Shown here piece after piece: positions 1 through 62,922 of a stretch of DNA of 62,922 nucleotides (positions are counted from its first letter, which is position 1; each line of letters starts with the position of its first letter). The translations under genes and the position numbers were made by a program. The notes under the pieces are model-generated. The model did not search any database, was not told where the DNA came from, and saw only the letters and a program-made list of their open reading frames with translations. This DNA comes from Thermoanaerobaculia bacterium (GTDB lineage Bacteria; Acidobacteriota; Thermoanaerobaculia; UBA5066). The stretch lies in the NCBI GenBank assembly GCA_022071945.1, contig JAJVIN010000032.1, forward strand, positions 1 to 62,922, given 5' to 3'.

Positions 1-2
1 TC

Positions 3-302
3 CAGGCGGAGTACCGGCGGCTTCTCTACTCGACGGGAGAGGAGAGCTCGATCCGGAAGGGGTTCACCCGGCAGGAAGCGGCCGAAGTCGAGGCGAAAGA
101 GGGACATCTGCCCGCGGGAGCCGCCCTTCGGCACCGGATTCGATACCTCTCTGAAGGCGTGATCCTGGGGAGCCGTGCCTTCATCGACCGGTGGCTCGAC
201 AGGAACCGATGGCGATTCGGGTACCGAGCCTCCGGAAGGGGTTCAGACCGGCGGCAGTCAGACCTATCCAGCCTCGGAATCCTACCGGCCGTACCGGGTT
301 GA
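3..302 (+). CDS. REP-associated tyrosine transposase, C-terminal part (cut by window edge)
   Basis: An open frame enters from the left edge and stops with TGA at 300-302, leaving about 99 residues. The visible part contains a stretch around RIRYLSEGVILGSRAFID followed by a basic tail with WRFGY, which resembles the C-terminal region of the Y1/REP-associated transposase family (single-strand transposases that process REP hairpins). The HUH catalytic half would lie outside the window, so activity cannot be judged. REP-like hairpins do occur in this window (30004-30030 and 31067-31092). The family call rests on pattern recognition of the C-terminal part only. Confidence 0.55.
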   Translation, partial: QAEYRRLLYSTGEESSIRKGFTRQEAAEVEAKEGHLPAGAALRHRIRYLSEGVILGSRAFIDRWLDRNRWRFGYRASGRGSDRRQSDLSSLGILPAVPG

Positions 303-420
303 GTTCTGTTCACGGACCATTTCCACTCATCCCCCTTCGCCGTAAGCAGCGAAGCGAGCCGGGGGGCCCATCCGGAGGTTCCCTCCGCCCGGCAGGCTGG
401 AAACCGGGGAAGGGTCCGGC

Positions 421-927
421 TCACCTCTCGCTGCCAGCCCGCCCCCGCACGAGAGGAATCTCGTCCCCCGTCAGATCTCGCTCCCCGCGGTGGAATTCGA
501 GAATCCGATCCACGAGAGTGCGGACGGGGGCAGGGAAGCCCAGGAGAAGTTCTCCCGCCGGGTTCAAAACCACCTGCTCCGTCAGTCCCGACACCAGCAG
601 CTGGCGCTCTGGGAGCCGCCGAACCTCGTAATCGATGACGATTCGCGCCACGTGCGGAGGCCGCAAGATCGCCGTCACCTCCAAGACCTCGTCCAGCCGC
701 GCAGGCCTCTTGAGTACCAGCTCATATCGAGTGATCGGGACCGTGTAGCCGTGCTCGAGCGCCCGCCGCGGCGTCAAGCCTCCAGCCTGGCAAAGCCTGT
801 CCCTCGCGACCTCCAGGTACTGCAAGTAGTGTCCGTGCCAGACGATCTGGTAGGAATCCACCTCCGGGAATCGAACAGGGATCTCGACGCGGAAGGGACG
901 GAGCTGGGATCGCGTTGGCGCCACCAT
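421..927 (-). CDS. Acyl-CoA thioesterase, 4-hydroxybenzoyl-CoA thioesterase/YbgC-like hotdog fold
   Basis: A 168-residue single hotdog domain. The N-terminal signature PVRFPEVDSYQIVWHGHYLQ followed by YLEVARD corresponds to the D-x-x-G-I-V-x-H-x-x-Y family motif, but the usual glycine before IVW is Gln, so the active-site loop is slightly divergent. Members hydrolyse acyl-CoA thioesters in the cytoplasm, and the natural substrate is not predictable. The gene is read leftward, 22 bases downstream of the kinase gene, and may be co-transcribed with it. The length fits the family, plus about 25 extra C-terminal residues. Confidence 0.75.
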   Translation of the reverse strand: MVAPTRSQLRPFRVEIPVRFPEVDSYQIVWHGHYLQYLEVARDRLCQAGGLTPRRALEHGYTVPITRYELVLKRPARLDEVLEVTAILRPPHVARIVIDYEVRRLPERQLLVSGLTEQVVLNPAGELLLGFPAPVRTLVDRILEFHRGERDLTGDEIPLVRGRAGSER

Positions 928-948
928 CCCTCGATTATCCGGGAGCTC

Positions 949-2439
949 TCACTTCTTCCCGCGCAGACGATTGAAAGCGCCCGACGAGATCTGAACTCCC
1001 GGAGGAGGAGTGAAGTCCTGGTACTGCAGGATCTGCCAGATCCGCTGTGTCAGCATCTGCTGCGGGACCGGCTTCGGCAAGAGTCCCGCGGCACCCGTCT
1101 GGATGGCGAAAACCAGCGCGGTGCGGTCCGGCCTTTCCGTGAAGAGCAAGACGGGGATCCGCGCCAGCTCGGGCCGGGACTTCAGGATCCGCGAGACGTC
1201 GAAGCCATCGATGTCCGGCAGCTTGGCCGCCATCAGGACGAGATCGACCTTCTCGACGAGGACGGCCTCCAGCGCCTCGCGGCCTGACCTCACCTCGAGC
1301 GTCTTGCACCCCGCCTGACAGACCGACATTGCGAGCCGGAGGAGATCTCCGACTTCCTCTTCGACGACCATCACGAGCGGGACCGGCTGCCCGGGAGGCG
1401 GGAGCGCCTGGGGGGCCCGCGTCGGCCGTGGCACGGGCGGGGCCTTCAGCATCTCCCGGAGCGGTACCGCCGCCGGGTCGACTCGCGCCGGCACGAGAAT
1501 GGCGTTGATCGCCGTATCCAGGTCCGAGGCGAGCTTCTCCTGATCCTGGAACGGGTTGGCCCCAGCCTCGAGATCCGACGGCGCGACGTTGGAAAGCCCC
1601 TTCTGGTCGAGGAGGGCCAGCGCGGTCTCCATCTCCTCGGCCGAGCCGAACCTCCTCTCCGGTTCCTTGTCGAGCGCCGTCAAGACGATCCGGCGCAGCT
1701 CGGGGCTCACCTCGGGAATCGGAGACAAGAGGTCGGGAACCTCGTCGGTGACGTGGCGCATCGCGATCGAGACAGGAGAATCACCCGTGAATGGCACCTC
1801 TCCCGTCAGGATCTCGAACGCGATGACGCCAATCGAGTAGATGTCGCTCCTGGCGTCGAGGGGACGCCCGAGCGCCTGTTCGGGAGACATGTACTGCGGC
1901 GTTCCCAGGAAGCCCTGATGCAGCGAGACGCTGTCCTCGGCGCTTCCCCGGGCTAGCCCGAAGTCCACGATCGCCACCCCCCCGTCCGAGTCGACGATGA
2001 CGTTCTGGGATTTCAGATCGCGGTGGATGATCTCGAGCCTGTGGATGGCGGCGACCCCCATCACGATCTGACGAAGGATGGGCACGGCTCTCTTTGGCGT
2101 CAGGCGCCCCTTCTCCGTCACGAGCGTCCAGAGGTCCTTGCCCGGGATGAACTCCATCGTGATGTAGGGGAAGTCGCCGCTGACGCCGTAGTCGAACATC
2201 CGCGCCACGTTCGGATGCTTGATCTTCCGATTCAGCTGGATCTCGCGCTTGAAACGAGCCAGAAGCGCCGCCTCGTCCCGGTCGATGCTGGGCGAGAGCA
2301 CCTTGATGGCAACGGCCTCTTCCAGCTCCTGGTCAAAGGCCTTGAAGACGACTCCGGCTCCCCCCCGTCCGAGCGTCTCGAGCCACTTGTACCGCGGAGC
2401 GCCTTCGAAGAAGCGCTTTTTGAAGAGCTCGAACTTCAT
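949..2439 (-). CDS. Ser/Thr protein kinase with C-terminal pseudo-receiver domain
   Basis: 496 residues. Residues about 18-280 form a Hanks-type kinase: glycine loop GRGGAGVVFK, invariant Lys in VAIKVL, catalytic loop HRDLKSQN and DFG in IVDFGLA, all present, so it should be active. A proline-rich linker follows, then a receiver-like domain at about 352-475. In that domain the segment DLVLMAAKLPDIDG has Ala where the phospho-acceptor Asp normally sits, while the conserved Lys in LPKPV remains, so classical Asp phosphorylation is unlikely. There is no transmembrane helix or PASTA repeat, so it should be cytoplasmic. It lies just downstream of a PD40 lipoprotein gene, a common pairing in Acidobacteriota (inference). 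Confidence 0.88.
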   Translation of the reverse strand: MKFELFKKRFFEGAPRYKWLETLGRGGAGVVFKAFDQELEEAVAIKVLSPSIDRDEAALLARFKREIQLNRKIKHPNVARMFDYGVSGDFPYITMEFIPGKDLWTLVTEKGRLTPKRAVPILRQIVMGVAAIHRLEIIHRDLKSQNVIVDSDGGVAIVDFGLARGSAEDSVSLHQGFLGTPQYMSPEQALGRPLDARSDIYSIGVIAFEILTGEVPFTGDSPVSIAMRHVTDEVPDLLSPIPEVSPELRRIVLTALDKEPERRFGSAEEMETALALLDQKGLSNVAPSDLEAGANPFQDQEKLASDLDTAINAILVPARVDPAAVPLREMLKAPPVPRPTRAPQALPPPGQPVPLVMVVEEEVGDLLRLAMSVCQAGCKTLEVRSGREALEAVLVEKVDLVLMAAKLPDIDGFDVSRILKSRPELARIPVLLFTERPDRTALVFAIQTGAAGLLPKPVPQQMLTQRIWQILQYQDFTPPPGVQISSGAFNRLRGKK

Positions 2440-2490
2440 GGAAGCTCCCTCCTCTTCTCCCCCTGCTCGAGAACGGAAGAAGCCTCCATC

Positions 2491-4302
2491 TCAGTCGAGC
2501 CCTTCCATCAGCCAGACCGAGCTTTTCGTCTCCGCCATCTCGTACACGATTTGCCGTCCGCCTGGAGACCACGCCGGATACCGGACGTACATGTCGAGGC
2601 GCCGCGTGTTCTTCGTCAAGGGGACGACCCCCTTCGTCGCCACCCACACCACGTAGAGGTTCCAAGAGTCCCGCGAGAGTCCCGAGTAGACGATCCTCGA
2701 GCCGTCCGGAGAAAAGCTCGACGACCACTGAAGGCCTCTGTCGAAGGTGAGCTGCCGGGGCTCCCCCTTCTGTGGGTCGACGAGAACGATGTGGACGTCC
2801 TCGCCTCGCCTGACCTGAAGCGCGAGCTGCTTGCTGTCTGGCGACCAGACCGGGTATCCGAGGAACTCGCGGTCGAAGGTGATCTGGACGTCGTTTCCCG
2901 TCCTGAGGTCGTAGACCCAGGTGTTGATGGTCACGCCTCCCTTGCGAGAGTGGTAGGCGATCCGGGTCCCGTCAGGCGACAGGCGAGGAACCTCCGCGTC
3001 GCGAAGCGAGAAGGGGAGGCGCGTCTCCTGTCTGGTCACCGTGTCGAAGGTCCAGAGGCCGTACGACCCGCCGCGGACCGAACCGAAGAGCACCGTGCGG
3101 CCGTCCGGGAACCAGTCCTGGATCTGGTCGACGGCCGGATCGGTCGTCAACTGCGAAAGCCCGCTGCCGTCCGATCCCATCATCCAGATGTCGGCATTCT
3201 TGCCCGGGGACGTGGAGCCGAAAGCGATCCGGTTTCCATCTGGGGAGTACACGGGCCACGTGTTGCGGCCCCGGGTGTCCGTCAGCTGCCGGGCCTCGCC
3301 CTGCGGCTCGAGCGTCGCGGGGTCGATCTCCAGGCTCCAGAGGTTGCCGTTCGTCGAGAGGCTGGACCAAACCAGCCTCTCTCCGTCGTGGCTGACGGAG
3401 GGGTACCGGGCCACAACGACCGAAGGGGCCGTCAGGACCTCTGGCGCTGCGGCCATGCCCTCTTTTCCGGGGAGGGGCAAGCGCAGGATGGCGTTCTGTC
3501 CCGAGGCTGAAATCCCTCCGTAGTAAAGCAATTCCGTTTTCCGGCAGAGAGCGGGGTCGAGTATCCGCGGGGCGGAATGCCGCTTTTCGAGCTCCGAGCC
3601 GTCCGGCCGGACCGCCCAGAGTTCCTGCGAAACCGCCCGGGCGTCGGAGGCCACGAAGAAGATCCGCTTCCCGTCCCGCGACCAGAACGGCGCCCCGTGG
3701 CCACCAGAAGGCTCTCCTTCCTTCGTGACACCCCGCGCCGGCCCGCCGCTCGCCGGGACGAGCCAGATGGTCGAAGGGGGCACGGCCGGAGGGCTCGTCG
3801 CGAGGATGTCTCCGATCGGCAGGGACTGGAAGACGATCTCCTTGCCATCGGGCGACCACGCCGGGTTCGAACCGAAGTCCGCCAGGATTTGAGGCGTCCC
3901 GCCCTCCGACCCGACCTTCCAGATCCCCCCGCGGTCCTTCGAGTGAAATGCGATGTACCGGCCATCCGGAGACCACGAGGGGTGGACGTTCTGCTTGCCG
4001 TCCTCGGTCAGCCGCATCACCTGAGAGGGATCCGAGAGCTGCCGAACGAAGATCTCCAGCGTTCCGTTGACGAGCGAACAGAAGGCGACGCGTGACCCAT
4101 CCGGCGAGATCTCGGGAAAGATCTCCAGCGACGAGAGCGCCGGAAGCTGACGGGAAACCGAGGTTGACCCAACGCCCTTCGGGACCCGGCGGCAACCAGT
4201 GAGAACGAGAAGGAGCGTGAGGGAAACGACCGCGAGAGAAAACGGCACGAGAAGCGGGCCCGCCGCCACACGCCGTAAGGAAGAGCGGTTCCCCGCGGTC
4301 AT
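2491..4302 (-). CDS. PD40/TolB-like beta-propeller lipoprotein
   Basis: 603 residues. The N-terminus carries a basic stretch, a hydrophobic helix and a lipobox LTGC at about residues 34-37, so it should be a lipoprotein exported across the inner membrane. The rest is a run of WSPDG/SPDG-type repeats (for example PSWSPDGRYIAFHS, PAWSPDGKEIVFQS, PVYSPDGNRIAFGS), the hallmark of PD40 blades of a TolB-like propeller. Such propellers usually mediate protein contacts, and no catalytic motif is seen. The start ATG shares one base with the stop of apaH (TGATG), so the two are translationally coupled. Confidence 0.85.
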   Translation of the reverse strand: MTAGNRSSLRRVAAGPLLVPFSLAVVSLTLLLVLTGCRRVPKGVGSTSVSRQLPALSSLEIFPEISPDGSRVAFCSLVNGTLEIFVRQLSDPSQVMRLTEDGKQNVHPSWSPDGRYIAFHSKDRGGIWKVGSEGGTPQILADFGSNPAWSPDGKEIVFQSLPIGDILATSPPAVPPSTIWLVPASGGPARGVTKEGEPSGGHGAPFWSRDGKRIFFVASDARAVSQELWAVRPDGSELEKRHSAPRILDPALCRKTELLYYGGISASGQNAILRLPLPGKEGMAAAPEVLTAPSVVVARYPSVSHDGERLVWSSLSTNGNLWSLEIDPATLEPQGEARQLTDTRGRNTWPVYSPDGNRIAFGSTSPGKNADIWMMGSDGSGLSQLTTDPAVDQIQDWFPDGRTVLFGSVRGGSYGLWTFDTVTRQETRLPFSLRDAEVPRLSPDGTRIAYHSRKGGVTINTWVYDLRTGNDVQITFDREFLGYPVWSPDSKQLALQVRRGEDVHIVLVDPQKGEPRQLTFDRGLQWSSSFSPDGSRIVYSGLSRDSWNLYVVWVATKGVVPLTKNTRRLDMYVRYPAWSPGGRQIVYEMAETKSSVWLMEGLD

Positions 4303-5147
4303 CAGGATTTCAGTTTAGCCTGTTCTTCGACCCGTCCCGTGGGGAGTTCCGCGGACTCGACCTGGAAGAGAGCGCCGTCCTCGAGCCGGATGGCCGACAG
4401 CGGGCCTCCCCAGACGCAGCCGGTGTCCAGACTGACAAAGCCCGGCCCCCGCCGGAACCCGAGTGCCGACCAGTGGCCAAAAACCACCGTTACATCCGGC
4501 CCGCGCCTCGACGGAATCTCGAACCACGGCCGGCACGGGAATGGAGCCTTCTCGGGCGGTCCGCTGAACCCGTGACACATCTCCCCTCGAACCGTGCACG
4601 TCCGCATTCGCGTCAGGACCCTCAGCGCCACGGCGAGGACCCCTGTCCGGCCCGGAGGGTTCATCAAAGGGGCGTCGCTCTTGAGGGCCTGCGCCCGAAG
4701 AAGGGGAGCGGCCAGCGGACTCGACAGCGCCTCACGGAGCTCGTCTCCCAGCGAAACGGCCGTCTCCACCGTCCAGCGCGGATGAAGCCCCGCGTGAACG
4801 AGGAGGTGGGGAGATTCGTGGTGCACGAGCGGACGCCGCCTGAGCCAGTCGAGAAGCTCGTCCCGGTCCGGCGCAGCCAGGACCGCGTCCAGGCTGTCGG
4901 AGTCCTTGGCCGAAACGACGCCAGCCGCCCGGGCGAGAAGGTGCAGGTCGTGATTCCCCAGGACCACGACAGCCGAATCGCCCAGCGATCTGACCCGGCG
5001 CAGAACCCCGAGTGAGTCCGGGCCCCGGTTCACGAGGTCCCCCGTGAACCAGAGACGGTCCTTCGCCTCGTCGAACCCGGACACCGCCAGAAGCCTCTCC
5101 AGCGTCAGGAGGCACCCCTGAACATCTCCGATCACGATGGTTCCCAT
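4302..5147 (-). CDS. apaH: Symmetrical bis(5'-nucleosyl)-tetraphosphatase (ApaH)
   Basis: 281 residues from the ATG giving MGTIVIGDVQG; an in-frame ATG eight codons upstream is possible but the family normally starts here. Calcineurin-like metallophosphatase motifs are intact: GDVQG (family GDxHG-like), GDLVNRGPDS and GNHD, with later His residues at VHHES, LLVHAGLHP and FGHWS. It hydrolyses Ap4A to two ADP and so removes alarmone-like dinucleotides and Np4A caps. It is coupled to the downstream PD40 lipoprotein gene by a one-base overlap, an unusual companion for apaH. Confidence 0.9.
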   Translation of the reverse strand: MGTIVIGDVQGCLLTLERLLAVSGFDEAKDRLWFTGDLVNRGPDSLGVLRRVRSLGDSAVVVLGNHDLHLLARAAGVVSAKDSDSLDAVLAAPDRDELLDWLRRRPLVHHESPHLLVHAGLHPRWTVETAVSLGDELREALSSPLAAPLLRAQALKSDAPLMNPPGRTGVLAVALRVLTRMRTCTVRGEMCHGFSGPPEKAPFPCRPWFEIPSRRGPDVTVVFGHWSALGFRRGPGFVSLDTGCVWGGPLSAIRLEDGALFQVESAELPTGRVEEQAKLKS

Positions 5148-5246
5148 GCTGTCTGGCCGGCTCCCCTTCAAAGAGACGCGGGGGAACTATAGACTCCGAC
5201 CGCCACGGATCCCAACCGGGCCCGCCGTCCCGGTGCGAGGTGAAGA

Positions 5247-7484
5247 ATGTCCGGCCTGGCAGCGTCGGTTTCCCGCACAGAGAGCCTCCTCGAGCACGAG
5301 GTTTACGCGCTCATACAGAGCGCCGGAATCCGGGCTCCGCTCCATCGCTTCGTATCGGCAAGCGAAATCGAGGCCTCGGGATTCCGGCCGCCCCAGGACT
5401 TTCTCACCCGCGTCTCTGGACGCCGGAGCGTGGTCAAGATCGTGGCACCGGGACTCCTTCACAAGACGGAGGCCGGAGGGGTCCGCTTCACACCCTCGGA
5501 CGAGAAGGGTCTCGCGGAGGCGATTCGCGGAGTCTGGGAGGAGACTTCTCGCAAGGCCCCGGAGTACGAAAGGATCGGCGTCCTGCTCGTCGAGGCGCTC
5601 GAGCTTTCCCGCGAACGTCCCGAGCTGATCGCCTCTTTCCGCAACGATCCGGCGTTCGGCCCCGTTCTCGTGCTGGGACTCGGCGGACTGATGACCGAGT
5701 GGTACGGCGCTCTCTCCGGAGGCCGCTCCACGATCGTTCTGGCACCGGGCCGGGTGCTCTGTGACCTCGAGGAGGCCGCGGCCTCGCTTCCAGCCTTCTC
5801 CCTCCTGTTTCGCCCCTCTCGCCGCTTTCCTCTCGCTCCGCTCGATCTCGAGACGACATCCCGGATGCTCGAGACCCTGGCCGAGACGTGCTCGAAAGTC
5901 ACGAGGTCCAGCCCGGGTGGCCAGACCGTCGATCTCCTCGCGGAGCTCGAGGTCAACCCGGTCGTCTGGAATGGAGAACACTTCGTGGCCCTCGATGGCA
6001 AGGCCCGCTTCGAGCCGAAGCCCTCGGTCCGCCTTCCCAGACCCGTCGAGAAGATCAAGAACCTCCTGCGGCCCACGAGCGCCGCAGTCGCCGGAGCCTC
6101 CGCCACCGGCATGAATCCGGGCCGGATCATTCTGCGAAACCTGAAGCTCTCTGATGGAATCTCTTACGGACACCTCTATGCCCTTCATCCGACCGAGGAG
6201 CGGATCGACGGCATCCCCTGCTTCCCTTCCGCGGAGGATTTGCCGGAACCGGTCGACCTGGCGGTCGTCGCGATTCCGGCCGAGGGGGCCGTCCGGACGA
6301 TCGAGGGTTTTTGCCGCTCGGGAAGGGCGGCCTCGCTCATCCTCATTCCCGGAGGCTTCGCCGAGGTCGGACGCCGGGACCTCGAGGAGAGAATTCGGGC
6401 CGCTCTCGACGGCGCCAGAGATCGCGAGGACCTCGGGCCCGTCCTGGTCGGCGGGAACTGCCTCGGGATCGTCTCCAAGCACCAGTACAACACCTTCTTC
6501 CTCCCCCAGTACAAGCTCCCCTTCAGCGATGCTCCGGGTGAAAGCCTGGCGGCGGTGAGCCAGAGCGGCGCGTACCTCGTCTCGCTCACCTCGAACCTCG
6601 ACGGCATCATCTTCCCCCGGGCATCGATCTCTTACGGCAACCAGGTCGACCTGACCGTCTCGGATTTCCTGGAGCACTTCGAGACCGAATCCGGGATCCG
6701 GGTCATCGCCTGCTACATCGAGGGCTTTCAGCCCGGGGACGGCGCGCGCTTCTGCGCGATCACCCGGAGATTGAGGAAGAAGGGCATCCGCGTCATTGTC
6801 TTCAAGGCCGGAAAGACGGCGCTGGGAGCCAAGGCCGCCCAGAGTCACACCGCATCCCTCGCGGGCGATTACGCGGTCGCCAAGGCCTTGATGACCGAGG
6901 CGGGCGCCGTCGTCGCCGAGACCCTCGACATGTTCGAGGACCTCACCAAGATCGCCACGATGCTCGGGGGACGTCCCGCACGGGGCCGCCGCCTCGCGGT
7001 CATCTCCAATGCCGGCTTCGAGTGCTCATCGGTCCTCGACCGGCTCTATTCCCTCGAGCTCGCGCGCCTTGCTCCCGGCACTCTCGACCGGCTCAGGGAG
7101 TGCCTGCCGGGGATCGCGCACGCCGACAACCCGATCGACGCCACCCCGATGGCGACGACCGCGCAGTTCATCGCCGCGACACAGGCCTTGCTCGACGACG
7201 ACGGCGTCGATGCCGTTCTCGTCTCCCCCATACCTGTGACCCCGGCGCTGGACGACCTCGCCCCGAGCCTTCTCGGCGGGCACAGCGAGAACATCTACTC
7301 GCCGGGTTCTCTCCCGCAGGAACTCGCCAGGGTCTTCCGCGCGAGCCAGAAACCTCTCGTCGTCAACGTCGACTCGGGACGCCTCTACGACGAGTTCGTC
7401 ATGGTCCTGCAACGCTTCGGGATTCCGGTCTATCGGAAGATCGACAGAGCCTCCAGAGCGCTCTCCGCGTTCTGCTGCATGTGA
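5247..7484 (+). CDS. ADP-forming acyl-CoA synthetase (acetate-CoA ligase type), beta-alpha order
   Basis: 745 residues. The N-terminal part (about 1-265) is an ATP-grasp domain of the NDP-forming acyl-CoA synthetase type, with LLHKTEAGGV and the glycine segment VLGLGGLMTEWYGA. From about 280 comes a CoA-binding Rossmann domain (AVAGAS), then succinyl-CoA-ligase-like domains containing the phospho-His segment AAQSHTASLAGDYAV. The reaction is acyl-CoA + ADP + Pi to acid + ATP + CoA, giving substrate-level ATP. The family alternatives are separate subunits or an alpha-beta fusion; here the ATP-grasp comes first. It is convergent with gnd, 16 bases away. The substrate (acetate or another acid) is not predictable. 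Confidence 0.85.
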   Translation: MSGLAASVSRTESLLEHEVYALIQSAGIRAPLHRFVSASEIEASGFRPPQDFLTRVSGRRSVVKIVAPGLLHKTEAGGVRFTPSDEKGLAEAIRGVWEETSRKAPEYERIGVLLVEALELSRERPELIASFRNDPAFGPVLVLGLGGLMTEWYGALSGGRSTIVLAPGRVLCDLEEAAASLPAFSLLFRPSRRFPLAPLDLETTSRMLETLAETCSKVTRSSPGGQTVDLLAELEVNPVVWNGEHFVALDGKARFEPKPSVRLPRPVEKIKNLLRPTSAAVAGASATGMNPGRIILRNLKLSDGISYGHLYALHPTEERIDGIPCFPSAEDLPEPVDLAVVAIPAEGAVRTIEGFCRSGRAASLILIPGGFAEVGRRDLEERIRAALDGARDREDLGPVLVGGNCLGIVSKHQYNTFFLPQYKLPFSDAPGESLAAVSQSGAYLVSLTSNLDGIIFPRASISYGNQVDLTVSDFLEHFETESGIRVIACYIEGFQPGDGARFCAITRRLRKKGIRVIVFKAGKTALGAKAAQSHTASLAGDYAVAKALMTEAGAVVAETLDMFEDLTKIATMLGGRPARGRRLAVISNAGFECSSVLDRLYSLELARLAPGTLDRLRECLPGIAHADNPIDATPMATTAQFIAATQALLDDDGVDAVLVSPIPVTPALDDLAPSLLGGHSENIYSPGSLPQELARVFRASQKPLVVNVDSGRLYDEFVMVLQRFGIPVYRKIDRASRALSAFCCM

Positions 7485-7500
7485 AGCACGGAAGGGGCCT

Positions 7501-8955
7501 CTAGACTCCGTAGGCCGTCGATGCGGTCTCCCCGCCGCGTCCCGTCCAGTTGGTGTGGAAGAACTCGCCGCGCGGCCGGTCGAGGCGCTCGTACTGGTGA
7601 GCCCCGAAGTAGTCCCTCTGCGCCTGGAGCAGATTCGCGGGGAGACGGGAGCTGCGGTATCCATCGAAGTAGTGGAGGGCTGTCGCGAAGGCCGGCGCAA
7701 AGACGCCGTTCATCACGGCCGCGGCGAGGACGCGGCGCCACGCGGCCTGCGAGGCCTGGACCTTCGCCGCGAAGTACGGGTCGAGGAGGAGGTTGGGGAG
7801 AGCCGGATCGGTGTCGAAAGCCGCCTTGATCTTCCCGAGGAAGGCCGAGCGGATGATGCAGCCGCCCCTCCAGAGGAGAGCGATGCTCCCGTAGTCGAGC
7901 TTCCACCCGAACTCGCCCGCCGCGGCCCTCATGAGAGCGAAGCCCTGGGCGTAGGAGACGAGCTTCGATGCGTACAGGGCCTTCTCGAGGTCGGCCAGGA
8001 ACGCCTCGCGGTCACCGTCGAAGACGACTGTGGGGCCTGAGAGGACGCGGGACGCGGCCACTCGCTCGTCCTTGATCGCCGACAGGCACCGCGCAAAGAC
8101 GGCCTCGCTGATCAGCGTCAAGGGAATCCCCAGGTCGAGTGCCGTCACGCTCGTCCACTTCCCCGTCCCCTTCTGGCCGGCGGTGTCGAGGATCTTGTCG
8201 ATGAGGGGTTCGCCGTCCGTGTCGGTGTAGGCGAGGATGTCGCGCGTGATCTCGATCAGGTAGCTGTCGAGGTCCCCTTCGTTCCACCTCTTGAACACCT
8301 CGTGCATCTCCGCGGGCTTCATTCCGAGAAGCCGCCTCATGATCTCGTAGGCCTCGGAGATCAGCTGCATGTCCCCGTATTCGATGCCGTTGTGGACCAT
8401 CTTGACGAAGTGCCCCGCCCCGTCGCTGCCGACCCAGTCGCAGCACGGCGTTCCATCCTCGACTCTCGCGGCGACGGCCTGAAAGACCGGCTTGACGGCA
8501 GGCCAGGCCTCCTCGGCTCCGCCCGGCATGATGGAAGGGCCCGTCAGAGCCCCCTCCTCTCCGCCCGAAACTCCGGTTCCGATGAACAGAAGCCCGCGGG
8601 CGGAAAGCTCCTTCGTCCGGCGGATCGAATCGGGAAAGTGCGAGTTTCCGCCGTCGATGATGATGTCGCCCGGAGCCAGGTGCGGCGAGAGTTGCGCGAT
8701 GAAATCGTCCACCGGCTTGCCCGCCTTCACCATCAACATGATCTTCCGGGGGCTCTTCAGAGCCGCGACGAACTCCGGTATCGAGCGCGTGCCGATGATG
8801 CGCTTACCCGCGCCCCGGCCTGAGACGAAGTGGTCCACTCGCTCTACAGTCCTGTTGAAGACCGCAACGGTGAATCCCCGGCTCTCCATGTTCAGGACGA
8901 GGTTCTCGCCCATGACGGCCAGCCCGACCAGTCCGATGTCTGCCCTGTCTGTCAT
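7501..8955 (-). CDS. gnd: 6-phosphogluconate dehydrogenase, decarboxylating
   Basis: 484 residues, typical of the long dimeric form. The N-terminal Rossmann motif is GLVGLAVMGENLVLN, the substrate/catalytic segment is GHFVKMVHNGIEYGDM, and the C-terminal all-helical domain ends in FHTNWTGRGG, as in the family. It converts 6-phosphogluconate to ribulose-5-phosphate and CO2 with reduction of NAD(P)+, in the oxidative pentose phosphate pathway. The start ATG overlaps the stop of the upstream pseudouridine synthase gene by 4 bases. It is last in a three-gene leftward operon starting at 10957. Confidence 0.95.
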   Translation of the reverse strand: MTDRADIGLVGLAVMGENLVLNMESRGFTVAVFNRTVERVDHFVSGRGAGKRIIGTRSIPEFVAALKSPRKIMLMVKAGKPVDDFIAQLSPHLAPGDIIIDGGNSHFPDSIRRTKELSARGLLFIGTGVSGGEEGALTGPSIMPGGAEEAWPAVKPVFQAVAARVEDGTPCCDWVGSDGAGHFVKMVHNGIEYGDMQLISEAYEIMRRLLGMKPAEMHEVFKRWNEGDLDSYLIEITRDILAYTDTDGEPLIDKILDTAGQKGTGKWTSVTALDLGIPLTLISEAVFARCLSAIKDERVAASRVLSGPTVVFDGDREAFLADLEKALYASKLVSYAQGFALMRAAAGEFGWKLDYGSIALLWRGGCIIRSAFLGKIKAAFDTDPALPNLLLDPYFAAKVQASQAAWRRVLAAAVMNGVFAPAFATALHYFDGYRSSRLPANLLQAQRDYFGAHQYERLDRPRGEFFHTNWTGRGGETASTAYGV

Positions 8956-9932
8956 TTCGCTCTCCTCGATTCGGTCGAGCCTTTTGCTGCGGGTTTTTCT
9001 TTCTTGCGATCCGGGGTTTTCGCCCGCCGGTCGCGGAGCTCGGTCACGAGGGCTTCGAAGTCTCTGGGAGGCTCGGCCCGGCGCACGATGTGGCCTCCCT
9101 CGACCGAGTCGAAGCCGAGGAGGGCCGCGTGGAGAGCCTGGCGAGGAAACCGGACGGGAAAGGGCGGGAGCCTCCTGTCGCGGTAGACCGGATCACCCAC
9201 GACGGGGTGGCCCGCTTCCGCGAAGTGAATCCGGATCTGGTGGGTCCGGCCCGTCTCGAGCTCTACCTCCACCAGGGTCGCGACCCCGAACCGCTCCACG
9301 ACCTTCCAGGCGGTCAGAGCAGGGAGGCCTTCCTGGCCGGGCCGAGCCACTCCTCTGCGCCCGTCCCCCCGATCCTCGACGAGGGCCTCCTCATAGCGGC
9401 CGCTGTTGGCGGCGAGGTTTCCCTCCACGACCGCCAGGTAGGACCTTTCGAGGGCACGGGTTTTCAGCTGGGTCTGCAACGAGTGGAGCCCCCGGCGCGA
9501 TTTCGCGAAGGCGAGAAGACCCGATGTGTCCTTGTCGAGCCTGTGAACGACGGCGACGTAGGGTCGCTTCTCGCCGCGCGAAGCAAGGTAGTTGGACACG
9601 CGCGACAGGAGGGTGTCGCGCTCCTTCTCGTAGGTGGGCTGCGTCAGCATCCCGGCGGGCTTGAAGACGATGATGGCGTCATCGTCCTCGTAGAAGACGA
9701 CGAGCCGGTTTCCCGCGCGGCGGATCGTGGGCCGGCCCTCTTCCCAGACGACCTCGTCTCCCTCGGAGACGAGAGCCCCCGCGTTCGTCGTCACCGCTCC
9801 GTTGACGGTCACCTGGCCCGAGAGCACCGCGCGTTTCAGCCGTGACGGGGACACATCGGGATAGAGGCTCGAAAGCCACCGCACGATCCGGACCCGTCCC
9901 CCGGCGTCCGGAGTCTTTTCTGGAGACTTCAA
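8952..9932 (-). CDS. RluA-family RNA pseudouridine synthase
   Basis: 326 residues. An S4 RNA-binding domain covers about 15-75 (SRLKRAVLSGQVTVNG). The catalytic domain contains the RluA motif HRLDKDTSGLL with the nucleophilic Asp, and the later motif GRTHQIRIH. The C-terminal 25 residues are rich in Lys/Arg, as in several RNA-binding members. It isomerises uridine in rRNA or tRNA; the exact target (RluC/RluD-like) cannot be assigned. Four-base overlaps link it to both neighbours. Confidence 0.9.
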   Translation of the reverse strand: MKSPEKTPDAGGRVRIVRWLSSLYPDVSPSRLKRAVLSGQVTVNGAVTTNAGALVSEGDEVVWEEGRPTIRRAGNRLVVFYEDDDAIIVFKPAGMLTQPTYEKERDTLLSRVSNYLASRGEKRPYVAVVHRLDKDTSGLLAFAKSRRGLHSLQTQLKTRALERSYLAVVEGNLAANSGRYEEALVEDRGDGRRGVARPGQEGLPALTAWKVVERFGVATLVEVELETGRTHQIRIHFAEAGHPVVGDPVYRDRRLPPFPVRFPRQALHAALLGFDSVEGGHIVRRAEPPRDFEALVTELRDRRAKTPDRKKEKPAAKGSTESRRAK

Positions 9933-10957
9933 TCGCCCCCCTTTCGAAAGTCGAAATCGATGAGGGGGAGCTCGGCCGGAAGTTTTCCGCGGTCCTCCGA
10001 GACTCGGTTGCCGGCGGAGAGCATGTGAAACGAGATCGAGCGTCCAACGGCCTCGGCCAGCCGGTAGCAGAGGGCGGAGACGATCCGGGCCCCGAGCCAG
10101 TGAGAGTTGTCGATGCTGCCAGACATCAGACGCCTGAAGCCGGCCCGGTTCAAGACGTAGACCTTCACGGGCCCGCCGTGGGCGATCAGATCCGCTGACC
10201 GGACTCCATCCTCGATCAGGGCCAGCTCTCCCGCGATCTGTCCGGGGCCCAGGACGGAAAGAGCTTCCTCGCCCACGCCGGGGATCTTCAGCGACACGCG
10301 AACCTGTCCCGAACGGATGAAGAAGGCCTCGTCACCCCTGGCCCCTCTGCGGGCCAGCTTTGAGCCCGCGCTGTAGCTCCTCTTCCAGAACCCGAGCTGA
10401 ACGAGGGCATCCGATCCTCCCTCGGGCAGATCGAAAAAGGCCCGGACCTCGGCGGGATCGGCCGGTTTCTCCACCCGGATGGCCTCGAAGACACCCGAGA
10501 TCACACGGGGGTCCTGCTGCTCGCTCGCCTCCCGGAAGAAGGAAAAGACCTGGTCATTGCAGTGGCGCAGCGCCCGGTCGAGCGAGAAGAGGCAGAGCCT
10601 GCGGAAGGAAACGCCGAGCCTGGAGTCGTCCAGGAGGAGGTTGTGCGCATCCGCTTCCGGAATGAACCGGGCCGGCTGCCCGCACTGGATGGCGAGGTTC
10701 GTGGCGCGAGCCTCCGTCACACCGAACTCGGCGAGACCGGCGATGAAGGGGCCCTCGAGATGGGCGATCTCGTGGTCGCCGTACGGTGTCTCCACCCCCA
10801 TCTGAAACCGGCCGTCGGGGATGAGGAGAAGCCCATCGGCGGCCTCTCCCTGCTTCCAGACCATCCCACTCTGAGGCCGCGGCTGCCCGACCTCGCTCGC
10901 CAGAACGAGAGACGAATCGAGCTCCGCGATCTTGTAGAGGGCCCGGCCGCTGAACAT
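9929..10957 (-). CDS. Protein with two cyclic-nucleotide-binding (CAP-effector) domains, no HTH
   Basis: 342 residues. Two cupin-like cNMP-binding domains are visible. The first (about 1-150) is degenerate. The second (about 165-300) is clearer: KLARRGARGDEAFFIRSGQV and the phosphate-binding-cassette-like GPGQIAGELALIEDGVRSAD. No helix-turn-helix follows, so it is probably not a CRP/FNR transcription factor but a regulatory or effector protein. It is first in the operon with a pseudouridine synthase and gnd. It diverges from the aminopeptidase gene across a 72-base gap that should hold both promoters. Confidence 0.75.
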   Translation of the reverse strand: MFSGRALYKIAELDSSLVLASEVGQPRPQSGMVWKQGEAADGLLLIPDGRFQMGVETPYGDHEIAHLEGPFIAGLAEFGVTEARATNLAIQCGQPARFIPEADAHNLLLDDSRLGVSFRRLCLFSLDRALRHCNDQVFSFFREASEQQDPRVISGVFEAIRVEKPADPAEVRAFFDLPEGGSDALVQLGFWKRSYSAGSKLARRGARGDEAFFIRSGQVRVSLKIPGVGEEALSVLGPGQIAGELALIEDGVRSADLIAHGGPVKVYVLNRAGFRRLMSGSIDNSHWLGARIVSALCYRLAEAVGRSISFHMLSAGNRVSEDRGKLPAELPLIDFDFRKGGD

Positions 10958-11029
10958 CTGCTCAATCCTAACTGGTTAGCCGTCAGGGTGAAACCACACC
11001 CTCCCGGCAGGCGCCTTAGACTTGACGGG

Positions 11030-12382
11030 ATGAAAAACGAGGCCTCGACACTTCCCAGCTCCCTTCTGGAACGCCGAAACCGCCTCTTTGACCGGATTGG
11101 CGACGGCCTGGCCCTCCTCTTTTCGGCGCCCGAGGCATCGTTTGGCCACGATGTCCACTATCGTTACCGCCCCGATCCCGACCTCTTCTACCTGACCGGG
11201 TTCTCCGAGCCCGAGACCGTGGCCGTCTTCGACGGGAAGAAGCGCGAGCTGACGATGTTCGTCCGGCCGAGAAACCGGGATCGCGAGACCTGGGAGGGGT
11301 ACCGGGCGGGCCCCAAGGGCGCGATCCGTTCGTTTGCCGCTGACCATGCCCACGAGAGGGGAGACCTCGAGAGAAAGCTGCCCGAGCTCCTCCGCAAGAC
11401 GTCGCGCCTGTATTACTCGTTCGGCCTCTACCCCGAGGGAGACACGTTCGTGATCGACTGCCTGGCCCGCTTCCGGCGAGAGGCGCGGAATCCGGACAGG
11501 GGCCCTCTCGAGGTCCTCGACCTTTCATCCGTTGTCTCCGAGATGCGCCTCTTCAAGACTGCGGAGGAGGTCGAGCTGATGCGGCGCTCGGCCGCCATCA
11601 CGGCGGCGGCCCACGTCGACGCCATGCGGGCGGCTCGCCCCGGAATGAAGGAGTTCGAGCTCGAGGCCGTCCTGATGAGGCGATTCCTCTCCGAGGGCGC
11701 GAGCGGGTACTCCTACCCTCCGATCGTGGCGAGCGGGGCGAACTCCACCATCCTCCACTACATCGAGAATCGCCGGGAGATGAGAGACGGCGAGCTGCTC
11801 TTGATCGACGCCGGGAGCGAGTTTCAGGGCTATGCCGCCGACATCACCCGGACGTTCCCGGTGTCGGGACGCTTCTCGGAACCACAGAGGCTCCTGTACC
11901 AGGTCGTTCTCCTGGCCCAGAAGGCCGCGATCGCCGCCGTGAAGCCGGGAGCCCGCTTCGACACCATCCAGGAGACCGCCCACGACATCCTGATCGAGGG
12001 GCTCCTGTCCGCGGGCCTGTTGAAGGGAAAGGCCGCCGCGATCAAGAAGAAGAACCTGCAACAGCGGTTCACCCTCCACCGGACTTCCCACTGGCTGGGC
12101 CTCGACGTCCACGACCGGGGGCGCTACCACGCCGCCAAGGGAGAGCCTCTGGTTCTTGCCCCAGGGATGGTTTTGACGGTCGAGCCGGGTCTCTATGTCC
12201 GGCTGGACGAGAAGAAGGCTTCTCCTCTGTTCCTCGGCATCGGCATCCGCATCGAGGACGATGTCCTCGTCACGGAGGACGGAAACGAGGTCCTCACCCG
12301 CGACTGTCCCAAGGAGATCGAGGAGCTCGAGGGCATCGTTGGGAAGGCGGCCGCCGCTCCTCGCAAGGGCCGGGCGCGCTAG
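11030..12382 (+). CDS. pepP: Xaa-Pro aminopeptidase (M24B)
   Basis: 450 residues from ATG at 11030. The N-terminal creatinase-like domain is about 1-170. The C-terminal pita-bread domain carries the dimetal ligands: Asp in LLIDAGSEFQGYAADITRT, His in RTSHWLGLDVHD, Glu in TVEPGLY and Glu in IRIEDDVLVT. It removes an N-terminal residue preceding proline, in the cytoplasm. The ribosome-binding site is weak (GACGGG just before ATG). It stands alone; the next gene begins 175 bases later. Confidence 0.92.
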   Translation: MKNEASTLPSSLLERRNRLFDRIGDGLALLFSAPEASFGHDVHYRYRPDPDLFYLTGFSEPETVAVFDGKKRELTMFVRPRNRDRETWEGYRAGPKGAIRSFAADHAHERGDLERKLPELLRKTSRLYYSFGLYPEGDTFVIDCLARFRREARNPDRGPLEVLDLSSVVSEMRLFKTAEEVELMRRSAAITAAAHVDAMRAARPGMKEFELEAVLMRRFLSEGASGYSYPPIVASGANSTILHYIENRREMRDGELLLIDAGSEFQGYAADITRTFPVSGRFSEPQRLLYQVVLLAQKAAIAAVKPGARFDTIQETAHDILIEGLLSAGLLKGKAAAIKKKNLQQRFTLHRTSHWLGLDVHDRGRYHAAKGEPLVLAPGMVLTVEPGLYVRLDEKKASPLFLGIGIRIEDDVLVTEDGNEVLTRDCPKEIEELEGIVGKAAAAPRKGRAR

Positions 12383-12556
12383 GGTCCCGCGAATCCGAGG
12401 TCCGGCCTCTTGCGTAGGGTGTGAAGGTGCGCCGAAGCGCCATGCAGAGGTCGTCCCCTCAGTGGCGGGATCTCCACAAGGGTGGAGAAGCGCGGGGCGC
12501 CTGGCGGAGGCCGGCCGCACGCGGCGATTCCCGGCCGGAATCGCAGGAGGATCCAG

Positions 12557-13237
12557 ATGGCGAATTTCGAGATCATCGAGAACGAGGGTGTCCGTCTCGT
12601 CAGGGCCGTGCTCGACAAGGAGACGGTCCGGACGGAATCGGGGGCTCTCTACTACATGCGGGGCAACATCACGATGGAGTCGAAGGCTCCGTCGGCGCTC
12701 GGTTTTCTGAAATCGATGGCTTCGGGCGAGTCGATCTTCCGCCCCACCTATACCGGCACCGGAGAACTCGTTCTCGAGCCCTCCTTCGGCGGCTTCCACA
12801 TCTTCGACCTCGGCGGGCAGGAGTGGATCCTCGAGGACGGGGCCTACTGGGCCTCGGAGGCGGGAGTCGAGGTCGATGTCTTCCGTGACTCGGCCATGAA
12901 CGCCTTCAAGGGCGGCGAGGGGCTGGTGAACTTCCAGACGAAGGTCAAGGGGAAGGGAAAGGTCGTCATCAACGTCCCCGGTCCCATCCAGGAGCTTCGC
13001 CTCCAAAACGAGCGACTCGTGGTCGACGGCAAGTTTGTCGTGGCTCGCCCGGCCTCGGGGATCTCGTACTCCGTCGAGCGGGCGACGAAGTCCCTCATCG
13101 GCTCGATGACGTCCGGAGAGGGATACGTCCGGATCTTCCAGGGTTCAGGGACTCTTCTCTTTGCTCCGGTTCCCTACTGGCGCAACCGCCTCTTCAGCAC
13201 CATTCACAGCGCGCTTCTGGCGAGTCATCAGGGCTGA
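12557..13237 (+). CDS. AIM24 family protein
   Basis: 226 residues, preceded by a good ribosome-binding site CAGGAGG at 12544-12550. Beta-rich with the AIM24/TRAP-like layout: RTESGALYYMRGNI near the start, a central glycine-rich GTGELVLEPSFGGFH, and SGISYSVERATKS followed by SGEGYVRIFQGSGTLL near the end. The family is widespread and has no established biochemical activity in bacteria. No signal peptide or membrane helix is visible. The gene is followed by a strong hairpin terminator. The 174 bases upstream (12383-12556) hold several short GC-rich inverted repeats but no recognisable element. Confidence 0.85.
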   Translation: MANFEIIENEGVRLVRAVLDKETVRTESGALYYMRGNITMESKAPSALGFLKSMASGESIFRPTYTGTGELVLEPSFGGFHIFDLGGQEWILEDGAYWASEAGVEVDVFRDSAMNAFKGGEGLVNFQTKVKGKGKVVINVPGPIQELRLQNERLVVDGKFVVARPASGISYSVERATKSLIGSMTSGEGYVRIFQGSGTLLFAPVPYWRNRLFSTIHSALLASHQG

Positions 13238-13261
13238 GCCGGGCCACCCGGCGTCTCCGGC

Positions 13262-13297
13262 CGCCGCGGGGGGCTCCAGGGGTCCCCCGCCGCGGCG
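13262..13297 (+). terminator. Rho-independent terminator after the AIM24 gene
   Basis: A GC-rich hairpin: CGCCGCGGGGGG pairs, with one bulge, with CCCCCGCCGCGGCG, and is followed by a short TTTA. It lies 25 bases after the stop of the AIM24 gene and 68 bases before the ABC-F gene, so it should separate the two transcripts. Confidence 0.6.
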
Positions 13298-13364
13298 TTT
13301 AGAATCCACGCCGCTTGAAGTACTCCATTGCACTCCCGGCCCCTGTCTCGGGGGCTCGTCCCGC

Positions 13365-14996
13365 ATGATCTCCTTCTCTCGCGTTTCCAAGCAGTACGGG
13401 CGGCAGATCCTGTTCGTCGACGCCTCGTTCCAGCTCAACCCGGGCGAAAAGGCCGGGCTCGTCGGTCCGAACGGAGCTGGAAAGACCACCATCTTCCGGA
13501 TGATCACCGGGGAAGAGCATCCGGAAGATGGCGACGTTTCGGTCCCGAAGAAGACGACGATCGGCTACTTCCGGCAGGAGATCGACGAGATGTCCGGCCG
13601 GACCGTTCTCGAGGAGGCGATCGCCGGCAGCGGCCGCCTCGGCGACCTGCACCACGAACTGGCGGACCTCGAGCGGGAGATGAGCGACCCGGAGAAGGCG
13701 GACGAACTGGACCGCATCCTCGAGCGGTTCGGCGAGGTCCAGGACGAGTACCAGCGAAAGGGCGGCTACGAGATCGAGGCCCGCGCGCGGGAGATCCTGC
13801 ACGGTCTCGGGTTCGAGGATTCCGCCATCGACGGGGACGTCGGCGCTCTTTCCGGTGGCTGGAAGATGCGCGTGTCGATGGCGAAGGTCCTGCTCGGCAA
13901 GCCGGACGTCCTGTTGATGGACGAGCCGACCAACCATCTCGACATCGAGTCGATCATCTGGCTCGAGGACTTCCTGAAGGCGTATCAGGGCTCTCTCCTG
14001 ATGACGTGTCACGACCGTGACTTCATGAATCGCGTCGTCGACAAGATCGTCGAGGTGGATGGTGGAGAACTCTTCACCTACTCGGGCAACTACGAGTTCT
14101 ATGCGCGCGAACGGGCTCTGCGCGAGGCCCAGCGCGAAGCCGCCTTCGCGCGGCAGCAAGCGATGCTCGCCAAGGAGCAGCGCTTCATCGAACGGTTCTC
14201 GGCGCACGCCGCCAAGGCGGCGCAGGTCCAGAGCCGGATCAAGAAGCTCGAGAAGATCGAGACGGTCGAGTTGCCTCGCCGGAGAAAGATCGTCGAGTTC
14301 GAGTTCCGCAAGCCGCCGCGCTCGGGCGACGACGTTGCGGAGATCTGCGGCGTGTCCAAGAGCTTCGGCGCCCGGAAGATCTACGAGGGCTTCGATTTCC
14401 TCGTCCGTCGAGGGGAGCGCTGGTGCGTCATGGGCCGGAACGGGGCAGGCAAGTCGACGCTCTTGAAGATGGTGGCGGGTGGCCTCACTCCCGATCAGGG
14501 CTCGGTCCGGCTGGGCGCGAGCATGAAGATGGGTTACTTCGCCCAGCAGTCCCTCGATCTCCTCGATCCCGCTCTCAGCGTGCTCGAGCAGGTCAAGCAG
14601 GACTTCCCGCTCGAGGGCGAAGGCGTGCTCCGCAATCTTCTGGGGGCCTTCCAATTCTCGGGCGACGACGTTTTCAAGACCATCCGGTTCCTGTCAGGAG
14701 GGGAGAAGTCCCGGCTCGTCCTTGCGCGGATGCTCTTCGACCCGCCGAATTTCCTCGTCCTCGACGAGCCGACGAACCACCTGGACTTGGCCACGAAGGA
14801 AATGCTCGTGTCGGCCCTGTCGACCTTCGAGGGGACGATGCTCTTCGTGTCCCACGACCGCCTCTTTCTGCGGGGACTGGCGAATCGTGTTCTCGAGCTC
14901 CTGCCGAAAGAAGAGGGCGGACCGCACCTCTATCCCGGCACCTACGAGGAGTATGTCGCGCGCTCCGGCCACGAGGCGCCGGGCGTCCACCACTAG
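13365..14996 (+). CDS. ABC-F family ATPase (ribosome-associated, EttA/Uup-like)
   Basis: 543 residues from ATG at 13365 (MISFSRVSKQYG); the upstream in-frame extension belongs to the terminator region. Two ABC domains without membrane segments: Walker A GPNGAGKTT and GRNGAGKST, signatures LSGGWKMRV and LSGGEKSRL, Walker B LLMDEPTNHLD and LVLDEPTNHLD. A basic P-site-tRNA-interacting-type linker lies between them (about 245-320). ABC-F proteins act on the ribosome in translation rescue or elongation control, and some protect against antibiotics; there is no specific indication of resistance here. It is convergent with the small HTH gene, 12 bases away. Confidence 0.9.
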   Translation: MISFSRVSKQYGRQILFVDASFQLNPGEKAGLVGPNGAGKTTIFRMITGEEHPEDGDVSVPKKTTIGYFRQEIDEMSGRTVLEEAIAGSGRLGDLHHELADLEREMSDPEKADELDRILERFGEVQDEYQRKGGYEIEARAREILHGLGFEDSAIDGDVGALSGGWKMRVSMAKVLLGKPDVLLMDEPTNHLDIESIIWLEDFLKAYQGSLLMTCHDRDFMNRVVDKIVEVDGGELFTYSGNYEFYARERALREAQREAAFARQQAMLAKEQRFIERFSAHAAKAAQVQSRIKKLEKIETVELPRRRKIVEFEFRKPPRSGDDVAEICGVSKSFGARKIYEGFDFLVRRGERWCVMGRNGAGKSTLLKMVAGGLTPDQGSVRLGASMKMGYFAQQSLDLLDPALSVLEQVKQDFPLEGEGVLRNLLGAFQFSGDDVFKTIRFLSGGEKSRLVLARMLFDPPNFLVLDEPTNHLDLATKEMLVSALSTFEGTMLFVSHDRLFLRGLANRVLELLPKEEGGPHLYPGTYEEYVARSGHEAPGVHH

Positions 14997-15008
14997 ACGG
15001 GGCCGGAC

Positions 15009-15248
15009 TCAGTCACCGGCCGTTCGGGCCACCGAGGCTTCCGGAAACCTGTAATGCCCCCCGGGAGTCCGGACGGAGGGGAGGAGCCCGAGCTGCGCCC
15101 ACCGCGTGACCGTCGAGACGGAAACCCCGAAGATCCGCGCGACGTGCCGGCGCGCGAGGAGCCGGCCTCGCGGAGCCAGCTCCGCGGGAGGAGAGCCGTT
15201 CCTGGATGTCGTCACTCCAGAGGTGCGCCTCTGTCTGTCGTTTCTCAT
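15009..15248 (-). CDS. Small MerR/BldC-like helix-turn-helix DNA-binding protein
   Basis: 79 residues from ATG at 15248; a longer frame to 15545 exists but its extra residues are low-complexity and run through the operator. The C-terminal 50 residues are a winged HTH of the MerR/excisionase/BldC type: LLARRHVARIFGVSVSTVTR, then WAQLGLLP and the wing TPGGHYRF. There is no effector domain, as in BldC. It is transcribed away from the respiratory operon, and a perfect palindrome (15296-15311) sits 48 bases before its start. It may regulate the island or simply be a member of its regulon. Confidence 0.75.
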   Translation of the reverse strand: MRNDRQRRTSGVTTSRNGSPPAELAPRGRLLARRHVARIFGVSVSTVTRWAQLGLLPSVRTPGGHYRFPEASVARTAGD

Positions 15249-15295
15249 GACTGCCGCCTTTGTGGCGGAGGATCGCTTCCCGCCCGGGCGGGCGG

Positions 15296-15311
15296 TATGA
15301 CGTGCGTCATA
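15296..15311. promoter_or_regulatory. Palindromic operator, copy 1 (upstream of the HTH gene)
   Basis: The sequence TATGACGTGCGTCATA is perfectly symmetric apart from its central two bases. Read as ATGAC-N4-GTCAT it has exactly the half-site length and spacing of a CRP/FNR-family site. It is centred 55 bases upstream of the HTH start codon. The same sequence with a different centre occurs at 15750. Confidence 0.7.
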
Positions 15312-15366
15312 GAGAGGCGCGATTGTCTCCTCGGACGTTGCCCGCTCTTGCCCGAAGAGACTCTGG

Positions 15367-15630
15367 TCAGTGGCCGGAACAGGCGGGAACGTGGCCCAGG
15401 GAGACGAGGTCTCCGTGCCGCGAGAGCTTCCCGCGAGACTCCAGGAACTCCAGGACGCCCTCGAATGTGAAGTACTGTCCGGAGCAGTTCGCGAAGACCG
15501 CTTCGGGTCCGAATGCGGCGACCGACGCTCCGCGCAGATCATCAATGTGAGCGCTCCCGCCCTTTTCGGCCAGAATGCTCAGGAGTTCGTGTCCATAGAT
15601 CGGGCCCCGGTCGAGTTCGTAACAGTCCAT
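15367..15630 (-). CDS. YecH/DUF2492 family small metal-binding protein
   Basis: 87 residues. It matches the YecH layout: an N-terminal YGHELLSILAE helix, a central region ending FGPEAVFANCSGQYFT, then FLESRGKL and a C-terminal tail ending ACSGH. The Cys and His residues in these segments are probably metal ligands. The family function is unknown. A degraded copy of the island operator lies 36 bases before the start codon. Its position between the HTH gene and the respiratory operon suggests a role in metallo-enzyme maturation or metal handling (inference). Confidence 0.7.
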   Translation of the reverse strand: MDCYELDRGPIYGHELLSILAEKGGSAHIDDLRGASVAAFGPEAVFANCSGQYFTFEGVLEFLESRGKLSRHGDLVSLGHVPACSGH

Positions 15631-15665
15631 AGACCCTCAGCCTAGCAGACCCTCTTGGCCCTCCA

Positions 15666-15681
15666 TATGACGTGGATCAGG
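15666..15681. promoter_or_regulatory. Degenerate operator, copy 3 (upstream of the YecH-like gene)
   Basis: TATGACGTGGATCAGG keeps one full half-site (TATGACG) and a weak second half (ATCAG). It is centred about 43 bases upstream of the YecH-like start codon and 84 bases (about eight helical turns) from copy 2, so the two could be bound on the same DNA face. Alone it would be weak evidence; the perfect copies nearby give it weight. Confidence 0.45.
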
Positions 15682-15749
15682 CCGAATTGCGGATGACTGC
15701 GGCCAGACTGACGCTCTTCCTGCGCCCGCGGTGGTCATTTGCGGTTCGG

Positions 15750-15765
15750 TATGACGGGCGTCATA
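15750..15765. promoter_or_regulatory. Palindromic operator, copy 2 (upstream of the respiratory operon)
   Basis: TATGACGGGCGTCATA, with both 7-base arms identical to those of copy 1. It is centred 100 bases upstream of the operon's first start codon. If used as a class II activator site (centre near -41.5), transcription would begin near 15799, leaving a leader of about 60 bases. No clear -35 box is visible, which is compatible with activator dependence. Confidence 0.7.
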
Positions 15766-15857
15766 CGCGGCGACCTGGGGGGCGCGTACCTTGACGCTGC
15801 AGATCTCACCAGCGAGGAGACCTTGCCAAGGGAGGCGGTCAGGGCCGAATTCCAACT

Positions 15858-17771
15858 ATGCAGCGCCTTCGTGTGGAAATCCCCGGCGACGATTACCACA
15901 GAAACCTCATCTCCTGTCAGGTCGCGTGTCCTGTCCACACCGATGCCCGAGGCTATGTCAGGGCCATCGCGGCGGGCGATTTCGAGGAGGCCTACCTCAT
16001 CGCCCGGGGACCGAACCCGTTCGCGTCGATCTGTGGCCGGATCTGCGGGGCGCCCTGTGAGGCCGCGTGCCGGCGGGGCAAGGTCCCCAGGGTCGATGAC
16101 GACGGGTGCTTCGTGGCGAGCGACCGCCCGATCTCCATCCGGGCCCTGAAAAGATTCGCGTGCGAGATCGCCGGGCCGGATATCAGGCCGGCGAACGAAG
16201 TGCTCGCGGCCGTCCGCTCCTACGTTCCCGAGGTCACGGCGGACATCGACGAGATGGCGGCCCTCCTGAAGGCACGAGTCGCCGGCGGTTTCGTTCCAGG
16301 AAAGAAGGAACGGGTCGCCATCATCGGTGCCGGTCCCGCCGGCCTGTCGGCCGCTCACGATCTCGCTCTGCTGGGTTTCTCTCCCGTTGTTTTCGAGACC
16401 GAGCCCGTCGCGGCGGGAATGCTCGCGGTGGGCGTGCCGGCCTACCGGCTTCCAAGGGAGCTCATCCGGCGCGAGGTGGCCGTGATCGAAGCCCTGGGGG
16501 TGGAGATCCGCTGCGGCGTCACCGTGGGGAAGGACATCTCCTTTGAAACCCTCCGCAAGGAGTTCTCCGCCGTCGTCATCTCCGTGGGCGCGAAGAGCTC
16601 CCGCTCCCTGGGCCTTCCCGGGGAGCGCGGCCCTCGCGTCTATGGCGGCGTCGACCTGTTGCGGAACGTCTCGCTGGGCTCCTCGATGGACCTCGGACGC
16701 GAGATCGTCGTCATCGGCGGCGGCAACGTTGCCTACGACGTCGCCCGGACGGTTCTTCGCCAGATCGCCTACGACACGGCCCGTCTCGCGGCCCGGCTGC
16801 CCGGCACGTCGGCGGTCAAGCTCGTGTCTCTCGAGACTCTCGAGGAGATGCCGGCCGACACCGTCGAGATCGTGGAGGGCGACGAGGAGGGCGTGCAGAG
16901 GCTCAATGGATGGGGACCCGTCGAGATCAAGAGAGGGCTCTCGGGAGATGTCACGGGCGTCGTCTTCAAGAGATGCCTCAGGGTCTACGACGAGAACCGG
17001 CGCTTCTCCCCCGTCTTCGACGAGAGCCAGACGAAGACGGTCCCCTGCGACACGGTGCTTCTCGCGGTCGGTCAGTCACCCGACCTGGGGTTCCTCTCGG
17101 CTGGCGGGGGGGATGTCGAACAGTTCCGCCCCGGCTGGCCGAAAGTGGATCCGCGCTCCCTTTCGACGACGGCCCCCGGTGTCTTCGTCGCGGGGGACCT
17201 CGCTCACGGAACGCGGCTCCTGATCGATGCCGTTGCTTCCGGCAAGTCCGCCGCGCGGTCCGTCTACACCTATCTGACCGGCCGAGAGCTCGCGGCCGAA
17301 GCCCTGACGTCCCATCTGAATCTCCCGGGCTACCGGCGGGAACAGGGGTACGAATCGATCGGCCGCGCCCACCTGCCAACACTCTCCCCCGAGGCCCGGC
17401 TCGAGCATCCGGACAACGTGGTGGAGAAGGTCCTTCCGGCGGCCGATGCGATCCGCGAGGCGTCTCGCTGCCTGGACTGCGGCGTCACTCCCGTGTTCGA
17501 CGGGACGCGCTGCGTCCTGTGCGGCGGCTGCGCCGACGTCTGCCCGACCCTGTGCCTGAAGCTCGTCGCCCTCTCGGACCTCGACCCGAGCCCGGAGTTG
17601 AACTCCCTGATCTCTGACTCCCTGGGCAACCAGGCTGAGCTCTCGGAGCACTCCGCGATCTTGAAAGACGAGGAACGCTGCATCCGCTGTGCTCTCTGCG
17701 CGCAGCGCTGCCCGGTGGATGCCATCACGATGGAACGCGTCACTTTCCAGACGACGTGGAGGAATCCATGA
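15858..17771 (+). CDS. GltD-like FAD/NAD(P) oxidoreductase with N- and C-terminal Fe-S domains
   Basis: 637 residues. The N-terminal Cys-rich domain (SCQVACPVHTDARGYV, ICGRICGAPCEAACRR) is that of glutamate synthase small subunit/dihydropyrimidine dehydrogenase-type proteins and binds two [4Fe-4S] clusters. A FAD Rossmann motif (AIIGAGPAGLSAA) follows near 155 and an NAD(P) motif (VVIGGGNVAYDVART) near 280. The C-terminus adds ferredoxin-like Cys clusters (CVLCGGCADVCP, CIRCALCAQRCP). It is cytoplasmic. It heads the operon and overlaps the Rieske gene by 4 bases, so it probably exchanges electrons between NAD(P)H and the bc-type complex (inference). Confidence 0.88.
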   Translation: MQRLRVEIPGDDYHRNLISCQVACPVHTDARGYVRAIAAGDFEEAYLIARGPNPFASICGRICGAPCEAACRRGKVPRVDDDGCFVASDRPISIRALKRFACEIAGPDIRPANEVLAAVRSYVPEVTADIDEMAALLKARVAGGFVPGKKERVAIIGAGPAGLSAAHDLALLGFSPVVFETEPVAAGMLAVGVPAYRLPRELIRREVAVIEALGVEIRCGVTVGKDISFETLRKEFSAVVISVGAKSSRSLGLPGERGPRVYGGVDLLRNVSLGSSMDLGREIVVIGGGNVAYDVARTVLRQIAYDTARLAARLPGTSAVKLVSLETLEEMPADTVEIVEGDEEGVQRLNGWGPVEIKRGLSGDVTGVVFKRCLRVYDENRRFSPVFDESQTKTVPCDTVLLAVGQSPDLGFLSAGGGDVEQFRPGWPKVDPRSLSTTAPGVFVAGDLAHGTRLLIDAVASGKSAARSVYTYLTGRELAAEALTSHLNLPGYRREQGYESIGRAHLPTLSPEARLEHPDNVVEKVLPAADAIREASRCLDCGVTPVFDGTRCVLCGGCADVCPTLCLKLVALSDLDPSPELNSLISDSLGNQAELSEHSAILKDEERCIRCALCAQRCPVDAITMERVTFQTTWRNP

Positions 17772-18253
17772 CTGTGACTCCGACCCCCGCGCGGTCCCGA
17801 CTGGACCCCGAGCCGATGCCCCGCCGTGACTTTCTGGGACTCGCCTCCCTGTGGGCGGCGGCGTCGACGATGGTCTTCGCGGCCATAGGGATGCTCCGCC
17901 TCCCGAAGGCTGCCGTCCTTGCATCTCCCTCGAAGAAGTTCAAGGTCAATCTGCCGGAGTCGCTCCCTCAAGGGGAAGGATTCGTCCCGCCGGGCCGCTC
18001 GGTCGCCGTCTTCAAGGACAAGGAGGGCGTCTATGCGGTCTCGTTGATCTGCACTCACCTCGGGTGCATCGTCAAACAGACGCAGACCGGCTTCGACTGT
18101 CCTTGCCACGGATCCCGCTTCGCTCTCGATGGCACCGTGATCAAGGGTCCCGCTCCGGCTCCGTTGAAGTGGCACAAGGTCGCCGTCAGCGGCTCCTCGG
18201 TCACTGTCGACGAGGAGTCATCCGTCCCGGCGGGGACGAAGGTGCAAGCATGA
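17768..18253 (+). CDS. Rieske [2Fe-2S] protein of a bc-type complex
   Basis: 161 residues from ATG at 17768, overlapping the previous stop; an ATG four codons upstream is also possible. The N-terminus has a Tat-like PRRDFLGLASLW and one hydrophobic helix (about 20-45) that would anchor it. The Rieske ligands are intact: CTHLGC and CPCHGS, giving two Cys and two His, with the disulfide Cys residues present. It accepts electrons from quinol at the Qo site of the adjacent cytochrome b and passes them to a cytochrome c. Confidence 0.95.
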   Translation: MTVTPTPARSRLDPEPMPRRDFLGLASLWAAASTMVFAAIGMLRLPKAAVLASPSKKFKVNLPESLPQGEGFVPPGRSVAVFKDKEGVYAVSLICTHLGCIVKQTQTGFDCPCHGSRFALDGTVIKGPAPAPLKWHKVAVSGSSVTVDEESSVPAGTKVQA

Positions 18254-19797
18254 GCGCCGCGCTCCCCCACACAGCCATCGAGAGGTTTGTCGCAAACCTC
18301 AAGGCCATTCCGAACAACCTCCGCGCGGCTACCCTCCGCGGCGGGACCCCGAACACGGACCGCTCGCGGTCTTCCTTCGTCTTTGGAAACGTCTTTCTCC
18401 ACCTCCACCCGGTCCGCGTCCACCGCTGGTCGCTCAGGTGGACGACGACGTTCGGGCTCGGGATCATGGCGACCGCGGCCTTCCTCATCACGCTCGTGAC
18501 CGGCGTTCTCCTCATGTTCTATTACAAGCCGTACCCGGACGCGGCATACATATCGATCAAGGACATCCACTTCGTCGTTCCAACCGGACGCTTCATCCGC
18601 AACATCCACAGGTGGGCGGCCAATGTCATGGTCGTCGCGGTTCTCCTGCACATGGCGCGCGCCTTCTACACAGGTGCCTACAGGAAGCCGCGTGAGTTCA
18701 ACTGGCTCATCGGCATGGGGCTGCTCGTGACCACGCTCGGACTGTCGTTCACGGGCTACCTCCTTCCGTGGGACCAGCTCGCGTACTGGGCCATCACGAT
18801 CGGGGCGAACATCGCCCAGTCGCCTCGCGAAGTGACGGACGCCTTGAACCTCACGGAGTCCTTCGATCCGGGCGGGCTCCAGAAGCTCCTGCTCCTGGGG
18901 TCGAGCGAGGTGGGGGAGGAGGCCCTCATCCGCTTCTTTCTTCTGCACGTGATGCTCCTGCCTCTCGTTCTCTTCGGGCTGGCCGCCGTTCACTTCTGGC
19001 GGATCCGAAAGGACGGCGGCCTGGTGAGGCCCGCGAACGCGGACGAGATCCTGGGCCCGCGGACCGAGGCCTACCCGGTCTTCACCGAGGCGCCGAAGAA
19101 GACCTATCAGCTCGCGGCCATCGTCAAGGGAAAGACGGCCGCGGTCGGGAAGGGGCCCGAGAACACCCTCCCGTCCATGCCTCACCTCTTCTATGCCGAG
19201 CTCGGAATCCTGATGCTGACAGCCGGCATCTGTCTCGCTCTCGCGATGGTCTCGGACGCTCCGCTGAAGGAACTCGCAAACCCGGCCGTGCCCGAGAATC
19301 CGGCGAAGGCCCCCTGGTACTTCCTCGGCCTGCAGGAGCTCGTGGCTCACTCGGCCTTCATGGGCGGCATCGGCATCCCCTCGATCGTCCTGATCGGGCT
19401 TGGCCTCATCCCGTTCCTGGATCGAGAGACGGCGGGTACGGGAGAGTGGTTCGGCGGGCCCGGAGGAAAGCCGCTCGTCTTGCAAGCGATCGTCGTCGGT
19501 CTCGGCTCGGCGATCGCGATCGAGGCGGTTGCCATCCAGTTCGGCTGGATACGCGAGTGGTTCCCGAAAGCACCCCAGCTCCTGATCACGCTCATCAATC
19601 CCGGCACGGTGCTGACTCTCGTGTACGCGCTCTATTCCGTCTGGCTCGTGAAGAAGCACGACTCGACGCGGGCGGGAGCCCTGGGGCTCTTCACCTGCTT
19701 CCTCTGCGGATTCGCGCTGTTGACCCTCATCGGCACCTACTTCCGGGGCCCGAACTGGAACTTCTACTGGTCCCCGGCCGACTGGCCGGCCCACTGA
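18250..19797 (+). CDS. Cytochrome b of a quinol:cytochrome c oxidoreductase (fused b6 and subunit IV)
   Basis: 515 residues, ATGA overlap with the Rieske gene. Paired haem-ligand His residues are visible in helix B (NIHRWAANVMVVAVLLHMAR) and helix D (LLHVMLLPLVLFGLAAVHFW). The C-terminal half has the subunit-IV-type motif PENPAKAPWYFLGLQE, then two or three further helices. The PEWY-type Qo motif is not seen in canonical form; NPAKAPWYF occupies the equivalent region, as in b6f/menaquinol-type complexes. It has about ten membrane helices and contributes to proton-motive force by quinol oxidation. Its neighbours supply the electron acceptor. Confidence 0.92.
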   Translation: MSAALPHTAIERFVANLKAIPNNLRAATLRGGTPNTDRSRSSFVFGNVFLHLHPVRVHRWSLRWTTTFGLGIMATAAFLITLVTGVLLMFYYKPYPDAAYISIKDIHFVVPTGRFIRNIHRWAANVMVVAVLLHMARAFYTGAYRKPREFNWLIGMGLLVTTLGLSFTGYLLPWDQLAYWAITIGANIAQSPREVTDALNLTESFDPGGLQKLLLLGSSEVGEEALIRFFLLHVMLLPLVLFGLAAVHFWRIRKDGGLVRPANADEILGPRTEAYPVFTEAPKKTYQLAAIVKGKTAAVGKGPENTLPSMPHLFYAELGILMLTAGICLALAMVSDAPLKELANPAVPENPAKAPWYFLGLQELVAHSAFMGGIGIPSIVLIGLGLIPFLDRETAGTGEWFGGPGGKPLVLQAIVVGLGSAIAIEAVAIQFGWIREWFPKAPQLLITLINPGTVLTLVYALYSVWLVKKHDSTRAGALGLFTCFLCGFALLTLIGTYFRGPNWNFYWSPADWPAH

Positions 19798-19803
19798 GGC
19801 GCC

Positions 19804-21462
19804 ATGCGAAACAACAAGCTCCTTCTCCTATTCGGAAGCTTCTTGTCTCTCGCGCTCCTCGTCGTGGCGGCGGCGCAGGAGAACGTCTTCAGGGAGTGGC
19901 GGCGCGTGCAGTCCACCGCGAAGGCGCCGGGTGGTCCCGTCGAGAAGCGGCTCAGGCAGGTCGTCGTCCCCGCTCTCGGCGTCACGGACCGCTGCGTGAC
20001 GTGTCACGTTGGCATGTCGGCGGGCGAACCGAACGTCCCTGGCAATCCCGCGCTCGCGGCTCACCCTCCGATTCCGCACGATCCGGCGAGCTACGGCTGC
20101 ACGACCTGCCACTCCGGGCAGGGCCGGGCAACCGAGAAGGCCGACGCGCACGGAACCGTGCCTCACTGGCCGGAACCGATGATCCCGAAGGTCAATGCCG
20201 ACGCCGGCTGCGGGACGTGCCACTCCCACATCGAGGTCCCGAACACAAAAGCCCTGCGGAGCGGCCAGGCGGTCTTCGAGCGGTACGACTGTCTCAGCTG
20301 CCACAAGGTGGATGGGCGCGGCGGCACGCTCCGCCCGGGCGGTGGCGGGATGGAAGGTCCTGACCTCTCCAGGATCGGAGCGGCGGGCTACAAGGCGGAC
20401 TGGTACGAGAAGCACCTCGAGAAGTCCCGTACGGCGGGCGGGCCCTGGACCTCGACGTTTGGAACGATCCCCGATGTCGAGAGGGGAGACCTCGAGACCT
20501 TCCTGCGAACGCGCGTCGGAGCCCCGAAGCTCGTTTTGGCCAAGGCTCTCTTCCACTCGCTCGGCTGCCGCGGTTGTCACAAGATCGGCGGCGTCGGCGG
20601 GGACGACGGCCCGGAGTTGACGGCGGCCGGCCAGCGGGACCCGGCGCTCTCGGATTTCACGCACGTTCCGGGCGAGCGGACTCTCTCGAACTGGTGGGCC
20701 GAGCACTTTCGCAATCCGTCGGGAGTCGTCCCGGGTTCCCAGATGCCGGCCATGGTCGAGTCGGAAGAGGACATCCAGCTCCTGACCCACTATGTCCTTT
20801 CCCTCAGACGCGGGAAGTTCCCGGAAGCGTTCTGGCCCAGGGACCGGATCCGGGCCGAGCGGTTTGGCGAAAGGGAGTTCGCCACGGACGGGGCGACGCT
20901 CTACACGACGTTCTGCGCGGCCTGCCACGGACCGGCCGGAGAGGGGATGCGGTACGCGGGACTGCCCGTCTTTCCCGCCATCGGCAACCCGGACTTCCTC
21001 GAGCTGGCCACGGACGAGATGATCGCGGCGACGGTCAAGAGCGGCCGCCCCGGACGGCGGATGCCAGCGTGGGGCGAGAAGGCGGGCGGCCTTCGGCCCG
21101 AGGAGGTCGCGGCCGTCGTCGCTCACGTTCGCTCCCTGTCTCCGGTGAGACCCCAGCCTGACGGGAAGCCGAGAGTCTGGGCGAGGCCCGATGCTGCGCA
21201 CGGGCCGAGCGTCTATGCCCGCGCCTGCGCCTCTTGCCACGGGGACAAGGGACAGGGGGGCGAGGGACCGGCCCTCGCCAACAAGGTCCTTCTGGGCTCG
21301 GCCAGCGACACTTACCTTTTCGAGACCATTCGTCGCGGGCGTCGCGGCACGTCGATGGAAGCGTTCTCGCGTCCGTCGACGACCCGGCCCGCCCTTTCCG
21401 ACTCAGAGATCGAATCGGTCGTCGCCTTCGTGCGCGGCTTCGAAAAGGGAGAGAAGAAATGA
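19804..21462 (+). CDS. Heptahaem c-type cytochrome
   Basis: 552 residues with an N-terminal signal/anchor helix (about 5-24). Seven CxxCH haem c sites lie at residues 64, 99, 136, 163, 255, 371 and 475. The first three are closely spaced like a small multihaem module. The fourth and fifth resemble mono-haem domains. The last two are class I cytochrome c domains with distal Met candidates (RRMPAW; SMEAF). It replaces the usual cytochrome c1 and probably carries electrons between the Rieske protein and the molybdoenzyme gamma subunit or other periplasmic partners. It lies 6 bases after cytochrome b and has an ATGA overlap with the alpha subunit gene. Confidence 0.9.
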
Positions 21463-24400
21463 GTCCTTCCGATCCAAGACCATCCGAGCTTCACGGGTCC
21501 GAGAAGCAGGACTCCGGCGCCCCGTCACAGCCCTCGAGGCGCGAGTTCCTCGAGAGAGCGGCCGCCGCGGGCTTCGGCGCTCTGGTGGCCTCCGCGGGGA
21601 GCGCCTGGGGGCTCGACGCCCCGACGAACCCGCTCGCAACCTATCCGAAGCGCGACTGGGAGAAGGTCTACCGCGACCTCTGGAAATACGACTCCACCTT
21701 CCACTTCCTCTGTGCCCCCAACGACACGCACAACTGCCTTCTCACGGCCTACGTGCGCTCGGGTGTCATCACCAGAATCGGGCCCTCGATGCGCTACGGC
21801 GAGGCATCGGACCAGCTCGGGAACAAGGTCACCCACCGCTGGGATCCGCGCGTCTGCCAGAAGGGGCTCGCCCTCACCCGCCGTTTCTACGGCGACAGGC
21901 GACTCTCGCACTGCATGGTCCGCGCCGGCTTCAAGAAGTGGGTTGATGCTGGCTTCCCTCGGGGCAAGGACGGAAAACCCCCGGCCGAGTACTTCCAGCG
22001 CGCGCGCGACGAGTGGCAGAGGCTCACCCACGATGAGGCCGCCGCCATCGTCGCCAGGGCCCTGAAGAACATCGCCGAGACCTACACCGGCGAGGAAGGT
22101 CAGCGGAAGCTGAAAGAACAGCACTACGACGAGGAGTGCATCAAGGCCACACAGGGCGTCGGAACCCAGGTCCTGAAGTTCCGGGGAGGGATGCCGCTTC
22201 TGGGGATGACGCGCGTCTTCGGCATGTACCGCCTCGCGAACTCCATGGCCCTTCTGGACGCCCACATCCGGAAGGTCGGCCCCGACAAAGCCATGGGCGC
22301 CCGAGGATTCGACAACTACTCCTGGCACACCGACCTCCCCCCCGGACACCCGATGGTGACGGGCCAGCAGACGGTCGAGTTCGACCTCAACGCCACGGAA
22401 CACGCCAAGACGGTCGTCGTCTGGGGCATGAACTGGATCACGACGAAGATGCCGGACTCCCACTGGCTGACCGAGGCCCGCGTGAAAGGGACGAAGATCG
22501 TCGTCATCGCATGCGAGTACTCGGCCACCTCGACGAAGGCGGATGAAGCCATCATCGTCCGCCCCGGGACGACGCCGGCCCTGGCCCTCGGCCTCGCTCA
22601 CGTCATCATGAAGGAGAAGCTCTACGACGCGGAGTACGTCAAGCAGTGGACCGACCTCCCGCTCCTCGTCCGCATGGATTCCCTCAAGTACCTGAGGGCC
22701 TCCGAGCTGAGTGGAGCCGCGGTCGCCGAGCTGAAGAACCAGACCAAGGTCCTCAAGGAAGGAGAGAAGGCTCCGGCCCCGGGCATGCAGGGCGACCTCC
22801 TGATCCCGGAGAAGCTCCGGAACGCCTGGGGAGATCTCGTCTTCTGGGACCAGAAGGCCAACGCCCCCAGGGTGATCACGCGTGACGACGTCGGGAAGAA
22901 CTCGAAGGTTGTCGACCCGATGCTCGAGGGTGAAGTCGAGGTGACCCTGGCCGACGGCAAGAAAGTCCGCTGCCGGCCGGTCTTCGATCTCGTCAAGGAG
23001 TACGCCGCCCACTTCGACCCGAAGACCACGGAGGAACTGACCTGGGCACCGGCGGCCTCGATCGAGGGCCTGGCGCGCCACATCGCGAAGAGCCCGGGCA
23101 CGACGCTCTTTGCCATCGGCATGGGTCCGAACCAGTTCTTCAACAACGACAACAAGGACCGCGACATCTTCCTGCTCGCTGCTCTGACGGGGAACGTCGG
23201 CAAGGTCGCCGGGAACGTCGGGTCCTACGCGGGGAACTACCGCGTCGCGCTCCTCAACGGGGCTCCGCAGTACATCAACGAGAACCCATTCGATCTCGAG
23301 CTCGATCCGGCCAAGCCCGCCCGGCCGAAGCAGTACTGGAAGGCGGAGTCCGCCCACTATTACAACCACGAAGACCACCCGCTGCGGGTAGGGAAAAAGC
23401 TCCTGACGGGGTCGACCCACATCCCGACGCCCACGAAGTCGATGTGGTTCGCCAACGCGAACTCGATTCTGGGGAACGTGAAGTGGCACTACAACACCGT
23501 CGTCAACGTCCTGCCGCGCATCGAGATGATCGCCGTCAACGAGTGGTGGTGGTCGACGTCTTGCGAGTGGGCCGACATCGTCTTCGCCGTCGACTCCTGG
23601 GCCGAGCTGAAGCATCCGGACATGACGGCCTCCGTGACGAACCCGTTCCTGACCGTCTTTCCCAGGACACCGCTCGACAGGATCTTCGGCACCGTTGGCG
23701 ACATCGACGTCCTGGCCAAGGTCGGGGACCAGATGGCCAAGCTGACGGGAGACCAGAGATTCTCGGATTGCTGGAAGTTCGTGAAGGAGGACAAGACGGC
23801 CGTCTACCTGCAGCGAATCCTCGACTTCTCGTCGAACGCGAGAGGGTACCGGATCGAGGAGCTCGAGGAGAAGGCGAAGCTCGGGATTCCCGCGCTCCTC
23901 ATGAGCCGGACCTCTCCGAAGACCGTCGGGTACGAGCAGGTGACCGACTCGCGCCCCTGGTACACGAAGTCGGGCCGGATGGAGTTCTACCGGGAAGAGG
24001 ACGAGTTCATCGAGGCGGGTGAGAACCTGCCGGTCCACCGCGAACCGATCGACTCGACGTTCTACGAGCCCAACGTCATTGTCGGCCCGAAGCACGAGGC
24101 CTTCCGTCCGGCGGGCCCGAAGGCCTATGGCGTCGACGAGAAGGATCTCTCCTGCGAGGTGAGGCAGGGGAGAAACGTGGTGAAGACCTGGGCCGAGACG
24201 AAGGCCTCGGCGCACCCGCTCGCCAAGGACGGCTACAAGTTCATCTTTCACACTCCCAAGTACCGGCACGGGGCTCACACGATGCCCATCGACACCGACA
24301 TGGTGGCCGTTCTCTTCGGGCCGTTCGGGGACGTGTATCGCCGGGATCAGCGGAGTCCGTTCGTCGCCGAGGGTTATGTCGACATCAATCCCGACGATGC

Positions 24401-24971
24401 GCGGCCCCTCGGAATCGAGGACGGCGACTATGTCTGGATCGACTCGGACCCCTCCGACCGCCCGTTCCGCGGCTGGCAGGAAAACCGGCGCGACTACGAC
24501 TTCGCCCGGCTCCTCTGCCGGGCCCGCTACTACCCGGGCACGCCTCGCGGGGTCACCCGGATGTGGTTCAACATGTACGGAGCCACCCCGGGCTCCCGCG
24601 AGGGACAGGCGACCAGAAAGGACAGACTCGCCAAGAACCCCAGGACGGCCTACCAGGCGATGTTCCGGTCGGGCTCGCACCAGTCCGCGACGCGCGGCTG
24701 GCTGAAGCCGACCCTCATGACGGATTCGCTCGTCCGAAAGGGGCTCTTCGGCCAGGAGATCGGCAAGGGGTTCCTCCCCGACGTCCACTGTCCCACGGGC
24801 GCGCCCCGAGAATCGATCGTGAAGATCACGAAGGCAGAGCCGGGCGGTATCGGTGCGCAGGGCCTCTGGCGCCCGGCCGCCCTCGGCCTGCGTCCCCGGT
24901 ATGAAAACGAGGCGATGAAGAAATACCTCGCCGGCGGCTTTCTGAGCACAGAGCCGAAGAAGGAGGGCTGA
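21459..24971 (+). CDS. Type II DMSO-reductase-family molybdoenzyme, catalytic alpha subunit (NAR/NXR/selenate-chlorate reductase group)
   Basis: 1170 residues from ATG at 21459, overlapping the cytochrome stop. A Tat signal with Arg pair 27-28 (SRREFL) and a hydrophobic run directs export of the folded protein. The FS0 cluster ligands align with NarG as C85, D89, C93 and C133: an Asp replaces the second ligand. The Mo ligand Asp is D292 in [13 protein letters not shown], equivalent to NarG Asp222, which places the enzyme in the type II clade. Long conserved blocks ([34 protein letters not shown]) and a C-terminal dinucleotide-binding domain follow. It probably interconverts an oxyanion pair such as nitrate/nitrite, selenate or chlorate. 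Substrate and direction are unresolved. Confidence 0.88.
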
Positions 24972-24975
24972 GGCC

Positions 24976-26097
24976 ATGGCGCGCGTTCACAACTGGCAGA
25001 TCGGGCGGGAAATGTCCTACTGGTACCCGGAATCCCGGCCCAGCCGTCAATTCGCGGCGATCTTCGACATCAACAAGTGCATCGCCTGTCAGACCTGTAC
25101 CCTCGCCTGCAAGACGACCTGGACCTCCGGGCGCGGCCAGGAGTACATGCTCTGGAACAACGTCGAGTCCAAGCCCTACGGCTTTTATCCGCTCGCCTGG
25201 GACCTGAAGCTCCTGAAGGAGCTCGGACCTCAGGAGTGGAAGGAGGGAACCTACGAGGGACGGACGATCTTCGAGGCCGCCAGGCCCGGGGAACGAGCTC
25301 TCGGCTGGCGGCCGGATGACATCGACTACGCCAACCCCAACGTGGGCGAGGACGACTGCGTCGGCCAGGTCGAGAACGGCGCCGGACTCGAGGTGCCGCA
25401 TCTCAACTGGTTTTTCTATCTCGCGCGGATCTGCAACCACTGCACGTACCCCGCCTGCCTTGCGTCCTGCCCCCGGGGCTCGATCTACAAGAGGCCCGAG
25501 GACGGCATCGTCCTCGTGGATCAGGGCCGCTGCCGCGGGTACCAGGAGTGCGTCAAGGCCTGCCCCTACAAGAAGGTCTTCTTCAACCCGATGACGGGCA
25601 CGTCGGAGAAGTGCATCGCCTGCTTCCCGAAGTTCGAGCAGGGGCTGCAGCCCCAGTGCTTCGTGAACTGCATCGGGAAGATCCGGATGGCCGGCTGGAT
25701 CTCTCCGCCCGACAAGGCGCGCCCCGACAATCCAATCGACTACCTCGTTCACATCAAGAAGATCGCCAAGCCGCTCTTCCCTCAGTTCGGGCTCGAGCCA
25801 AACGTCTACTACATTCCCCCTATCCACGCGCCGTCATCATTCCTCAACCAGATGTTCGGTCCCGGAACCGAGGCCGCGATCAAGGCCTACCGCAACGCGG
25901 ACGACGACCTCGCGGGACTCCTCGCCCTCTTCGGATGCACCGAGAAGGTCATGCCGCGCTGGAAGAGACAGGGGGACATGGTGATCGCGATGGAGGAGAA
26001 CGGGTCCGAGATGCTGCGGGTCCCCATGCGCGAGCCCGTCCACATTCGCCCCGCCTTCGACATCCGCCACGGCGTGACGAGAACCAACTGCCCGTAG
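24976..26097 (+). CDS. Iron-sulfur beta subunit of the type II molybdoenzyme (NarH/NxrB/SerB-like)
   Basis: 373 residues, beginning 4 bases after the alpha stop. There are four Cys clusters of the NarH type: [38 protein letters not shown] and SEKCIACF, with later Cys residues at QCFVNC. In the third cluster a Tyr (CRGY) occupies the position that is Trp in NarH, where a [3Fe-4S] cluster is formed. It would carry electrons between the Mo centre of alpha and the haem of gamma. It has no signal peptide, so it should be exported by hitch-hiking on the Tat signal of alpha, as in periplasmic members. Confidence 0.9.
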
Positions 26098-26106
26098 GAG
26101 GCCAAC

Positions 26107-26967
26107 ATGAAGAAGAGCTCGCTTCTCCCAGTTCTTCTTGCCGCCGTCGTGCTCGTTGCGGCCTGCCAGAAGTCGACCCATGCCCCGAGTCCCGACGTGC
26201 GAGTCGTCTCTCGCACCTCGCTTCCGGCGGATCCGAACGACCCGGCGTGGTCGACGGTGCCCGTCCACGTGGCGCCCCTCGTCCTGCAAGACATGGTGGA
26301 GCCGCGCTTGATCCAGGCGTCCACCGCGCAAGTGGAGGTCCGGGCCATCTCCGACGGGTCGAGAGTGGTGTTTCGGCTCAGCTGGGCCGACGGCACGAAG
26401 GACGACTCGGTGCGGCCCGCCCACTTCAGTGACGCTTGCGCCGTCCAGCTCCCCGCCAAGGTCCAGACGGACGTTCCGGCCCCTCAGATGGGCGAGGCGG
26501 GCAAGACCGTGGAGATCACCTACTGGAAGGCCTCCTGGCAGGCCAGCGTCGACGGACGCAAGGACACGATCAAGGAGGTCTATCCGGGAGCGGCCGTCGA
26601 TCACTATCCCTTCGAGGCGGCTTCGCTGCCAACGGACTCGGACGCCCAGAAGGAGATGGCTCTTCGCTACTCCCCGGCACGCGCCCTTGGCAACACGATG
26701 GCCGGACCGAGAAAGAAACCCGTTGAAGACCTCATCGCCGAGGGTCCCGGAAGCCTGACTCCCGCTCCCGCGGGAACCTCCGACGGAAAGGGACTGCGGA
26801 CCGAGAAGGGCTGGGTCGTCGTTCTGTCCCGAGCCATGCCGGCGGGCCTGAACTCCTCGGGCCGCTCCCAGGTGGCGTTCGCGGTCTGGGAGGGAAGCCA
26901 CGAGGAGGCAGGGGCCCGCAAGATGAGAACCGGCTGGGTTCCCGTTGTCCTGGAGAAGAAATCGTGA
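26107..26967 (+). CDS. Haem-b gamma subunit, ethylbenzene-dehydrogenase-like lipoprotein
   Basis: 286 residues. The N-terminus is a lipoprotein signal (hydrophobic run ending LVAAC, lipid Cys near 19), so gamma would anchor the enzyme to the outer face of a membrane. The body is a beta-rich EB_dh domain, as in EbdC, SerC, ClrC and NxrC subunits, which bind one haem b through Met and Lys. Candidate ligands are the Met in QMGEAG and residues in the C-terminal segment SQVAFAVWEGSHEE. Gamma normally passes electrons to a c-type cytochrome, which fits the heptahaem gene upstream. It overlaps the chaperone gene by 4 bases. Confidence 0.8.
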   Translation: MKKSSLLPVLLAAVVLVAACQKSTHAPSPDVRVVSRTSLPADPNDPAWSTVPVHVAPLVLQDMVEPRLIQASTAQVEVRAISDGSRVVFRLSWADGTKDDSVRPAHFSDACAVQLPAKVQTDVPAPQMGEAGKTVEITYWKASWQASVDGRKDTIKEVYPGAAVDHYPFEAASLPTDSDAQKEMALRYSPARALGNTMAGPRKKPVEDLIAEGPGSLTPAPAGTSDGKGLRTEKGWVVVLSRAMPAGLNSSGRSQVAFAVWEGSHEEAGARKMRTGWVPVVLEKKS

Positions 26968-27668
26968 CGCCGCTCGAGTCTCCCGCGATCCGAGTCGCTG
27001 AACCCGACGCCGCGATGCTTCTTTCGAAAGCCGCGGAGTGGCGGCTCCTCTCGCTTCTCTTCGAGCGGCCGCGCGCGGGCTGGCTCGACGAGGTGAAGAG
27101 CTTGGCAGCAACCGGCGTCGGAGAGGACTTGATTCAGGCAGCCGATCGGGCAGCCGGGGCGAACGAGGGCCTCTATCTCGATGCTCTCGGTCCCGGCGGG
27201 TTCACCTCGCCCCGGGAGGCTGGGCACCGCGTCGCGGGAGACCCGGGGCACATCCTCTCCGAGATCGAGTCGTACTACGAGGCCTTCGGGTTTCGGCCCG
27301 AGACGGAGGAACCCGCCGATCACGTCTCGGTCGAGGCCGGGTTCCTGGGGTTTCTGGCGCTCAAGGAGGCGTTCGCTCTTTCGCGCGGAGACCTCGAGGC
27401 GGCGGAGGTGACCCGGGAAGCAGCCTCGAAGTTCCTCGAGAACCACCTCGCGGCCCTTGCGGAGCCAGTGGCGACGGCGATGGGAGAGACGACGGTTGCA
27501 TACCTCGAGCTTGCCGGGAAAGCCCTGCTGGCCAGGACGGGGCCGAGGCCCTCGGACCTCGAGGGCTACTGGAGCCCGAGAGGACTCTGCGATGTCGAAT
27601 GCCCGATGTTCTCGTGCGAGGAAGGGGAGTCGCAACAAGAGATGACCCTGGAGGAGATCCTTCCGTAA
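26964..27668 (+). CDS. TorD/NarJ-family molybdoenzyme assembly chaperone (delta)
   Basis: 234 residues, GTG start overlapping the gamma stop (GTGA). All-helical with the family signature region EIESYYEAFGFRPETEEPADHV, matching the E-x-D-H-x-x-x-E type motif (PADHVSVEAGFL). A Cys-rich C-terminal tail (CDVECPMFSCEEGE) is present. Such chaperones bind the alpha apoprotein, aid Moco insertion and hold back Tat export until folding is complete. It is the last gene before the Moco riboswitch. Confidence 0.85.
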   Translation: MTPLESPAIRVAEPDAAMLLSKAAEWRLLSLLFERPRAGWLDEVKSLAATGVGEDLIQAADRAAGANEGLYLDALGPGGFTSPREAGHRVAGDPGHILSEIESYYEAFGFRPETEEPADHVSVEAGFLGFLALKEAFALSRGDLEAAEVTREAASKFLENHLAALAEPVATAMGETTVAYLELAGKALLARTGPRPSDLEGYWSPRGLCDVECPMFSCEEGESQQEMTLEEILP

Positions 27669-27695
27669 TCCGGAAGAGAACGAGTAAGATCGCCG

Positions 27696-27796
27696 AGGTC
27701 TCCGAGCTGCCCTCTCTAAAGGAGTCGATCCCACGAGACGGTGGCCGATAGGGCCTGGGGGGAAACCCCCACGCCTCCCGTGCTTGGAAAGGAGAT
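27696..27796 (+). promoter_or_regulatory. Molybdenum cofactor (Moco) riboswitch controlling moeA
   Basis: The leader of moeA matches the Moco RNA motif as I remember it. An outer helix pairs TCTCC (27699-27703) with GGAGA (27791-27795). Conserved blocks are GGCCGATAGGGCCTG (27743-27757) and ACGCCTCCCGTGC, with a GAAA-capped hairpin (TGGGGG-GAAA-CCCCCA, 27756-27771) between them and TTGGAAAGGAGA at the 3' end. The ribosome-binding site AAAGGAG (27788-27794) is the 3' strand of the outer helix, so Moco binding would block translation. This fits the synthesis genes it precedes and explains the break from the operon upstream. Confidence 0.82.
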
Positions 27797-27799
27797 GCC

Positions 27800-29014
27800 T
27801 TGATCGCCGCGGATACTGCCTGGAACCTGATCGTCGAGGAGACGAGACCCCTGGACACTCTCCAGGTCGGTCTCGAACAGGCGCTCGGTTTCGTCCTGGC
27901 GGAACCCGTTCTGGCGGAGAGGGACTTTCCCCCTTGCGACAGGTCTTCCGTCGATGGCTTCGCCGTCCGCGCGGAGGAAACCGGGCCCACGGGCGCGGTC
28001 CTTCGCATCGCGGGAGAAGTCGCCGCCGGATCGCCGCCCGCTGCCCCCGTCTCGAGCGGGACGTGCGTCCGGATCTTCACCGGGGCCTGTCTGCCGGCCG
28101 GAGCGGATGCGGCGGTAATGCTCGAGGACGTCACGGAGACGGCAGACGGTTCGATCCAGATCGAGAAGCCCGTTCGCAAGGGCGAGAACATCCTCGAGAA
28201 GGGAGAGGACTGCCGCGCGGGCACGGTGCTGTTGACCCCGGGGGATCGTCTGGGCCCGGTGCAAATCGCCATCGCTGCCTCCGCCGGAGCCTCCAGCCTT
28301 TCCGTATACCGGCGTCCCCGGGTAACGGTCCTCGTGACCGGGCAGGAGCTCGAAGGCTCGGAGAAGCCGCTCCCCGACTACAAGATCCACGACTCCAACG
28401 GGCCCATGATCTGGTCGCTCGTGACGGCGCGCGGGTTTGCTGTCGTGGCCATGAGGCGTGTCCCCGACGACCTGGAGACGACAGTCCAGAGAATCGAGGT
28501 GGCTCTCCGCCAGAGCGATGTCGTCGTCCTCTCGGGCGGGGTCTCGGTGGGGAAGTACGACTTCGTCCCGGAGGCGATTCGGCGCTGTGGCGGAACAATC
28601 GTCTACCACGGCGTCTCGCTCAAGCCGGGCAAGCCGCAGCTCTTCTCGAGGTTCGGCGGCAACCGGTACGCCTTCGGGCTCCCCGGTAACCCGCTGAGCG
28701 CGCTCACGGGGATGACCGAGTTCGTCCTGCCCGCCCTGAAGCGTCTCGCGGGACTGCCCCCGGATCGCTGCCAGCCCGATCTGCGGCTGCCGCTGTTGCG
28801 CCCGCTGAAGAAGGGAGGGCCCAGGCAACGGGTCCTTCTCGGCCGGGTCGTCACGACGGATGGACGAGCCTGCGTCGAGGTCCTGAGGAGCCACAGCTCC
28901 GGGGACCTCGTCTCCGCGAGCGCGGCGACGGGGTTGATCCTGGCACCACCCTCTGGCGAGGACGTGCCAGCAGGCGGGATCGTCACCTTTCGCCCGTTCG
29001 GGGAGGTCGCGTGA
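27800..29014 (+). CDS. moeA: Molybdopterin molybdenumtransferase MoeA
   Basis: 404 residues, TTG start chosen because the AAAGGAG site lies 5 bases upstream and the ATG at 27795 is followed at once by a stop. Family motifs: PPCDRSSVDGFAVRA near 45, FTGACLPAGADAVV-like at 95, the MoaB/Mog-like fold segment VLSGGVSVGKYDFV, and the GLPGNPLSA loop. It inserts molybdate into adenylylated molybdopterin in the last step of Moco synthesis. It overlaps moaA by 4 bases. It supplies cofactor for the molybdoenzyme just upstream. Confidence 0.95.
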   Translation: MIAADTAWNLIVEETRPLDTLQVGLEQALGFVLAEPVLAERDFPPCDRSSVDGFAVRAEETGPTGAVLRIAGEVAAGSPPAAPVSSGTCVRIFTGACLPAGADAAVMLEDVTETADGSIQIEKPVRKGENILEKGEDCRAGTVLLTPGDRLGPVQIAIAASAGASSLSVYRRPRVTVLVTGQELEGSEKPLPDYKIHDSNGPMIWSLVTARGFAVVAMRRVPDDLETTVQRIEVALRQSDVVVLSGGVSVGKYDFVPEAIRRCGGTIVYHGVSLKPGKPQLFSRFGGNRYAFGLPGNPLSALTGMTEFVLPALKRLAGLPPDRCQPDLRLPLLRPLKKGGPRQRVLLGRVVTTDGRACVEVLRSHSSGDLVSASAATGLILAPPSGEDVPAGGIVTFRPFGEVA

Positions 29015-29967
29015 ACGCCTCCTGCGGACAGAGAAGCGTCTCTCTCCGGCTGTCGGTGACGGGACGCTGCCCCCTTCGCTGTCAATACTGCGTGCCGGCC
29101 TCGGGCTATCGATTCGAAGGCGAAAATAGTCTTTCCCTTTCCGAAATGACGGCGTTTGTCGAGTTCTTGCAGGAGACATACGGCCTGAGGAAGGTCCGGA
29201 TAACGGGGGGAGAACCCCTGATCCGTCCTGACATCGAGCAGCTGGCGGCATGCCTGAGCGCGCTGGGGGTCCCGGACGTCGCGCTGACGACGAACGGGCA
29301 GCAGCTGGCCTCGCGGGCCGTGACCCTGCGCCAGGCAGGGGTTCGCCGGATCAATGTCAGTCTCGATTCTCTCGATCCGGCGGTGTTCCGCCGGCTCACA
29401 GGCCACGGAGTGCTCGAGAAGACGCTTGCGGGCCTCGCGGCCGCGCGGGACGCGGGGCTCCTGCCGATCCGGTTGAACACGGTCGTGATGCGAGGAGAGA
29501 ACGAGACCGAGGTCGAGCACCTCCTCGATTTCGCCCTGAGAAACGGGTTCGAGATCCGGTTTCTCGAGGTCATGCCGATCGGGGCGATGCGCGAGTCGTT
29601 CGAGAAGCACTTCGTCTCTTCCGCGGAAACGATGAGACGGATCGCCGCCCACCACGAACTTCATCCCGCCTCGCCGACGGGGACCGCCCGCAACTTCGCT
29701 GTGAAGGACCGTGACGGACGCGCCGGGATCGTGGGCTTCATATCGCCGATTTCCGAGCCCTTCTGTGCCACGTGCCGCCGGCTGCGGCTCACCGCGTCCG
29801 GCGATCTGATCGGCTGCCTGGGCAAGGACAGCCGCTTTCCCGTCCGGCCGTTTCTTCGAAGGGACCGGTTCCAGGAGCTGCAGGAGATCGTCGACACGGC
29901 GCTCTCCACGAAGAGGCGCCACGAGGAATTCAGGGGCGAGGCCTCGATGGCGGTGATCGGAGGATGA
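29011..29967 (+). CDS. moaA: GTP 3',8-cyclase MoaA (radical SAM)
   Basis: 318 residues, GTG start within GTGA overlap. The radical SAM motif is CPLRCQYC near residues 19-26, followed by the GGEPL motif. The C-terminal second cluster is CATCRRLRLTASGDLIGC, with the three Cys spaced as in MoaA. The terminal GG motif appears as the final IGG, which donates the catalytic Gly-Gly. It performs the first step of molybdopterin synthesis, GTP to 3',8-cyclo-H2GTP. No moaC or moaD/E is seen in the window, so the pathway must be completed elsewhere. Confidence 0.95.
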   Translation: MNASCGQRSVSLRLSVTGRCPLRCQYCVPASGYRFEGENSLSLSEMTAFVEFLQETYGLRKVRITGGEPLIRPDIEQLAACLSALGVPDVALTTNGQQLASRAVTLRQAGVRRINVSLDSLDPAVFRRLTGHGVLEKTLAGLAAARDAGLLPIRLNTVVMRGENETEVEHLLDFALRNGFEIRFLEVMPIGAMRESFEKHFVSSAETMRRIAAHHELHPASPTGTARNFAVKDRDGRAGIVGFISPISEPFCATCRRLRLTASGDLIGCLGKDSRFPVRPFLRRDRFQELQEIVDTALSTKRRHEEFRGEASMAVIGG

Positions 29968-30003
29968 GGGGTGCAAGAGCAGCTCTCACCCGCCCTCTTT
30001 CCG

Positions 30004-30030
30004 CCCTCTTCCGCGGCGTGCGGGAGAGGG
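30004..30030. repeat. REP-like hairpin between moaA and the MOSC-mog gene
   Basis: An imperfect inverted repeat, CCCTCTTCCGC / GCGGGAGAGGG with a 5-base loop and one mismatch, embedded in CCCTC-rich flanks (about 29982-30037). It resembles the CCCTCTCCCGC-type repetitive extragenic palindromes. It could act as an mRNA-end hairpin for moaA. Confidence 0.45.
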
Positions 30031-30112
30031 AAGGAAGGTTCTTGACGGCGGTATCGCCGAGGCCGGTCCCTGGCGAGCTCACCCGCATGACGAGTCCACA
30101 TAGGAGTTCCCG

Positions 30113-31120
30113 ATGACGTTCGGTCGAGTCGAAGCCCTCTGTGTCAGTGAAAGAAAGGGCGTTCAGAAGACGCCCGTCGACTCCGTGCGGTTCGTGACGA
30201 ACCACGGAATCGAAGGCGATGCGCACGCGGGGGACTGGCACCGCCAGGTGAGCCTCTTGGCCCTCGAGGACGTCGAGTCGATGCGGCAGAAGGGACTCTC
30301 GGATCTGGCGTCCGGCGACTTTGCGGAGAACGTGGTCGTCTCCGGAGTTCCCCTCGGCGATCTCGGGCTCGGGACCCGGATCCGCCTGGGAGACGAGGCG
30401 ATTCTCTCGATCACGCAGATCGGAAAGACGTGCCACACGCGCTGCGCGATCTTCTACCTGGCTGGCGACTGCATCATGCCCCGTCTCGGGCTCTTCGCGC
30501 GTGTCGTCCGGGGGGGGAAGGTCGATGCTGGCGATCCGGTCGGGATCGAGGCGGCCGTGCCGCGCGGCGCTCTGCAGGCGGTCGTTCTGACGATCAGCGA
30601 CCGGTGCTCCCGGAAAGAGACCGTGGACACGGCCGGGCCGGCCGTTGCGGAGCTCTTGAGACAGGAGCTCTCAGCCAGCGTCTACGCCGTGGAAGTCCTC
30701 CCCGACGAAAAGGACCAGATCGCGAAGAGGTTGAAGCACTACAGCGACGGGCACTCGATCGATCTGATCGTGACCGTGGGAGGAACGGGGTTTTCGCCGC
30801 GAGACGTCACACCCGAGGCGGTCGCCTCGGTCATTGAGCGCGCGACTCCGGGGCTGGACGAGGTGATGCGGTCCACGTCGAGAGAGAAGAACGTCCACGC
30901 GATCCTCTCCCGCGCGGTCTCGGGCATCCGGCAGGGGACCCTGATCCTCTCGGTTCCAGGCTCGAAGGCCGCAGCGGTCGAGAATCTATCGGCGGTTCTC
31001 CCGGCGTTGCCCCACGGCCTGAAGAAGCTGCGGGGGGATCTGTCGGACTGCGTCCCGGCGGGAGCTCCCTCCCCCGCACGAGCGGGGGAGGGTTGGGTTG
31101 GGGGCACCCTCACGGCATAG
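30113..31120 (+). CDS. MOSC domain - MogA/MoaB domain fusion protein
   Basis: 335 residues. Residues 1-150 are a MOSC domain with the conserved GIEGDAHAG, the F-A-E-N motif (GDFAENVVV) and Cys in CHTRCAIFYLAGDC. Residues about 155-310 are a molybdopterin adenylyltransferase domain with TISDRCSRKETVDTAGP, TVGGTGFSPRDVTPEA and the substrate loop VPGSKAA. Mog adenylates molybdopterin before MoeA acts. MOSC domains bind or transfer Moco or sulfur. The last 18 residues are encoded by a REP-like hairpin and look like an appended tail. It follows moaA after 145 bases and completes a cofactor-insertion set. Confidence 0.88.
   Translation: MTFGRVEALCVSERKGVQKTPVDSVRFVTNHGIEGDAHAGDWHRQVSLLALEDVESMRQKGLSDLASGDFAENVVVSGVPLGDLGLGTRIRLGDEAILSITQIGKTCHTRCAIFYLAGDCIMPRLGLFARVVRGGKVDAGDPVGIEAAVPRGALQAVVLTISDRCSRKETVDTAGPAVAELLRQELSASVYAVEVLPDEKDQIAKRLKHYSDGHSIDLIVTVGGTGFSPRDVTPEAVASVIERATPGLDEVMRSTSREKNVHAILSRAVSGIRQGTLILSVPGSKAAAVENLSAVLPALPHGLKKLRGDLSDCVPAGAPSPARAGEGWVGGTLTA
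31067..31092. repeat. Perfect REP-like palindrome at the 3' end of the MOSC-mog gene
   Basis: CCCTCCCCCGC - ACGA - GCGGGGGAGGG, 11-base perfect arms, followed by GTTGGG-rich sequence typical of REP elements. It lies inside the coding frame and contributes the C-terminal residues SPARAGEGWVGG. It may also serve as a transcript-end hairpin. Confidence 0.55.
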
Positions 31121-31235
31121 GCACCAGGCCCAGCGTCCTCGCCAGGAACTCGCCGATCTGTGCACGCGTCACCGCGTCTCTCGGACAGAACGAGGCCCTC
31201 GCGAACGAGGCCCTCGCGAACGAGGCCCTCGCGTA
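31110..31235 (-). pseudogene. C-terminal remnant resembling an SLH (S-layer homology) domain
   Basis: On the minus strand an open frame ends at 31110 and reads ...CPRDAVTRAQIGEFLARTLGL before the stop. The pattern C-P-x-D-x-V-T-R-A-Q-x-x-x-F-L is characteristic of the end of an SLH domain. Only about 40 residues are plausible, and the upstream part is three copies of a 15-base repeat followed by unrelated sequence, so this is a fragment. It is tail-to-tail with the MOSC-mog gene, overlapping by about 11 bases. Confidence 0.4.
31188..31232. repeat. Three tandem copies of a 15-base repeat
   Basis: GAACGAGGCCCTCGC occurs three times exactly at 31188, 31203 and 31218. The unit contains the near-palindrome CGAGGCCCTCG. 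It ends 18 bases before the start codon of the NTF2-like gene and overlaps the SLH-like remnant. Confidence 0.9.
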
Positions 31236-31250
31236 GACTCCGGGGTGCCG

Positions 31251-31730
31251 ATGCACCCGAACGAAAAGCTGATTCACGACTTCTACGACTCGTTGAAGAG
31301 CCGTGACGGTGTGGCCATGGGCCGCCGCTATCACGACGAAGGTACGTTCTCCGATCCCGTCTTCCAGAACCTCTCGGCGCCGCAGGTCCGGGCGATGTGG
31401 AAGATGCTGTGCGAGAGAGGCACGGACCTGCGCGTCGAGGCGACCGGGATTTCCGCCGACGACGTGTCGGGCCGGGCGCACTGGGAAGCCTGGTACACCT
31501 TCTCGAAGACGGGGCAGAAGGTCCACAACGTCATCGACGCGACCTTCGAGTTCAAGGACGGGAAGATCTACCGGCACGTCGATTCCTTCGACCTGACCCG
31601 ATGGGCGAGGATGGCGCTCGGACTGAAGGGCAAGCTCTTTGGCTGGCTTCCGGCCGTGCACACGGCGATCCGGCAGGAAGCGCTGCGAGGGCTCGGCAGC
31701 TACATGCGCCGGGAGTTCGAGGGGCGCTAG
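31251..31730 (+). CDS. NTF2-like/SnoaL-like protein
   Basis: 159 residues from ATG at 31251. The N-terminal two thirds fit the SnoaL/NTF2 cone fold: an initial helix KLIHDFYDSLKSRDGVAM, the segment YHDEGTFSDPVF, and beta strands ending FEFKDGKIYRHVDSFDLTRW. Family members include isomerases, hydrolases and non-catalytic ligand-binding proteins, so function cannot be given. It lies 9 bases before the FAD oxidoreductase gene, suggesting an operon. No signal peptide. Confidence 0.75.
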   Translation: MHPNEKLIHDFYDSLKSRDGVAMGRRYHDEGTFSDPVFQNLSAPQVRAMWKMLCERGTDLRVEATGISADDVSGRAHWEAWYTFSKTGQKVHNVIDATFEFKDGKIYRHVDSFDLTRWARMALGLKGKLFGWLPAVHTAIRQEALRGLGSYMRREFEGR

Positions 31731-31739
31731 GGAGGAGAG

Positions 31740-32900
31740 ATGGAAGAGAGGGCGTCCATCGTCATCGCCGGGGCGGGCGTCATCGGTGCCTCGGTGGCCT
31801 TTCAGCTCGCCCGCATGGGGGCCCGCAACGTCGTCGTCCTCGAGCGGGAACCCGTGCCTGGAGCCGGATCGACGTCGAAGGCGAACGGAGGCATCCGCGC
31901 TCAGTTCACGACCGAAGTGAACCTCCGGATGTCCCTTCTCTCCATGGAAATCCTCGACGGCCTCGAGCAAGAAATCGGGGAGCCGCCTGCCTACCGCAAG
32001 GCGGGCTACCTCTTTCTGACCGACAGCCCGGAGAAGTTCGCCGCGATGCAGAAGGCCGCGGAGTATCAGCGAGAGCGAGGCGTCAGCGTCGAGGTGCTCG
32101 ACCCAGCCGGCGTTCTGAACCGCGTTCCCTTTGTCGCGGGAGAGAACCTCGCGGGCGGCACGTTCGGGGCCCGCGACGGCTTCATCGATCCAGGGCGTCT
32201 GTGTAACTTCTTCGTCTCCGAGGCGGCTCGCCTGGGCGTCTCGTTTCGATACCAGCGTGAGGTTTCGGCCGTCGAGGCGACGAGCTCCGGAGAGTGGGAC
32301 ATCCGGACCTCGAACGGGGAGGCCATTCTTGCCCCCGTCTTCGTCAACGCCGCCGGGGCCTGGGCGAAAGCGATCGCCGCGATGGCGGGTGTCGATCTGC
32401 CGGTCGAGCCCGTCAGGCGCCACTTGTTCCTGACCGGGCCGATCGCGAGTCTGCCTCCCCTGATTCCGATGACGATCGACGCGGATAGCGGGGTCCTCGT
32501 CCGCCGAGAAGGGGACCGAGTCCTGATCGCCTACTCCAATCCGGACGAACCGGCGGGATTCAACACGGCCTTCGACCCCGATTTCGTCACCCGGTTCGCG
32601 GAGGCTCTCGACTCGCGGTTCCCGTCGATCGCGGCAGCCGGAATCGACATGAGGCGGAGCTGGGCCGGGCTTTACGAGGTGACGCCCGACCACCACTCGA
32701 TCATCGGAACCGTGGCGGGCCGCCCCGGGCTCTTCTTCGTCAACGGCTTCTCCGGACACGGGGTCATGCATGCCCCGGCCGCTGGCCGGTGCGTGGCGGA
32801 GCTGATCCTGAAGGGCCGGTCCGAAAGCGCCGACATCTCGGCCCTGTCGATCGATCGTTTCGCCTCGGGTGAGCTCATTCACGAGACGATGGTCCTGTGA
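31740..32900 (+). CDS. FAD-dependent amine/glycine oxidoreductase (DAO family)
   Basis: 386 residues. An N-terminal FAD dinucleotide-binding motif (VIAGAGVIGASVAFQLARMG) is followed by Glu in VVLERE. The DAO/sarcosine-oxidase-beta layout includes GSTSKANGGIRAQF and the C-terminal GLYEVTPDHHSIIG and GFSGHGVMHAPA, where the second nucleotide-side loop lies. It would oxidise a secondary amine or amino acid such as sarcosine, proline or a D-amino acid in the cytoplasm; the specific substrate is unclear. It is probably co-transcribed with the NTF2-like gene and the GNAT behind it. Confidence 0.85.
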   Translation: MEERASIVIAGAGVIGASVAFQLARMGARNVVVLEREPVPGAGSTSKANGGIRAQFTTEVNLRMSLLSMEILDGLEQEIGEPPAYRKAGYLFLTDSPEKFAAMQKAAEYQRERGVSVEVLDPAGVLNRVPFVAGENLAGGTFGARDGFIDPGRLCNFFVSEAARLGVSFRYQREVSAVEATSSGEWDIRTSNGEAILAPVFVNAAGAWAKAIAAMAGVDLPVEPVRRHLFLTGPIASLPPLIPMTIDADSGVLVRREGDRVLIAYSNPDEPAGFNTAFDPDFVTRFAEALDSRFPSIAAAGIDMRRSWAGLYEVTPDHHSIIGTVAGRPGLFFVNGFSGHGVMHAPAAGRCVAELILKGRSESADISALSIDRFASGELIHETMVL

Positions 32901-32927
32901 CCCTTGTCCCTCGCAACTGAGGTCAGG

Positions 32928-33401
32928 ATGCAACGTCCCTCCTTCAGGCCGACGGCTGTGGCCGATCTCGACACCCTCCTCCCGCTGCTCCGGAGCTTCT
33001 ACGAGCATTTCGGCTATCCGTTCGACGAGGCCGTCAAGAAGCGGACCGTGAAGGAGTTGATCTCCGACCCATCCCTCGGTTTTCTCACCTTGATCGAGGT
33101 TGAAGGGAGGACCGTTGGTTATGCCGTCGTGGCGTTCTCTTTCAGCCTCGAGTACGAGGGGAAAACGGCCTTTCTCGACGAGCTCTTCATCTCTCGCTCC
33201 TGTCGAGGATTGGGAATTGGCTCAGCCGCGATTGCGCACGTCGCTTCCACTTGCCGCTCGCTCGGGGTCAACGCGCTCCACCTCGAGACCGAGGAGACGA
33301 ACACGGGCGCCGCGGATCTCTATGCGCGTTCGGGCTTCCGGTCGTACGGGCGGCATCTGATGACGAGGATCCTCTCGGGAGTCCCGGGTCCAAAGCCCTG
33401 A
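32928..33401 (+). CDS. GNAT-family N-acetyltransferase
   Basis: 157 residues from ATG at 32928, preceded by GAGGTCAGG; a TTG start at 32904 would add eight residues. Acetyl-CoA-binding motif A is SRGLGIG-like (SRSCRGLGIGSAAIAHV), with motif B ETEETNTGAADLYARSGF. The N-terminal part (RPTAVADLDTLLPLLRSFYE) fits the RimI-like subgroup. The acceptor substrate is unknown. It lies 27 bases after the FAD enzyme. Confidence 0.85.
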   Translation: MQRPSFRPTAVADLDTLLPLLRSFYEHFGYPFDEAVKKRTVKELISDPSLGFLTLIEVEGRTVGYAVVAFSFSLEYEGKTAFLDELFISRSCRGLGIGSAAIAHVASTCRSLGVNALHLETEETNTGAADLYARSGFRSYGRHLMTRILSGVPGPKP

Positions 33402-33453
33402 GGGGCTGGCGCTGCGTATCATCGAGGCGGGGCTCACTCGCGCGGGAGGATCG

Positions 33454-34239
33454 ATGGAGAAGGTCAGTGTCGACAAGCGTGTCCTGATCGGGATCGTCGC
33501 CCTGGCCGCGGTCTCGTTGCTCGGACTCGTCTTCATGCTGGGCCGCGCCTCGGCCCTGCGCACCGTTTCCGGCAACTCGCTCCGGCCCGTCCCGCCCTCT
33601 GAACCCGGGGCCCCGCGGCCGGACGGTCTGCCGGCTCCGGTCCAGGCACCGGTCCAGCCGCCGGTCCAGGCGCCGGTCCAGGCATCTCCTCGCCCGGCCC
33701 TGAGTCCATCGGCGTCTCTGACGGAAGCCCTGCCGGGTCTCGCCCCGCGGTCTTCGCCGGCCATGATTCCGCTGCCTGCGAGCCCGTCCGGTCCTGCCGC
33801 CGAGGTCTCGAGCCCGAGAGCCGTCGAAAGGGGAGACTCGAACAGAGCCGCGGTCGCGGCCTACTTCGAGGCGCTCGACCGCATTCAGCCGGAGAAGATG
33901 GCGGGGAGCGCGGAGGGCGTGGGGCTGGAACTGGCCTCGGCGCTGGCGAACGGAGACACGTCGGGGCTCGATGGACTCATCCGGGATTCCGAGTCGGCCA
34001 GGACTCGACTGGCCGCTCTCGAGCCGCCCCAGGCGTGCGCGAATCACCACCGCGAGAGTCTCGCCAGCCTGGACGAGGCCCTGGAGATGCTCCGGGGCCT
34101 GAAAACCGCCATGCAATCGGCCGATCCCGTCGCGGGGCTCGGTGCCATCAGCTCGCGAGCCCAGGCTCTCCGCGCCCGCTCGGAAGCGCTCCAGAGAGAA
34201 GAGCAGTCGTTGAGGGAGCAGTACGGCGTCAAGCGGTGA
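33454..34239 (+). CDS. Membrane-anchored protein with Pro-Val-Gln repeats, unknown function
   Basis: 261 residues. One hydrophobic helix at about 10-30 (VLIGIVALAAVSLLGLVFML) would anchor it, with the remainder outside. Residues about 55-75 are a short repeat of APVQ/PPVQ units encoded by near-identical CCGGTCCAGG motifs, followed by a Pro/Ser-rich stretch. The C-terminal 120 residues are predicted helical and rich in Ala/Glu/Arg, including two Cys-free amphipathic segments. I recognise no domain. It is transcribed separately from the GNAT gene. Confidence 0.65.
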   Translation: MEKVSVDKRVLIGIVALAAVSLLGLVFMLGRASALRTVSGNSLRPVPPSEPGAPRPDGLPAPVQAPVQPPVQAPVQASPRPALSPSASLTEALPGLAPRSSPAMIPLPASPSGPAAEVSSPRAVERGDSNRAAVAAYFEALDRIQPEKMAGSAEGVGLELASALANGDTSGLDGLIRDSESARTRLAALEPPQACANHHRESLASLDEALEMLRGLKTAMQSADPVAGLGAISSRAQALRARSEALQREEQSLREQYGVKR

Positions 34240-34401
34240 AGCGGGAATCCGCACTCGAATCACTGGAGAGCGGGGTGTCCCAGCCCCCCCGCGCACCGCG
34301 CGCTCCGCGGGGAGGGAGCCTCTCGGCTGATGATGTGTCCGCGAGCGACTGCGGAGGAAGCAGTCCGCGAGTCTTCCGAGGTTCTCCTTCGGGATCGAGG
34401 A

Positions 34402-34641
34402 TCACCCGTCGCCGCGGGCGGGATCCGGACCCCCGACCTCACTGTCGTTGGGAGAAGCCGGATCTGGGTCCGAAGCGGCGTTTCTGACGCGGCCCGCCCC
34501 CCTGGCGAGGGTGGCGAACGCCTTCGCCTGTTCGAGCCAAGCCAGTCTTTCGCCGTAGGAGAGCGACGCCCAGCGGGCCAGCTGCTCTTCTTCTTGGGAC
34601 TCCCACGATCCCCAGCCTCCCTCAGCAGGGCCCACGCGCAT
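34402..34641 (-). CDS. Small partner protein of the adjacent nucleotidyltransferase
   Basis: 79 residues, overlapping the end of the nucleotidyltransferase gene by 20 bases. The recognisable core is SQEEEQLARWASLSYGERLA followed by WLEQAKAF, a W-x-x-L-S-x-x-E-R-L-x-W-L-E pattern I associate with small proteins encoded beside stand-alone nucleotidyltransferases. The last 25 residues are Pro/Gly/Asp-rich and may be a read-on extension. It could be the antitoxin-like half of a two-gene module (inference). The 162 bases between its stop and the gene ending at 34239 hold only GC-rich short inverted repeats. Confidence 0.5.
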   Translation of the reverse strand: MRVGPAEGGWGSWESQEEEQLARWASLSYGERLAWLEQAKAFATLARGAGRVRNAASDPDPASPNDSEVGGPDPARGDG

Positions 34642-35131
34642 CTCTCGATTGTTGAAGACGTCTCAGCATCTTGAGGTCGAGCACGTCCTTGTCTCGTCCC
34701 GCCACCGCCTTCATCTCGATGAGATCCTCGAGCGAGACGATACGGAACGTGATGCCTTCGAGCTGGATGACCTGCGCTCGATCGTAGCCTTCGGCGAATG
34801 GGAAGGGCTCCTCGGCGAAGATATCGATCTCCGTGCCCTTCAGCCGGGTGCTCCAAAGGGAAAAGACCTTCATGCCCTTCTCCCGGATCCACCGTTCCCT
34901 GATCTCCTGGCTTGCCAGTTCCTTCGCGGCAACAGGGGCTCGAGGGTGGTATCCGAGTTCCTCGAGAGCCCCTATTGCCCGCAGGACGTTGTCCCTTTCG
35001 AGGTCGAGCACGATGTCGAGATCCGCCGTCAAGCGGGGGTAGCCATGCAGAACCACCGCAACGCCTCCGGCAACGACGAATCTCACGCCGGCCGCTTCGA
35101 GCGCGCCGAGTATGGTCAGGATCTCGTTCAT
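34622..35131 (-). CDS. Nucleotidyltransferase-fold protein (AbiEii/MNT-like)
   Basis: 169 residues from ATG at 35131 (MNEILTIL). The motif FVVAGGVAVVLHGYPRLTAD is followed by LDIVLDLE, giving the hG-G/S and D-x-D signature of Pol-beta-type nucleotidyltransferases; a third acidic residue is in GTEIDIFAE. Members of this group nucleotidylate tRNA or partner proteins and often act as toxins in type IV-like modules. It lies before, and overlaps, a small gene of a paired type. Whether this is an active toxin-antitoxin pair is an inference. Confidence 0.7.
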   Translation of the reverse strand: MNEILTILGALEAAGVRFVVAGGVAVVLHGYPRLTADLDIVLDLERDNVLRAIGALEELGYHPRAPVAAKELASQEIRERWIREKGMKVFSLWSTRLKGTEIDIFAEEPFPFAEGYDRAQVIQLEGITFRIVSLEDLIEMKAVAGRDKDVLDLKMLRRLQQSRDARGPC

Positions 35132-35210
35132 TCCGGGCCGATTCTCCCAGATGGGTCCGTGGCGGTGAAGGAGAGGAAGGGTCCCGCCACAGGTGCGGCG
35201 ATCTTTGAGC

Positions 35211-35723
35211 TCAGCCCGTTCCAGGCCTGCGGATCCGAAACACCAGACTCTCGTGCCCGCGGGCAAATCGAGGGCCCTCGGGCACGGCTCCGAGCTTCAG
35301 GATCGCCTTCTGCGACCGGATGTTGCCAGGACCGATGAGGAAGATGACGCTCTCGACGTACCGAAAGGCGTGATCGAGCATGAGGCGCTTCATCTCGCCG
35401 TTGTAGAGGCCACCCCAGTGAGACCGGGCGAGAAAGGACCAGCCGATCTCGATCTCGCTTCTTTCCTCCTCGAAGCCGTGATACCGCGAGGAGCCGATGA
35501 TGCGCCCGTCTCTTCTGTCGATGGCGGCGAGGGCCGACTGCGAATCCAGCGCCGTCTTGAAGAAGTCGCGGAAGACGTCCTCTCGATACCGGTCACTCTG
35601 CGGGTGCTGTTCCCAGATGAAGGGGTCGGAGGCAACTGAAAAGAGCTCTTCCCAGTCACTCTCCCGGAGCGGGCGCAGCGTGAGGAGCGAGCCTTCCAGG
35701 GTCGGTTGCAAGTCGAACGGCAT
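35211..35723 (-). CDS. GNAT-family N-acetyltransferase (RimJ/RimL-like)
   Basis: 170 residues from ATG at 35723, the first start after an unrelated GC-rich stretch. RimL-type features: LTLRPLRESDWEELF near the start, IIGSSRYHGF, EIEIGWSFLARSHWGGLYNG and the late segment GPGNIRSQKAILKLGAV. It transfers acetyl from acetyl-CoA to an amine; the substrate is unknown. It ends 80 bases before the nucleotidyltransferase gene on the same strand. Confidence 0.85.
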   Translation of the reverse strand: MPFDLQPTLEGSLLTLRPLRESDWEELFSVASDPFIWEQHPQSDRYREDVFRDFFKTALDSQSALAAIDRRDGRIIGSSRYHGFEEERSEIEIGWSFLARSHWGGLYNGEMKRLMLDHAFRYVESVIFLIGPGNIRSQKAILKLGAVPEGPRFARGHESLVFRIRRPGTG

Positions 35724-35782
35724 CTCGAACCTCGTGTCGGGGTCTCTGTCGCGGGGGACGTGCCGAGTGTGCCACGGAACGA

Positions 35783-35808
35783 AGGCGGGGGCCCCGAGGC
35801 CCCCGCCT
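35783..35808 (-). terminator. Strong hairpin after creD
   Basis: AGGCGGGGGCC - CCGA - GGCCCCCGCCT, perfect 11-base arms with a 4-base loop, starting 10 bases after the creD stop on the minus strand. No long T-run follows, but the stem is very stable. Confidence 0.6.
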
Positions 35809-35817
35809 CTGAAGGGA

Positions 35818-37173
35818 TCACGTCTCGAAGAGCGGACGAGGCGGCATCGGAGGGGCCTTTGGAGCCCCAACTTCGTACCAGTCGATCTTGCGGGTCAGGT
35901 ACATCACCGTGGACAGGATGGAGAAGAGCGCCAGCGCCCCGAGGAGCAGGGCGTAGTCCTCGAGCTGCAAGAGGACGTAGAGGTACCCGTAGAGGGCGCC
36001 GAGGACCGTCGCGATGATCCCGGCCCTTCCCCAGCCGGACAGGATCGATCCGCAGTAGAGCGTGATGGCGCCCGCCGTTGCCACCGAGGAGGCGAGATAC
36101 GCCCACCCGAACCCGAGGTGCTCGGAAAGCGAGAGCAGGAGAAGGTAGAAGAGCGCCAGCGACAGGCCGATGAGCAGGTAGTGGAGAGGGTGAACCCTCA
36201 AGGAAGCCAGGATCTCGAAGAGGAAGAACACGAGGAAGGTCAGCGACACGAAGAGAACCGCGTACTTCACGCTCCGGTTGACCTGGACGTAGAAGTCCGC
36301 CGGAACGAAGAGCCTGACGCCGAATGCCGAGGCCCGCATCTGCTGCTCGACCGTCCCGGGTCCGTCGGAGGTGTCCGTCGTCCACTGTTGCGGGTAGCTC
36401 CGGCCGAAATAGGACACCTTCCAGCTCGCGTTGAATCCCGCGGGAGTCACGTTCCTCACTTCGGGAAGGAAAGCCCCATCGAAGCTCGGGTCGGGCCACG
36501 AGCTCTCGAGCTTCACGGTGGTCTCCATGCCGGCCGGGACCACCTTCACCGAGTCCGTGCCCTGAAGCGAGACGTGAAACGAGAAGGTCTGGGGAGGGGA
36601 GCCGGGCTGCAGGCCGGGAATGAGGGCGTGGATTCCGGTCGTCAGGAACGCCGCCCGGCCAGGGCCGGGCCGAAACGAGATCTTCTTCTCGCCCCACGTC
36701 AGGGCCACGTCGGTCTTGATCCCCCGGGTGTCTGCGATCCCCATCGAGAGCACCGCGTCCTCCCAGATGACGTTCGCCTCCGGAATGGAGAGGCCGTTCT
36801 CCGGGTCGGGAACCGTGAAGGCTCCAGAGACTCGGAAGTCACCCGTGTAGACGGCGATGTCGAAGATGCCCCGCCGGCGCTTCTCGGGCGTCATCTTTCC
36901 TTCGATCGCGAGCTCGGAGGGCAGGAAGTGGGCATTGCGGATCTGACAGCGGACGGTCCCGTCCTTGTCGGTCCAGTACGAGCGGTAGGGAACGGTCAGA
37001 ACCGGACCCCAGAGGAGCTGCGTGCCGCCCCACGTGGAGCTGACCTCGTGGATGGCTCCCTCCCGGCGGCGGGACCGCTCTTCCACGATCAGGCCGATCA
37101 GGAAGAGCGGGATGAGGAGAAGGAAGATCAGAAAGCCGATCGCGATGACCTTGAGCAGGATGGACGTCTTCAT
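35818..37173 (-). CDS. creD: CreD-like inner membrane protein
   Basis: 451 residues. One N-terminal transmembrane helix (about 8-30, ending LIGLIVEERSRRR) and a large periplasmic domain with GTQLLWGPVLTVPYRSYW, then four to six C-terminal helices, the CreD architecture. The segment RGIFDIAVYTG is a typical family motif. CreD is the main output of the CreBC two-component system and protects the envelope, with a link to beta-lactam and colicin tolerance in Enterobacteria. The creB and creC genes lie upstream in the same direction, separated by one unknown gene. Confidence 0.88.
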   Translation of the reverse strand: MKTSILLKVIAIGFLIFLLLIPLFLIGLIVEERSRRREGAIHEVSSTWGGTQLLWGPVLTVPYRSYWTDKDGTVRCQIRNAHFLPSELAIEGKMTPEKRRRGIFDIAVYTGDFRVSGAFTVPDPENGLSIPEANVIWEDAVLSMGIADTRGIKTDVALTWGEKKISFRPGPGRAAFLTTGIHALIPGLQPGSPPQTFSFHVSLQGTDSVKVVPAGMETTVKLESSWPDPSFDGAFLPEVRNVTPAGFNASWKVSYFGRSYPQQWTTDTSDGPGTVEQQMRASAFGVRLFVPADFYVQVNRSVKYAVLFVSLTFLVFFLFEILASLRVHPLHYLLIGLSLALFYLLLLSLSEHLGFGWAYLASSVATAGAITLYCGSILSGWGRAGIIATVLGALYGYLYVLLQLEDYALLLGALALFSILSTVMYLTRKIDWYEVGAPKAPPMPPRPLFET

Positions 37174-37312
37174 GCCGGCAAGATGGAGCGCTTCCGTGAA
37201 GCGGTTTCGAACCGGGGAAGAAACCCGTATGAAGTCGCACTTTCGGGGGCCGTCGAGCGAAACGGGCCATCGTCTCGACGGGTCTCGAGGCGAGCGCGCC
37301 CGGAAAAGCGGC

Positions 37313-37344
37313 GAGGCGCCAGGCCGGTTTCCGGCTGGCGCCTC
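37313..37344 (-). terminator. Hairpin terminator after the gene at 37372
   Basis: GAGGCGCCAGGCCGG - TTT - CCGGCTGGCGCCTC gives an almost perfect 14-15-base stem. On the minus strand it is followed by CGCCGCTTTTCC. It separates the unknown gene from creD, so creD should have its own promoter in 37174-37312. Confidence 0.65.
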
Positions 37345-37371
37345 GGAAGGACGACCGGGGTCGAGGAGGAG

Positions 37372-38259
37372 CTACTTGATCTTCTCGACGACCGGGAGCT
37401 TGGGGTAGAAGACCTTGATCGCCTTGATCGTGTTCGTGATGGCCTCGTTGCCGCCGACGTCCATCTTCGCGTCGACGAACTTGAAGTCCGATCCTTTCGT
37501 CATCTGGAACTCGATCTCGTGGCAGAACTTCCCGTCAGCCCGTGCGCTGCAGGTCGTCTGGACCGCTTTCAAGCCGGCCGGGTACATGTCGAAATTGTTG
37601 GCCTGGTTCGTGCCGTCCATCCACTGGATCTTTTCCGCGGTGAAGACGAGCTTGCCCGTGAGGTTCTTCGAGAAGAGAGCCTTCTTCATGACGAGCCCGT
37701 CGACCTCGGCCGTGTTCGGGGTCGCGCCGCCCGCCTTCAGAGCGAGACCGGCCTGCGTCAGAAGGGGAGCCTCCATGAGCGCCTTGATCACGCCCTCGGA
37801 GACCTTGTTCTCCTTCAGGTAGAGGACGTCGTTCATCGAGGGCCTCTGGAGGACTCCCGTGCTCTTGATCTGGTCGGCGAGGAGGGACTCCGACGTCCCC
37901 GCCTTGACGGCCCTGACCAGGATCGCGAGGTTGGGGTTGTCGGGCTGCATGGCCGGCACCGCGGCGGACGCGGCCTCGAGCGTGGTCGCGACGGGCGCGG
38001 CCTTGGCGGGCGAGGCGGCGGCCTTTGCGACGAGGGCCGAGATGACCTCCTCGGGGACGCCCGCCGCGCGCAGCCGTCCCGTTTCGGCGGCGCCGACGAC
38101 CCCGGCGACGGTCGTGGCTGGATCATTGATTCTCGCGATGATCTTTTCCACGGGGGCACCGAGGCTGTGAGCCGCCAGCACAGTGTCAACGGTGATCTCC
38201 TGGGCGTTGATGGAGACCGTGAAAAGCAACATGAGGGCGGCCGCGAAGATTCTCATCAT
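37372..38259 (-). CDS. Secreted protein of unknown function in the cre block
   Basis: 295 residues with a Sec signal peptide (RIFAAALMLLFTVSINAQ, cleavage after AQ). The N-terminal half is Ala-rich and helical, with two related segments (SLGAPVEKIIARI and KVSEGVIKALMEA) reminiscent of short helical repeats. The C-terminal half is a beta-rich region with two Cys (TTCSARADGKFCHE) that could form a disulfide. I recognise no family. It lies 23 bases after creC on the same strand, so it is probably part of the creBC transcript. Confidence 0.65.
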   Translation of the reverse strand: MMRIFAAALMLLFTVSINAQEITVDTVLAAHSLGAPVEKIIARINDPATTVAGVVGAAETGRLRAAGVPEEVISALVAKAAASPAKAAPVATTLEAASAAVPAMQPDNPNLAILVRAVKAGTSESLLADQIKSTGVLQRPSMNDVLYLKENKVSEGVIKALMEAPLLTQAGLALKAGGATPNTAEVDGLVMKKALFSKNLTGKLVFTAEKIQWMDGTNQANNFDMYPAGLKAVQTTCSARADGKFCHEIEFQMTKGSDFKFVDAKMDVGGNEAITNTIKAIKVFYPKLPVVEKIK

Positions 38260-38282
38260 GTCCTCCTAGCTTCGTATCTTTC

Positions 38283-39734
38283 CTAGGATACTAGTTTGCC
38301 GGGATCCGGCGAGGCAATCGGGAGTCTCAGCCGGGCCTTCAGACCTCTCTTAGGTCTGTTCTCGAGCTCGATTTCGCCCCGGTGCAATCTCGCGACCTGC
38401 CTGACGATGGGAAGGCCGAGTCCCGAGCTCTTCGCACCCGTTTCTGGCCTCGGGAGCGAATAGAACTTCTCGAACACCTTCTCCCGCGCATAAGCGGGGA
38501 TGCCGGGCCCCTCGTCGGCGATCTCGACGAGGGCCTGTCCTCCTTCGACCCCGGTCCGGAGCTCGATCGCTGTTCCCGTCCCGGAAAACTCGATGGCGTT
38601 CTGCAGGAGATTCGCGATCGCCTGCTTGAGAAGGAAGGCATCGCCGTCCACCCGAGCCTCCTCGAGCGCGAGGCGGAGAGAGATCGAGCGCCTCTCGAGA
38701 TGGGATGCGGACGATTCGCTCACCTCTCTGGCGAGGGAAGCCAAGTCCACGGCGGCCACCGTTCCCAGCCGGCCCTGGTTCTCCAGAACGGAGAGGCGGA
38801 GCAGCTGATCGATGACCTTCTGCATCCGGTCACTCTCGAGAAGGACGTTGCCGAGGAACTTCTCCCGCCGTGCCGCGGGCATCTCTTCTCGCATGAGCTC
38901 GGCGGCTCCGCGGATGGCCGAGAGCGGGCTCTTGAGCGCGTGGGTCAGGGTCTCGACGTAGTGTTCGACGTATTTCCGCCCCTCCAGGGCTTGCCGCATC
39001 TCCTCGAAGGCGGTTCCCAGCCGTCCCAGGTCCGTATCCCCGAGGACGGGTAGAGAGGCGGGCCGCCCGTCCCGGACCCTTCGCGCGTAGTCCATGAGCT
39101 GGCCGATCGGGCGCGTGAACCAGACCGTCAGGAGATACAGGAGGAGGATCACGACGAAGGCGGCGACGGTGCCGCCGATCACGATCCGCTCGATCGTCGT
39201 GGAGGCGATCCGGTCGATGCTCCGTATGGGCCGCCCGAGCGAGAGGACTCCGATCGTCTTTCCCTGGTGAACGATCGGCGAGGCGACCCAGATGACGGCG
39301 GAGGCCGGATCGGCGGGGTCGTCGCGCGTGGTCCGGGCCCCGTACTTTCCGCGAAGCGTCAGATACACGTCGTTCCAGCGCGAGAAGTCGGCTCCTTCCT
39401 TGCCTCCGTGCGAGTCGAAGAGGACGATTCCCCGCGAGTCTGTGACATAGGCTCTCAGGTCGAGCTCGGTCTTCACCTTCTCGTAGATCCGGGCCGAGAC
39501 GCGCGTCTGGTAGGCCCGGGCGAGAAGTTCGTGGAGGCCGCCCGCGTCGATCCGGTCCTCCCTCACGTTCCCCGCAAGGAGCGAGGCGAGGACCCGCGAC
39601 GTGTCGACGAGCGATTCCTCGATCGAGGTGAGGTAATAGGGCCGGATGTCGGCAACGACCCACCGGACGAGATAGAGGAATCCGCCCGCCGTGATGAGGA
39701 GATAGGCGAGCGCCAGCCGGCGGCGGATGCTCAC
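38283..39734 (-). CDS. creC: Sensor histidine kinase CreC-like
   Basis: 483 residues. Two transmembrane helices (about 7-27 and 185-205) flank a periplasmic sensor domain; a HAMP-like linker follows (TRPIGQLMDYARRVRDGRP). The H-box is YVETLTHALKSPLSAIRGA with the phosphorylated His, then N-box LLQNAIEF, G1 DEGPGIP and G2 GLGLPIVRQ, all intact. The order creB-creC with creD downstream and the extracytoplasmic domain style support CreC. The creB stop overlaps its start by 4 bases. Confidence 0.9.
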   Translation of the reverse strand: MSIRRRLALAYLLITAGGFLYLVRWVVADIRPYYLTSIEESLVDTSRVLASLLAGNVREDRIDAGGLHELLARAYQTRVSARIYEKVKTELDLRAYVTDSRGIVLFDSHGGKEGADFSRWNDVYLTLRGKYGARTTRDDPADPASAVIWVASPIVHQGKTIGVLSLGRPIRSIDRIASTTIERIVIGGTVAAFVVILLLYLLTVWFTRPIGQLMDYARRVRDGRPASLPVLGDTDLGRLGTAFEEMRQALEGRKYVEHYVETLTHALKSPLSAIRGAAELMREEMPAARREKFLGNVLLESDRMQKVIDQLLRLSVLENQGRLGTVAAVDLASLAREVSESSASHLERRSISLRLALEEARVDGDAFLLKQAIANLLQNAIEFSGTGTAIELRTGVEGGQALVEIADEGPGIPAYAREKVFEKFYSLPRPETGAKSSGLGLPIVRQVARLHRGEIELENRPKRGLKARLRLPIASPDPGKLVS

Positions 39735-40423
39735 CAGTCGTCCTTCAGGGCGTACCCGGAGCCTCTGTGCGTCACGATCGGATCGACCCCGGGCCGTCTC
39801 GCCCGCAGTTTTCCCCTCAGGCTCTTGATGTGCGCGTCGACCGTCCGGTCAAAGCTCGCTTCGGGTTCCTCCCACGCCAGCTCCATCAGCTTCTCTCGCG
39901 AAAAGACCTGACCGGGCCGTCTCGCGAGGATCGCCAGGATCCGGAACTCGTAGCGTGTCAGGTCGAGGGGCTCGCCGAAATACGAGATTCTGAGCCGGGC
40001 CTCGTCGATCTCGAAGGGAGGGGAGGGGCGTGACGGAGGCTGTGGCGGGGACGTCCGGCGCAGGACGGCCTTCACCCGGGCTGCCAGCTCGCGTGGGCTG
40101 AAGGGTTTCACAACGTAGTCGTCCCCGCCGATCTCCAGCCCGACGATCCGGTCGATCTCCGAGGACCGGGCCGTCACGAAGATGACGGGAACGGACGAAC
40201 GGCTCCGAAGCCACCTGCAGAGCTCGAGCCCGTTGTCGTCCGGGAGCGAGATGTCGAGGACGATCAGGTCGAAAGCCGAGGAGACGAGCCTCTCGCGAGC
40301 CTCTGTTCCCGTCGACACGGCGACGGCCGTCAGGCCCTCGGTCTCGAGGGCGTAGACGACGTTCTCGGCGATCGAGGGTTCATCCTCGACGACGAGGATC
40401 CTGAACGCGGCGACTGTCGTCAT
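39731..40423 (-). CDS. creB: OmpR-family response regulator CreB-like
   Basis: 230 residues. The receiver domain has the acidic pair in VVEDEPSIAE, phospho-acceptor Asp in LIVLDISLPDDNG, Thr in VTARSSE and Lys in VVKPFSP. The C-terminal winged helix has TRYEFRILAILARRPGQVFS and the recognition region ASFDRTVDAHIKSLRGKLR. It is first gene of the leftward creB-creC unit. It probably activates creD, as in Enterobacteria; a canonical cre tag before creD was not found. Confidence 0.9.
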   Translation of the reverse strand: MTTVAAFRILVVEDEPSIAENVVYALETEGLTAVAVSTGTEARERLVSSAFDLIVLDISLPDDNGLELCRWLRSRSSVPVIFVTARSSEIDRIVGLEIGGDDYVVKPFSPRELAARVKAVLRRTSPPQPPSRPSPPFEIDEARLRISYFGEPLDLTRYEFRILAILARRPGQVFSREKLMELAWEEPEASFDRTVDAHIKSLRGKLRARRPGVDPIVTHRGSGYALKDDW

Positions 40424-40456
40424 CGGGGGGCGATGATAATCGGCCCCGCCTCGCGA

Positions 40457-41701
40457 TCACTCGTAGCGCAGGGCCTCTATCGGATCGAGTCTCGCCGCGC
40501 GCGCGGCCGGGTAGCTTCCGGCCACGAGCCCCACCGCCGCCGAGACACCGGTCGAGATGGCAAGAGACCAGAGCGTGACGACGGTCGGCCATCCCGCGGA
40601 GGAGGCCACGATTCCCGCGATGCCGGCGCCGAAGAGGATCCCGAGGATCCCTCCGAAGAAGCTGAGGGCGAAGGCCTCGACGATGAACTGGAACTGGATG
40701 TCGCGGCGCCGGGCCCCGATCGCCCGCCGAATCCCGATCTCCCGGGTCCGCTCCAGAACGCTCGCGAGCATGATGTTCATGATTCCGATTCCGCCCACGA
40801 GAAGAGAGATGCCCGCGATGCAGCCCATCACGATGGAGAACAGGCGCTGGGTCTTGCGGCGCTGCGCGAGGAGCGCCTCGGGCACCACGAGCTCGAAGTC
40901 CCTCGTCCCGCCATGGAGGCGGTCGAGGAGGCGTGAGACGGTCTGGACGGCCTTCTGGGGAGATGTCGAGGGTTCCAGCTTCACGACGAGCTCGTGAAGC
41001 GGTGACTCGAGCGGATCGCGGTCGAACTTGCGGAGGGCCGTCGTGTAAGGGAGATAGACCTCCAGGGACGAGCCTGCCGAGGCTCCTTCCGCTCCACTCC
41101 CCGAAACCGACGCCCCCTCGACCACCGGAGCCAGGACTCCGACGACGGTGAGCCAGACGTCGTTGATCTTCAGGGCCTTTCCGATCGGGGGCTCGAAGCC
41201 GAAGAGCTCGCGCTTGATGGCGGGGCCGATGACGCAGACCTGGGCGAAGGTCTTCTCGTCGGTCTCCTCGAGGAAGCGCCCTTCGTTGACGGGCAAGCTG
41301 ACGAGGCTCGCGTGGAGGGCCGAAACGCCATAGACCGTGGCTTCCGTCCGCCGGGTGCCCGAGGCGACGCGGTAGGGGGTGATCAGGATCTTGGGCCCGA
41401 CCGCGCTCACGCCGGGGACGCCCTCCGCGATGGCTGTCCGGTCCCGCTGGGACAGGCCGGGCGACTTCTTTCTGATCTCGGAGAGCTCCTCGGGCCTGAA
41501 GGTCTTTGCCCGGACGAGGATGTTGGAGAGCCCCATCCGCTGAATCATCTCCAGGGCCTGCTTCTCGGCTCCGGCGCCTATGGCGAGCATGGCGATCACG
41601 GCGCCGACGCCGAAGATCATCCCCAGCATCGTCAGCGCCGACCTGAGCTTGTGAACCGCGAGATTCGCGAGCGCGCTGTGAGCGGCCTCGGCAGGACTCA
41701 T
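40457..41701 (-). CDS. MacB-like ABC transporter permease
   Basis: 414 residues from ATG at 41701, overlapping the adaptor stop (ATGA). Four transmembrane helices: one at about 25-45 (LTMLGMIFGVGAVIAMLAI), then a large periplasmic domain with MacB_PCD features, and three near the C-terminus with the FtsX motif RTREIGIRRAIGARRRDI. MacB-type permeases need an ATPase domain; none is fused here and none is encoded in the neighbourhood. With two periplasmic adaptor genes upstream it forms an export or mechanotransmission module of unknown cargo. Confidence 0.87.
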   Translation of the reverse strand: MSPAEAAHSALANLAVHKLRSALTMLGMIFGVGAVIAMLAIGAGAEKQALEMIQRMGLSNILVRAKTFRPEELSEIRKKSPGLSQRDRTAIAEGVPGVSAVGPKILITPYRVASGTRRTEATVYGVSALHASLVSLPVNEGRFLEETDEKTFAQVCVIGPAIKRELFGFEPPIGKALKINDVWLTVVGVLAPVVEGASVSGSGAEGASAGSSLEVYLPYTTALRKFDRDPLESPLHELVVKLEPSTSPQKAVQTVSRLLDRLHGGTRDFELVVPEALLAQRRKTQRLFSIVMGCIAGISLLVGGIGIMNIMLASVLERTREIGIRRAIGARRRDIQFQFIVEAFALSFFGGILGILFGAGIAGIVASSAGWPTVVTLWSLAISTGVSAAVGLVAGSYPAARAARLDPIEALRYE

Positions 41702-43056
41702 CGCTGTCCCGGCCCCTGCGCGGAGGCTTGCTTCTTCGTCTCCTCGCGTTTCTTGCCCGGCTCCTGTGAACGGCCCGTCGGGTCCGCCAGGGCGATCACA
41801 TCGCCCTCGGTCACGCCCTTCGTGATCACGACGCGCCCCAGGCCCGCGGCACCCAGCTCGACCGCCACGGGGGAGAATCCGTCGCGGCCCTTCTTGTAGA
41901 CGGACCTTCGGCCGTCCACGTCGAAGACGGCCTGCCGCGGAACCGAGACGACACTCTCGAGCTTCTCGAGATGGATGACGCCTGAGACTCTCTGGCCGGG
42001 TTTCATCGTCGCGGGGTCGCTTCGCGAAAGCGACAGCGTGGCCCCGAAGTACTGAACGGGGTTTCCCCGGATGCGGGGGTTGGCCAGGGAGTCCACCCGG
42101 GTGACTCTCGCCGAAAGGACGAGATCGGGCTTCCCCTCGACCTGTACCTCGGCCACCTTTCCGGGCACGACACCTCCCGCGTCCGCCTCCAGGATCCAGA
42201 CCTCCGCCTGGAGCTCCCTGGTGTCCGGCAGCTCGGCGAGCGGGCGCCCGCTGTAGACGTTCTGGCCGACCTCTGGCAACTCCCCGCGCCAATTCCTCTG
42301 AAAGACCATCAGGCCGTCGTGAGGCGCGACGACCTCGAGAGAATCGAGGACACGACGGGCCTTGCCAATCTTCAACTCCGCCTTGTCCCTGTCGATCCCG
42401 AGGAGCTCGAGCTCGGCCCTGGAGAGGGCGGAACGGACGGTGCGGCTGGACTCGGCGTGGTCCTCCCTCTGAGAGGCGAGGCCGACGTCGATCTCGGACT
42501 CGATGATCTCGTGCCTCGAGTAGAGAGCCGGGTCCTTTCCCTGGAAGCTCTCGGCCACGTGCCGTTCATCCCGAGCCTGTTCCACGTCGCGTCCCAGGTT
42601 CGCGGTCAGGGCCGCCGTCTCGACCTTCCTCTTCCCCATGCGTCCCGACACCGTCCCTTTTTCCGCCTCGCCCGCGTCGAGCTGCTTTTTCATCTCGGTC
42701 GGGTCGAAGCGGGCGATGACGTCCCCCTTCTTGACGAAGGACCCGTCGTCGGCGAGCCAGCCGATCTTGAAAGAGAGGTCGTTGCCCGGGACATTCACGG
42801 GCGTCGACTTCACCGCCTTGAGGACTCCGTCCACCGAGACGGTGTGCACGAAGGGCCCTTTGGCGAGCAGAAGACTCGGGACTTCCTGGACCGGGGTCAC
42901 GGGTCTCCTCAGGAAGCCGAGAGTTGAAAGTCCCGTTCCGAAGGCCACCACGCACAGGAGGGCCAGCACACCGCGACGGCCTCTGGGCCGCCGCTGGTGA
43001 GGACCGGCCTGCCGTGCCCTTGCGAAAAGCTGCGAGAGATGGTGGCGGATCTTCAC
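41698..43056 (-). CDS. HlyD/MacA-type periplasmic adaptor
   Basis: 452 residues. A single N-terminal membrane helix (about 27-47) is followed by a biotinyl-lipoyl-like segment (LSFKIGWLADDGSFVKKGDVIARFD), a helical hairpin rich in Glu/Arg, the second lipoyl half (VVAPHDGLMVFQRNWRGELP) and beta-barrel/membrane-proximal domains (PGQRVSGVIHLEKL). It would link the inner-membrane permease to an outer-membrane channel. It overlaps both neighbours by 4 bases. It is paired with a second, larger adaptor. Confidence 0.85.
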   Translation of the reverse strand: MKIRHHLSQLFARARQAGPHQRRPRGRRGVLALLCVVAFGTGLSTLGFLRRPVTPVQEVPSLLLAKGPFVHTVSVDGVLKAVKSTPVNVPGNDLSFKIGWLADDGSFVKKGDVIARFDPTEMKKQLDAGEAEKGTVSGRMGKRKVETAALTANLGRDVEQARDERHVAESFQGKDPALYSRHEIIESEIDVGLASQREDHAESSRTVRSALSRAELELLGIDRDKAELKIGKARRVLDSLEVVAPHDGLMVFQRNWRGELPEVGQNVYSGRPLAELPDTRELQAEVWILEADAGGVVPGKVAEVQVEGKPDLVLSARVTRVDSLANPRIRGNPVQYFGATLSLSRSDPATMKPGQRVSGVIHLEKLESVVSVPRQAVFDVDGRRSVYKKGRDGFSPVAVELGAAGLGRVVITKGVTEGDVIALADPTGRSQEPGKKREETKKQASAQGPGQR

Positions 43057-45260
43057 GTCTTCGCCTTCTTCGGGGCGGCGGGCCTCAGGATCCGGTCCCC
43101 TTCATTCAGTCCGGAGACGACCTCGGCCTTCTGGCTGTTCCGCCGGCCCACGGTCACGGCGATCGGCGCAAAACCGGGTCCGTACACGACGGGTCCCGAC
43201 TCCGTGACGAAGAGGGCATCCACGGGCACGGTGAGTACCTGCCGGGCCCTCACGACCTCGATGTCGCCGTTGATCCTCATCCCGGGCCGCATCTTTTGGG
43301 TGTCGATCGAGTCGATCGAGGCCTCCAGCCGCACGACCTTCAGGGGGCGGCGGGGAGACTGCCGGCCGACCATCCGGCGGACGAGGGTGACCTTACCCGT
43401 GAACTGCGTATCGGGGTACGCCTCCAGGGAGAGGCGGATCCGTTGCCCTTCCCTCACGAGTCCCGATTCCGACTCGTCGACTTCCGCGCGAACCCCGAGG
43501 CTTGCAAGGCTCGGAACCTCCATGACCTTCTCGGCGAGCCAGCAGGTGTCCCCGACCTTCTTCTTCTCGTCGCGCCAGTTCATCAGGTAGATGACGGTGC
43601 CATCTCTCGGCGCGGACACCGCCATCTTCCGCTTTCCCTCCTCGAGCTGTGCCACCTTCGCCTCGGCCGTGGAGAGACGCCTCCGGTAGATGGAGAGTTC
43701 TCCTTCCGCGATTTTCTGGCGGAGCTGACGCCGGCGCGTCAGGGAGGAAAGCTCGAGGGTCGAAAGCGAAAGGTCGAGCTTTGCCGTGGCGAGCTCGTTG
43801 GCGCCGATCAGCTCCTTCGGGACCTCGACCTTCAGTCCTGCCTTTCGCTTTCGGGCCTCCGCCTCGGCGACACGCAAGGCGAGGTCTTGGTCTTGGAGTT
43901 CGAGGTCCTTCGTCCGTCTCTCGATCTGCTTGCGCGCCGTGGCGGCTTCCGCCCTCTGTTCGCTCAGGCGATCCTCCAGGCCCGTCGTGTCGAAAGCCAG
44001 GATCTTGGTCCCCTTGGTGACTGTCGAGCCTTCGGGGGCCATGAAGGAGATCCGGCTCTCCCACTGATCCGGGACGTTCGGGGGGCCGATCTGCTCCGAT
44101 TCCGTCGCGGCGAGAGTTCCACGAGCCTCGACCGTGATGACGAGGTCCTCGCGGCGAACCTTGTATTCCTCTGGTTCCCCCAGGTCGCGTCGATGCTCGG
44201 CCTCGGAGCTCGCCGCGGAAACCTGGGGAGCGGGCCGGTTCGGCCCGGCCTCGACTCTCACGGACATACCGGGCCGCAGACCGTCGAGATCTCCGGAGTC
44301 GAGCGACAGCCGGACCTTGAATGCCCGTCTTTGGGAATCTGGCGCCGGAGGTTGAGCCAGCGGGGCGATCTCGCGAACCGTAGCCGAGAGAACCCTCGAG
44401 GGAAAGGCATCCGGGACCACCGTTGACGTCATGCCAGGGCGGAGACGTCCGTCGTCGACATCCGGCAGCCAGGCCTGGACCTCCAGACGCGAAAGGTCTG
44501 GGATTCTCGCGACCGTGACGCCCGGCCAGAGGTCGTCCCCGGTCTGGATCTTTCTGGCCTCGCGGAAGTGATCGCCGATGACGAAGAAGCCGTCTCGAGG
44601 GGCCTTCAAGGTCAGCGCCTCGATCGACATCTCCGCCAGCTCGAGGTCCCGGCGTGCCTTCTGAAGCGAGATCTTCTTCACCGAGCGCTCCTCCGAGGAA
44701 GCGAGAAGAAACGCCCTGAGATCCTCTTCGGCCTTGGCGAGCTCGCTCTCCGCCTTCCTGAGCGCGAGCTGCTTTTCCTCGAAGTCGCGCTTGGACCGGA
44801 GCTCCAGCGGGAGGTTCGCCTCCAGACGCGCCTTCTCCCGCGCGATCCGGCGCACCTCGACCGTGAGGGCCTTCTCGTCTCCGTCCGCGCTCGTCTGGTC
44901 CTCGAACTGGATGCTCTCGGTCTCGGCCTGGCTGAGGGCCGCTTTCAGCTGCTCGAGCGTGTTCGTGAAAGAAGAGGAGTCGAACTCCGCGACTTTCTGC
45001 CCGGCCTTGACGGGCGTGCCGTCCGCTTCGATGAAACGAAGCCTCACCAACCACATCGGCGTGAAGGGAACCGTCAGGATCATCGACTGAGCCGCGGTGA
45101 TCTCTCCCGTCAGGAGGATCCCCGCCGGACGGAAGGCAGGGGCGGGAGCCGCCGGAAGGGCCGAGCGTGCCGAGGCCGCCCTCCCGCATCCCCACCCGGC
45201 CAGAAGAGACGCCGAGAGAATCCCCGTAATCAGGAGCGAGCCCGCCCGCCCAGTCATCAT
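43053..45260 (-). CDS. Second, double-length HlyD-type adaptor lipoprotein
   Basis: 735 residues. The N-terminus has a signal with a GWGC lipobox (near 25). Two successive adaptor units appear: a lipoyl/hairpin set around 70-260 and another around 365-610, each with a lipoyl-like strand pair (KAGQKVAEFD and TKGTKILAFD), a long Glu/Arg/Lys helical hairpin (LRSKRDFEEKQLALRKAESE) and a barrel domain. Tandem adaptors in a single chain are uncommon. It is first gene of the adaptor-adaptor-permease operon. Confidence 0.8.
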   Translation of the reverse strand: MMTGRAGSLLITGILSASLLAGWGCGRAASARSALPAAPAPAFRPAGILLTGEITAAQSMILTVPFTPMWLVRLRFIEADGTPVKAGQKVAEFDSSSFTNTLEQLKAALSQAETESIQFEDQTSADGDEKALTVEVRRIAREKARLEANLPLELRSKRDFEEKQLALRKAESELAKAEEDLRAFLLASSEERSVKKISLQKARRDLELAEMSIEALTLKAPRDGFFVIGDHFREARKIQTGDDLWPGVTVARIPDLSRLEVQAWLPDVDDGRLRPGMTSTVVPDAFPSRVLSATVREIAPLAQPPAPDSQRRAFKVRLSLDSGDLDGLRPGMSVRVEAGPNRPAPQVSAASSEAEHRRDLGEPEEYKVRREDLVITVEARGTLAATESEQIGPPNVPDQWESRISFMAPEGSTVTKGTKILAFDTTGLEDRLSEQRAEAATARKQIERRTKDLELQDQDLALRVAEAEARKRKAGLKVEVPKELIGANELATAKLDLSLSTLELSSLTRRRQLRQKIAEGELSIYRRRLSTAEAKVAQLEEGKRKMAVSAPRDGTVIYLMNWRDEKKKVGDTCWLAEKVMEVPSLASLGVRAEVDESESGLVREGQRIRLSLEAYPDTQFTGKVTLVRRMVGRQSPRRPLKVVRLEASIDSIDTQKMRPGMRINGDIEVVRARQVLTVPVDALFVTESGPVVYGPGFAPIAVTVGRRNSQKAEVVSGLNEGDRILRPAAPKKAKT

Positions 45261-45327
45261 GAAGGTTATACGGGAGAAGGGCCCGCGATGTCTCGGGAGA
45301 GCCCGGGACCGTCCGCTGGGTCGGGGT

Positions 45328-45762
45328 CTACGAACCGGCGAAGGGGTTTCGCACGGTCACGTTTTCCAGCACCTGGCCGTCCTGCAGGTCCTCCGTCCAG
45401 AGCGTCTCGCAGTGGAGCCTTCGGGCACTCTGCAACACGAGGGAGTCCCAGAACGAGAGCCGGAAGCGGGTGGAAAGGTCGATCGCGGAGAGGAGATCCG
45501 TGCGGTCGGGACAGTGGAGGTGCCAGTGTGAGAGCTGATCGACGAGGACGCGAGCCTCCTCTATGGGGAGCGGTGCGGGCACTTTGCGAGTGATGGTCAC
45601 GAAGAATTCCTGGAGAACCTGGAGACTCGTCGACGCCTCTCGTGATTCTGCCAATGAGGCGATGAGCTCCTTTGCCCGTGACCGCTTCGCGCCGGCGGAG
45701 ACGTCGAACGCGTACACCAGGACGTTCGTATCCAGAAACTGCCGGTGGGCGTCACCGGGCAT
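45328..45762 (-). CDS. vapC: PIN-domain ribonuclease toxin, VapC-like
   Basis: 144 residues. PIN-domain acidic residues are visible: Asp in FLDTNVLVYAFD, Glu in LQEFFVTITRK, Asp in LLSAIDLS and Asp in FWDSLVLQSARR. VapC toxins cleave tRNA or rRNA. It overlaps the antitoxin gene by 11 bases, the typical arrangement. Chromosomal VapBC pairs contribute to stress responses or stabilise the locus. Confidence 0.85.
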   Translation of the reverse strand: MPGDAHRQFLDTNVLVYAFDVSAGAKRSRAKELIASLAESREASTSLQVLQEFFVTITRKVPAPLPIEEARVLVDQLSHWHLHCPDRTDLLSAIDLSTRFRLSFWDSLVLQSARRLHCETLWTEDLQDGQVLENVTVRNPFAGS

Positions 45763-46009
45763 GCAGGTCGTCCCGGCTCCAGCCGATCGTCCCCCCGGTT
45801 CCCAGGTCGCGCGCCCTCTCCAAGCTCAGAACCAGCCCGTCCATGGCCCTCCGATACGCATCGTCTCGCTCGACCTCTTTCGCCATGAGGGAGGTCAGGA
45901 GCGCGGAGACCGATGTGCCTCGCTCCGCTGCCAGGACCTTCACCTTCCGCAGAAGGTTCTTGGACAGGGCCAGTGTGATGTTCTGGTTGGCATCCGCGTC
46001 CGGCTTCAC
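45752..46009 (-). CDS. vapB: VapB-like ribbon-helix-helix antitoxin
   Basis: 85 residues. The N-terminal half reads as a ribbon-helix-helix: NITLALSKNLLRKVKVLAAE followed by RGTSVSALLTSLMAKEVERD, matching the beta-strand plus two helices of CopG/VapB antitoxins. The C-terminal tail (RARDLGTGGTIGWSRDDLH) would wrap the toxin. It precedes and overlaps vapC, and likely autoregulates the promoter in 46010-46068. Confidence 0.75.
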   Translation of the reverse strand: MKPDADANQNITLALSKNLLRKVKVLAAERGTSVSALLTSLMAKEVERDDAYRRAMDGLVLSLERARDLGTGGTIGWSRDDLHAR

Positions 46010-46068
46010 GAGTTGTAGTGTAGCACGAGAATACGTGGAACCAGCGTTGAAATCTCCGAAACGCTCTC

Positions 46069-47919
46069 CTACCGGGGCGTCACCGTGAAGGTGCAGTCGG
46101 CTTTTCCGCCCTCGGGGACGGCGCAGAACTCGCCTGGCCGGGCCTGGAAGCTGTCAGGGAAGAAAACGTGGAAGAGGTACCGGCCGGCGGACGGAACCCG
46201 CGTGGAAAAGCGACCCGACTCGTCAACGCGGAATTCCGAGATCCAGCGGTCGTCTTCTGTCGCCAGGACACCCCAGATCGGGGATGTCGATCCGGGGTCC
46301 CGGCGGATGTCGCCCGCGACCGGGAAACCCTCGCAACGGAAGGCGACAGAAGCCGTCAGCCCGTCCTCTACCAAGAGCCGCGTGTTCGAGGTCAGCGAGG
46401 CCGAGGCAAAGGCGAAGAACCCCGACCCTCCCTTGATGGTCCACTGGATTCCGACGTGGTGCTCGCCGGGTGATACGTTGCCGAGCTCGAACTCCCCCTT
46501 TCCGTTGGGGTCGAGCTGCGTCTGGAGAGTCGGGGCACCCACGGGCTGGACCCGGATGCCTAGTTCCGCGAGCTCGGCCGGGTTGCCGCAGACTCGGATC
46601 TTCAACGTTCCGCCGTGAGTCAGGAGGACGCGGGCCTCGGACGATTCCTTCGACACAGGAACCCTCTGCCTCGCGTATCCGGGGTTGGACGCCAGAAGAG
46701 TGACGTCGGCGTTAGGGACCGAGCCCAAGCTGAAGCGGCCGTCCTCGCCCGTCAGGGTAGAAGCCGTGGTCTCGGGAACCGATACCGACGCTCCATGAAG
46801 AGCTTGCCCTGTTTTCGCGTCCAGGACGACACCGGTGATGGTCCGGCCCCTGGCGAGCACGACGTCACCCAGATCGAGGATCTCCTTGTCCGGGGACACA
46901 GGGACAGCGACCTGCCGGATCAAGTAACCCTGTGAGGAGAAGCGAAGTGTCAGATCTCCCGGTGAACTGCGAAACAGCTCGAAAGCTCCATCGGTTCCCG
47001 GGGGTTGAACGGTCGCCGAGGAGTTGGACCGGTTGTCCCGATACCGGGCCCAGATCTGAACACCCGGAATCGGGTCGTTCTTCTCGTTGACCACCTTGCC
47101 CCGAATCAACTGGGCTCTCTCGAGAGTGATGTCGAACCCGCCTTCGCCTGACCAGGTACCGGTCGTCGTGACGAACCCCTTTGCCGACGCCGTGAATCTA
47201 AGCGTTGCGATCGGCAGGCCTACGAATGTGAACTCTCCCGAACTCGAGGTCTCGGCCTTCCAGCCTGACTGCTGAACGCTGACGCGAGACGGATCGGAGA
47301 GCCGGACTTGGGCCCCTTGGATCGGCGCGCCGGCGGTGTCCCTGACGAAGCCGCGAACGATCAGGCCCCCACGGACTTCATGGGTTCCCACATGGTGCGA
47401 CGTGGGCTCCTTCACCGTGACCCTCACGGCCTCGGAGGCGATCTGCGGCCCTTCCCAGCCGAGCCAGTAATCGCCCACCGGGACGTCCTCGAAGGTCACC
47501 GCCTTTGCCTCCGGTGCCTTTGGCAGCAAAGCCTTCTTGGTCTCGAGGCTCTTCCCCCTGCGGCCGCCCTCGTCCCGGGAAAGCGAAATCTCGGCCAGCC
47601 ACTCCTGGTTCTTTTCCGACGAGACGAGGGCCGCGGAGACGGAGCCCAGGGCCTTCAGCTTGACCGTCTGTTCTCCAGCGACGATGCGCGTTTCCAGAGT
47701 GGCGAACCCGGGCGCCGTGATCCGAACGAGAATGTCTGTCCCCGAAATCGGGATGGGGCGTGCGGTGAGGGGCGTACAGCCACCCTCCGTGACGGCGCAT
47801 ACCGAGGCCTTCACCGTCCGCCCGAGGCGGTCGGTCACCTCGAGCTCGGCCGCTCCCTCGGCGTGGAGAATCCCGGGCAACCAAAGGGAGGCAAGGAGCA
47901 GGAACGCAAGGCGCTTCAT
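46069..47919 (-). CDS. Secreted multi-domain protein with carboxypeptidase-regulatory-like repeats
   Basis: 616 residues from ATG at 47919; a start 15 codons upstream (47964) would run into the previous gene's stop. Sec signal peptide MKRLAFLLLASLWLPGILHA. The body is a chain of about five CarboxypepD_reg/Cna-B-type beta-sandwich domains, each marked by segments such as IVRGFVRDTAGAPIQGAQVR, IRGKVVNEKNDPIPGVQIW and ITGVVLDAKTGQALHGASV. No peptidase catalytic motif. It probably acts at the cell surface as a structural or adhesion protein. It follows a membrane glycosyltransferase gene. Confidence 0.8.
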   Translation of the reverse strand: MKRLAFLLLASLWLPGILHAEGAAELEVTDRLGRTVKASVCAVTEGGCTPLTARPIPISGTDILVRITAPGFATLETRIVAGEQTVKLKALGSVSAALVSSEKNQEWLAEISLSRDEGGRRGKSLETKKALLPKAPEAKAVTFEDVPVGDYWLGWEGPQIASEAVRVTVKEPTSHHVGTHEVRGGLIVRGFVRDTAGAPIQGAQVRLSDPSRVSVQQSGWKAETSSSGEFTFVGLPIATLRFTASAKGFVTTTGTWSGEGGFDITLERAQLIRGKVVNEKNDPIPGVQIWARYRDNRSNSSATVQPPGTDGAFELFRSSPGDLTLRFSSQGYLIRQVAVPVSPDKEILDLGDVVLARGRTITGVVLDAKTGQALHGASVSVPETTASTLTGEDGRFSLGSVPNADVTLLASNPGYARQRVPVSKESSEARVLLTHGGTLKIRVCGNPAELAELGIRVQPVGAPTLQTQLDPNGKGEFELGNVSPGEHHVGIQWTIKGGSGFFAFASASLTSNTRLLVEDGLTASVAFRCEGFPVAGDIRRDPGSTSPIWGVLATEDDRWISEFRVDESGRFSTRVPSAGRYLFHVFFPDSFQARPGEFCAVPEGGKADCTFTVTPR

Positions 47920-47960
47920 CGGGATCTTTCCCTGGCGGGGGCTCGGAGGGAGCAGGATGT

Positions 47961-49487
47961 TCATGGGCGCGGTTGTGTGGGAGGAGAGGGTGCCGGCGAA
48001 GGGGCCTCGGCCCGAGTGAGATAGAGCGTCTCCGAAGTCCAGCCAGACGACAGGGGCCAGCTCTTGATGATCCCGTATCCGGGATCCCTCGCCGAGAGCC
48101 AGAACTGGATGTCCGGAGCGGGCGGCACGGGGAGCCAGTAGAAGTTGAGCCACGCGATCTGGCCCCTGACGTTCTTTTGCTTGACGAGCTCGTAGACGCG
48201 GGCCGCGCCCAGGTAGGGGTCGCTGAAGACGTCGGAGAGCCGGTGCCGGGTACAGTGAGCCAGAGCTCCGACCTCTCCTTCCATTCCGATGACGGCGCCG
48301 GGCGGGAGGTGCGAGTCGAGCCAGTGGCCGATCCGCCTGTACTCCCTTGCGTCCGTCCAGTTCGAGTGGAGGGGCGGCAAGAGAAGAGCTCCGCCCCTGA
48401 GGAAGTACGGCGCGAAAAGAGCGAGCTGGAGCAGCAGGGGAAGAGCCAGAGGGAGCGGACCGCCTCCACCCTCCAGCCTGTGTGCGAGCGATGAGAGGAC
48501 GGCCGCGCCACAAAGAGTCAGTCCCGCCACCGCCGGCACGTAGTACCAGTGGTAGGGGGCGACCTTCAGCGCCGTATAGGCGGCCGCGTGCGCCGTGCTG
48601 AATGAAAGCAGGAGGAGGACCAGCTGCCTCGGCTGAGTACGCCAGGTGAGGGGAAGACCGATCGCCAGCGCCGGAACGAGGAGCGCCGCCGTGAAGGACC
48701 ACGGGTACCGGGAGAAGTAGTCGGCGAGGCCCCAGAGGTAGTCCGATCTCCCCCAGGGAGCGTCCTTTTTTATGACAAAGGTGAGAGGGACGAGGGAACC
48801 GAGCTCGAGCCACGAGAACCAGAGCCAGGGGATGAGTGTCGCCGCGTAAATCCCCCCCACGGTCCCCGCCGTTCGCACCCGGCGGTCGACGCCGAGAAAC
48901 CCCGTGAGAAGAAAGAGGAGAACCAGGCCGGTGAGCAAGACACCGTCCGGACGGGCCAGGGTCAGAAGGGCCATAGCCACGCCTGCCAGTCTCCAGCGCC
49001 GTTCGAAGACCAGGAGGATCGAGGAGAAGAGGAGCGTGACGAAGAGGAGAGATTCAAGGCCAATCGTGGAAAGGAGGAGGGGAGACGCGGCAAGCGAAAC
49101 GAAGGCCGTCAGGGCGAAGACGCCGGGGGCCGGAAAGCTCTGGCTCATTCGCCAGAGGATCCTGGAGACGGCCATGAGGAGGAGGGCTGCCAGGAGGAGC
49201 GCCGCATTCTCCGGCCCCGGGACGATGAACGAGAGGGCCGTCAGGAGCATGACGTTGAGGGGCGAGGTGGCCGTGTTCGTCGTCAGCTCCGGGTAAAAGC
49301 CCCACGTTCCCGCCTCCAGGAGGCTGTTCACATAGCGAAAGGTGATGTAGGCGTCGTCGATGAAGCGGTCCCCGAGAGCCATCAGCAAGAGACAAGAGGC
49401 GACCGCCGGCAGGACGATCGTCTCGAAGACTCTCGCGGTGGACTTGCCGGGGACCTTCCCGGGCGCCTGGCCTCCCGCTGCCTCCAA
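47961..49487 (-). CDS. Multi-pass membrane protein, GT-C glycosyltransferase-like
   Basis: 508 residues if started at the TTG at 49487, which is preceded by a strong GGAAGGAGG site; an ATG at 49595 would overlap the acyltransferase gene by 77 bases. An N-terminal helix leads to the loop DRFIDDAYITFRYVNSLLE, whose DD pair sits where GT-C enzymes keep their catalytic acidic residue. About ten hydrophobic helices and a C-terminal periplasmic region follow. GT-C enzymes transfer sugars from polyprenyl-phosphate donors. The acceptor is unknown. Confidence 0.7.
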   Translation of the reverse strand: MEAAGGQAPGKVPGKSTARVFETIVLPAVASCLLLMALGDRFIDDAYITFRYVNSLLEAGTWGFYPELTTNTATSPLNVMLLTALSFIVPGPENAALLLAALLLMAVSRILWRMSQSFPAPGVFALTAFVSLAASPLLLSTIGLESLLFVTLLFSSILLVFERRWRLAGVAMALLTLARPDGVLLTGLVLLFLLTGFLGVDRRVRTAGTVGGIYAATLIPWLWFSWLELGSLVPLTFVIKKDAPWGRSDYLWGLADYFSRYPWSFTAALLVPALAIGLPLTWRTQPRQLVLLLLSFSTAHAAAYTALKVAPYHWYYVPAVAGLTLCGAAVLSSLAHRLEGGGGPLPLALPLLLQLALFAPYFLRGGALLLPPLHSNWTDAREYRRIGHWLDSHLPPGAVIGMEGEVGALAHCTRHRLSDVFSDPYLGAARVYELVKQKNVRGQIAWLNFYWLPVPPAPDIQFWLSARDPGYGIIKSWPLSSGWTSETLYLTRAEAPSPAPSPPTQPRP

Positions 49488-49518
49488 AGCTCGCTCCTCC
49501 TTCCCCGCGTCGAGACGC

Positions 49519-50253
49519 TCAGGGTTTCTCGAGGATGAGGCCGCCGATGAGTTCGATGAGTTTTCTCCCCTCTTCCTTGTTGAACGGCTCGTCATAGAAC
49601 CTCGCGAGGTCGAGGGGCGGCAGGAACTCCATCGTCGCCGTCTTGCCGACGCGGCCGGGAATCTGTCCCTTCAAGAGGAGGTCCCGGAACCCGCGAATCC
49701 GCATGGGGACGACCGTGGCCTGGGCGCGATGAAGGAGCTGGGCGATGCCGGGCCGGATCGGTGCATCGACTTTCGTCGTGCCGGTCGGGAAGTGGAGGAG
49801 CCAGCCTTCCTTGATGGCCTGCTCGACCTTCGAGACGCCCTCGAGGTCGACGGGCCGCTTGATGTCGACTCCGCCCTCCCTGAAGCTGCGGCGGAACGTG
49901 ACACCCCCCGCGAGAGTCAGGATCTCGGTGACCAGGTTCTTCTTCATCGTCTCCGTGGCGGCCGAAAACCGGATGAAGGGGTCCTCGAGCGGCAACCCCA
50001 TCCTCATGTAGACGAGGTCATAGAGCGCGATCGCCTCGGTGAAGTAGGTCTGGTGGTTCGAGAGGAAGATGACGTTCTTCCGGGGGAGCGCGAGAAGGAG
50101 TTCCTGGTTCTTGATCTCGACCGTGTTCAGGACGCGGAAGTACGGGAACGTCAGCCCGTAGCCGACGAACCGGATGAGGTTCCTCCTCAGGAACCGCTCG
50201 GAACCGGTCATGAGGGGTTCGGGTGAAGCCGAAGCTGCCTCCGTCATCATCAA
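49519..50253 (-). CDS. PlsC-like acyltransferase with altered active-site motifs
   Basis: 244 residues. It has the PlsC fold layout, but the catalytic NHx4D motif reads NHQTYFTE: the His is present while the Asp position is Thr with Glu next to it. The substrate motif FPEGTR reads FPTGTT. The remaining family blocks (VPMRIRGFRDLL) are recognisable. It may act on a non-glycerophosphate acceptor or be weakly active. It belongs to a leftward series with DinB and FAH-family genes upstream and the GT-C gene downstream. Confidence 0.7.
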   Translation of the reverse strand: MMMTEAASASPEPLMTGSERFLRRNLIRFVGYGLTFPYFRVLNTVEIKNQELLLALPRKNVIFLSNHQTYFTEAIALYDLVYMRMGLPLEDPFIRFSAATETMKKNLVTEILTLAGGVTFRRSFREGGVDIKRPVDLEGVSKVEQAIKEGWLLHFPTGTTKVDAPIRPGIAQLLHRAQATVVPMRIRGFRDLLLKGQIPGRVGKTATMEFLPPLDLARFYDEPFNKEEGRKLIELIGGLILEKP

Positions 50254-50263
50254 TCAGGCCCCC

Positions 50264-50764
50264 TCACTTCGCGGCGAGAAGCTCGATTCCCCACAGAACC
50301 ATGTCCGTCTGCAGCGGTTGGCCCCCGAGACGCCGGAGCATCGACGAGATCTGGCCCCGGTGGTAGCTGCCGTGGTTGACGACATGGCGGACGACGACCC
50401 AGAGCGGAGCGGACTTCTCCTCGAGCTTGAGGTTCTTCCAGGTGAACGGAGCGCTCAGCTCCTCCGGGGTGAAGCGCGCGACGGCCGCTTCCAGGCGGTC
50501 CTGGGAGTCTCGGAGGAGAGCCTCTGCGCTGGCGAAGGTGGGGAGCTCCGCAACCGTCGGGAGGCGGGTGGCGTCTTGTCTGGAGAACCGGACGGCCCAG
50601 GCCTCCGAGGCTCCCGCCAGGTGGACGAGTGTGGCCCTCAAGGAAGGCCAGCCTCCGCCCATCTCCTTCGTGTAGTCATCCTCGGAGAGGGGGCGCAGGG
50701 CGTTCAGCACCCGTTCGTTGGCCCAGCGGTTGTACGCGTAGAGAGAGATGATCTCGTCCTTCAT
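50264..50764 (-). CDS. DinB-family protein
   Basis: 166 residues from ATG at 50764, overlapping the FAH-family stop by 4 bases. A four-helix bundle with candidate metal ligands of the DinB type: His in LRATLVHLAGASE, and the pair in VVRHVVNHGSYHRGQIS, giving three His. Members include metal-dependent thiol transferases and proteins of unknown role. Start YNRWANERVLNALR matches the family N-terminus well. Confidence 0.85.
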   Translation of the reverse strand: MKDEIISLYAYNRWANERVLNALRPLSEDDYTKEMGGGWPSLRATLVHLAGASEAWAVRFSRQDATRLPTVAELPTFASAEALLRDSQDRLEAAVARFTPEELSAPFTWKNLKLEEKSAPLWVVVRHVVNHGSYHRGQISSMLRRLGGQPLQTDMVLWGIELLAAK

Positions 50765-51723
50765 TTCGTTGGGTCCTCCACGATCCGGTGAGTGAGGGTT
50801 CCGAGGCCGTCGATTTCGAGGGTGATGGTGTCGCCCGGCCGGAGCCACTGGTTGTCGGTGATCTTGGAGCCATTGAGCTCGAGAAAGCAGCCGGTTCCCA
50901 CGGTTCCCGAGCCGATGACTTCGCCGGGTTCGAGAACCACGCCATCCGCTGCCCGCTGGATGATCTCGGCGAAAGTCCAGTCCATCTGGCTGGCGTCGCC
51001 CTCGCTGACCTTCGTGCCGTTGACGTGAGCCGTCATCTTCGCGGTGAGGACGTTCCCCTTCGGCGACGGCATGAGGCGGGGGGCGAGCTCGTCCCGGGTG
51101 ACGAGCCAGGGGCCCAGGGCGGTCGCGAAGTCCTTGCCCTTGGCGGGACCGAGGTTCAGTTTCATCTCCTCCATCTGGAGCGCGCGGGCCGAGAAGTCGT
51201 TCATGATGCCGTACCCGGCAATGGCGGCGTCGGCCTCCTCGAGGGTGGGGTTGGTGATCCTCCTGCCGATGACGGCGAAGAGCTCGAGTTCGAAGTCGAG
51301 CTTCTCGAGGCGGCGGCTGCCGACTCGAAGGTCTCCCGGTCCGATGATGGCCATGTGGTTGGTGAAGTAGAAGACGGGGAACTGGTCGAACTCGGGGATC
51401 ATTCCGAGGCCCCGGTTCCTGCGTGCGGTCTCGACGTGCTGGCGAAAGGCGTAGCCGTCCCGGACCGAGACCGGGCGCGGGAGGGGAGCGAGGAGCTCCA
51501 GGCCGGCCTCGTCCGCAAACACGCTCTCTGGGAGATCTTCGGCGGCCGAGACGAGGCCGCGGAGGGCGGCCATGCGGGCGGGGCCGCCCCGGAGGATTTC
51601 GAGGACGGATGTCCCCTCGTAGCGGGGTTCGGCCTTCGCGAAGTCGAGGATGCGACCGCCGGGGAGAACGGCCCCCGCTCTCTCGGTCCCGGACGGGAGG
51701 TGTCGGAACGTGACGAGTTTCAT
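50761..51723 (-). CDS. Fumarylacetoacetate-hydrolase-family protein
   Basis: 320 residues. The C-terminal FAH fold carries the metal ligands: Glu residues in [10 protein letters not shown] and Asp in [11 protein letters not shown]. The His in [12 protein letters not shown] matches the catalytic His. The end [13 protein letters not shown] with WLRPGD is typical. The family includes hydrolases, decarboxylases and isomerases of aromatic or amino-acid catabolism; the substrate is unknown. It diverges from sucC across a 115-base gap that should contain both promoters. Confidence 0.88.
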
Positions 51724-51838
51724 CGCGGCCGTTTATACGACAAATCCTGGTAACCTCCCGGCTACGTCTGCCCCGGCCTCCTCGGCCGGGACTCTCGCGA
51801 AATCACTCTCACCCGAGAGCCGAAGAGGTGTCCTTCCG

Positions 51839-53005
51839 ATGAAAGTCCATGAGTACCAGGCGAAGGAGGTCCTCCGTCAATTCGGTGTGACGACTCCACG
51901 CGGAAAAGTCACCAGTGATCCCGAGGAAGCGCGCGCCATCGCGCAGGAGCTCGGGGGCCGTGCCGTCGTCAAGGCGCAGATTCATGCCGGAGGCCGCGGC
52001 AAGGGCGGCGGCGTGAAGCTCGCCAAGACTCCCGACGAGGCGGTGGAGCACGCGAGGAAGATCCTCGGAATGAACCTCGTGACGCACCAGACGGGGCCCG
52101 AAGGGCGGATCGTCAAGAAGATCCTCATCGAGGAGGCTCTCGACATCGCTCGCGAGCTGTACATCGGGGTGGTGCTCGACCGCGCGATCGGAAAGCCCGT
52201 CATGATGGTCTCCAAGCAAGGGGGCATGGAGATCGAGGTCGTCGCGGCCAACGATCCCTCCGCGATCGTCAAGGAACCGTTTGACCCCGCCTGGGGACTC
52301 GAGGGGTTCCAGGCGCGCAAGCTCGCTTACGCGCTCGATCTTTCGGGCGACACGCACAAGAAAGCCGTGAAGTTCCTTCAGGCCCTCGCGAAGGCCTACG
52401 TGGAGACGGATGCCTCGCTGGCCGAGATCAACCCGCTTCTCATCACGGGCCAGGGGGACGTCCTCGCTCTGGACGCGAAGATGAACTTCGACGACAACGG
52501 CCTCTTCCGCCACCCGGCGATTCAGGCCTACCGAGACCTCGACGAGGAAGACCCGCTCGAGGTGGAGGCTTCCAAGTTCGGTCTGAACTACATCAAGCTC
52601 GACGGTAACGTCGGCTGCATGGTGAACGGCGCGGGCCTGGCGATGGCTACCATGGACATCATCCAGTACGTCGGCGGGCAGCCCGCCAACTTCCTGGATG
52701 TCGGGGGCGGGGCCAACGAGGAGCAGGTCAAGAACGCGATGCGCATCATCCTCTCCGACAAGAACGTCAAGGCGGTGCTCATCAACATCTTCGGCGGCAT
52801 CATGAGGTGCGACATCATCGCCAACGGTGTCGTCAACGCCGTCAAGGAGATCGGGATCACGGTCCCCGTCGTCGTCCGGCTCGAGGGGACGAACGTCGAG
52901 GAGGGCAAGGAGATCCTGAGGCACTCGGGACTCGCGGTCATCCCGGCCGACGGGATGAAGGACGCCGCGGAGAAGGTCATCGCGGCTGTGGGAAAGGCGG
53001 CTTGA
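51839..53005 (+). CDS. sucC: Succinyl-CoA ligase beta subunit
   Basis: 388 residues from ATG at 51839 ([17 protein letters not shown]). An ATP-grasp domain at about 1-235 contains [15 protein letters not shown] and AEINPLL, then the CoA-ligase domain with [13 protein letters not shown] and [14 protein letters not shown]. It converts succinyl-CoA to succinate with NTP formation in the TCA cycle. One base separates it from sucD. The length is standard. Confidence 0.97.
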
Positions 53006-53006
53006 G

Positions 53007-53885
53007 ATGTCAGCGTGGATCAGTACGGAAACGAGAGTCGTCGTCCAGGGACTGACGGGCCGCGAGGGCAAGTTTCACGCCCTCGCCTGCCGTGACTACG
53101 GCACGAAGGTTGTCGCGGGAGTGACGCCGGGCAAGGGGGGAACGACCGTGGAGGGAATCCCGGTCTTCAACACCGTGGCCGAGGCTGTCCAGCAAGCGGG
53201 AGCCAACACGGCGATGGTGTTCGTTCCGCCCCCGGCCTGTGCCGACGCCATCATGGAAGCGGCGGACGCCGGGATCGGCCTCATCGTCGCCATCACGGAG
53301 GGGATCCCCGTGAACGACATGATCCGGGCCAAGGCGTTTCTCGCCACGAAGCCCGGGAGCCGCCTCATCGGACCGAACTGCCCCGGCATCATCCGCCCGT
53401 CGGCGAAGGTGAAGATCGGGATCATGCCGGGCCGCATTCATCGAGCGGGCAAGGTCGGGATCGTCTCCCGCTCGGGAACGCTCACCTACGAGGCCGTCGG
53501 ACAGACGACCGCCCTGGGCCTCGGCCAGTCGACGTGCATCGGCATTGGCGGCGACCCGGTGAACGGAACCAACTTCATCGATGCCCTGACCTTGTTTGCG
53601 GACGACCCCGAGACCGAGGCCGTCATCCTGATCGGCGAGATCGGTGGGAGCGCGGAGGAAGAGGCCGCGGAGTGGATCAGGGCCAACCTGAAGAAGCCCG
53701 TCGTGTCCTTCATCGCGGGCCGGACCGCTCCTCCGGGACGACGCATGGGGCACGCCGGAGCCATCATCTCGGGGGGCAAGGGAACCGCCACCGAGAAGGT
53801 CGCGGCCTTGAGGGCTGCCGGAGTGCGCGTCGCGGATTCACCGGCTCTTCTCGGTGCGACTCTGAAGGAAGCTCTCGAAGGATAA
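53007..53885 (+). CDS. sucD: Succinyl-CoA ligase alpha subunit
   Basis: 292 residues, starting one base after sucC stops. A CoA-binding Rossmann domain ([15 protein letters not shown]) is followed by GPNCPGII and the phospho-His loop [17 protein letters not shown]. It forms the alpha-beta enzyme with sucC and makes NTP by substrate-level phosphorylation. It is followed after 15 bases by ndk, which would equilibrate the GTP or ATP formed. Confidence 0.97.
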
Positions 53886-53900
53886 GAAAGGAAACCCGAA

Positions 53901-54314
53901 GTGGAAAAGACGTTCGCCATCATCAAGCCCGACGCCGTCGAGGCGAAGAACGCCGGGAAGATCCTCGCCCGGATCGAAGCGGAAGGCTTCCGCGTCGTCG
54001 CGATGAAGCGCCACGATATCTCCAAGGCCGAGGCCGAGGGCTTTTACGCGGAGCACAAGGAGAAGGGGTTCTTCGGTTCGCTCGTCGCCTACATGACTTC
54101 CGGGCCGGTCTTCGTCGCGGTTCTCGAGCGTGAGAACGCCGTGGCGCACTGGCGGGCGGTCATGGGGGCCACCAACCCCGCGAACGCAGATGCGGGGACG
54201 ATCCGCAAGGAATTCGGCCAGTCGATCGAGCGTAATGCCGTCCACGGCTCCGCCAACCCGGCGGACGCGGCACGCGAAGTGACGTTCTTCTTCTCTCAGG
54301 CGGAGATCCTCTGA
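53901..54314 (+). CDS. ndk: Nucleoside diphosphate kinase
   Basis: 137 residues, GTG start with AAAGGAAA upstream. Family motifs: [17 protein letters not shown] at the N-terminus and the catalytic His in [18 protein letters not shown]. It exchanges gamma-phosphates between NTPs. It is co-transcribed with sucCD. A small GAGCCCC/GGGGCTC hairpin (54313-54335) overlaps the stop codon and could mark the transcript end. Confidence 0.97.
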
Positions 54315-54347
54315 GCCCCTAGGGGGCCGGGGCTCCGGGCACGCCGC

Positions 54348-55469
54348 ATGACCGGGCCGCGAGCCATTGCCGTCCTCGTGACGCTGATGAGCCTCGCGGC
54401 CCTTCGTGTCTCTGCGCAGAGCCTGGGGGGCGGCTTCGGCCGGACCGCCACCCCGGCTCCTGCTCCTCCGCAGCGACCCGCGCCCGTTCCGCAGCTGGGT
54501 CGCGTACCCGCGACTCCGACGCCTCAGCTGGCCCCGAGGACCACTCCGGCTCGTCCGGCTCCGTCCGCGGTCACCGAGCCGCAACGCCAGCAGGCAGAGG
54601 TGGCCGTTGGGTACGTCCTGGTTCCCGCGGTGATCACCGACCGGAAGGGCCGGACGGTCGCCGGCCTCAAGCAGAAGCAGGTCACGCTCCTTTCGGACGG
54701 TCTTCCCGTGGCCTTAGATTTCTTCGAGAGAAGCGAGGACGCGCCCGTTTCCTTCACGCTCCTTCTGGATGGCTCGGGATCGATGGGACTCGTGGGGAAG
54801 ATGGACGCCGCCCGGGCCGCGATCCGGACGCTCCTCTACAACCGGAAGCCGGGAGACGACTTTTGCCTCCACGTCTTTTCGGAGGGATCGATGCGCCAGG
54901 TCGTGCCCTTCACGACTGACGCAGGGGCGATCTGGCAGGCCGTTCTTGCCATCAAGCCCTGGGGAAAGACGGCGTTTTACGACGCGCTCGCGAAGATGCC
55001 GGGCGAGAGCCTGCAAGGGAAGAACGGATCGAGGGCAATCATCCTTCTGACCGATGGCCTGGACAACGCCTCCAAGCTCACGCGGCAGGAACTGTCGGCG
55101 TACCTGGAAGGGATCGACGTCCCTGTCTACCCCCTCGGCCTCCGTTCCTCCGCCATCCCGTTGAAGGCAGAGAAGGGACAGAGCGCGGAAACGGTCCTGA
55201 ACCTCGAGGTTCTCGGGGAGGTGGCGCGGGCTTCCGGAGGCCGGCTCTCGGTGGGAACCGACACCGCGACCCTGGAGGCTGCGGTGGCCTCCCTCCTCAG
55301 GGATCTGCGCTCCCAGTACCTGATCGGGTTCACCCCGACGGGCAAGGGTCCAGTAAAATTCCGCAAGTTGACCTTGCGGTTGGATTCCGGAAACAAGCCC
55401 GTGCGGATGCGGGCGGGGTACCGCGGCACCGAACCACCTCTCCTGCCCGAGGCCAGGGCCGGGAAGTGA
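54348..55469 (+). CDS. Secreted VWFA-related protein (Acidobacteriota-type)
   Basis: 373 residues. A signal peptide (about 1-24, ending SAQ) is followed by a Pro-rich linker. The VWFA-related domain starts near 85 with PAVITDRKGRTVAGLKQKQV, then the MIDAS motif DGSGSMG, Thr in GKTAFYDAL and Asp in LLTDGLDNASK, so metal binding is likely. The terminal segment QYLIGFTP is a hallmark of a VWFA subfamily expanded in Acidobacteriota. It may act in protein-protein contact outside the inner membrane. A lipoprotein gene follows 37 bases later. Confidence 0.85.
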   Translation: MTGPRAIAVLVTLMSLAALRVSAQSLGGGFGRTATPAPAPPQRPAPVPQLGRVPATPTPQLAPRTTPARPAPSAVTEPQRQQAEVAVGYVLVPAVITDRKGRTVAGLKQKQVTLLSDGLPVALDFFERSEDAPVSFTLLLDGSGSMGLVGKMDAARAAIRTLLYNRKPGDDFCLHVFSEGSMRQVVPFTTDAGAIWQAVLAIKPWGKTAFYDALAKMPGESLQGKNGSRAIILLTDGLDNASKLTRQELSAYLEGIDVPVYPLGLRSSAIPLKAEKGQSAETVLNLEVLGEVARASGGRLSVGTDTATLEAAVASLLRDLRSQYLIGFTPTGKGPVKFRKLTLRLDSGNKPVRMRAGYRGTEPPLLPEARAGK

Positions 55470-55506
55470 ACTCCAGACACTACGAAACGAAGGGGGAAGC
55501 GCAGAC

Positions 55507-56154
55507 ATGAAGACGAGACACAGAAATACCCTGGTGATGCCCCTGGGAATCCTGTTCGCGGCAGCCACCTGGGGCTGCGCGACCACCTCCTCGGTCGATC
55601 AGAAGATCGCCGCCGCCCAGGCGGCCAGCGACAAGAAGATCGAGTCCGTCGAGCAGCAGGTCGAGGATCTGCAGGAGCGCCAGAAGAAGACCGAGACGGC
55701 GGTCCAGACTCAGGGCCAGGAGATCGAGAAGCTCTCCCAGACGGCCCAGGACGCGCTCAAGAGGGCGCAGGAGGCCGGGGTCATCGCCAAGGGCAAGGTC
55801 GTCATGCAGGAGTCCTTCTCCGAGGACAGGATCCGGTTCAAGACGGGTTCGTACGAGCTCGTCAAGGACTCCAAGGCGGCCCTGGACGAGTTCGGCGCGA
55901 AGCTGAAGGGCCTCGACAAGAGCATCTATCTGGAGATCCAGGGCCACACCGATGACACCGGCAGCAGTCAGAGCAACGACATGCTCGGGCAGCAGAGGGC
56001 CGAGGCCGTCCGTCGCTACCTCTCCCGCGAGCACAAGGTTCCTCTCGGCCGGATGTCGACGATTTCCTACGGCGACACGGCCCCCGTCGAGTCGAACAAG
56101 AACGCGAAGGGCCGGGCGAAAAACCGCCGCGTCGTGATCGTCGTTCTCGAGTAG
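55507..56154 (+). CDS. OmpA-like peptidoglycan-associated lipoprotein
   Basis: 215 residues. A signal ends in the lipobox-like TWGC (near 25). Residues about 30-90 are an Lpp-like coiled coil with Gln/Lys/Glu heptads (SVEQQVEDLQERQKK). The C-terminal OmpA domain (about 100-215) has EIQGHTDDTGSSQSN and LGQQRAEAVRRYL and RAKNRRV, the peptidoglycan-binding motif residues. It would tether the outer membrane to the cell wall. It resembles a Pal in size, but no tol genes are nearby. Confidence 0.88.
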   Translation: MKTRHRNTLVMPLGILFAAATWGCATTSSVDQKIAAAQAASDKKIESVEQQVEDLQERQKKTETAVQTQGQEIEKLSQTAQDALKRAQEAGVIAKGKVVMQESFSEDRIRFKTGSYELVKDSKAALDEFGAKLKGLDKSIYLEIQGHTDDTGSSQSNDMLGQQRAEAVRRYLSREHKVPLGRMSTISYGDTAPVESNKNAKGRAKNRRVVIVVLE

Positions 56155-56285
56155 CCGGAACCGGCCGGTCCCGCGCAGGACGTTCAACGCGTGGAGGGCC
56201 GGCCTGGTGGTTCGAGTCTGGCTTGCTCGGAGTGTCGCCGGAGCCGGGGGCGGCTGGATGTCCCCGATGTGTCCCCGTGCTGGCT

Positions 56286-56876
56286 TCAGGCGGCTACAAG
56301 GGGAGCTTTGTGGAGCGGTGTGTAGATCGGACCGGCGGGCGCCAGCTCGCTCTTGTAGAGGACGATCTCCGAGAGGTGCTGGTTCCCGAAGGTCTTCGAG
56401 AGAGGCACGAGGGCCTCGCGGATCCCACGAGCCTCTCTCGGGTCCTTCACGCGGCCGATCGTCAGGTGCGCGGCGAAAGGCCGCGTCTCGGCGTCGAATC
56501 CCTCCGCGCCCAGTCCCTGATCGAGCTCTCGGGCGATGAGCTCGAGGATCTGCGCTCCCAGGGAGGCCCCCGCCCAGACAATCCTCGCGTCCCCTCGCGG
56601 CGGAAAAGCCCCGAGACCGGCCAGGGTGAGGTCGAAGGCAGAGTGGGTGCCCGCCACGGCGTCGAGGACGGCGGAAACCGTCTTGACTCGGCCTGGGTCG
56701 ACCTCGCCCAGGAACTTGAGCGTGTAATGAAACTGGTGCGGGGGAACCCACTTGACGCCCCGAAAGCGGCGGAGGGGCTGAATGGCCTCCGTCAGGGCCT
56801 CGATGACCTCGCGTGAGGAAACGGACGCGGCGAGAAAACAGCGGATGAGCGATGGACGGGTCACGTTCTCCTCCAC
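56286..56876 (-). CDS. thpR: RNA 2',3'-cyclic phosphodiesterase (ThpR/LigT)
   Basis: 196 residues. The two HxTx motifs are HYTL (in FHYTLKFLGEV) and HLTI (in FAAHLTIGRVKD), spaced as in the 2H phosphoesterase family. It opens 2',3'-cyclic phosphate ends of RNA, with possible RNA ligase activity in vitro. It is divergent from the M64 gene (37-base gap). The start is ATG with GGAG upstream; the tail beyond the second motif is standard. The 131 bases to its left (56155-56285) contain no gene. Confidence 0.92.
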   Translation of the reverse strand: MEENVTRPSLIRCFLAASVSSREVIEALTEAIQPLRRFRGVKWVPPHQFHYTLKFLGEVDPGRVKTVSAVLDAVAGTHSAFDLTLAGLGAFPPRGDARIVWAGASLGAQILELIARELDQGLGAEGFDAETRPFAAHLTIGRVKDPREARGIREALVPLSKTFGNQHLSEIVLYKSELAPAGPIYTPLHKAPLVAA

Positions 56877-56913
56877 GGTCTACGATACGCTCCAGGACTG
56901 ACGGGAGAGATCG

Positions 56914-58353
56914 ATGACGCGGACGCTGTCGCTTGCCCTTCTCGGACTTGCCTTTCCCCTGCTTGCCCAGACCTCCTCGCCCGTGGCACCGGCTCTTTAC
57001 TCCGAGGCCTTCACGCCCGACACCATGCGGGTCGACCTCTTCCACACCGGGGGCATGGGTCAGGAGATCTTCGCGCTCGACCGGGTGGTGAACGACGGTC
57101 CGTGGGCCGGCAGCACCACCCGGCTCGTCGATTCGCTCGACCTGGGCGACTACCGTTTCGAGGTCAGGGATCGGACGGCGGGCAAGACCCTCTACTCGCG
57201 CGGGTACTCGAGTCTCTACGCCGAATGGGCGACGACCTCCGAGCCACGAACGCGGCACCGGACGTTTCACGAGTCGCTCCGCTTTCCGTGGCCGAAGCAG
57301 GATGTGGAGATCCGAATCTTCTCGAGAGACAAGCAGAATGCCTGGCGCCTCCTCCACGCGCTCGAGGTCTCGCCCGAATCGATCGAGGTGAACCGCGCAC
57401 GGTATCGCGGACCAGGGACCGTCATCCCGATTCTGGAGAACGGCTCGCCGGCCCAGAAGGTCGATCTCCTGATCCTCGGGGACGGATATGGGGCACAGGA
57501 GACGGCCAAGTTCCGCGCGGATGCCAGAAGGCTCGTCGATCTCCTGTTCACCCAGGAGCCCTTCAAGAGCCGCAAGACCGATTTCAATGTCCGGGCGATC
57601 GAGCTGCCGGCGCCGGAGCCCGGCGTCTTTCGCCCGCACGGCAAGGTCCACAGGCGGACGGCCCTTTCGACCCAGTACGGGGCACTGGGACTCGAGCGCT
57701 ACCTTCTGACCTACGACAACCGCTCTCTGAGGGACATCGCCTCCCTGGCGCCCTACGACTTCCTCGAGATCCTGGTGAACGACGCCCAGTACGGGGGCGG
57801 CGGGATTTACAACTTCCAGGCGACCGTTTCGGTGGACACGGCGTTCGCTTCCTATGTCTTTGTCCACGAGTTCGGGCACCACTTCGCTGGGCTCGGGGAC
57901 GAGTACTACACATCGGACGTGTCCTACGAGACGGGACAGCCGGATCTGCCGGAGCCCTGGGCGATGAACATCACGGCGATGAAGGACCCGAAGCGGCTGA
58001 AGTGGGGAGACCTGGTAGAGAAGGAGACGCCGCTTCCCACTCCGTGGCCGAAGGAGGAGTTCGAGAAGCGCAGCCGGGAGTTCCAGGCCGAGAGGAAGAA
58101 GCTCCTGGCCGAGGGGGCTCCTCCGGCGAAGATCGACGAGATGTTCCGGCGCCAGCAGGTGGAAGAGACGAAGCGGCTCGGCACCGGTCCCCATGCCGGC
58201 AAGGTGGGTGCGTTCGAGGGGGCGTCCTATGAGGCGAAGGGGCTCTATCGGCCCATGGCGGACTGCATCATGTTCACCCGGGACGAGGTGGGCTTCTGCC
58301 GGGTCTGCCAGCGGGCGATCACGAGGGTGATCGACGAGTACTCACGGCCGTGA
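56914..58353 (+). CDS. M64-family secreted metallopeptidase
   Basis: 479 residues with a signal peptide (about 1-20, ending LLAQ). The N-terminal beta domain is about 30-165. The peptidase domain begins with KVDLLILGDGYGAQE. The zinc motif is HEFGHHFAGLGDEYY (near 318-332), i.e. HExxH with a downstream Asp/Glu, as in IgA-peptidase M64 proteins. It is likely secreted and degrades external protein. The C-terminus contains CIMFTRDEVGFCRVCQRAI with three Cys. It is convergent with a small zinc-ribbon gene. Confidence 0.88.
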   Translation: MTRTLSLALLGLAFPLLAQTSSPVAPALYSEAFTPDTMRVDLFHTGGMGQEIFALDRVVNDGPWAGSTTRLVDSLDLGDYRFEVRDRTAGKTLYSRGYSSLYAEWATTSEPRTRHRTFHESLRFPWPKQDVEIRIFSRDKQNAWRLLHALEVSPESIEVNRARYRGPGTVIPILENGSPAQKVDLLILGDGYGAQETAKFRADARRLVDLLFTQEPFKSRKTDFNVRAIELPAPEPGVFRPHGKVHRRTALSTQYGALGLERYLLTYDNRSLRDIASLAPYDFLEILVNDAQYGGGGIYNFQATVSVDTAFASYVFVHEFGHHFAGLGDEYYTSDVSYETGQPDLPEPWAMNITAMKDPKRLKWGDLVEKETPLPTPWPKEEFEKRSREFQAERKKLLAEGAPPAKIDEMFRRQQVEETKRLGTGPHAGKVGAFEGASYEAKGLYRPMADCIMFTRDEVGFCRVCQRAITRVIDEYSRP

Positions 58354-58367
58354 GTCCTCACGGCCGT
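58344..58367. terminator. Bidirectional hairpin between convergent genes
   Basis: ACGGCCGTGAG - TC - CTCACGGCCGT, perfect 11-base arms, overlapping the stop of the M64 gene and ending 6 bases before the stop of the opposing zinc-ribbon gene. It would serve as transcript end for both. Confidence 0.55.
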
Positions 58368-58373
58368 AGGCCT

Positions 58374-58607
58374 TCAGTCCTCGATCGGCTCGTCGTCGTC
58401 GGTCCCGAAGAAGAAGGCGTCGCCGCAGGCGCGGCTGCAGTAGTTCCGGGACCCGACCCGGTAGACGCAGTAGATGCAGAAGTGCTTCTTGCAGATCGGG
58501 CAGATGTCGACTTCCAGGGGCTCGCAGAGCCGGCCGCAGATGTCGCACGGGGTTCCGTCGTTTTCTTCCTTCGAGGTCCGGGTCCGGGTTTCATCGAAAG
58601 ACGCCAT
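58374..58607 (-). CDS. Small zinc-ribbon protein, unknown function
   Basis: 77 residues from ATG at 58607 (MASFDETR); a longer start adds eight residues. It carries ten Cys in pairs: CDICGRLC, CPICKKHFCIYC and YCSRACG, enough for two to three zinc sites, followed by an acidic tail (GTDDDEPIED). It resembles an uncharacterised treble-clef/zinc-ribbon type. No neighbours suggest a role. It is 65 bases from tRNA-Met, which is on the opposite strand. Confidence 0.7.
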   Translation of the reverse strand: MASFDETRTRTSKEENDGTPCDICGRLCEPLEVDICPICKKHFCIYCVYRVGSRNYCSRACGDAFFFGTDDDEPIED

Positions 58608-58672
58608 GGAACTAGTGTACCGGAAGAACATCTGCTATCCTCCCTCGCCCGGCGGCACGTCCGGGAAGCCAT

Positions 58673-58750
58673 GGCGGTGTAGCTCAGATTGGTTAGAGCA
58701 GGCGTCTCATAAGCGCCGGGTCGGTGGTTCGATCCCACTCACCGCCACCA
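58673..58750 (+). tRNA. tRNA-Met (anticodon CAT), elongator type
   Basis: A complete cloverleaf: acceptor GGCGGTG pairs with CACCGCC (58740-58746), D arm with AGCTCAGATTGGTTAGAGC, anticodon arm with loop CTCATAA, T arm GGTTCGATCCC and encoded 3' CCA (58748-58750). The anticodon is CAT. The GGCGG acceptor and D-arm context fit elongator Met; a lysidine-modified tRNA-Ile cannot be excluded without enzyme-identity elements. Confidence 0.93.
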
Positions 58751-58763
58751 TTTAATTCACTCA

Positions 58764-58786
58764 AAAGCCCGTAGTTAGCGGGCTTT
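58764..58786 (+). terminator. Terminator of tRNA-Met
   Basis: AAAGCCCG - TAGTTAG - CGGGCTTT, eight-base stem, followed by CTTGTTTT. It starts 13 bases after the CCA end. Confidence 0.88.
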
Positions 58787-58789
58787 CTT

Positions 58790-59129
58790 GTTTTGGGGCT
58801 CCGGGTCGGATGTGCCCGTTCTCGGGGGTGTCTATGGGCTGGTGGGGCTCGTGGTGGGACCTCCGGCCGGATCTTTGGGGCGCCGAAAACCTCGTTCGCC
58901 TCGCTCGTGGAAACCCGCTTTCGGGCCGCCAGCACCTGGGCCGCGTCGTAAGGCTCTCGAGTCGTCGCTATGTTCTTGAGTTCGAGTGGGTTAGCTCCTC
59001 GAAGGTCTCGTAAGACTCCGGCAGTGGCGTCAGCTTCGCAAAGTCGGCGAGATCGGCGGGAAGGCGGATCTGTCCAATTCTTCTGTTCCTCTTGGAGGTG
59101 AGCCTTCTGGCGCGGGCAGGGCGCGTAAG
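58790..59129. other. Gene-free stretch after tRNA-Met
   Basis: No reading frame here has a convincing start, family similarity or ribosome-binding site. Minus-strand frames contain fragments such as IRLPADLADFAKL and NPLELKNIATTREPYDAAQV, in two different frames and without starts, which could be decayed gene pieces. Its position directly downstream of a tRNA gene fits an eroded insertion site. Confidence 0.5.
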
Positions 59130-59393
59130 ATGACGAGGATGAGCGTGAGCGTGAACCGAGGTGCGCTTCCACAGGTTTCGGCCACGCAACCCGGTGGAGC
59201 AGCTTCCAGTCAGATCAGCCGCGTGCTTAGCCGGACCACCATCGGCGCGCCCAAGTTGGACTCGCTCTACTGGCGGTCGCGGCCCTTCGGGGAACGCTTG
59301 GAGGCACTGGAGGAGATTCGGCAGGAATTCCATCGGTGGAAGTACGGTGCTGAACCAAGACTTCAGAGAGTTCTTTCGATTTCTCGACGATAG
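59130..59393 (+). CDS. Small partner protein upstream of a truncated nucleotidyltransferase
   Basis: 87 residues. The C-terminal half, LDSLYWRSRPFGERLEALEE followed by IRQEFHRWKYG and RLQRVL, is the YW-x-S-R-x-x-x-E-R-L-x-A-x-E pattern I know from small genes placed just before AbiEii-like nucleotidyltransferases. The exact start is uncertain: the first 40 residues are less convincing and a later start would also fit. The following gene begins within its last 46 bases but is broken, so this protein has lost its partner. Confidence 0.55.
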   Translation: MTRMSVSVNRGALPQVSATQPGGAASSQISRVLSRTTIGAPKLDSLYWRSRPFGERLEALEEIRQEFHRWKYGAEPRLQRVLSISRR

Positions 59394-59445
59394 CGGCGGG
59401 ACAACCGTCCGAGATCATCGTCACTCGGTGGTGGTCGGCCCGTAG
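59347..59445 (+). pseudogene. Truncated nucleotidyltransferase, N-terminal fragment only
   Basis: A GTG at 59347 opens a frame reading MLNQDFREFFRFLDDSGG, which matches the N-terminal helix of AbiEii-like nucleotidyltransferases. The expected continuation (a VGG-hydrophobic-DxD core) is absent: the sequence becomes unrelated by about 59400 and stops at 59445. The break point abuts the end of the sigma-factor gene on the other strand, indicating a deletion or insertion junction. Confidence 0.5.
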
Positions 59446-60704
59446 CTGCCACCGCCGGCGAGGCGGCGGGCGAGGAAGCGGCGTTCCGGCTCGGTTCGGG
59501 CGAGGGCGAGCGCCTCGTGGTAGGCGGCGGCTGCCTCTTCGTGGCGCCCAAGCCGCCTCAGCAGGTCGGCACGGGCGGCGGGCAGCAGGTGATAGCCGGC
59601 GAGCAGGCGCCGTTCGGCGAGTTCGTCGAGCAGGGAAAGTCCCGCGGCCGGCCCCTCGGTCATCGCCACGGCGACCGCCCGATTCAGCGAGACGACCGGC
59701 GACGGTTCGACCTCTTCGAGGAGGCGATACAGCGCCGCGATCTCGCGCCAGTCGGTTTCCGAGGCGCTGGCGGCCCGCGCGTGGACGCCGGCGATCGCCG
59801 CCTGCAGGGCGAACGGCCCCGGGGGCCGGCGGGCGCGCAACGCCTGTTCGACCAGCGTCAGGCCGTCGCGAAGCTTCGCCCGTTCCCAGCGCGAGCGGTC
59901 CTGCTCCTCGAGGAGCACGAGTTCTCCTGCCTCGTCGAAACGCGCCGGGCGGCGGGCGTCGGTCACCAGCATGAGGGCCAGAAGGGCGATCGCTTCGCTC
60001 CTCCCGGGCAGGAGCGCCACCACCAGTCGCGCAAGGCGAATGGCCTCGGCACAGAGGTCGGCGCGAACCCCGCGGTCGCCGGCGGTTGGGGCGTAGCCCT
60101 CGTTGAAGACCAGGTAGATGGTGCGCAACACGGCTTCCAGCCGCGCCGGCAACTCTTCTTCCGCAGGCACTCGGTAGGGAATCCGGGCGGCGCGGATCTT
60201 CGCCTTGGCGCGCACCAGGCGCTGCTGCAGGGTCGCCACGGGCACCAGCGGAGCGCGCGCGATCTCATCGCTCGCGAGACCGCAGAGGGTGCGCAGGCTC
60301 AGCGCCACCTGCGCTTCAGGCGCGAGCGCCGGGTGGCAACAGGTGAAGATGAGGCGCAGCCGCTCGTCGGGAAAGCCGGTTTCGATCTCCCCGAGCGTCA
60401 TCGGCGGCTCGGTTGCCCCTTCCGTCCACTCACTCGCCAGCTCCTGAAGCTTGCGCCGGTCGAGCGCCACTCGCCGCAGGCGGTCGATCGCCTTGAAGCG
60501 TGCCGTCGAGACGAGCCAGGCGCGTGGCTGCGCGGGCAGGCCCTCGACCGGCCAGCGCTCGACGGCGACCGCGAGCGCCTCCTGCAGCGCCTCCTCGGCG
60601 AGGTCGAAGTCACCCAGAAGCCCGATCAACGTCGCCAGGGCCCGGCCGCCTTCCGCGCGGTAGATCCGCTCGACCGCGCTCTCGCTCACCCCGTTCTCGA
60701 TCAT
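59421..60704 (-). CDS. ECF42-type sigma factor with C-terminal extension
   Basis: 427 residues, more than twice a minimal ECF sigma. Region 2 (about 20-85) has DFDLAEEALQEALAVAVERW and RAWLVSTARFKAIDRLRR. Region 4 (about 110-180) has CCHPALAPEAQVALSLRTLC and ATLQQRLVRAKAKIR. The extension (about 185-427) has YLVFNEGYAPTAGDRG and FDEAGELVLLEEQDRSRW, the DUF6596/SnoaL-TPR-like domain of ECF42 factors. ECF42 lacks a classical anti-sigma and is usually encoded with DGPF-motif proteins, one of which lies two genes upstream. It overlaps the DUF6265 gene by 4 bases. Confidence 0.88.
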   Translation of the reverse strand: MIENGVSESAVERIYRAEGGRALATLIGLLGDFDLAEEALQEALAVAVERWPVEGLPAQPRAWLVSTARFKAIDRLRRVALDRRKLQELASEWTEGATEPPMTLGEIETGFPDERLRLIFTCCHPALAPEAQVALSLRTLCGLASDEIARAPLVPVATLQQRLVRAKAKIRAARIPYRVPAEEELPARLEAVLRTIYLVFNEGYAPTAGDRGVRADLCAEAIRLARLVVALLPGRSEAIALLALMLVTDARRPARFDEAGELVLLEEQDRSRWERAKLRDGLTLVEQALRARRPPGPFALQAAIAGVHARAASASETDWREIAALYRLLEEVEPSPVVSLNRAVAVAMTEGPAAGLSLLDELAERRLLAGYHLLPAARADLLRRLGRHEEAAAAYHEALALARTEPERRFLARRLAGGGSYGPTTTE

Positions 60705-61222
60705 CCAGCGCGACGGAAGCGGAAGACCTCGTTTTTCCGGCTGCCGTCCTCGAGCTTCATTGCGACCGTCACCACGAGGATCTCGGCTCCCTCACGGCGG
60801 AACACGATCGGGCCGAACGCGAACGCATCGCCCTCGACCCTGGTCAACGCCCAGGCCTGCACCTGGTCCCGCTCCTCCCATCCCTTGAGGTCGGCGTGGA
60901 AGTGCTTGAGGCGCAACTCGAGCTGGCCGGACGTGTTCGAAGCCAGGGTCAGGATCTCGTAGAACGCGACCTGGCCCCCCTTGATCGAGCGGAAGGTGCC
61001 TAGCATGGCGCCGCCCTTCTCCGGCAGCCAGACCTCCTCGGCGATCCCGCCCAGGCCCTCGCCGACCCAGCGGCCGGCGAGCCAGGCGAAATCGGCCATC
61101 GAGGCCCGGGGCGCTGCCTCAGCGGTGGCCGGGGGCCGCGTCGGCGGTGGGCTCGCGGCGACGGGAACGCACGTGCCCGCTGTCAGCCAGGCCAGCCCGG
61201 CCAGCGTCGCGGCGCGTGTCAT
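60701..61222 (-). CDS. DUF6265-type secreted protein
   Basis: 173 residues. A signal peptide is visible (about 1-22, ATLAGLAWLTAGTCVPVAA). The mature part begins FAWLAGRWVGEGLGGIAEEV, followed by W-L-P-E-K-G-G-A-M-L-G-type strands and ends RKNEVFRFRR. The family is common beside regulatory genes and has no known activity. It is sandwiched, with 4-base overlaps on both sides, between the YCII protein and the sigma factor, so it belongs to the ECF42 operon. Confidence 0.75.
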   Translation of the reverse strand: MTRAATLAGLAWLTAGTCVPVAASPPPTRPPATAEAAPRASMADFAWLAGRWVGEGLGGIAEEVWLPEKGGAMLGTFRSIKGGQVAFYEILTLASNTSGQLELRLKHFHADLKGWEERDQVQAWALTRVEGDAFAFGPIVFRREGAEILVVTVAMKLEDGSRKNEVFRFRRAG

Positions 61223-61587
61223 TCCGGGCCCGCCGGCATCTCGTGCGTCACCACGGGCCGCACCTCGACCGCTCCGGTCCGAGCAGCCGGGATGCGGGCG
61301 GCGACCGCGATCGCGTCGTCGAGGTCGACGGCGTCGACGAGGTAGAAGCCGCCAAGTTGCTCGCGCGCCTCGGCGAAGGGCCCGTCGCTGACCAGCGTGC
61401 GCCCGCCGCGTACCCGCAGAGTCGAGGCGCTGGAGACCGGCTCCAGTTCCTCCCCGCCGCGGAGTTTGCCCGCGGCGGCGAGATCGCGTGAGAGTTGGAA
61501 GTACTCGCCGAGCGTCGCCTCACGTTCGGCCTCCGAGAGCTGCTGCCAGCGGCTTTCTTCGTCATAGATCATCAGCAGGTATTTCAT
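61219..61587 (-). CDS. YCII-related (DGPF-motif) protein
   Basis: 122 residues from ATG at 61587 (MKYLLMIYDEE). The hallmark TLVSDGPFAEAREQLGGFYL contains the DGPF motif, and the C-terminal segment ends with VEVRP. These proteins are ferredoxin-like-fold partners encoded next to ECF42 sigma factors; their activity is not established. It is first gene of the three-gene leftward operon, preceded by GGAGGAG. Confidence 0.85.
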   Translation of the reverse strand: MKYLLMIYDEESRWQQLSEAEREATLGEYFQLSRDLAAAGKLRGGEELEPVSSASTLRVRGGRTLVSDGPFAEAREQLGGFYLVDAVDLDDAIAVAARIPAARTGAVEVRPVVTHEMPAGPE

Positions 61588-61979
61588 TCGCTCCTCCTGG
61601 CGGGATCCTCCCGCGGTTCCGCCTTCTAGTCGAATGGCCGTGGCCCGGATCGACAGGCGCACGCGCTGCGCGAGGCGATCAGGCGACACTGTGGCTGGCC
61701 CAAGGTCCGGACACCATCCAGGGCCACGTCAGACTCGAGAAAGACCCGGCCAGACGTCCGCGATCGGCAGCCCGAGGGGCGCTTGCCCTGCCGGGAGGGG
61801 ATCCGTTCGGTGCCGCCATCGCGGCGGGCTAGACCCCATCGCCGGAAACGGTGGCGGCCGCCACCCACGGCGCAGGTCTCCGTCCTGGCCTCGCCGTCAC
61901 CGCTCTCGGCGCCATCGTCCTGCTCCTCGGAGTCGTGGCGTGGTCGAGCCAGGTCAACCTCTATCGACGGACGGGGAGG
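61588..61979. other. Intergenic stretch without a supported gene
   Basis: It contains the promoter side of the YCII operon. A plus-strand frame from a GTG near 61848 encodes a short hydrophobic segment (GLAVTALGAIVLLLGVVAW) that could be the head of a truncated membrane protein, but it runs into the LytTR fragment on the other strand. Nothing else is recognisable. Confidence 0.4.
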
Positions 61980-62279
61980 CTACATCTGCCGGAAGAGGTG
62001 CAAGAAGGGCCGGCTGACCGCAAGGGTCTCGGTTCGTCCCTCGAGGTGAATCACGGCCGTCTCGTTGTCGGGCCTCTTGACATGCCGGATTGCGTGCAGG
62101 CTGACGACGGCGGAACGGTGAACCTGCACGAAACGCGAAGGGTCGAGACGGGTGGCGAGTTCCTTCAGGGGAGTGCGGACCACCGCCTCTCTCGGATCAC
62201 TGAATGGTGAGCGCCGTTGGAAGGCGCCATCGGGAGGCGCGCCTTTTCCCTGCCGCCGGATTCCAGCCGAGCCTCGCAA
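61980..62279 (-). pseudogene. LytTR DNA-binding domain fragment
   Basis: 99 residues, of which the last about 75 fit the second half of a LytTR domain: TPLKELATRLDPSRFVQVHR followed by SAVVSLHAIRHV and VIHLEGRTETLAVSR. The first part of the domain and any receiver domain are missing, and the 30 residues before the match are unrelated GC-rich sequence. It is probably a relic of a LytR/AlgR-type response regulator. Confidence 0.6.
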
Positions 62280-62413
62280 AGCCCGGCTGGTCCGTCCGGT
62301 TCGTAGTCGCTGTCTCTCCCTGCCAGCCGGACGTCCCTCCGGCTACCGCCGCCCCGATGCTCGAGCCATTCTGCGGGTCGAACACCGACGCTCACGTCAC
62401 CGCAAGAGCACGG

Positions 62414-62884
62414 TCATTTGACGTCGCACATCCCCTTGGCGTTCCACTTCCCCTTGGACCCGTCTTTCGACTTCCACGTTCCGTCGAACGTGTTCTCCAC
62501 CTTGGTCTGGCTGAGTTCCTTGTCGACGTACGTACCTGTCCAGTCGAACGTGGCACCTTTGGACGAGCCGCTCTTGTAAACCTGCCTGAAGTCACACTTC
62601 GAGTCGTCGCACTACCCGGTCAGGACGGACGCCCCCTCCGCGTCGTCGTCACTCCCGGAGACCTTCCACGACGCCCCCTCGCAGACGAACTTCATCTTCC
62701 ACGTGATGGAGGGGACCATTCGGGTGACGAAGCGTCCACGTACAAGGCTGTTGCAGGAGAACGTGGTCGACACGTCGATCCCTCGGGCCCCTAGCCCTAA
62801 AACAAGCGCGTTGCCCGACCGTCTCGGCCGGTGCGTGTTGGCGACCCAGCGAGAAGGCGTAGGATGGTCGCAACAGTCTGGCAA
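62414..62884 (-). pseudogene. Lys/Ser/Cys-rich small protein frame interrupted by TAG
   Basis: On the minus strand one frame reads WKMKFVCEGASWKVSGSDDD, meets TAG at 62614-62612, then continues CDDSKCDFRQVYKSGSSKGA and onward to DGTWKSKDGSKGKWNAKGM, ending at 62414. Composition and a repeated W-K pattern are the same on both sides of the stop, so it is one interrupted gene (or a sequencing error). The true start is not clear. I do not recognise a family; the Cys/Gly/Lys-rich style suggests a secreted small protein. Confidence 0.45.
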
Positions 62885-62922
62885 CCGGCATTTTGCAGCA
62901 TGCGTGCGCTGTCGCCATTGTG

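Follow-up and report, generated by a model that had tools for sequence, protein, structure and literature searches.

A predicted aspartate-ligated FS0 cluster in a molybdopterin oxidoreductase from a sister clade of periplasmic nitrite oxidoreductases

Introduction

Among enzymes of known structure, the nitrite oxidoreductase (NXR) of Kuenenia stuttgartiensis (KsNXR; PDB 7B04) is the closest relative of the protein described here, and in its crystal structure the FS0 cluster is bound by three Cys and by Asp71 (PMC8387239). An Asp-ligated FS0 is thus already known and is not new with the enzyme of this study. Both NXRs and nitrate reductases (NARs) carry a 3Cys/1Asp or a 3Cys/1His FS0, depending on lineage (PMC8387239), and a 2025 review restates the Asp71/Cys53 difference and reports that the active-site neighbours N312/T259, E527/A542 and K917 differ between NXR and NAR (PMC12300631). 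The FS0 of E. coli NarGHI, which is His-ligated, has a published midpoint of -55 mV (PMC8840923); our literature search found no midpoint for an FS0 with an Asp ligand. Within the published sister clade of the Nitrospira and anammox NXRs are the proven periplasmic NAR of Hydrogenobacter thermophilus as well as the proven NXR of Nitrotoga (PMC6050957), the latter sharing about 40% identity with KsNXR (PMC8387239).

The DNA analysed here, referred to as the window, is a 62,922-nucleotide stretch of a Thermoanaerobaculia bacterium (contig JAJVIN010000032.1, assembly GCA_022071945.1). An earlier note on it had drawn attention to an Asp in the FS0 ligand set of an alpha subunit and had taken this residue as a possible hint toward the NXR branch.

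Results

Translated from its ATG at position 21459, where it overlaps the stop codon of the upstream cytochrome c gene, the alpha-subunit gene yields the motif C85-APN-D89-THN-C93 and a distant C133, and hence the Asp-type FS0 pattern C-x3-D-x3-C...C (Table 1). The earlier note had read the ligand set as C85-D89-C93-C133, with Cys instead of His in first and Asp instead of Cys in second position relative to H49, C53, C57 and C92 of NarG. Translation and alignments bear out the Asp, and the N-terminal alignment with NxrA and NarG that the note had proposed agrees exactly with its pairing; the end coordinate it gave, 21859, lies two bases beyond the last ligand codon. Against Kuenenia NxrA (C67/D71/C75/C115) the alignment of the four ligands is free of gaps, and the spacing from ligand 3 to ligand 4 is 40 in both proteins. 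Across 41 aligned orthologues C85, N88, D89, C93, C133 and D292 are invariant, as are H91 of the N-D-T-H stretch and the twin arginines RR27-28 of a Tat motif, SRREFLERA. A sequencing error, frameshift or misreading at D89 was ruled out, the codon being GAC and the motif being kept in 102 relatives, and a chance alignment of the motif was ruled out by its invariance in the orthologues and in 102/102 readable close relatives.

Table 1. Features of the alpha-subunit FS0 site and active site, and genes of the surrounding cassette (window coordinates)
Feature	Position	Strand	Evidence
FAD/Fe-S oxidoreductase (GltD/NfnB-like), first gene of conserved cassette	15858..17771	+	
Rieske Fe-S protein	17756..18253	+	
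Cytochrome b (b6/petB type)	18250..19797	+	
Multihaem c-type cytochrome, seven CXXCH motifs	19804..21462	+	
Alpha subunit, molybdopterin oxidoreductase (NXR/periplasmic NAR supergroup), 1170 aa	21459..24971	+	7b04_B E 2e-256; type II DMSO reductase alpha models
C85, predicted FS0 ligand 1 (NarG H49, KsNXR C67)	21711..21713	+	Alignment; invariant in orthologues
N88, substrate-side Asn (NarG N52, KsNXR N70)	21720..21722	+	Alignment; invariant
D89, predicted FS0 ligand 2 (NarG C53, KsNXR D71)	21723..21725	+	Alignment; D in 102/102 clade I
C93, predicted FS0 ligand 3 (NarG C57, KsNXR C75)	21735..21737	+	Alignment
C133, predicted FS0 ligand 4 (NarG C92, KsNXR C115)	21855..21857	+	Alignment
K135, Lys beside FS0 (KsNXR K117, NarG R94)	21861..21863	+	Always accompanies Asp89
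D292, Mo ligand (NarG D222, KsNXR D275)	22332..22334	+	Alignment; invariant
T329, pocket residue; Thr as NarG T259, Asn312 in NXR	22443..22445	+	Alignment
Beta subunit, four Fe-S clusters, NxrB-like	24976..26097	+	7b04_A E 5e-116
Gamma subunit, haem b (EB_dh)	26107..26967	+	7b04_C E 9e-18
NarJ/TorD-type chaperone	26964..27668	+	

In a phmmer comparison with solved structures, the alpha subunit of KsNXR (E 2e-256) ranked far above PcrA (6e-53), EbdA (2e-43) and NarG, and KsNXR was also the best match of the beta and gamma subunits. The best family model was the generic TIGR03479, with a score below its cut-off. Two features of the type II DMSO reductase family were found, namely the Mo-ligand Asp (D292) and the combination of alpha, beta and gamma subunits with a dedicated chaperone. 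An AlphaFold2 model of alpha, built with the 41 orthologues, matches the overall fold of 7B04 (TM about 0.8); pLDDT is below 50 in the FS0 loops (residues 86-91 and 127-148) and the cofactor is absent from the model, and because of the low confidence of these loops the model was left out of our reading of ligand geometry.

To follow the Asp beyond the window, relatives were gathered from genome contigs, phylum-wide genome searches and plasmids, and 190 alpha rows were aligned. We refer to the window type (>55% identity) as clade I and to the NXR-like group including Kuenenia as clade II. The pattern C..N-D..C..C, with Asp at the position of D89, is present in 102/102 readable members of clade I; in clade II the residue is Asp in 62/72 and Cys in 10/72. 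The set is His-Cys-Cys-Cys both in E. coli NarG and in the NarG encoded by the window's own genome. In a maximum-likelihood tree of 105 rows, made by a quick method and with an NXR anchor of anammox and NXR-like genomes only (sequences of Nitrospira, Nitrospina, Nitrotoga and Hydrogenobacter were left out), clades I and II are sisters. The NXR-like group, from which the window is excluded, has an SH-aLRT of 100, and the anammox anchor (L126) is identical to 7B04 across the 354 residues searched.

The residue at position 135 follows the ligand type: it is Lys in all 164 Asp-type sequences, Asn in 10/10 of the all-Cys type and Arg in NarG. In the tree, the Cys-type rows of clade II form one nested subclade (support 98). 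The association is clean but not statistically replicated, because the Asp-to-Cys and Lys-to-Asn changes both fall in this one lineage, and our sequence counts are not counts of independent events. Members of the all-Cys subclade (L115, L206:2867-6313, L154, L157, L158, L159, L161, L165 and L210) have the motif CSPNCTHxC, with Asn, Arg and Tyr at the equivalents of window K135, M331 and H637.

Of the 52 clade I loci that extend far enough upstream, 51, from several phyla, keep the cassette FAD/Fe-S-Rieske-cytochrome b-cytochrome c-alpha-beta-gamma, in which gamma is lacking only at contig ends. About 20 NXR-clade loci were compared; one of them has Rieske and cytochrome b genes, and a second has a cytochrome b gene without Rieske. 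In gamma, the candidate haem b ligands are M128 (in 73/73) and K272 (in 70/73). The same subunit has a lipoprotein-like signal, LVAAC, whose Cys20 is kept in 72/73, and this lipobox-like signal may possibly tether to the membrane a complex that is otherwise soluble. A FAD/Fe-S subunit beside the Rieske/cytochrome b pair suggests that quinol oxidation could be coupled to cytoplasmic pyridine nucleotide or ferredoxin. A Moco riboswitch (RF01055; 27687-27810) separates the chaperone gene from moeA, and moaA and a MOSC/MogA-type gene come next.

In the substrate pocket, the T329 position is Thr in 102/102 clade I sequences and Asn in 61/62 Asp-type sequences of clade II. The window has M555 where NXR has Glu527 and NAR has Ala542, and the invariant K934 matches K917 of KsNXR. 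As predicted from the alignment, the pocket is therefore mixed and is without two of the NXR residues, N312 and E527. The traits of NarG are likewise absent: instead of an H-x3-C-x3-C...C cluster site, the lack of a Tat signal and a NarI partner, we found C-D-C-C, RR27-28 and an EB_dh gamma subunit.

A strong NrfA match (E<1e-40) is present in 15/19 acidobacterial carriers of the alpha gene versus 12/60 non-carriers (Fisher p 6e-6, ancestry ignored), and the window's own genome has a partial NrfA-like match. RuBisCO occurs in only 3/25 carriers; the window's genome has RuBisCO and phosphoribulokinase, and it also has a classical NarG with NarI. A search of this genome for NirK gave nothing over the cut-off. 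At one locus of the genome (G000:C6:10000-29900; L235) genes for the RuBisCO large subunit, phosphoribulokinase, a HAD phosphatase and transketolase stand together, which gives the host genome a Calvin-cycle potential.

Discussion

We consider it likely that FS0 of the window enzyme is a [4Fe-4S] cluster held by C85, D89, C93 and C133, the homologue of the 3Cys/1Asp FS0 established by the structure of Kuenenia NXR, and that the enzyme, a member of a sister clade of the NXRs, is most probably a periplasmic respiratory nitrate reductase. The assignment of D89 as a putative ligand is made by homology to the solved structure, and we infer the geometry of the cluster in the window protein. With KsNXR the enzyme shares the 3Cys/1Asp FS0, the Lys beside it, the Mo Asp, the substrate Asn, the Tat signal and an EB_dh gamma subunit with Met/Lys haem candidates. 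It differs in belonging to a separate clade (39% identity), in T329 and M555 for N312 and E527, and in having Rieske/cytochrome b and FAD/Fe-S genes of its own within the operon. Judged by its published description, the clade of Nitrotoga NXR and Hydrogenobacter thermophilus NAR is similar in being sister to the Nitrospira and anammox NXRs and in having a Tat signal and a secreted haem gamma subunit (PMC6050957). E. coli NarG (1Q16; 26% identity) shares the fold, the Mo Asp, N52/N88, T259/T329 and the four FS0 ligand positions, but has a 3Cys/1His set (H49 first, C53 second), Arg94 in place of Lys135, a cytoplasmic location and NarI as partner. PcrA (4YDD) and EbdA (2IVF) share the type II DMSO reductase fold with an FS0 in alpha, but have a 3Cys/1His FS0 and are clearly more distant in sequence and fold score.

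In the mechanism that we propose, the cytochrome b/Rieske pair encoded alongside would oxidise quinol, whose electrons would travel by way of the seven-haem cytochrome c to the haem b of gamma (M128/K272), and from there through the four Fe-S clusters of beta to the Asp-ligated FS0 and on to Mo-bis-MGD (D292), where nitrate would be reduced to nitrite. Direction of electron flow, substrate and any shift of potential brought about by the Asp are what we infer for this enzyme. The simplest reading for clade I as a whole is one of nitrate reduction with subsequent ammonification. NXRs work in both directions, and because of this reversibility and of a published sister clade that holds both NAR and NXR, sequence alone cannot settle direction. 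The RuBisCO and phosphoribulokinase of the host and its lack of a NirK match over the cut-off also count against the nitrate reductase reading.

It could be argued that D89 is present without being a ligand, the cluster being bound by H91 or having only three protein ligands, since H91 is invariant too. KsNXR has the same N-D-T-H, yet its crystal structure gives Asp71 and not the neighbouring His as the ligand, and the all-Cys subclade keeps the His while Asp is replaced by Cys, as expected if position 89 is a ligand; we therefore regard this alternative as very improbable. We give equally little credence to the view that the enzyme acts on another substrate, such as chlorate, selenate or a hydrocarbon. 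The diversity of substrates among type II DMSO reductases and the sub-threshold match to a generic family model would be compatible with it, but NXR is by far the closest solved relative, N88, a proposed nitrate/nitrite contact that is Ile in ethylbenzene dehydrogenase (PMC8387239), is invariant, and the association with NrfA speaks against it.

We consider it unlikely that the enzyme is itself a nitrite oxidoreductase. Nitrite-derived electrons would then travel outward via FS0, beta, haem b and cytochrome c; some would go to an oxidase, and others would run in reverse through cytochrome b and the FAD/Fe-S protein, supplying reductant for the Calvin cycle. The KsNXR-like FS0, a Tat signal and an EB_dh gamma subunit of the kind that periplasmic NXRs have, K934 and the RuBisCO and phosphoribulokinase of the host all accord with this, as does the placement of Nitrotoga NXR in the sister clade of the NXR group (PMC6050957). 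However, the window clade is not part of the NXR-like clade, T329 and M555 replace N312 and E527, few carriers have RuBisCO, most acidobacterial carriers have NrfA, a nitrite consumer, and a classical NarG and NarI are likewise encoded by the host. A bolder version, in which the Asp-FS0 enzyme and the Rieske/cytochrome b/FAD-Fe-S module would form an NXR driving Calvin-cycle autotrophy in an unrecognised nitrite oxidizer, probably an acidobacterium, seems to us a long shot.

The suggestion in the earlier note that some NXR-type enzymes have Asp here was right, as Asp71 of KsNXR illustrates (PMC8387239); its further idea that the Asp hints at the NXR branch holds to the extent that NXR-type enzymes have it, and fails as a pointer to nitrite oxidation, for the residue is common to the whole supergroup including the window clade, and ten NXR-like proteins are without it. 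Since Asp is found in clade I and in most of its sister clade II, it is, on the alignments at hand, a mark of the common supergroup of periplasmic NXRs and related nitrate reductases and not of nitrite oxidation. Genome surveys consequently cannot take the FS0 Asp to mark nitrite oxidation, given that a broad clade of probable nitrate reductases, from Acidobacteriota, Planctomycetota and other groups, shares it.

The all-Cys subclade lies outside the published alternatives of 3Cys/1Asp or 3Cys/1His, and an all-Cys FS0 probably exists in nature, as its motif suggests. In E. coli NarG the H49C substitution, which would yield an all-Cys set, is reported to abolish activity (PMC8301774), which makes the natural subclade worth testing. 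Taken together, His/Cys (NarG), Cys/Asp (NXR and clade I) and Cys/Cys (the all-Cys subclade) form a natural series in which the adjacent residue changes in step from Arg to Lys to Asn, and this series offers a ready set for probing how FS0 ligands tune electron flow in either direction.

The plasmid search returned one haloarchaeal homologue of this type, in Natronococcus occultus (L096:9900-10400; about 49%), which has the motif CTPNDTHNC; its frame is broken shortly after the motif, and a CDS annotation is absent there. Among relatives of the host the alpha gene is patchy, being found in 4/61 genomes including its own, and its nearest neighbours in the tree are from Planctomycetota (L010-L012; support 94), a distribution that suggests horizontal transfer of the gene.
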